This document shows positions 1 to 21,658 of a DNA stretch of 21,658 nucleotides, piece by piece. Both the position numbers and the translations under genes were made by a program. The stretch is taken from positions 1-21,658 of IMG/VR virus record IMGVR_UViG_3300003324_000350; one strand, given 5' to 3'. Each line of letters opens with the position of its first letter. The stretch's first letter is position 1. This DNA comes from a virus. Below the pieces are notes generated by a model. That model had not been told where the DNA came from, did no database searches, and was given only the letters and a program-made list of their open reading frames with translations.

Positions 1-164
1 ACCCTCGACCCCGGCATTATGAGGGACGGTGCTAGGGGCACAACTATAAAGAGACATAGCGCACACTGCGCCACGGTGCGCCAGCGCGCGCCACGTAAAA
101 ACACGGTCGATAGTGCCGTGCATAGTGCCAAGATCCTGCCGCTCGCGCTCGGCGGCGCCCTGAC
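1..164 (+). promoter_or_regulatory. Upstream non-coding region with possible promoter and short repeats
   Basis: I see no credible gene before 165. A TATAAA hexamer at 45-50 sits in an A/T-rich patch and could be a -10 element, but no good -35 box precedes it. GCGCCA recurs three times between about 68 and 94 (in TGCGCCACG, TGCGCCAGC and CGCGCCACG). ATAGTGCC is directly repeated at 110-117 and 122-129, 12 bases apart, the spacing of a same-face operator pair. The stretch leads straight into a co-directional gene run, so an early promoter/operator is plausible. This rests on pattern only. Confidence 0.3.
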
Positions 165-368
165 GTGGGGTGGGCGGTGAGTCTCGTCGTCCTCAGCGCC
201 GAGCGCGGCACCCGAGACCGCCGCGCCTACTGGCGCGCGTACTACCTCGCCAACCGAGAGCGGAAGATCGAACAAGCGAAGGCGTCGTACCGGCGTCGGG
301 CGGCAGTGAAGAAGGCCAAGCCACGGAAGGCCGGTGCCCCGCGGTTTTACGCGACGAGGGGACTGTGA
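165..368 (+). CDS. Small basic protein of unknown function
   Basis: This 67-residue basic protein has an Arg/Tyr-rich middle (RAYWRAYYLANRERKIEQAK, residues about 21-40) predicted to be one amphipathic helix. Short proteins with this Tyr-Asn-Arg-Glu pattern are often seen near HNH genes in phages, but I know no function for them. The start is a GTG. A second GTG at 177, behind the G-rich GTGGGGTGGGCG, is an equally possible start. The stop overlaps the GTG of the next gene (GTGA), which suggests translational coupling and supports it being real. Nucleic-acid binding would fit the charge but is a guess. Confidence 0.55.
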   Translation: MGWAVSLVVLSAERGTRDRRAYWRAYYLANRERKIEQAKASYRRRAAVKKAKPRKAGAPRFYATRGL

Positions 369-553
369 CGCCCCGGTGCGCGCGAGTGCGCCAGGGAAAG
401 CGGTGCGACTACGCGCTCATCAACGGCGCGTGCCCGATCTGCGACGGCCGTCAGGTCTCGGAGCGATTGCCGATGGTCGCGCCCTTACCAGAGCCCCGCG
501 CAACCGACGTGTGGCCGATCACGCGCCGACGGAAGCGCCGGAGGTCCGCGTGA
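365..553 (+). CDS. Small cysteine-rich protein, possible zinc binder
   Basis: A 62-residue protein read from a GTG that overlaps the previous stop. Four cysteines cluster near the N-terminus: Cys5, Cys14 and the CPIC knuckle at about 22-25, the usual pattern of a small zinc finger. The C-terminus is very basic (TRRRKRRRSA). The stop overlaps the GTG of the following HNH gene. The open frame extends further upstream to 170, but that part only shadows the preceding gene, so the coupled GTG is preferred. No function can be assigned. Its position next to two zinc-ribbon HNH genes suggests a nucleic-acid role. Confidence 0.5.
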   Translation: MTPRCARVRQGKRCDYALINGACPICDGRQVSERLPMVAPLPEPRATDVWPITRRRKRRRSA

Positions 554-945
554 CTTCGTGCTCGATCTGCACGCGGCCGCTCATCCGCGGTTTCTGTCCC
601 GACTGCGAGCCTGACGCGTTCGTGCGCACGATGTTCGCGATGGAGGTGAGTCCACAGCAGTTCATCACAGTGGCCCATTACGGCGCATGGATGCGGGGTA
701 CGCCGCTCGTGGTGGAAGGCGCGCGGCCGCGCATTAACGGTCGCTGGAAGGCTGTTGTGTTCCGACAGTACGGCTATCGCTGTGTCCACTGCTCGAGCAC
801 AACGCTGCTCACATTCGGCCACCTGATCCCTTGGTCCGTTGGCGGCAACGATCAGCCGTGTAACGGGGTGCCGGAGTGTCAGCCCTGTAACACACGCCAG
901 TGGCCGCCGCTTGCGGCGTACCTCGCTCGACAGGTGGCCGCATGA
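550..945 (+). CDS. HNH endonuclease with N-terminal zinc ribbon
   Basis: A 131-residue protein with two parts. Residues about 4-20 form a short zinc ribbon (CSIC then CPDC). The C-terminal half is an HNH fold: CVHC knuckle, then GHLIPWSVGGND, then CQPCNTRQW, giving the usual beta-beta-alpha-metal finger flanked by zinc-binding cysteines. HNH enzymes nick or cut DNA, and in phages they act as homing nucleases or packaging helpers. The residue before the first HNH histidine is Gly rather than the common Asp, so activity is likely but not certain. The GTG start overlaps the previous stop, and the stop overlaps the next ATG (ATGA). The open frame reaches back to 334, but that segment overlaps two other genes. 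Confidence 0.8.
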   Translation: MTSCSICTRPLIRGFCPDCEPDAFVRTMFAMEVSPQQFITVAHYGAWMRGTPLVVEGARPRINGRWKAVVFRQYGYRCVHCSSTTLLTFGHLIPWSVGGNDQPCNGVPECQPCNTRQWPPLAAYLARQVAA

Positions 946-1388
946 GCGGATCGCTCTTGGTGTGCCTGCACTGCGGTATCGTCACGAGCCACGCCTCGGT
1001 GACGCATTGGGTGATGCACGCATTACGCGGCCAACCGACCCGTTGGATCTGTCAAGAGTGCGGCGGTAACGGCATTTGGTTCAAGGATCTGCCCGCGCTC
1101 GAAAAGTTCTGTGAATCGTTTGCGGAAAGCCCGAAGCGACGACGTGCGAAAGAACGCGCGCGAATGTCGAAAAGGCTTCGCACACGCATTCTCGAACGTG
1201 ACGGATTCCGCTGCCGTCGATGTGGAAACGGCCCGCGCGATGCGCGACTCGTGATCGACCACATCGTACCGATTGCGAAGGGGGGCCTAACGATCGACAC
1301 GAATCTCCAGACACTCTGCGAACCCTGCAACATCGGGAAGGCTGATAACTTGCCGCACGCTCACGACATCCGGGGGCTAGTTCAGTGA
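942..1388 (+). CDS. HNH endonuclease with N-terminal zinc ribbon (second copy)
   Basis: A 148-residue protein with the same architecture as the gene before it. The N-terminal ribbon is CLHC plus CQEC (residues about 8-41). A Lys/Arg-rich linker follows (SPKRRRAKERARMSKRLR). The HNH core is ILERDGFRCRRCG, then the canonical DHIVPIAKGG, then LCEPCN. All expected HNH residues are present, so nuclease activity is likely. The ATG overlaps the previous stop, and the stop overlaps the next GTG. Two HNH genes of shared layout side by side suggest an old duplication followed by divergence. The role could be homing or DNA processing; it is far from the terminase, so packaging is less likely. Confidence 0.85.
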   Translation: MSGSLLVCLHCGIVTSHASVTHWVMHALRGQPTRWICQECGGNGIWFKDLPALEKFCESFAESPKRRRAKERARMSKRLRTRILERDGFRCRRCGNGPRDARLVIDHIVPIAKGGLTIDTNLQTLCEPCNIGKADNLPHAHDIRGLVQ

Positions 1389-1633
1389 GCGCGCTCGAGC
1401 AATGGCGCTCCGAAGTATGGCGCGGTGAGCGTCGCCCAGATCGCCCGCTCGACGTGCTTTGGGACGCAGCGTGTCGCGAGCTCAACGACGACGAATTTGA
1501 CCTCGAGTACGGCGCGCCGATGCGCGCTCGTCTCGCGTTCCTCAGAGATCGCGGCAAGACATACCGCACCCCGCGCCCCGCGAAATGGGAACGTGACCTT
1601 GCGATGATGACCGAGTTCGATGACGGCGATTAG
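1385..1633 (+). CDS. Hypothetical protein
   Basis: This 82-residue protein has an acidic centre (LNDDEFDLEYGAP) and end (EFDDGD). It is soluble, with no membrane segment or cysteine motif. The GTG start overlaps the HNH stop (GTGA), and its end overlaps the start of the helicase gene by 14 bases, so it sits in the same transcription unit. I recognise no family. A role as a helicase accessory protein is suggested only by position. Confidence 0.6.
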   Translation: MSALEQWRSEVWRGERRPDRPLDVLWDAACRELNDDEFDLEYGAPMRARLAFLRDRGKTYRTPRPAKWERDLAMMTEFDDGD

Positions 1634-3032
1634 GGTGATGTCGATCGAGCGCAAACGTCAAACACCGACGACGGACCTCGGTAACGCCGAGCGTCTGATC
1701 GCCGCGCACGGTCGCGACCTGCACTACGTCACGACGTGGAAGTCGTGGCTCGTGTGGAACGGCAAATACTGGCACCGTGACGATACGTGCGAGCTCGAGC
1801 GGCGCGCGAAAAAGACCGTGCGCGGTATCTGGCGCGAGGCAAAACAGGAGCGGAAGCGCGATCGCAAAAAGGATCTCGCGCGCCACGCAATTCAGTCGGA
1901 GTCGAACGGTAGTATCCGGGCGATGATCGAGCGGGCTCGTGCCGAGCCAGGCGTTGCCATTCGGTATCAGGAATTCGATCAGCATCCGTTTCTGCTCAAC
2001 ATCAGAAACGGCACGCTGGATCTAAGTACGGGCACGCTTGGCCCGCATGATCGTGACCATCTGCTGACGAAGTACGCCGATGTCGAATACGTCGCAGACG
2101 CCGAGTGTCCGCTGTGGCGCACGTTCCTTGAGCGGATCTTTGACGGCAACGCAGAGATCATCAGCTATCTGCAACGTGCGGTCGGCTACAGCCTAACGGG
2201 CGATACCCGCGAGCAATGCCTGCACTTGATGCACGGTACCGGCAGCAACGGCAAAAGCACGTTCCTCGAAGTCCTGCAAGCGCTGATGGGCGACTACGGC
2301 GTACAAGCGGACTTCGCGACGTTCGTGGAGAAGAAAGGCGACGGCCCGCGGAATGACGTGGCGCGTCTCGCTGGCGCCCGAATGGTCCGTTCGTCGGAAG
2401 TGGGCGAGGGCAAGCGTCTCAATGAATCCCTTGTCAAGTCCCTAACGGGTCAAGATACGATCGCGGCCCGTTTCCTCTATTCGGAAGCCTTCGAGTTTCG
2501 CCCGACGTTCAAGCTCTGGCTCGCCGCGAATCATAAGCCGGTCATTCGTGGCACCGATCACGCGATCTGGCGCCGCGTGCGGCTGATTCCGTTTACGGTC
2601 ACGATCAGTGAACAGGAGAAGGACGAAACGCTGAAAGACCGCCTGCTCACCGAGCTCCCCGGCATTCTCCGATGGGCTGTCGAGGGATGTGAACAGTGGC
2701 TCGAGCGTGGTCTACAGCCGCCCGAAGCCGTCACAGTGGCGACCGCCGCATACAAAAACGAGTCGGATATTATCGGCAATTTCCTGGAAGAATGCTGCGA
2801 AATTGGCGCTGGTTTGGAGGTGCCTGCGACCGACTTGTACACCGCGTACAAGCGCTGGGCGCACGACAACGGCGAGTTCGAGCTGTCGCAAACAGCGTTC
2901 GGCAGACGTATCGAAGAGCGCGGGTTCGATGTCCGCAAGAACGGCGTTAAGTACCGCAAGGGCTTACGGTTGGTGCCTAACGTGACGGCGCACGGCGAAC
3001 GCATTCACCGCTACGAGCGGGCCGATGACTAG
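1620..3032 (+). CDS. D5/P4-like SF3 replicative helicase (primase C-terminal type)
   Basis: A 470-residue replication protein of the phage/plasmid D5-P4 family. Residues about 35-190 match the D5 N-terminal region (LNIRNGTLDLSTG, then FLERIFDGNAEIISYLQRAV). The SF3 ATPase follows: Walker A GTGSNGKST at about 206-214, the region RMVRSSEVGEG at about 254-264 with the acidic residue of Walker B, and sensor motif LAANHKP at about 301-307 leading into WRRVRLIPF. The C-terminus resembles the winged-helix tail of these proteins. It should unwind the phage origin as a ring helicase. No prim-pol or TOPRIM primase domain precedes the helicase part, so priming must come from elsewhere. The ATG at 1620 overlaps the previous gene; an in-frame ATG at 1638 behind AGGGTG is a good alternative. 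Confidence 0.92.
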   Translation: MTAIRVMSIERKRQTPTTDLGNAERLIAAHGRDLHYVTTWKSWLVWNGKYWHRDDTCELERRAKKTVRGIWREAKQERKRDRKKDLARHAIQSESNGSIRAMIERARAEPGVAIRYQEFDQHPFLLNIRNGTLDLSTGTLGPHDRDHLLTKYADVEYVADAECPLWRTFLERIFDGNAEIISYLQRAVGYSLTGDTREQCLHLMHGTGSNGKSTFLEVLQALMGDYGVQADFATFVEKKGDGPRNDVARLAGARMVRSSEVGEGKRLNESLVKSLTGQDTIAARFLYSEAFEFRPTFKLWLAANHKPVIRGTDHAIWRRVRLIPFTVTISEQEKDETLKDRLLTELPGILRWAVEGCEQWLERGLQPPEAVTVATAAYKNESDIIGNFLEECCEIGAGLEVPATDLYTAYKRWAHDNGEFELSQTAFGRRIEERGFDVRKNGVKYRKGLRLVPNVTAHGERIHRYERADD

Positions 3033-3215
3033 TCAAATCGGCAGCACGCCGCGCCACGGACAGTGGACAGTTAAGTGTCCGTTTCGGGAACTTTTCTCTA
3101 GATCATACTCGCGCGTGTTACTTCCCGTAAAACTGTCCAAACTGTCCAAACTGTCCGTAATGCTCGACCGCCCCACCCGCCGCCGCCCCGCGCGGGGAGT
3201 CGAAGGTGAGGCGCG
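3033..3215 (+). promoter_or_regulatory. Candidate replication origin or operator with TGTCC/GGACA repeats
   Basis: This mostly non-coding gap is A/T-richer than its surroundings. GGACAGT occurs in tandem at 3058-3064 and 3065-3071. The second copy pairs with AAGTGTCC to form the palindrome GGACAGTTAAGTGTCC (3065-3080). Some 50 bases on, AACTGTCC is repeated three times at an exact 9-base period (3131-3138, 3140-3147, 3149-3156). Between them lies an A/T-richer stretch (about 3088-3130). Repeated sites in both orientations flanking A/T-rich DNA beside a helicase gene are typical of an iteron origin, but a repressor operator would look similar. A small frame (3025-3219) runs through, but its protein merely translates the repeats. 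CCCCGCGCGGGG at 3186-3197 precedes the next ribosome binding site. Confidence 0.5.
3131..3157 (+). repeat. Three tandem 9-bp repeats AACTGTCCA/G
   Basis: AACTGTCCA, AACTGTCCA and AACTGTCCG follow one another without a gap. The same core in inverse orientation (GGACAGT) lies twice at 3058-3071. The 9-base period is slightly less than one helical turn, so bound proteins would wind around the helix. Confidence 0.85.
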
Positions 3216-4271
3216 ATGACTAACGTGCTGGTGGCGGACTGCCTGATCGCGATGGCGATGCTCGGCGCCGAGTCGGTGGACGCGATTGTCACCGATCCGC
3301 CCTACGGGCTGCGCTTCATGGGCAAGGCGTGGGACCACGGCGTGCCGGGCGTGCCGTTCTGGTCGGCGGCGTTGCGGCTGTTGAAGCCGGGCGCCCGCCT
3401 GCTCGCGTTCGGCGGCACGCGAACCTATCACCGATTGGCGTGCGCGATAGAGGACGCCGGGTTTGAGATCGAGGACTCGTTATGCTGGCTCTACGGGTCC
3501 GGGTTCCCGAAGCATGAGAGCAAGCTGAAACCCGCGTTTGAGCCGGTCGTGATGGCGCGGCGGCCGAGTAAGAAAGCGACGCTGTTGAACATCGACGCGT
3601 GTCGGTTGAGTGGCGAAGGATTGCACGAGGTGACGCAAGGCGCGCAGGATCGCGTTTACGGCAACGGAAACGGACTACGCTCGGAACCATCGCGTTACCT
3701 GCCGCCCTCCGGCCGCTGGCCCGCGAACGTGTTGCTAGACGAGGATGCGGCTGCAGCGCTGGACGCACAGAGCGGCACGCTGACCAGCAACAGCGGCGAA
3801 CCGTTCACGCGCAACACCGACAAGTTCCGCGCGACGTACAGCGCGTTCGCCGGTCGCGATGCCGAGGCGGGCTATTATGGCGACTCAGGCGGCGCTAGCC
3901 GGTTCTACTACACGGCGAAGGCGTCACGGTCAGAGCGCGAGGAAGGGCTAGGCGGCGCCGCCCGTCGGCCGGGCGGCGCCCATCGACACGGCCAAGGCAG
4001 CATTGGCAGCAAGGACGGGCGCGACCGGCAAGTGGCGAACCATCACCCGACCGTGAAACCCGTCGCCCTCATGCGCTGGCTTGTGCGGCTCGTGACACCG
4101 CCGAACGGGCTGGTGCTCGACCCGTTCTGTGGCAGCGGAACGACCGGAATCGCGTGCCACTACGAGGACCGCCGATTTATCGGGATCGAAGTGAGCGAAG
4201 AATACGCGGCGATCGCCCGCGCTCGGATCGCGCACCATTCCGCACAGCGAGGGCTCTTTGATGTGGCCTAA
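3216..4271 (+). CDS. Site-specific DNA methyltransferase (beta-class, N4-cytosine or N6-adenine)
   Basis: A 351-residue amino-methyltransferase. The catalytic motif DPPYG is near the N-terminus (27-31), and the AdoMet-binding motif DPFCGSGTTG is near the C-terminus (about 302-311). DPPY before FxGxG is the beta-class order. Phage-typical signatures include GRWPANVLLDED, ASRFYYTAKASRSERE and HPTVKPVALMRWL. The middle (about 110-250) should hold target recognition. It methylates the exocyclic amino group of a base in a specific site, probably to protect phage DNA from host restriction. It starts behind AAGGTGAGG and ends in QRGLFDVA, with a clamp-binding-like QRGLF. Its TAA stop lies in GCCTAACG. 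No partner restriction gene is present, so it is an orphan enzyme. Confidence 0.93.
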   Translation: MTNVLVADCLIAMAMLGAESVDAIVTDPPYGLRFMGKAWDHGVPGVPFWSAALRLLKPGARLLAFGGTRTYHRLACAIEDAGFEIEDSLCWLYGSGFPKHESKLKPAFEPVVMARRPSKKATLLNIDACRLSGEGLHEVTQGAQDRVYGNGNGLRSEPSRYLPPSGRWPANVLLDEDAAAALDAQSGTLTSNSGEPFTRNTDKFRATYSAFAGRDAEAGYYGDSGGASRFYYTAKASRSEREEGLGGAARRPGGAHRHGQGSIGSKDGRDRQVANHHPTVKPVALMRWLVRLVTPPNGLVLDPFCGSGTTGIACHYEDRRFIGIEVSEEYAAIARARIAHHSAQRGLFDVA

Positions 4272-4275
4272 CGCC

Positions 4276-4375
4276 GTGACCCCTGCGCCGAACGCGGAGC
4301 GAGAGAGAGGCAGACGAAGAGCTCGCGGCGTATGAGGCGCTCGAGGAGCGCCTTGGCATGCGGGAGGACCGATGA
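4276..4375 (+). pseudogene. Possible small gene broken at a GA dinucleotide run
   Basis: From GTG 4276 the frame reads MTPAPNAERER and then reaches a stop near 4333. Shifted by one base after the run GAGCGAGAGAGAG (4297-4309), it continues as ADEELAAYEALEERLGMRED to a TGA at 4373-4375. One more GA unit in the run would join both halves into an acidic helical protein of about 33 residues. This may be a real slippage mutation, a read error, programmed frameshifting, or chance in GC-rich DNA. Confidence 0.3.
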
Positions 4376-4380
4376 GGCTA

Positions 4381-4438
4381 CTCACCCGGCCCCCGGCCCC
4401 GCGGGGCGGTCGCCGGAAGGGCGACACGGTGAGGGGCG
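4381..4438 (+). promoter_or_regulatory. GC-rich leader with palindrome, hairpin and ribosome binding site
   Basis: A perfect 12-base palindrome GCCCCGCGGGGC (4396-4407) is followed by a hairpin with a 6-bp stem, GTCGCC / GGCGAC (4409-4414 and 4420-4425). Then comes the Shine-Dalgarno-like GGTGAGGGG just before the ATG at 4439. A similar arrangement precedes the starts at 3216, 5641 and 6773. Translation control is plausible. The 24-codon frame here (4372-4446) looks like chance. Confidence 0.4.
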
Positions 4439-5575
4439 ATGACTGAGCCGACCCCGTTGCGCGCCCCGTTCCCGTGGTTCGGCGGCAAAAGCCGCGTTGC
4501 TCACCTCGTGTGGGAACGCTTTGGCGATACGCCGAACTACGTGGAGCCGTTCGCCGGTTCGTTGGCTGTGCTCCTCGCTCGCCCCCACGAGCCGCGCACG
4601 GAAACCGTCAACGACCGCGACGGCTTCCTCGCCAACTTCTGGCGCGCGGTGCAGCACGCGCCGGAGCAAACGGCGCGCTTCGCGGATTGGCCCGTGAACG
4701 AGGCGGACCTCCACGCGCGGCACCGATGGCTACTCGCGCAGCGATCGGGTCTCTACGAGGCCATTCTGAGCGATCCCGATTGGTTCGACGCGAAGATCGC
4801 CGGCTGGTGGGTGTGGGGACTGTGCGCGTGGATCGGGAGTGGGTGGTGCACTGGAGGTGCGGCAACTCAGTTGCCGCACCTGAGTAGTGCCGGTATGGGG
4901 TTACACAGGAAAATCCCGCACCTCGGGACTGCTGGCTGCGGTGAACACCGCAGCCAGCACATGCCGCACCGGAAGCTCCCCGCGCTCGGAGACGCGGGGC
5001 GGGGCGATTTACGCCCCGCCCCATCGCAGCAGATTCCGCATCTCGGGAACGCGGGACGCGGTGGACACCGCGTCCCCACGGAACAGTTACCGGCGTTAGG
5101 TGACGGTGGGCGCGGCGTTCCTGTGAACGCCGCGCCGCTGGTCGAGCTGTTCCAAACGCTGTCGGCGCGGCTCCGGCGTGTTCGCGTTGCGTGCGGCGAC
5201 TGGACGCGCGTCATGGGCGAATCGGTGACGGTGAAGCACGGCCTCACGGGCGTGTTCCTCGATCCGCCGTACTCTGACGGCGAGCACGCCATCGAATACG
5301 CGGGCGGCGGCGACGTGGCTGCCGACGTGCGCGAGTGGGCCGTCGCGAACGGCGACAACCCACTGATGCGGATCGCGCTGTGCGGCTACGAGGGCGAGCA
5401 CGCGATGCCCGATGAGTGGGAGTGCGTGCCGTGGAAGTCCAAAGGCGGGTACGGTTCGCAGGGCGATGGGCGCGGGCGCGAGAACGCCGAGCGCGAACGC
5501 ATTTGGTTTTCCCCGCACTGCCTGAAACCGGAGCGCGTGCAGCGCTCCCTCTTCGATGACCTCCATGTCGCCTAA
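4439..5575 (+). CDS. D12-class N6-adenine DNA methyltransferase with hairpin-bearing repeat insert
   Basis: A 378-residue Dam-like enzyme of the D12 class. PFPWFGGK (10-17) and NYVEPFAGS (33-41) form the AdoMet site, and the catalytic DPPYSDGEHAIEYA starts at residue 275. In this class the target-recognition domain lies between them. Here that stretch holds tandem repeats (about 137-231) of the type (K/Q)(L/I)P(H/A)LG-x-AG-x-G: QLPHLSSAGMG, KIPHLGTAGCG, KLPALGDAGRG, QIPHLGNAGRG and QLPALGDGGRG. In the DNA, perfect hairpins fall at four repeat junctions and one at the entry. The enzyme should methylate adenine in a short site, giving restriction evasion or regulation. It ends in QRSLFDDLHVA, with a clamp-binding-like QRSLF, and its TAA stop lies in GCCTAACG. 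Start: ATG behind GGTGAGGGG. Confidence 0.92.
   Translation: MTEPTPLRAPFPWFGGKSRVAHLVWERFGDTPNYVEPFAGSLAVLLARPHEPRTETVNDRDGFLANFWRAVQHAPEQTARFADWPVNEADLHARHRWLLAQRSGLYEAILSDPDWFDAKIAGWWVWGLCAWIGSGWCTGGAATQLPHLSSAGMGLHRKIPHLGTAGCGEHRSQHMPHRKLPALGDAGRGDLRPAPSQQIPHLGNAGRGGHRVPTEQLPALGDGGRGVPVNAAPLVELFQTLSARLRRVRVACGDWTRVMGESVTVKHGLTGVFLDPPYSDGEHAIEYAGGGDVAADVREWAVANGDNPLMRIALCGYEGEHAMPDEWECVPWKSKGGYGSQGDGRGRENAERERIWFSPHCLKPERVQRSLFDDLHVA
4855..5136 (+). repeat. Five perfect inverted repeats in the methyltransferase repeat region
   Basis: Hairpin 1: arm AGGTGCGGCAAC 4855-4866, loop 3, partner 4870-4881 (12 bp). Hairpin 2: arm TGCTGGCTGCGGTG 4930-4943, loop 2, partner 4946-4959 (14 bp). Hairpin 3: arm GGGGCGGGGCG 4996-5006, loop 5, partner 5012-5022 (11 bp). 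Hairpin 4: arm GGGACGCGGTG 5053-5063, loop 2, partner 5066-5076 (11 bp). Hairpin 5: arm GGCGCGGCGTTC 5109-5120, loop 4, partner 5125-5136 (12 bp). Hairpins 2-5 occupy the same place in successive protein repeats, after LG-x-(A/G)G, yet their stems differ widely in sequence while pairing stays perfect. Confidence 0.95.
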
Positions 5576-5577
5576 CG

Positions 5578-5640
5578 CCGCCCCGTCGCCGACCGCCGGG
5601 GGGCGGGCGCGGGGGTGGCCGACGGCCACGGGGAGGGGCG
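5578..5640 (+). promoter_or_regulatory. GC-rich leader with hairpin and ribosome binding site
   Basis: The gap holds the hairpin GTGGCC-GAC-GGCCAC (5615-5629), followed at once by the Shine-Dalgarno-like GGGGAGGGG and the ATG at 5641. The layout parallels that before 4439. No promoter motif is clear. Confidence 0.35.
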
Positions 5641-5844
5641 ATGAGTGCGACGATGGAGGCGATCGGCGGCCCGTGGGATGGCGAACTCGTGACGTTCGCG
5701 AACCACTCGCCGGACGGCCGTGTCGACGTCCCAGCGCCGCAAGACGACCCGTTTGAGCGTCCGCGCGTCACCGGCTGCTACCGCCCTGACTTCCGGCGAT
5801 GGCAGTGCTTCTGGTATCCGCTGTCGACCGAAGGTGTCGCATGA
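5641..5844 (+). CDS. Hypothetical protein with GGPWDG motif
   Basis: A 67-residue protein. The N-terminal GGPWDGELVTF (about 9-19) and the closing aromatic part (CYRPDFRRWQCFWYP) resemble a class of small uncharacterised phage proteins starting with a Gly-Gly-Pro-x-Asp-Gly turn. The ATG at 5641 follows GGGGAGGGGCG; an in-frame ATG at 5653 is possible. The stop overlaps an ATG at 5841 whose frame runs only 16 codons (starting MTPAP), probably a coupling or leader peptide, if anything. Function unknown. Confidence 0.6.
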   Translation: MSATMEAIGGPWDGELVTFANHSPDGRVDVPAPQDDPFERPRVTGCYRPDFRRWQCFWYPLSTEGVA

Positions 5845-5891
5845 CCCCCGCGCCCCGGCTCCCCCGCGCGCCACGCAGAAAGGAGAACTGA

Positions 5892-6062
5892 ATGCGAATC
5901 GTGATTGATGTACGGCTGCGGCTCAACGACTCCGGCGAGAACGAGCGTCGCGTCGAAGTTGAGTTAGACGGCACGACGGGCGGCGCACCGGAGGCGGTGC
6001 TGATCGCGGAGAAGCTGTTGCGCGCCATCACCACGAATAGCGATGCGCCCCATGTCGCGTGA
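5892..6062 (+). CDS. Small hypothetical protein
   Basis: A 56-residue protein that begins MRIVIDVRLRLND and ends SDAPHVA. A beta strand is predicted at the N-terminus, followed by a helix (PEAVLIAEKLLRAI, about 36-49). The start is well supported by the strong Shine-Dalgarno AAAGGAGAA six bases upstream, one of the best in the window. The 3' end overlaps the start of the RusA-like gene. No family recognised. Confidence 0.65.
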   Translation: MRIVIDVRLRLNDSGENERRVEVELDGTTGGAPEAVLIAEKLLRAITTNSDAPHVA

Positions 6063-6576
6063 CCGGACCACCACCACGCGCCGCTCGCGGGCGCGTGAGG
6101 CCCAAGCTTCTGGTCTCGACGGTTTGGGCGTGCGGGAGAATGCCGATTCCGGCGCCGTAAAGGCCCCTAGAACCGACGATCCCCCCGTCCAACGCGGAAT
6201 CACCCTCACGTTCATCCTGCCCCTGCCGCCGAACCAGAACCGGGAGCAAGGGCATTGGGCGGCGCGTCACCGCCGCAAGATGGCGTACTTCAGCGAGTGC
6301 GATCAGTTGCAGGTGACGCGGAAGATTCCAGCGCCACCCGCCGCGCCGATGGCTCGCGTGTCCGTTCGTGCGCTCATGGTGATGCCTGCCGCAATGGACC
6401 CGGACAACGCGAAGTATCGGGCGAGCAAGTGGCCAATGGATTACCTGAAATCGCGCGGCTACATCGCCAACGACACGGCGAAGGTTGTGACGTGGGAAGG
6501 CGACCCCGAACAAGTCATCACGCGGAAGAATCCATCGTGGCTGCGTCTCACAATCACGCCCGCGGAGGCGGCATGA
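6043..6576 (+). CDS. RusA-like Holliday junction resolvase
   Basis: A 177-residue protein. From about residue 52 it matches the RusA fold: LTFILPLPPNQNR, then MDPDN (119-122) with the paired catalytic aspartates, then SRGYIANDTAKV with the third aspartate (about 144). RusA dimers cut four-way junctions symmetrically during phage recombination and before packaging. The first 50 or so residues are a low-complexity, basic and Ser/Thr-rich extension not usual in the family; translation may really begin further in. ATGs at 6043 and 6052 are both possible and overlap the previous gene. The stop overlaps the next ATG (ATGA). Confidence 0.85.
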   Translation: MRPMSRDRTTTTRRSRAREAQASGLDGLGVRENADSGAVKAPRTDDPPVQRGITLTFILPLPPNQNREQGHWAARHRRKMAYFSECDQLQVTRKIPAPPAAPMARVSVRALMVMPAAMDPDNAKYRASKWPMDYLKSRGYIANDTAKVVTWEGDPEQVITRKNPSWLRLTITPAEAA

Positions 6577-6776
6577 GAGCGGTCCTGACAAACGTGCTGT
6601 TGTTCCTGTTCGTGCTGTCGGTGATCGCTGGCTGGATCGCCTTTCTGGTGTTCGTGAGGCGTCGCCAACGCGCAGTCAGTGATTATCTGCTCCGCCACAC
6701 GCCACCGGCGCCCCACGCGCGGGGCGGCGCGACGGAGGCGCGGGCGGTGCGAAGCACCGGAGGGAGGGCGGAATGA
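6573..6776 (+). CDS. Small single-pass membrane protein
   Basis: A 67-residue protein. Residues about 5-28 (NVLLFLFVLSVIAGWIAFLV) form one strong transmembrane helix. Directly after it comes the basic cluster RRRQR, giving a periplasm-out N-terminus and a cytoplasmic tail by the positive-inside rule. The tail is polar and low in complexity. Start and stop both overlap neighbours by ATGA. A holin-like role cannot be excluded, but a typical holin/endolysin pair is absent here. Confidence 0.6.
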   Translation: MRAVLTNVLLFLFVLSVIAGWIAFLVFVRRRQRAVSDYLLRHTPPAPHARGGATEARAVRSTGGRAE

Positions 6777-7099
6777 GTGACCACAGGTGTCCCGGCTGCG
6801 GCGCGTTATGCGACTGCACGGGCGAGGAATGCACGCACGCCTACAGCTACCCCGACGAGTGCAACCGCGGCATGGAAGGGCGCGCGTCAGGATTCGGCAG
6901 ACTCGATCGGGAGTGCGCGGCCGCGCTCACCGACCGCCGCCCGTGTTTCCTCTTGGACGGCGCGTCCGCGACCGACGTGGCCAACGATTGCCTCGGCTGC
7001 TTCCGGGACTGCGACCCGCGCGGCGACGGCGACCACGAATGCGACGCGCCATTGCACACGCGTCCCACGGGCGCGACGGAGGCGCTGGGGGATGAGTGA
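6773..7099 (+). CDS. Cysteine-rich protein, putative zinc binder
   Basis: A 108-residue acidic protein with many cysteines: CPGCGALCDC (6-15), then EECTHAY, DECNRG, RECAA, PCF, and CLGCFRDCD (about 73-81), ending near HECDAP. His and Cys are spaced as in small zinc-cluster proteins. No catalytic motif is seen. ATGA overlap with the membrane-protein gene upstream. The 3' end carries GGCGCGACGGAGGCGC (7070-7085), also present exactly at 6726-6741 at the end of the previous gene. Function unknown. Confidence 0.6.
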   Translation: MSDHRCPGCGALCDCTGEECTHAYSYPDECNRGMEGRASGFGRLDRECAAALTDRRPCFLLDGASATDVANDCLGCFRDCDPRGDGDHECDAPLHTRPTGATEALGDE

Positions 7100-7322
7100 C
7101 GACGTGGGGTGCGGCATCGCCGCGGGGTGCGGCATCGCCGCCATCGCAGCTGTGAGTGAGCAAGCGATGCCGGATGTACTTGAGCGTATCGCGTTTGAGT
7201 GTGAGGAGACCGCGCGATTCTATGAGCAGCACCGAGAGTTTCCGCGTGCGAACTTCGCGCGGCGCAGCAGTGAGGACCTGAAACGCTTTATTGCCGAACT
7301 CCGTTCGGCCACGCCCCGATGA
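7092..7322 (+). CDS. Hypothetical protein with tandem GCGIAA repeat
   Basis: A 76-residue protein. The N-terminus MSDDVGCGIAAGCGIAAIAA contains an exact 18-base tandem duplication (7106-7123 and 7124-7141) giving GCGIAA twice. The rest (VLERIAFECEETARFYEQHR and on) is helical and charged. The start ATG overlaps the previous stop and follows GGGGG. Its first 24 bases match those at 7344-7367 with one difference, indicating duplication of gene starts. No family recognised. Confidence 0.55.
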   Translation: MSDDVGCGIAAGCGIAAIAAVSEQAMPDVLERIAFECEETARFYEQHREFPRANFARRSSEDLKRFIAELRSATPR

Positions 7323-7347
7323 GCGCGGGCGGGCGCGGCGCGTATGA

Positions 7348-7563
7348 GTGACGAAGTGGGGTGCGGCCTTCGCGCTCTGCGCGGTACTTGTCGCGACGTG
7401 CGCGAAGCGCGACGAGTACCGCGCGAACGGCCAGTACGAAGAACGCTGCCGCGCGCGCGGCGGCTACTGGCTGGACGATTCCATCCGGGTGGACTCTGTG
7501 CTGACCCGATGCATCGCCGCGCCGACGCCGATCATCCTCACGCAACCGGAGAAGCCGCGATGA
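7348..7563 (+). CDS. Small secreted or lipoprotein-like cysteine-containing protein
   Basis: A 71-residue protein read from GTG. MTKWGAAFALCAVLVATCAK is a plausible signal sequence with a basic start, a hydrophobic core and VATC as a non-canonical lipobox (Thr before Cys). The mature part has two further cysteines (ERCRARGGYW and LTRCIAAP). Small secreted proteins of this kind occur near lysis genes as spanin-like proteins, but no partner is visible. A competing ATG at 7344 in another frame would read MSDEVGCGLR and run to 7802; I prefer this frame because its stop is coupled to the next gene. Confidence 0.5.
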   Translation: MTKWGAAFALCAVLVATCAKRDEYRANGQYEERCRARGGYWLDDSIRVDSVLTRCIAAPTPIILTQPEKPR

Positions 7564-7802
7564 GGCCAACACTCGATGATCTTCGCCACCGCGCCGGGCT
7601 CCCCACGGCCCCACCGCCCCGGAACACGACGGAGCCCTGCCGGACGTGCGCGGACTACGGGCCGGGTGAGGTCGAGTACACGGATGGGCGGCTGTTCGGA
7701 TTGTGCTGTATCCCACGCTCGCGCGCGTTGCTCTACCAGATGCTTCGTTCTGTCGGTGTTCCACCCACCGCCATCATGCCATGCTGGCGAGGTGCCAAGT
7801 GA
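7560..7802 (+). CDS. Small protein with cysteine pairs
   Basis: An 80-residue protein: MRPTLDDLRHRAGLP helix, then CRTCADYG (about 23-30), then LFGLCC (about 41-46), then a helical C-terminus with one more Cys. The CxxC plus CC pattern could bind zinc. The start overlaps the previous stop (ATGA), and its stop overlaps the following GTG (GTGA). Function not recognised. Confidence 0.55.
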   Translation: MRPTLDDLRHRAGLPTAPPPRNTTEPCRTCADYGPGEVEYTDGRLFGLCCIPRSRALLYQMLRSVGVPPTAIMPCWRGAK

Positions 7803-8005
7803 GTGACGCGAACGACGTCCTGCGCCGATTGGATGCGGAACTCTCCGCAGGCGCCGAAGTCACCATCGTGAAGCAGGGGGAGAACGTGATAGTGACCGTG
7901 ACCGGCGGCACGCAACTCGTCGGGGGCTGCATGGCAGCCGGCGACACCGCCCACGACGCGCTCGTGGTGGCGTTCGATATGGACTGCGAGGACGACGATG
8001 AGTGA
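7799..8005 (+). CDS. Hypothetical protein
   Basis: A 68-residue acidic protein from a GTG coupled to the previous stop. An N-terminal helix (NDVLRRLDAELSAG) is followed by beta strands (EVTIVKQGENVIVTVTGG), with an acidic tail (DMDCEDDDE). It looks like a small phage protein of unknown role. The open frame reaches 7703, but that part overlaps the previous gene. Confidence 0.55.
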   Translation: MSDANDVLRRLDAELSAGAEVTIVKQGENVIVTVTGGTQLVGGCMAAGDTAHDALVVAFDMDCEDDDE

Positions 8006-8354
8006 CCTAACGATGCCAGCGGACGCGGCCGAGGTGCGCGAGATGGCGGACGCACTCGAACGCGCGTGTCGGCATCGGCTCGCGCCACTGCTCGTCGCAG
8101 ACATCCCCGCGACGCTTGCCCGCGCCGAGCGTTTGCGCGCCCTCGCCGAGCGGATGGCGGAGTGGGAACAAGTGCGACCAGACGAGGGGATCAGCGACGT
8201 GCCGGATGCGGTAGACGCGCTCCGGATGGCACTCGACTTCGCTGAGAATCACGGCTACGGCTCGACACGCGGCCTCATCGATGACCTTGAGCGCGCCGTG
8301 AAGAAACGCACCCGCGCCACGATGCTCGCAGCGCTGCGTCCGTCTACCACCTAA
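7998..8354 (+). CDS. Helical hypothetical protein
   Basis: A 118-residue protein, almost entirely helical, with heptad-like stretches (AAEVREMADALERACRHR; ERLRALAERMAEWEQV). No membrane segment or metal motif. It overlaps the previous gene by 8 bases. CCTAACG occurs just after the start (8006-8012), and its TAA stop lies in a second copy (8350-8356). No function can be given. Confidence 0.6.
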   Translation: MSDLTMPADAAEVREMADALERACRHRLAPLLVADIPATLARAERLRALAERMAEWEQVRPDEGISDVPDAVDALRMALDFAENHGYGSTRGLIDDLERAVKKRTRATMLAALRPSTT

Positions 8355-8359
8355 CGCTC

Positions 8360-8596
8360 ATGCCCCTCTCCTCCAAGTTCGCCCTGCTCCGCTGCCACGC
8401 GGCGATGATCCCCGTGGAGGCCCACCGGGCGGCGGCGCTCCGGCTCGTCGGGGAGATCGAGCGGGAGGTCGAGCGGCGGTTGCGACCCGTGAGCACGAGG
8501 CTGGCGCAGGCGGAGCTCGACCGGGAAGCGGCGGACCTCCAGCGGATCGCGGAGTCGTTAGGGCACGGGCGCGAAGCACCCCACGGGAGGAACTGA
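8360..8596 (+). CDS. Helical hypothetical protein
   Basis: A 78-residue protein rich in Arg, Glu and Ala, mostly helical (GEIEREVERRLRPVSTRLAQ). The ATG at 8360 has no clear ribosome binding site; an in-frame ATG at 8405 (MIPVEAHR) is an alternative. It may be a small coiled-coil protein. No family recognised. Confidence 0.45.
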   Translation: MPLSSKFALLRCHAAMIPVEAHRAAALRLVGEIEREVERRLRPVSTRLAQAELDREAADLQRIAESLGHGREAPHGRN

Positions 8597-8597
8597 G

Positions 8598-8825
8598 ATG
8601 ACCGAAGGGGCTACTCCCATGAACCCCATCCAGCGCCTCAAATCCTGGTGGCACACCGACGAACGGGTCGAGAGCCCGGACGCCATCGTACCCGCGCCTG
8701 ACGATGACGCCGATCCGCCTGACGAATGCCCTATGGGCGGCGACCACGACGTCGTGGAGGTCAGGGCATCCACGGCAAGAGGGGTGCTGTCGCGCTACTG
8801 CCGGCGATGCCGGGAGGATCTGTGA
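8598..8825 (+). CDS. Small putative zinc-binding protein
   Basis: A 75-residue acidic protein. The centre is Asp/Pro-rich (APDDDADPPDE). It is followed by CPMGGDHDVVEVR and a closing YCRRC, which together make a Cys-His / Cys-x2-Cys site like that of short phage zinc proteins. The start is supported by GGAGGAAC upstream. The stop overlaps the next GTG (GTGA). Confidence 0.6.
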   Translation: MTEGATPMNPIQRLKSWWHTDERVESPDAIVPAPDDDADPPDECPMGGDHDVVEVRASTARGVLSRYCRRCREDL

Positions 8826-9049
8826 GGGAGCACAAGAGAAACACGCCGCACCCCGCGATTCTCCTGTACCGCCGCGAGCGCCGGAGACGCGAGAAGCGCA
8901 GGGCGCTCGAGTGGGAGCAGTTGCGCAGCGAGCTCGAAGCGGCGTTTGCCGCGCAATCACTCGCGCTCCAGAACCCCCGCACCCACCGCCGCCGGTCGAT
9001 GCCCAACCTGCGGTTCGGGAAGAACGCGCCGAGGGCGTTAGGCGCATGA
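8822..9049 (+). CDS. Small very basic protein
   Basis: A 75-residue protein with a strongly basic helix (RRERRRREKRRALEWEQLRS, about 17-36) and a basic tail (NPRTHRRRSM). Likely DNA- or RNA-associated by charge alone. GTG start coupled to the previous stop; its stop overlaps the ATG of the HTH gene. CGTTAGG lies near its 3' end (9036-9042). Confidence 0.5.
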   Translation: MREHKRNTPHPAILLYRRERRRREKRRALEWEQLRSELEAAFAAQSLALQNPRTHRRRSMPNLRFGKNAPRALGA

Positions 9050-9312
9050 ACGACGTACGCCCGCCGATCACCCCATACACCCCACCGCGCCGACTCACCC
9101 CGGCGCAATACCGCGTCGTGGCCGTGATGTACCGCGATGACCTGTTGGAGTATGCGGACATCGCCGCGGCGACCGGGATTGGCGCACGCACCGTCAAGCA
9201 CTACATCGAGCAGATCGCGCAACTGCTCCCCGGCGACGGCAACCCCTTGCTCCGCGTAGCACTCTACGCCGAGCGCCTCATCGAGAGCTGGCCCATCGAG
9301 AAATCTGCATAA
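9046..9312 (+). CDS. Small LuxR-type helix-turn-helix protein
   Basis: An 88-residue protein, essentially one LuxR/GerE-type DNA-binding domain: LTPAQYRVVAVMYRDDLLEY (about 17-36) then ADIAAATGIGARTVKHYIEQ (about 37-56) and IAQLLP. This corresponds to helices 1-4, with recognition helix ARTVKHYIEQI. No receiver or ligand domain is present, so it is a stand-alone DNA binder. It lies at the end of the accessory run and before the late genes, the place of a late-gene activator. The palindrome just downstream (9311-9330) could be its own site. Start overlaps the previous stop (ATGA). Confidence 0.75.
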   Translation: MNDVRPPITPYTPPRRLTPAQYRVVAVMYRDDLLEYADIAAATGIGARTVKHYIEQIAQLLPGDGNPLLRVALYAERLIESWPIEKSA

Positions 9313-9330
9313 CGTGTCTTTAGAGACGTT
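9311..9330. promoter_or_regulatory. 20-bp imperfect palindrome, candidate operator
   Basis: AACGTGTCTTTAGAGACGTT has arms AACGT / ACGTT and TCT / AGA with one G/G mismatch on each side of a TT centre. It sits right after the LuxR-type gene and before the next start. Its size suits a dimeric helix-turn-helix regulator. Confidence 0.45.
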
Positions 9331-9364
9331 GCGGTAGAGCGCGCTCGCTCCCGATGTTACCCCC

Positions 9365-9655
9365 ATGTTGCCAGAGTTAGGTTCGCTTGCGCGCCTGACG
9401 CGTGAGCATCCGGAGTACTGGAACCATCGTCCCCGCGACCACAATGGCGCGGGGCTTTTTGTGTTTGGACCCCAAGAGGCCCGACCGTGGTGGTTCCTCG
9501 AGGTGCGGACGGGCGAGGCCAACGCCGCACCGGCCCACGAGACCCGCCAAGCCGCGTACCAGCGCATGGACGAGGAAAAGAACCGCCGCCTCCGCCGCAT
9601 GTCGCTCGGGGTGAGTGGCGTGTTCACGGGCCGTAACCGGCGCAGGGCCGCTTAG
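9365..9655 (+). CDS. Hypothetical protein
   Basis: A 96-residue protein with aromatic clusters (EYWNHRPRDHNGAGLFVFGP, then RPWWFLEVRTG) and a basic helical C-terminus (RMDEEKNRRLRRMSLG). No known motif. A gap of 52 bases with a palindrome separates it from the HTH gene, so it may be under separate control. Start ATG with no clear Shine-Dalgarno. Confidence 0.5.
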   Translation: MLPELGSLARLTREHPEYWNHRPRDHNGAGLFVFGPQEARPWWFLEVRTGEANAAPAHETRQAAYQRMDEEKNRRLRRMSLGVSGVFTGRNRRRAA

Positions 9656-9657
9656 GC

Positions 9658-9984
9658 ATGCAGTTCCCGTTCGAGTGGCTGACGAGAAAGAACAAACTGA
9701 ACGCACTGTACCAAATCGCACTCCAGACCCAGGAGCTCACCGTGGCACTTCAGGACCAGATCCAACAGCTCACCGCAGAAGTCGCGACGCTCCGTGGCGC
9801 GGTCACGACGCTCCAGGCTGCCGTGGACGCCGAACAGGAGCAGGTGGCCGCCGCGCTCGGCCTCCTCACGGCCGACAACCCGGACATCGCCGCCGCGATT
9901 GCTGGACTCCAGGACGCCCAGGCCGCGCTCGGCGCAGCGACAGCCGACGTGGCCTCCACGATCCCGGACGCGCCCTCCGCCTAA
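9658..9984 (+). CDS. Coiled-coil protein
   Basis: A 108-residue protein. Residues about 22-65 form a coiled coil (LQTQELTVALQDQIQQLTAE and on) with heptad leucines, valines and alanines. A helical Ala-rich part follows (LQDAQAALGAATADVAST). Such proteins occur ahead of packaging genes in many siphoviruses; some are trimeric virion fibres or accessory proteins. The function is not known. The TAA stop lies in GCCTAACA. Confidence 0.55.
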   Translation: MQFPFEWLTRKNKLNALYQIALQTQELTVALQDQIQQLTAEVATLRGAVTTLQAAVDAEQEQVAAALGLLTADNPDIAAAIAGLQDAQAALGAATADVASTIPDAPSA

Positions 9985-9990
9985 CACCCA

Positions 9991-10320
9991 GTGCCCCAAC
10001 GGCCACCGAGGGCGTGCGTGCGGTGTGGCAGGCCAAGCACGGACGGACGCTGCGCCCTGCACCCACGTACCGACCCGCGGCCTAACGCGGCACGTAGGGG
10101 ATATGGGGCGCAGTGGCGCGATGTAAGAGCGAAGGTGATAGCTCGTGATCCCATCTGCACCTCGTGCTTGGTGAACCCGAGCACGGACGTGGACCATCGC
10201 GTGCCGCGCTCGCGCGGTGGCTCCGATGATCCCTCGAACCTCCGCGCGCTCTGCCACTCCTGTCACTCGAGGAAGACGGCGAGTGAGGATGGCGGGTTCG
10301 GGAACATACGGAGTGCCTAA
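9991..10320 (+). CDS. HNH endonuclease, likely packaging-associated
   Basis: A 109-residue compact HNH protein. CVRCGRPSTDGRC makes an N-terminal knuckle; the HNH core is RDPICTSCLVNPSTDVDHRV, PRSRGGSDDPSNL, then LCHSCHSRKT. HK97-like phages that package at cos sites commonly carry such a gene next to the terminase, and there HNH and terminase proteins work together in cleavage. Here one further HNH gene lies between it and the small terminase gene. GTG start; the TAA stop is in GCCTAACA. CCTAACG occurs within the gene at 10081-10087. Confidence 0.85.
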   Translation: MPQRPPRACVRCGRPSTDGRCALHPRTDPRPNAARRGYGAQWRDVRAKVIARDPICTSCLVNPSTDVDHRVPRSRGGSDDPSNLRALCHSCHSRKTASEDGGFGNIRSA

Positions 10321-10345
10321 CAACATGTGGCGTGTAGCGTTAGGC
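10315..10345. repeat. Inverted repeat GCCTAAC/GTTAGGC
   Basis: GCCTAAC (10315-10321) and GTTAGGC (10339-10345) are perfect 7-base arms around 17 bases. The left arm contains the stop codon of the HNH gene. The pair resembles the outer core sites of an integron attC, but at 31 bases it is too short and lacks inner arms. Confidence 0.6.
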
Positions 10346-10350
10346 GCTGC

Positions 10351-10356
10351 TATATT
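10351..10356 (+). promoter_or_regulatory. Possible -10 element of a leaderless promoter
   Basis: TATATT ends 6 bases before the ATG at 10363, so transcription would begin at or next to the start codon. A TTGACA-like -35 box is not evident. AGGTG lies too close to the ATG to be a good ribosome binding site, which fits a leaderless message. Confidence 0.3.
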
Positions 10357-10362
10357 AGGTGC

Positions 10363-11118
10363 ATGCCTGAGCGTCCCGACGCACGCCACGCACGCTATCA
10401 GCGCGGGCTCGCGATTACGTGCATCTGTCGGCATTGCGGAAAGGAGTTCCATCCCAAGGCCAAGGACCGCACGCAATACTGCTCGCGCCAATGCGCGTTC
10501 GCAGCAATGCGAGTTCCAGGCAACGCTGTTGTCCGGTCTATCGTTGCCGGACTCCGCGAGCGCTCACGTAAGCACAGGCAGCGCACCGCAGATCAACGAG
10601 CGCTCCAGCGGTTCCGCGATGCGCGATACTGTCGACGGTGCGGTGTCGTCTTTACGGCCGGAGGTCGCGTATTCTGCTCGGACGTGTGCGAGCGCGAGTA
10701 TCTGCGCCCTGTGTCCAGGAGAGCGAAGGCAGCCCACTGCCGCCAATGCCGTGCGCCACTCGCTCATGCGTGTGGGAGAGGTCGCCCCAAGCAGTTCTGC
10801 AACCGCGTGTGCGCTCGTCACTGGTGGCAGGACCATCCCCGCTCAGGATGGAAGGAAGCGCGGAGGGATCACGAACGCCGTCGCAGGGCTGCCAAGCTCG
10901 GACTACCTAACGAGCGATTCAAATCAGTCGAGATATTTGAGCGCGACGCGTGGCGCTGCCGCCTATGCGGTGAGCCCGTCGACCGTAAGGCGAAGGCGCC
11001 TGATCCGATGTCGCCGTCTCTGGACCACATCGTCCCTCTCGCACGCGGCGGGCACCACACACGGGCGAACACGCAATGCGCGCACTTCGCATGTAACGCG
11101 AGGAAGGGCGCAGCCTAA
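10363..11118 (+). CDS. HNH endonuclease with several cysteine fingers, likely homing type
   Basis: A 251-residue protein. Three cysteine-rich fingers precede the nuclease: CRHCGKEFHP with YCSRQC, YCRRCGVVF with FCSDVC, and CRQCRAPL with FCNRVC. The C-terminal HNH core is IFERDAWRCRLCGEPVD, then DPMSPSLDHIVPLARGG, then ACNARKG. The core closely resembles stand-alone HNH genes common in actinobacteria. Finger arrays of this kind place the nuclease on a chosen DNA site, as in homing enzymes. It lies between the packaging HNH gene and the small terminase, as an insertion would, and both ends lie at GCCTAAC. The ATG at 10363 is preferred to an in-frame ATG at 10327. Confidence 0.85.
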   Translation: MPERPDARHARYQRGLAITCICRHCGKEFHPKAKDRTQYCSRQCAFAAMRVPGNAVVRSIVAGLRERSRKHRQRTADQRALQRFRDARYCRRCGVVFTAGGRVFCSDVCEREYLRPVSRRAKAAHCRQCRAPLAHACGRGRPKQFCNRVCARHWWQDHPRSGWKEARRDHERRRRAAKLGLPNERFKSVEIFERDAWRCRLCGEPVDRKAKAPDPMSPSLDHIVPLARGGHHTRANTQCAHFACNARKGAA

Positions 11119-11279
11119 CGCGGTGTGTCACGATGACACGACCGTCCGGATTCGGGAATCGGGCGGGCTGTGTCCACTTTTTGATAATCGCTTTTCTTCC
11201 TTGCTTGCCCCCCAAAAGACCGTGCGCCGGTCAGATTTGCACGGCCGCGAAATGGGAATCGGCCACTTCGTTTCCGCGC
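11119..11279 (+). promoter_or_regulatory. Non-coding region before the small terminase; candidate cos site, terminator or late promoter
   Basis: The gap holds three dyads: GTGTCA-CGA-TGACAC (11125-11139), GATTC-GG-GAATC (11149-11160) and GACCG-TGCGC-CGGTC (11219-11233). It also has an A/T-rich pyrimidine stretch (TTTTTGATAATCGCTTTTCT, about 11178-11197) with GATAAT (11183-11188) as a possible -10 element. In cos phages the cohesive-end site and terminase binding sites lie beside the small terminase gene, so it is the best place for cos here. The frame of the terminase gene stays open upstream to 11133, but the standard terminase start is at 11280. Confidence 0.4.
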
Positions 11280-11684
11280 ATGGCCGGTAGACCTCGGAAG
11301 CCGACAGCGCTCAAGATCCTGAGCGGGAACCCTGGGAAGCGTCCGCTGCCAGAGGAGCGCGAAGTCGAGCACGGGGCGGCTCAGAAGCCGGCGTGGCTCG
11401 CCACAAACCCGGACCCGATGCCGGCGATGGTGTGGGATGAGCTGGCGCCTGGCCGGATCGCCATCGGGCTGCTCACTGCTGTTACCGCCGAGGAGTTCGC
11501 GGTGCTCTGTGTGTACGTGGCGGAATTTCGCAGGAAGGGTGTCGCGATGGACGGCTCGGCGCGCAAGGATCTTCGCGCGCACCTCGGAGCATTTGGCTTC
11601 AACCCGTCAGCACTCGCGAAGCTAGGCATAGCGACGCCGAAGCCGGGACAAGAGAAGAAAAACCCGTTTGCCGGGATAGCGTGA
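11280..11684 (+). CDS. Terminase small subunit, P27 family
   Basis: A 134-residue protein that opens with MAGRPRKPTALKILSGNPGK, the signature N-terminus of P27-family small terminases. PLPEEREVE and a helical core (MVWDELAPGRIAIGLLTAVT; EEFAVLCVYVAEF) follow. It recognises the packaging site on concatemeric DNA and delivers it to the large subunit. The start is set by the family N-terminus. The stop overlaps the GTG of the large subunit (GTGA), so the two are co-translated. Confidence 0.9.
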   Translation: MAGRPRKPTALKILSGNPGKRPLPEEREVEHGAAQKPAWLATNPDPMPAMVWDELAPGRIAIGLLTAVTAEEFAVLCVYVAEFRRKGVAMDGSARKDLRAHLGAFGFNPSALAKLGIATPKPGQEKKNPFAGIA

Positions 11685-13390
11685 GCGAGAAGGATTTCGT
11701 TCGCATGGCCCGCGAATACGCGCGGGATGTAGTAGGCGGCAGCATACCAGCCGCGAGACCTGTGCGACTGGCTTGCCAGAAGCACCTCGACGGGCTCAAG
11801 GCGCAGCGATCGAAAGCATATCCGTATAGGCTCGACGAGGCGAAGGCGACGAAGGTCTGCCGGTTCATTGAGTTGCTGCCCCATGTGAAGGGCAAGTGGG
11901 CGCGCGAGCGGCAGAAGATTGTGCTTCAGCCGTGGCAGGCGTTCATCGTTGTCAACGTGTTCGGATGGGTGCGGAAGCGGGATAACCTGCGCCGCTATCG
12001 CCGCGTGTATATCGAGGTGCCGCGCAAGAACGCCAAGAGCACACTGACCGCGGGCGTCGCCAATTACATGCTCGTCGCGGACGATGAGCATGGCGCTGAG
12101 GTCTACAGCGGCGCGACGACGGAGAAACAGGCGTGGGAAGTGTTCGGGCCAGCGCGTTTGATGGTGGACAAGACGCCGGAGCTTCAAGAGCACTACGGCG
12201 TCACGGTGGGCGCCAAGAACCTGCACGTCGTTGGGACGGCATCGAAGTTCGAGCCGATCATCGGTAAGCCGGGCGATGGCGCATCGCCGTCGTTCGCGGT
12301 GACGGACGAGTACCACGAGCATCCGACGTCTGAGCAGTTCGACACGATGCTGACCGGCATGGGCGCCCGCGAACAACCGATCGCGTGGGCAATCACGACG
12401 TCGGGCTCGGACACGGCGGGACCGTGCTACGCACTTCGGCAGGAGTCGCTCGACGTGCTTGAGGGGAAGATCAGCGCCGATGACCTGTTCGGCATGATCT
12501 ACACGCTCGACCTCGAGCGGGTCGAGAACGGCCAGAAGATTCCAGGCGACGACTGGACGTCCGTCGAGGCGCTGAGGAAAGCGAACCCGAACATCGGCGT
12601 AAGCGTCAGCGAGGAGTTCCTGCGGACGGCGCAGCTCCGGGCGATCGACATCCCGCGCGAGCAGGCGACGTTCAAGACGAAGCACCTCGACCTGTGGGTG
12701 ACCGCGGCGTCGCCGTATTTCAACGCGGAGTCGTGGGCGCGCTCGGCCGACCCGTCGCTCACACGCGAGTCGTTTATCGGGCGGACGTGCTACAAGGCGC
12801 TCGACCTCGCGTCATCGCAGGACATCGCCTGCGACATCACACTCTTTCCCGACGAGCGTGATGGCGTCGAGCACTACGTGGTATTCGGGCGGTTTTACAT
12901 CCCGGCGAACGAAGCTGAGAAACCGGAGCGCAAGCACTACGCCGGTTGGGTGGAGTCGGGCCATCTGATTGCGACGCCTGACGACATCACTGATTACGAC
13001 TACATCGAAGCGGACATCAAGGCCGACGCTGAGCTCTATCACATCCAGCAGATCGCGTTCGACCAGTGGGACGCGTCGCAGGTCGTGACCCATTTGCAGA
13101 ATCACCTGGGCGCCGACCGGCTGATCCAGATCCCAATGACCACGCAGCATTTGTCGCCGCCGATGAAACAATTGGCCGGGCTGATCGATGCCGGCCGCAT
13201 CCACCACAACGGCGACCCGGTGCTGGCGTGGATGATCGGGAACGTGACGGCGCAGACGGATCGGAACGACAACGTATTCCCGCGGAAGGAGCGCGCGGAC
13301 CGGAAGATCGACGGAGCGGTCGGGCTTATCATGGCGTTAGGCCGTGCAATGGCCGCCCCAGTGGAACAGGAAACCGGGTGGCTGGCGTAA
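11681..13390 (+). CDS. Terminase large subunit
   Basis: A 569-residue packaging motor protein of the HK97-like Terminase_1 type. ATPase: VPRKNAKST (113-121) as the Walker A variant of this family, SFAVTDEYHE (about 204-213) as Walker B with the catalytic Glu, and ITTSGSD (about 238-244) as coupling motif. Nuclease: RNase H-like fold beginning ALDLASSQDIA (about 373-383), with further acidic positions near AFDQWDASQ and KIDGAVGL. It pumps DNA into the prohead and cuts it. Length is normal. The GTG start overlaps the small subunit stop, and the TAA stop shares a base with the portal ATG. Confidence 0.96.
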   Translation: MSEKDFVRMAREYARDVVGGSIPAARPVRLACQKHLDGLKAQRSKAYPYRLDEAKATKVCRFIELLPHVKGKWARERQKIVLQPWQAFIVVNVFGWVRKRDNLRRYRRVYIEVPRKNAKSTLTAGVANYMLVADDEHGAEVYSGATTEKQAWEVFGPARLMVDKTPELQEHYGVTVGAKNLHVVGTASKFEPIIGKPGDGASPSFAVTDEYHEHPTSEQFDTMLTGMGAREQPIAWAITTSGSDTAGPCYALRQESLDVLEGKISADDLFGMIYTLDLERVENGQKIPGDDWTSVEALRKANPNIGVSVSEEFLRTAQLRAIDIPREQATFKTKHLDLWVTAASPYFNAESWARSADPSLTRESFIGRTCYKALDLASSQDIACDITLFPDERDGVEHYVVFGRFYIPANEAEKPERKHYAGWVESGHLIATPDDITDYDYIEADIKADAELYHIQQIAFDQWDASQVVTHLQNHLGADRLIQIPMTTQHLSPPMKQLAGLIDAGRIHHNGDPVLAWMIGNVTAQTDRNDNVFPRKERADRKIDGAVGLIMALGRAMAAPVEQETGWLA

Positions 13391-14790
13391 TGGGCGGATT
13401 CCTGGGGTTTCTCAAGAGTTTGAACCCGTTCTCCACGAAAGCTCTCACGATTCAGAACATTCAGGACAACTTTTACCCGGTCCAGAACGCACCCACGTTA
13501 GGCTCGAACCTCACCGGCCTCACCTCCAACGTCGTGATGGCCCCGGTGATGTGGATCATGCGGACGTTCACCGAGGCGGTCGCCCGTGTCGAGCGCCGCG
13601 TCGACCCGCGGCTTTGGGAGTGGGTGACGGATCACCCGGCCGAGGTGCTGATCGACCGACCCAACCCGTGGTACGACGGCGACGCGCTGTGGAAGGCGAC
13701 GTGCGTCTCGTACGTGCTTGACGGGAACGCCTACTGGTGGAAGATCCGCAACGCGTTCGGCGAAGTCGTGCAACTGTGGTACCTCCCGCACTGGCTCGTG
13801 ACGCCGGTGTGGTCGCCGGGCGGGGCGTCGTTCATTGACTCGTACCAGTTCGCCACAGGAATCGGTCAGCCGACCACCATCGCGCCGCGCGACATCGTGC
13901 ATTTTCGCTTCGGGCTGGACCCGGAGAACACCCGGAAGGGCCTCTCGACGCTCAAGTGCCTGCTGCGGGACGTGATGACGGACGACCGCGCGTCGCAGTT
14001 CTCGGAAGTGATTCTCCGTAACATGGGCGTGCCCGGTCTGGTCGTCTCACCGAAGGGCGAGGGGAAGCCTTCGGACGACGCCGTGAAGCAGATGCGTGAT
14101 TACTTCAAGCACGCGTTTTCCGGCGAGCAGCGCGGCGACCCGCTCGTGACGAAGATCCCGACCGAAGTGACGCAGTTCGGGTTCGACCCCAACAAACTGA
14201 TGCTCGGCAACCTCCGCGACATCTCCGAGGAGCGCGTGTGCGCGGCGATCGGGATTCCGGCTGCGGTCGTGGGATTCGGGAGCGGACTCCAGAGCACCAA
14301 AGTGGGGGCCACCATGCGCGAGCTCCGGCGGCTGGCGTGGGTGCAGTGCCTGACGCCGATGCAAACGTCGATGGGCAAGCAGGCCACGGCCCAGCTCCTT
14401 CCCGATTTCGTCGCACAGACCCGCCGGTTCCGCATCCGCTTCGATACCTCGGAAGTGTCGATGTTCCCCGAGGACGAGGCGGCGAAAGAGGACCGCATCC
14501 TCAAGCGCGTCGCGGCCGGCGTCATGCGCGTGGACCGCGCTCAGGCGGCGTTAGGCATGGAGGTCGACCAGACGCAGCAGGTCTACCTCCGGCCGACGAC
14601 GACCGCCGCGGTGGACGACCAGGGCAACATCATCCCGTCGCCTCGCGAAACCGTGACTGCGGCGGCAACGACCACGGACGGGGCCACCGATACGGCCACG
14701 AAAACGCTGGCCGCTCTCTCACCAGACTCCACAGATGACATCCCCGACGCTATCGCCGAACGCCTCAACGGGAACGGCACGCATGGGTAA
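13390..14790 (+). CDS. Portal protein, HK97 type
   Basis: A 466-residue portal protein. It begins MGGFLGFLKSLNPFS, and the N-terminal part contains VMAPVMWIMRTFTEA and LIDRPNPWYDGDALW, typical of the family. The clip/stem region has DIVHFRFGLDPENTRKGLST and RNMGVPGLVVSPKGEG; ERVCAAIGIPAAVVGFGSG is the well-conserved segment before the C-terminal crown. Twelve copies form the DNA entry ring at one capsid vertex, which docks the terminase and later the connector. The C-terminal 60 residues are Thr/Ala/Asp-rich and probably disordered. The start is the ATG overlapping the terminase stop (TAATG). Confidence 0.95.
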   Translation: MGGFLGFLKSLNPFSTKALTIQNIQDNFYPVQNAPTLGSNLTGLTSNVVMAPVMWIMRTFTEAVARVERRVDPRLWEWVTDHPAEVLIDRPNPWYDGDALWKATCVSYVLDGNAYWWKIRNAFGEVVQLWYLPHWLVTPVWSPGGASFIDSYQFATGIGQPTTIAPRDIVHFRFGLDPENTRKGLSTLKCLLRDVMTDDRASQFSEVILRNMGVPGLVVSPKGEGKPSDDAVKQMRDYFKHAFSGEQRGDPLVTKIPTEVTQFGFDPNKLMLGNLRDISEERVCAAIGIPAAVVGFGSGLQSTKVGATMRELRRLAWVQCLTPMQTSMGKQATAQLLPDFVAQTRRFRIRFDTSEVSMFPEDEAAKEDRILKRVAAGVMRVDRAQAALGMEVDQTQQVYLRPTTTAAVDDQGNIIPSPRETVTAAATTTDGATDTATKTLAALSPDSTDDIPDAIAERLNGNGTHG

Positions 14791-15007
14791 GGTGCCGACG
14801 ATCGCGGTGCCGATCTTCAAAGACCCGACGATCATCGACGCGATCGAGCGGCACTTGGCGCCCTACAGCGGCAAGGCGCTCGAGCGCCGCCAGCAGGCGA
14901 TCGTGGCGAAGTGGCGCTCCGCGCCGATCGGCACCAGCGAGCAACTGATCGCGGGCTACATCCTCGCGAGCGACGCCGCCGACCCGAAGGGGGTGCGGGA
15001 TGACTGA
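14783..15007 (+). CDS. Small hypothetical protein between portal and protease
   Basis: A 74-residue protein (MGKVPTIAVPIFKDPTIIDA onward), mixed beta-alpha, with a basic helix (GKALERRQQAIVAKWR) and the tail AADPKGVRDD. It overlaps the portal gene end and the protease start by 8 bases each, so it is embedded in the head operon. The location suggests a minor head or assembly factor. No family recognised. Confidence 0.6.
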   Translation: MGKVPTIAVPIFKDPTIIDAIERHLAPYSGKALERRQQAIVAKWRSAPIGTSEQLIAGYILASDAADPKGVRDD

Positions 15008-15803
15008 CATCGGCACGAAACTGATCTCGGACTTCGAGATCAAAGATGCTGACCGCGGTGAGGTAACGGCTGTCGTCTCGGTGTTCAACGTCGTCGATCG
15101 TGATGGCGATGTGATTTTGCCGGGCGCGATCAAGGACGGGACTGTCGTGAAGATTTCCGCCTACGGCCACGATGTTGTGACAGAGGGCAAGCCTCCGGTT
15201 GGTCGTGGCGTGCTCCGGGTCGACGACCAGCGCGCGGTCCTCCACGCGAAGTATTTCATGTCCACGGAACGCGGCCGCGATGCATTCGCCACCGTGAAAG
15301 AGTTGGGCGCAGACAACGAATGGTCGATCGGCTGGCCTAACTCGACTCTCAAGACCGCGAAGATGACCGACGAGTGGCGCGGGATGGGGGCGAAGAGACT
15401 CGTCAAGAGTCTGGATGTGCTTGAATCTTCTCCGGTGTTCCTCGGCTCCAACCAGTTCACGCGAACGGTCGGGACGAAAGAAGCAGGCGAGCAAGAGGAG
15501 GAATCGCCCGAGGAGGTCGCGCGGAGGGTCGCAGAGGCACAGGAGCGTGCGGCTGCCGCTGACGCACAGCGTAAGCAGGAGATCGTGGCCGCCGTCGAGA
15601 AAACGCTTGCCGATATGAAGGCGGCCGAGGAGGCGGAGGCCGAGCGGAAGCGGCAAGAGGAAGCGGCCGCCCAGGAACGCGCCGCGATCGCCACCAAGGC
15701 CGCCGAGGAGAAAGCGGCGGCCGAGGAGCGCGCGAAGTTCAATGCCCGCGCGACCAAGGAGTTCGAGCGGTTCCACCGCAACATGCGCTTGTACGGAGTC
15801 TAG
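15000..15803 (+). CDS. Prohead protease with coiled-coil scaffold-like tail
   Basis: A 267-residue protein. Residues 1-150 are an HK97-type (S78/U35) prohead protease: VFNVVDRDGDVILPGA, SAYGHD with likely catalytic His (about 57), EWSIGWPN with likely nucleophile Ser (about 109), and LDVLESSPVFLGSN with likely third residue Glu (about 142). From about 160 to 255 there is a long Ala/Glu/Lys/Arg coiled coil (RRVAEAQERAAAADAQRKQE and on) of the kind used as a built-in scaffold. The enzyme is packaged in the prohead, removes the capsid protein N-terminal domain and itself. Start ATG within the end of the previous gene. Confidence 0.9.
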   Translation: MTDIGTKLISDFEIKDADRGEVTAVVSVFNVVDRDGDVILPGAIKDGTVVKISAYGHDVVTEGKPPVGRGVLRVDDQRAVLHAKYFMSTERGRDAFATVKELGADNEWSIGWPNSTLKTAKMTDEWRGMGAKRLVKSLDVLESSPVFLGSNQFTRTVGTKEAGEQEEESPEEVARRVAEAQERAAAADAQRKQEIVAAVEKTLADMKAAEEAEAERKRQEEAAAQERAAIATKAAEEKAAAEERAKFNARATKEFERFHRNMRLYGV

Positions 15804-15805
15804 CG

Positions 15806-16003
15806 TTGGAGCTCCGCTGTCATTCGTGCTCCAAGTACCTCTGTGAGTCCACGACCCCGGTGCAGTTGGCCGGGATCTTCAAAGCCTCGCTGATGGGCCG
15901 CGTGGCACGCGCGCACATCGACGAGATCCGCAAACGCTGCAAGTCGTGCGGGTGGGTGAACGTGTTCACGCCCGCGGCGATCGACATCAAGCAAGCCGGT
16001 TAG
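15806..16003 (+). CDS. Com-like zinc-ribbon protein
   Basis: A 65-residue protein with two cysteine pairs: CHSC (5-8) and CKSC (about 45-48), the layout of small Com-type zinc fingers. In phage Mu, Com is a zinc-binding RNA-binding translational activator. Here it lies between protease and capsid genes, where zinc ribbons of this size are often found, and its role is unknown. Translation starts at a rare TTG, behind GGAG, two bases after the protease stop. The alternative is a much shorter protein. Confidence 0.65.
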   Translation: MELRCHSCSKYLCESTTPVQLAGIFKASLMGRVARAHIDEIRKRCKSCGWVNVFTPAAIDIKQAG

Positions 16004-16041
16004 TTGTCTAACGGGGCGCCTAACGCGCCTCGACAATCGAG
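15999..16041. promoter_or_regulatory. Three consecutive short hairpins ahead of the capsid gene
   Basis: GTTAG-TTGT-CTAAC (15999-16012), GGCGC-CTAAC-GCGCC (16015-16029) and CTCGA-CAA-TCGAG (16029-16041) follow each other within 43 bases. CCTAACG (16019-16025) sits in the loop of the second. There is no T-run, so intrinsic termination is unlikely; an mRNA processing or stabilising element before the highly expressed capsid gene is possible. The capsid ribosome binding site (AAGGAGTGG, about 16073) lies further down. Confidence 0.4.
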
Positions 16042-16088
16042 CGGGCCATTCGACGGCCATTCCCTTTCCCTTAAGGAGTGGTGCCGTC

Positions 16089-17342
16089 ATGGCCGACCCC
16101 ACCGTCGTACTCGAGAAGCAGCAGGAACTGAAGGCGAAGCAGGACGTCCTCGGCGAAGTGTTCAAGCTCGCCGGGAAGAACAACGACTTTTCGAGCAAGA
16201 GCGTGCTCGAGAAGCTCGGCGCGGTGAACGAGAAGGACGCGCTCGAGAAGTTCGCCGCGCTCAACGCCGAAACCGAGGCGCTCGGCGTCGCGCTCAAGAA
16301 CGCGAACATCGAGCTGATGCGCGAGCAGTACGAGGCGCGCCAGCAGGAACTGGAGAACCCGGCGCCCACCGGCCTCCGCCACCCCACGGTCGACCTCAAG
16401 TCGCGGTCGTTCGGCGACATCGTGATCGCCTCGCCGGAGTTCCAGGCGAAGTCGGCGATGAAGTGGAAGGGCTCGCAGGGCGTTGACGTGTTCGTGGACA
16501 TCGGGCTGAAAACCCTGTTCGAGACGGGCGCCGGCTTCGCGCCGGAGTCGCGGCGCACCGGCCTCATGGTCGAAGGCGTCACGCGCCCGCTCCAGCTCAC
16601 GGACCTCATCCCCACCCGGCCGATCAACCAGAACACCGACAAGTACATGGCCGAGACCACGCGGACGCATAACGCGGCCGAGAAGGGGGAAGGCGTCGCG
16701 TACGCCGAGTCGGTGTTCGTCTGGACGGAGCAGACCTCGCCCGTGCAGAAGATCACGGACTCGCTCCCCGTGACCGACGAGCAGCTCGAGGACGCGCCGG
16801 AAGTCGCGTCCGTCCTCAACTCGCGTCTCATCTTCGGCCTCCGCCAGCGGCTGGAGACGCAGGTACTGGTAGGCGACGGTTCGTCGCCCAACCTCCGCGG
16901 CTTCCTCGATTCCGGCTTCGGCATCCAGACGCAGGCCAAGGGCACGGACGATACGTTCTCCGCGATCTTCAAGGGGATGACGCTCGTGCGGTACACCGGC
17001 CGCGCGGTGCCGGGCGGGATCATCATGCACCCGAACGACTACCAGGACATCCGCCTCACCAAGACCGCGACGGGCGAGTTCATCATGGGGCCGCCGATGG
17101 CGCCCGGCGCGACGACGCTGTTCGGGATTCCCGTGGTGATCTGCGACGGGATCACGGAGAACACGGCGCTCGTCGGTGACTTCGCCAACTTCTGCTACAT
17201 CGGCGAGCGCCGCGGCGTCGACGTGCAGGTCGGCTACTCCGGCACCCAGTTCGCCGAGGGCAAGAAGCTGATCCGCGCAGACCTCCGCGCGTGCTTCACC
17301 GTCCCGCGCGTCACGGCGTTCTGCTCCGTCACGGGCATCTGA
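16089..17342 (+). CDS. Major capsid protein, HK97 fold
   Basis: A 417-residue phage major capsid protein. The first 100 or so residues are a charged helical delta domain (VLEKQQELKAKQDVLGEVFK and on) that the protease upstream should remove. The mature part follows HPTVDLKSRSFGD and shows HK97-type signatures: EGVTRPLQLTDLIPTRPI, YAESVFVWTEQTSPVQKI, LPVTDEQLEDAPEV and GGIIMHPNDYQDIR (P-domain), then TLFGIPVVICDGI and GDFANFCYIGERRGVDV. It forms the icosahedral shell. The strong AAGGAG ribosome binding site fits high expression. Mature size should be about 310 residues, typical of the family. Confidence 0.95.
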   Translation: MADPTVVLEKQQELKAKQDVLGEVFKLAGKNNDFSSKSVLEKLGAVNEKDALEKFAALNAETEALGVALKNANIELMREQYEARQQELENPAPTGLRHPTVDLKSRSFGDIVIASPEFQAKSAMKWKGSQGVDVFVDIGLKTLFETGAGFAPESRRTGLMVEGVTRPLQLTDLIPTRPINQNTDKYMAETTRTHNAAEKGEGVAYAESVFVWTEQTSPVQKITDSLPVTDEQLEDAPEVASVLNSRLIFGLRQRLETQVLVGDGSSPNLRGFLDSGFGIQTQAKGTDDTFSAIFKGMTLVRYTGRAVPGGIIMHPNDYQDIRLTKTATGEFIMGPPMAPGATTLFGIPVVICDGITENTALVGDFANFCYIGERRGVDVQVGYSGTQFAEGKKLIRADLRACFTVPRVTAFCSVTGI

Positions 17343-17345
17343 CCG

Positions 17346-17684
17346 ATGCCACTCGCTGACGCGAACGTCCTGACGGTCACGATCGCGAACGGCGCCAGCC
17401 TGTCCGGCGCCGCGCACATCGGCGCCGGCACGCTCGTCGGGATTCAGCTGCCGACGATCACCTCGGCTGCGCTGACGTTCCAGGGGTCCGTGGACGGCAC
17501 GACGTACGTCGAAGTGGTGGACGCCTCGAACACCGCCGTCAGTTTCGGCGCCACCACGGGCGCGCTCTACATCAAGGCCCCGGCCGATCTGGCCGGGGTC
17601 CCCTACATCAAAGTCCGCAGCGGGACGTCGGGCTCGCCGGTCAACCAGGGCGGCGCGCGCACGATTTCGCTCGTCGTGAAATAG
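17346..17684 (+). CDS. Beta-rich protein after the capsid gene, candidate decoration protein
   Basis: A 112-residue protein, almost all beta strand and Gly/Ala/Thr-rich (LTVTIANGASLSGAAHIGAG; TSAALTFQGSVDGTTYVEVV). Such proteins directly after a capsid gene often coat or cement the shell. The DNA near its 3' end holds a strong hairpin: CCCCGGCC (17578-17585) pairs with GGCCGGGG (17591-17598) across GATCT. No family assigned; the role is inferred from place and composition. Confidence 0.65.
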   Translation: MPLADANVLTVTIANGASLSGAAHIGAGTLVGIQLPTITSAALTFQGSVDGTTYVEVVDASNTAVSFGATTGALYIKAPADLAGVPYIKVRSGTSGSPVNQGGARTISLVVK

Positions 17685-17695
17685 GAGATCCCCAC

Positions 17696-18091
17696 ATGGG
17701 CATCATTGAAGGCACCACCCTCCTGAAAACGTGGACGGGCGACTACTCGTTCGCGGTCGACGGTGGTGCGGTAGGTACCATCACCCTGCGGTCGAACGAC
17801 GGGCCGATCCCGAACGGGTCGGTCGTGGTCGGCGGTGTGCTCGACGTCACCACGGCAGCAACCTCCAGCGGGTCCGCAACGATCGCGCTCCAGGTCAACG
17901 CGGCGAACGACATCGTGAACGCCGCGGCGTTCGACGGCGCACCGTGGTCGTCTACGGGAGTCAAGGACATCATCCCCGACAACACGGGATCGACGGCGGT
18001 CAAGTGCACCGCCCAGCGGTCGCCGAAGATCGTGATCGGCACCGCCGCGCTCACGGCCGGCGTGTTCCGGCTCATCCTGACGTACAAGTGA
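17696..18091 (+). CDS. Beta-rich structural protein, candidate capsid decoration
   Basis: A 131-residue protein: GDYSFAVDGGAVGTITLRS, then VVVGGVLDVTTAATSSGSAT and a final strand GVFRLILTYK. Similar small beta proteins occur after the capsid gene in many high-GC siphoviruses, with no proven function I can cite. A clear Shine-Dalgarno (AGGAG, 17683-17687) supports the start. With the previous gene it forms a pair in the head-decoration position. It could also be a head-fibre anchor. Confidence 0.65.
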   Translation: MGIIEGTTLLKTWTGDYSFAVDGGAVGTITLRSNDGPIPNGSVVVGGVLDVTTAATSSGSATIALQVNAANDIVNAAAFDGAPWSSTGVKDIIPDNTGSTAVKCTAQRSPKIVIGTAALTAGVFRLILTYK

Positions 18092-18102
18092 GGCGTTAGG
18101 CT

Positions 18103-18678
18103 GTGGCCACGCTTGTGAGCCTCACCGAGTTCGATGCGTGGCTCGGTGGGGCCGTCACGGCGGAGAACACGCTCCGCCAGGACATCCTCGACCGCGTACA
18201 GGCGCGGCTCGAGCGGGAGTGTGGGCGGTCGGGGATTCCCTTTGTTGACGCGCAGTCTGCACGCACGGAAGTGCGGGACGGGACCGGGAGTTGTGAGCTG
18301 TACCTGGATTACCCGGTCAGTGTGCTCACCTCGATCACGTTAGGCTTCGACCACACCAATCCGGTCGAAACGCTGGTGGTCGGCGATCTGATCTACGCCG
18401 CCGGCTCGCGCCGCATCGTGCGGGTGGACGGCGGGCGCTTCGGGTGCTTCGGGGCGCCGCGGTGGGTCAAGGTGACGTACGATACCGCCGCCGATCTCCC
18501 CAAAGACGCGGCTGACGCTGTGTATCAGATGGCGGCCACGGAGTACCGGCGCCGCGGCTCCGAAGAAGTGCGGTCGGAGACGATGGGGCCGTACTCGGTG
18601 ACGTACGGCGATGCGGGCGCGAGCACCGCCACGGACGCGTGGGCGGCGGCGGTCGCGGCGTATATGCGGGTGATCTAG
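18103..18678 (+). CDS. Head-tail connector (gp6-like adaptor)
   Basis: A 191-residue protein. The helical N-terminus (LTEFDAWLGGAVTAENTLRQ) and RVQARLERECGR, then a beta region (YLDYPVSVLTSITLGF), and a helical C-terminal part (DAADAVYQMAATEYRRRGSE) match the layout of gp6/gp15-type adaptors, which bind below the portal. The C-terminus VTYGDAGAS and on is typical as well. GTG start. CGTTAGG lies just upstream (18094-18100) and in the gene (18338-18344). Confidence 0.75.
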   Translation: MATLVSLTEFDAWLGGAVTAENTLRQDILDRVQARLERECGRSGIPFVDAQSARTEVRDGTGSCELYLDYPVSVLTSITLGFDHTNPVETLVVGDLIYAAGSRRIVRVDGGRFGCFGAPRWVKVTYDTAADLPKDAADAVYQMAATEYRRRGSEEVRSETMGPYSVTYGDAGASTATDAWAAAVAAYMRVI

Positions 18679-19017
18679 GTGTCGATCGCCGGCAGGAACG
18701 CCACGTTCGGTTCCACGGTGGCAGTGTATCGACCCACCACCGGCGATGACTCCGTGACTTGGGCCGCCGTGTCCGGGCTCTCCGCCCTCAAGCTGGACCT
18801 GATGCCCGTCACTGATCGGATACGCCGGGACGTGTTCGGAGAGTCGGCGAACATCGAAACGACGGCGCTCGATCACACGCAATCGATCCTCAAGGGTGAC
18901 GGGATCGTGGTGACCGCAGGCACGCACTCGGGCGAACGCTTCCGCGTCGAGTCGGCGCTCCGGTTCCACACGTTCACGCAGTTGGGGTTGATAGCGACGA
19001 CGGAGGCGATCGGGTGA
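18679..19017 (+). CDS. Head closure / stopper-like protein
   Basis: A 112-residue mostly beta protein (STVAVYRPTTGDDSVTWAAV; SALKLDLMPVTDRIRR; GERFRVESALRFHTFTQ). This size and fold, directly after the connector, fit the head-closure protein that stops DNA leaking before tail joining. The GTG follows the previous stop directly. Family membership is inferred from order and composition, not from a diagnostic motif. Confidence 0.6.
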   Translation: MSIAGRNATFGSTVAVYRPTTGDDSVTWAAVSGLSALKLDLMPVTDRIRRDVFGESANIETTALDHTQSILKGDGIVVTAGTHSGERFRVESALRFHTFTQLGLIATTEAIG

Positions 19018-19226
19018 TGCGGACACGCGATGAAATCGTTACGGAGATGAATCGGTTGCGCGAACGCGCGCTCGCTCAGGTTGTTCCAGGCGATGAACAG
19101 TCGAATGAACTCCACGCATGGATCGCGCTCGCGTGGGTTCTCGGCGCCGATGTACAGCAAGAGGAACTGCGGGCGTTGATTGATCGTGTTCGTGAAGTGG
19201 AACCGACTGCTACTATTCTCGCCTAA
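19017..19226 (+). CDS. Small helical hypothetical protein
   Basis: A 69-residue protein, helical throughout (RDEIVTEMNRLRERALAQVV; ELRALIDRVREVEPTA). ATG 19017 overlaps the previous stop (TGATG); the GTG at 19014 in the same frame is also possible. The TAA stop lies in GCCTAACG. A small extra gene at this site of the head-tail operon is unusual and its function is unknown. Codon choice appears a little less GC-rich than neighbours. Confidence 0.6.
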   Translation: MRTRDEIVTEMNRLRERALAQVVPGDEQSNELHAWIALAWVLGADVQQEELRALIDRVREVEPTATILA

Positions 19227-19227
19227 C

Positions 19228-19653
19228 GTGCCCCGCACCATCAACGCGCTCTCGCGCGGCGAACTGCAACGTGGGCTCCGGGAAGCGACGAAGGACGCGC
19301 AGCGCCTCACGCGGGAGATCAGTGGGGCGGACTCGGAGCCGGTGAAGCAGGCCGCCGGGGTACTGCTGAAAGAGGTGCGGCGGCTGCTCTCGACTCCTGG
19401 CGGCGGGAAGCCAGCGCCTCCGGGTTCCCCGCCCCACAAACAGACCGGCGCGCTCCGCCGCTCGTGGAAGCAGGCCGTGGTCCAGGGCGTGAGGCGCGTC
19501 GGCTCAGGCAACTTCCGCGCGTTCCTCGCGGAGTTCGGGACCGAGCACGAGGCGCCGCGACCGTACGCGCGGGACGCGCTGGAGAACGTGCAGGGGCAGA
19601 TGGCGGACGTGATCGTGCAGGAATCACAGCGAGAAATCCTGAAGGTGCCCTAG
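19228..19653 (+). CDS. HK97 gp10-like head-tail / tail completion protein
   Basis: A 141-residue protein. The N-terminal helix region (INALSRGELQRGLREATKDA) is followed by LLSTPGGGKPAPPGSPPHKQ, TGALRRSW and AFLAEFGTEHEAPRPYARDA, the signature of HK97 gp10-like proteins (Gly/Pro linker, TGxLRRSW, EFGT, RP[FY]xRPA-like end). It joins head and tail during assembly. The GTG at 19228 comes right after the previous stop with no Shine-Dalgarno, so translation is likely coupled; the open frame upstream overlaps the previous gene. Confidence 0.85.
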   Translation: MPRTINALSRGELQRGLREATKDAQRLTREISGADSEPVKQAAGVLLKEVRRLLSTPGGGKPAPPGSPPHKQTGALRRSWKQAVVQGVRRVGSGNFRAFLAEFGTEHEAPRPYARDALENVQGQMADVIVQESQREILKVP

Positions 19654-20084
19654 TGGCCACCTCCTACTCGACCTCCGTCCGCACGGCCATCCAGGCGATC
19701 GGGAACGCTGACGCGACGCTCCGCACGCTCACGGGCAAGACGTCGAACATCATCCTGTCGTGGAACAGTGCGGTGGCCGCGAGTAAGCCCGTGATCGCGC
19801 TGATGGTGAGCGCGAACAATAGGATCGGTGGGGATGGCGATAGACGATCGGTCCAGGTGCTCCTTGCCGCCTTTGCGGAAGGGAACGGCGCGCACGCCAA
19901 GGTCGAGGCGATGACGCAACGCGTCCGCGAGATCCTGACGCCGGCCGCGTTCCAGGCGCAGGGGGTCGACGCCGCCGTGATCGACGCCACCGACCGCGAC
20001 GTCAACGACGACACGCTGACCTCCCCCACGCTGACCGAGCGCTCGGACCTCGACCTCATCATCGTCGGGAGCGCGCCGCAGTAG
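19653..20084 (+). CDS. Tail terminator-like protein
   Basis: A 143-residue protein: helical start (STSVRTAIQAIGNADATLRT), beta segment (NIILSWNSAVAASKPVIALM), helix (AKVEAMTQRVREILTPAAF) and closing strand (SDLDLIIVGSAPQ). Place and length suit the tail terminator that caps the tail tube (lambda gpU / HK97 gp11-like position). The GTG shares one base with the previous stop (TAGTG). I rely on synteny more than motif. Confidence 0.6.
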   Translation: MATSYSTSVRTAIQAIGNADATLRTLTGKTSNIILSWNSAVAASKPVIALMVSANNRIGGDGDRRSVQVLLAAFAEGNGAHAKVEAMTQRVREILTPAAFQAQGVDAAVIDATDRDVNDDTLTSPTLTERSDLDLIIVGSAPQ

Positions 20085-20114
20085 CATGAGACGACAACAA
20101 CCTAACGATTCCTC

Positions 20115-20142
20115 AACGGGCCAGCCTTTCGGTTGGCCCGTT
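20115..20142 (+). terminator. Intrinsic transcription terminator
   Basis: A 12-bp stem (AACGGGCCAGCC, 20115-20126, pairing with 20131-20142, one G-T wobble) closes on the loop TTTC. The stem ends in TTT, followed by CACATCC, a short T-run. It separates the head-tail joining genes from the tail tube gene, probably reducing read-through into the tail genes. The best terminator in the window. Confidence 0.75.
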
Positions 20143-20190
20143 TCACATCCGGGCTGGCCCGGACTCGTTCACCACCACTAGGAGCCCTCC

Positions 20191-20925
20191 ATGCCACGCC
20201 TGAACTCCGGGTCAGAGCTCTACAAGTACCTCAACAACGTCTACAAGTTCGTCATCCCGGCGACGACGCACGGCGACACGACCACATCGGGCGCGATCGC
20301 GGCGGCCGTCGACACGGTCGACATCACCGCCACGACCAACTTCTCGGACGGCGATTACGTCGTCATCGACGGCGACGGCGGGATGGAGGTGACGAAGATC
20401 AGCGGGTCGCCGGCCACCAACGACTGCCCGCTCGACCGCCCGCTCCTGCTCGCGCAGTCGTCCGGCGCGCGGTTCGTCGAGGTGTCGCGGATCGACATCG
20501 GCCACGTCGCCGAGGGCGGGATGCAGTTCGGTGGGTCGCTGACGCTCACGCCGATCAAGGCCGCCACGTCGCGCACCGCCATCGCGTTCTTCGCCGACGC
20601 GGCCGAACTCACATGGTCGATCCCGCTGCTCGGCTTCAACAACCTCAACCTCCAGTCCATCTTCGGCGCGACTGAGGGCGAGTCCGGCACCGGCACCGCG
20701 TCCGACCCGTACGCCGTGGCGATCGGCACCGACACGGTGGGCACGCAGGGGATCCTGTGCCTGCGCGCGGTCGGCGTGACGCAGGGCGGGCAGGTCGTGG
20801 AACAGGACTTCCTCGACTGCACGGTGGAGGTCAACACCAACGTCACGATCGGGGCGGCGCAGCCGGACGGCATGACGTACACCGGCAAGTGCTCGACGAT
20901 CATCCAGCGCATCTGGACGCCGTAA
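20191..20925 (+). CDS. Major tail protein (tail tube)
   Basis: A 244-residue beta-rich protein. It begins MPRLNSGSELYKYLNNVYKF, has VSRIDIGHVAEGGMQFGGSL (about 99-118) and TPIKAATSRTAIAFFADAA, and ends with a strand-rich region (TVEVNTNVTIGAAQPDGMTY). Size and position after the terminator-type protein match the tail tube protein of siphoviruses. The Shine-Dalgarno AGGAG (20179-20183) is good. It polymerises around the tape measure to form the tube. The intrinsic terminator upstream and the 106-base gap suggest its own expression control. Confidence 0.75.
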   Translation: MPRLNSGSELYKYLNNVYKFVIPATTHGDTTTSGAIAAAVDTVDITATTNFSDGDYVVIDGDGGMEVTKISGSPATNDCPLDRPLLLAQSSGARFVEVSRIDIGHVAEGGMQFGGSLTLTPIKAATSRTAIAFFADAAELTWSIPLLGFNNLNLQSIFGATEGESGTGTASDPYAVAIGTDTVGTQGILCLRAVGVTQGGQVVEQDFLDCTVEVNTNVTIGAAQPDGMTYTGKCSTIIQRIWTP

Positions 20926-20929
20926 GCGC

Positions 20930-21658
20930 GTGAGCGACGACACGCCCGGCCTCGATCCGTCCGCGATCGAGGCCGACTTGCGGCGCGGGTGTGAGCAGTA
21001 CCGCGAGACGCTGCTGGCCGGGCGGCTCGCGACCGAGGACGAAATCGCCGCCTGCTATCCGGGCGGCGAGGAGAACAACGAGCTCAAACAGCCGCTCAAG
21101 GCGTGGTCCCGCGCGTACGGGCTGCTGCTTGGGCTCACGCGGCTCAAGGTCGCGATGCGGCAGCAGGGCCGCGACGGCGACAGGGCCGCGAAGCGCGCGG
21201 CCGTGCTCGAAGCGATCGCGGAGACGCCGGAAGTCGTGGAGCTCATCGCGCGGGACGACGACGGCCATCCCCGCACGCTGACCGTGTACCAGAAGGGCGA
21301 CGTGGCGCTCCGCAAGGCGCAGGGGATCAACCTGCAACTGGCGTCCTACGTCGACGACTACCGCGTGCTCGTCGCGCACGGCACGCAGGACGACACCGAG
21401 TTGCTGGTGCGCGTGCTGGATGAAGTGTCGTACCTCCAGCGCGTCCTCGCCTGGATCGCGTGTGAAGGGGGCGCGGCGCTGCCGTTCGGGGAGGGGGAAG
21501 TGCGGCCGGTGCTCCCTGAGCGATACGCCACCCTCCACCCGCTGGACCTCTATTCCCTTTCCCAAGCCTTTCAACGGGTGAACGTCGCGGGGTTTGCCGC
21601 CCTGGAGTCGTCGATGCGCCCGCAGACGCGCCCGGACTGGTCGGTGTTCTGGTCGGGG
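20930..21658 (+). CDS. Tail protein, partial (possible tail assembly chaperone)
   Basis: A GTG-started frame that stays open for 243 codons to the window edge, so the C-terminus is missing. The N-terminal part is helical and charged (IEADLRRGCEQYRETLLAGR). The middle has ELLVRVLDEVSYLQRVLAWI and GEVRPVLPERYATLHPLDLY. Genes directly after the tail tube gene usually encode tail assembly chaperones, often with a programmed frameshift near the end, but I see no diagnostic motif. Function uncertain; coding status is firm because the frame is long and continues the operon. Confidence 0.6.
   Translation, partial: MSDDTPGLDPSAIEADLRRGCEQYRETLLAGRLATEDEIAACYPGGEENNELKQPLKAWSRAYGLLLGLTRLKVAMRQQGRDGDRAAKRAAVLEAIAETPEVVELIARDDDGHPRTLTVYQKGDVALRKAQGINLQLASYVDDYRVLVAHGTQDDTELLVRVLDEVSYLQRVLAWIACEGGAALPFGEGEVRPVLPERYATLHPLDLYSLSQAFQRVNVAGFAALESSMRPQTRPDWSVFWSG

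Follow-up and report, generated by a model that had tools for sequence, protein, structure and literature searches.

In the yeast gene REG2, one event extended a 5-bp arm to a perfect repeat of 16 bp and inverted the spacer (Abraham and Hazkani-Covo 2021, PMC8604942). Fully inverted loops are also described as a footprint of inter-strand switching (PNAS 2022, PMC8794818). Palindromes in the coding regions of Nematomorpha mitochondria are either perfect or absent, and the authors suggest conversion or template switching as their origin (PMC6649704).

The hairpins discussed here are found in adenine DNA methyltransferase genes of phages, and have features in common with all these systems. As in REG2 and the other yeast genes, a short imperfect inverted repeat appears to have become long and perfect, with an inverted spacer and several amino acids altered at once. 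However, the yeast cases are not from phages, whereas here one phage gene family is affected recurrently, with up to five hairpins per gene, in a tandem-repeat array. The likeness to template-switch RNA hairpins lies in one-step perfect stems, apparent compensatory change and inverted loops, but those hairpins belong to RNA genes, and the array is protein-coding and has no sign of conserved RNA structure. With Nematomorpha, the phage genes share many perfect inverted repeats within protein genes and the binary character. The Nematomorpha palindromes are mitochondrial, have stems of up to 142 bp and occur in several genes, whereas the longest stems in the methyltransferase family have at most 20 bp and lie in the array of one gene. 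The original prediction considered the system undescribed. The kind of event is already known, but judging by the open-access literature, its density, the way it recurs within a single family of phage genes and its setting in a variable-copy methyltransferase array appear new. The sequence footprint suggests that most hairpins of the window and of its gene family probably arose by template switching during replication, with short inverted repeats as seeds.

The methyltransferase and its repeat array

The window, i.e. the whole stretch of DNA that was analysed, is a virus record of 21,658 bases. It carries primase, terminase, portal, major head protein and HNH genes, and therefore derives from a tailed phage. 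The features of interest are:

4439..5575, + strand: ORF of a D12-class adenine DNA methyltransferase, 378 aa, intact, with the array inside
4850..5140, + strand: array of five degenerate repeat units with the consensus QLPHLGxAGRGVHR, spanning about residues 138-234
4855-4881, + strand: hairpin 1, 13-bp arms, 1-nt loop C (4868); the loop as it stands fits the consensus QLPHL
4930-4959, + strand: hairpin 2, 14-bp arms, 2-nt loop AA (4944-4945); inverted to TT, CGEHR becomes CGVHR
4996-5022, + strand: hairpin 3, 11-bp arms, 5-nt loop ATTTA (5007-5011); with the loop inverted, GRGDLR becomes GRGVNR
5053-5076, + strand: hairpin 4, 11-bp arms, 2-nt loop GA (5064-5065); with the loop inverted, RGGHR becomes RGVHR
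5109-5136, + strand: hairpin 5, 12-bp arms, 4-nt loop CTGT (5121-5124); with the loop inverted, GRGVPVN becomes GRGVHRN

The protein encoded by ORF 4439-5575 matches Pfam PF02086 (MethyltransfD12; 35.1 bits, cut-off 22, residues 13-75) and phrog_56 (E 6.5e-23). Motif I (EPFAG) is located at residues 36-40 and DPPY at residues 275-278. In an alignment with 35 relatives, E36, P37, F38, G40 and D275-Y278 are invariant. The core has a predicted Dam fold, since the AlphaFold2 model of the enzyme superimposes on E. coli Dam (2g1p) with a Z score of 19.2 and an rmsd of 3.3 over 229 residues. The core fold and the order of the motifs, motif I before DPPY, are as in the D12-class enzymes Dam, DpnM and T4Dam. 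Unlike these, the window enzyme has a variable repeat array between motif I and DPPY, and its score against the NCBIfam Dam model TIGR00571 (27.8 bits) is far under the cut-off of 114.85. The array, in the interval from EPFAG to DPPY, occupies the place of target recognition in D12/Dam enzymes, in agreement with the original prediction. According to the 35-relative alignment and the IMG/VR scans, this position is conserved family-wide.

Fifty-three phage records match the enzyme, only three of them across most of the query, and none of the matches in plasmid records covers most of it. Two of these phage-record genes, L411 and L412, are free of hairpins of score 9 or more. For four of the queries, each scan of IMG/VR found 377 to 493 relatives. 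The searches reveal that phage adenine methyltransferases with a Dam-like core and a variable-copy array of 14-residue repeats form a large family.

The units, about 14 residues long, are arranged in tandem, and the length of the array across the family has a median of 77 aa and a range of 31-183. The AlphaFold2 pLDDT is below 50 for residues 128-230 and 32-40 for the array itself, so that no structural statement can be made beyond probable disorder. A comparison of repeat number between close relatives had been proposed with the original prediction, and the number does change. L109 and L160, which are 98.5% identical, differ by 168 nt, equivalent to four 42-nt units, and other close pairs of methyltransferase genes differ by 42, 84 or 126 nt. 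The array is therefore a variable-number tandem repeat at the strain level. Between relatives that are more than 76% identical, indels are mostly direct and often multiples of 42 nt. Growth of the array by inverted insertion in general was rejected, because inverted-copy insertions are rare at this level of identity.

Hairpins in the window and across the gene family

All five inverted repeats with perfect stems of 11-14 bp that had been predicted for the window were found again, with centre-to-centre distances of 55.5-76.5 nt (about 55-77 bases in the prediction). The loop length of 2-5 bases applies to hairpins 2-5, but not to hairpin 1, which has a 1-nt loop. The arms of all five hairpins are perfect, with no broken pair among 122 paired nucleotides. 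Hairpins 2-5 are placed, as described, at the equivalent position of successive units, after LGxAG or LGDGG, and their stem sequences differ. This is far more than chance would give: when the window is modelled as a first-order Markov chain, 21.7 kb should contain about 0.4 palindromes with a score of 11 and none above it, whereas several of score 11 or more are observed.

The window contains two further palindromes. The linker before HHPTVKP in the adjacent methyltransferase ORF (3216-4271) contains a perfect hairpin with 11-bp arms and a 5-nt loop (3954-3980); only two distant homologues are among the fetched loci. At 7379-7424, in ORF 7348-7563, there is a quasi-palindrome of 18 bp that has two mismatches and a loop of 10 nt; the protein of this ORF has no PHROG match.

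Palindromes scoring at least 11 number 18 in the 205 distinct homologous genes that were used for synonymous shuffling, compared to about 1.5 per shuffled set; for a score of at least 12, the counts are 13 and 0.5. Arrays were delimited in 160 of the genes, and perfect hairpins of at least 11 bp are confined to them (17 in 41.4 kb of array, 0 in 129.8 kb of core). The window gene carries five of these and L225 three. A uniform mutation rate cannot account for such clustering, the Poisson probability for a gene with five hairpins being about 1.7e-5 among the 160 genes. The hairpin bearers, which are scattered across the tree, are the window, L225 (contig of L037), L147 (L035), L082 (L024), L164/L295 (L062), L229, L217/L283, L219/L284 and L267; L484 was found later. 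The distribution is nearly binary: a gene has either no hairpin or long and perfect ones. Outside the D12 gene, the fetched parts of seven hairpin phages contain few such hairpins.

In the 152 other arrays, pairing is no more frequent than in synonymous shuffles, so that it does not characterise the family. The original prediction held that base pairing rather than peptide sequence appears to be kept, and named repeats lacking such an excess as the result that would contradict it. This is the result for the family as a whole, in which hairpins are sporadic. We also rejected the idea that seeds are programmed into the arrays, because short palindromes are not enriched in the same 152 arrays (score 5, 235 versus 261 in shuffles; score 6, 82 versus 92). 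At score 7, the arrays have 19 palindromes and the shuffles 33.5, a deficit that may reflect avoidance of seeds.

No relative of the window above 95% identity was among the fetched sequences. The nearest sisters are 68-82% identical at the nucleotide level, and relatives in this range lack the hairpins. The gain of an arm is visible for L164 and L267, although not as a clean single step. Compared with its sister L234 (78% identical), L164 has a net insertion near the hairpin, a 54-nt gap as aligned. A planctomycete chromosome (CP087563) has two copies of the gene, L249 and L267; the hairpin is present in L267 only, next to a 51-nt insertion relative to the L249 array.

Spacer orientation and probable template switching

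In most hairpins, one arm codes for the conserved unit and the other for the linker. For hairpins 2-5 of the window, and for hairpins of four further phages, taking the reverse complement of the spacer alone brings back the unit consensus. In L225 and L147, QVRHL becomes QVPHL; in L229, KRRSLG becomes KRPSLG; and in L082, RPVEQ becomes RPVLQ and GRGMNAS becomes GRGIHAS. To score spacer orientation, a motif profile was derived from hairpin-free arrays. By this measure, the inverted spacer agreed better with the consensus in 12 of 19 hairpins, worse in six and equally in one, so that inversion is favoured in 12 of the 18 scorable cases, which are spread over five phages. As a control, native short palindromes of hairpin-free arrays fared better on inversion in 10 of 151 cases and worse in 141 (Fisher p 1.1e-8 versus 12/18). 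A stricter control with mock segments of equal length, 3-24 nt away, gave 156 of 533 better and 377 worse (p 6.5e-4 versus 12/17 for the hairpins). These p-values indicate the strength of the pattern and are not an independent test, because the sequences that were scored are those in which inversion had first been seen.

The exceptions are window hairpin 1, L267, L283, L284 and L295 (at least 11 bp), and later L484, in all of which inversion is not favoured. Two cases are marginal in opposite directions. The second hairpin of L147 counts as inverted by its score, although it does not look so on inspection. With its spacer inverted, L164 regains the RRARGV of the sister L234, which is not captured by the motif score. 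In L484, the one independent hairpin found afterwards, the spacer already fits as it stands. This hairpin is located in the methyltransferase ORF at offset 450-476 (GTTGACGAGACGGGCCGTCTCGTCAAC; 13 bp, 1-nt loop), at a VDETGRLV segment upstream of the repeats.

Template switching, which the original prediction had listed among several options, is favoured by the inverted spacers together with the sporadic perfect stems. The seeds would be supplied by conserved codons of the unit, for example GCGGTG-NN-CACCGC in R-G-V-H-R and CAGGTGC-C-GCACCTG in Q-V-P-H-L. The nascent strand would copy the left flank L and the half-seed S, and then jump to the opposite strand via the complementary half-seed S'. 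There, the spacer and the upstream sequence would be copied backwards, before synthesis returns to the original strand. The expected product, L, S, the reverse complement of the spacer, S' and the reverse complement of L, is a long perfect palindrome with an inverted spacer. As both arms match after one such event, no selection for pairing would be needed, and the apparent covariation would arise in one step. The array seems to tolerate these events, with only in-frame products seen, and this tolerance would be understandable for a low-confidence, probably disordered region of variable copy number. What was measured is the footprint in the sequence; that a polymerase acted in this way, that it did so recently and that the protein tolerates the outcome are inferred.

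The clustering and the intact stems of the window do not sit easily with this model: all its events would have to fall within about 2.5% divergence, or else the arms would have to be repeatedly re-homogenised. Several recent events are plausible, given that arrays change by several units within 1.5% divergence. The original prediction also raised the possibility that the array changes enzyme specificity, and this may be so. It is a much bolder step, and a very unlikely one, to regard the unit seeds and the gain and loss of 42-nt units as a built-in device to diversify the recognition region of phage methyltransferases, in which template switching would rewrite linkers and loops and thereby change target choice.

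If most of the roughly 18 hairpins are template-switch-type scars, they form a natural series within one phage gene family, for which the unit consensus provides the internal control that exposes spacer orientation. They would also be a caution for covariation-based RNA discovery, because perfect covarying stems in coding regions need not imply selection for structure.

Other explanations for the hairpins

The hairpins could instead be selected nucleic acid structures, either in mRNA, where they might pace translation, or in DNA as cruciforms or binding sites, with stems that covary because pairing is kept. Perfect stems, up to five per gene and at an equivalent place in successive units, are what such selection might produce. 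The mRNA stretch folds with a z-score of -7.0, but this is a trivial consequence of the palindromes. We consider selection for structure unlikely in view of the absence of a pairing excess from the 152 homologous arrays and of the hairpins themselves from the relatives, and also because several loops have just 1-2 nt and inverted spacers are not predicted. A conserved RNA structure family was rejected, since there is neither an Rfam match at the gathering threshold nor a homologue-wide excess of pairing, and the suggestion that RNA structure acts during translation is unlikely on the same grounds.

As a general explanation, intrastrand fold-back priming is equally improbable. It would give rise to the palindromes, and recombination between the arms or processing of cruciforms would afterwards turn the spacers round. 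Fold-back predicts consensus-oriented spacers, as seen in L267, L284 and L484, and some hairpins would need it or another origin, because six do not favour inversion and the second L147 hairpin is marginal. With random flipping, however, about half of the spacers should be inverted, compared to 12 of 18 observed, including all four in window units 2-5, and two events are invoked where one suffices. As the margin over one half is not large, a mixture of fold-back and inter-strand switching is possible.

Repeated in-frame insertion of a mobile palindromic element, akin to the Rickettsia palindromic elements, would explain why a gene can have several in-frame hairpins of similar size, and would agree with the net insertions near the hairpin in the L164/L234 and L267/L249 pairs. 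Nevertheless, it is extremely unlikely. The stem sequences are unrelated except where unit codons dictate them, so that no element sequence is shared, one arm in most cases codes for the conserved unit, and hairpins are few elsewhere in these contigs. The idea of a hairpin element that spreads inside genes, also put forward originally, is disfavoured for the first two of these reasons. An artefact of metagenome assembly or amplification, conceivable as nearly all cases are metagenomic contigs, has an equally negligible chance, because the reading frame is intact through five hairpins, L267 comes from a complete bacterial chromosome, the hairpin contigs belong to separate IMG/VR records, and the inverted spacers fit the unit consensus.

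A phage gene that drives hairpin formation was rejected as well, because D12 alone is common to the fetched hairpin contigs, which are partial and have naive gene calls. The contigs G001-G008, G010, G011, G013 and the window, also partial, are otherwise different, and D12 is the only gene that most of them share, as if it travelled alone.
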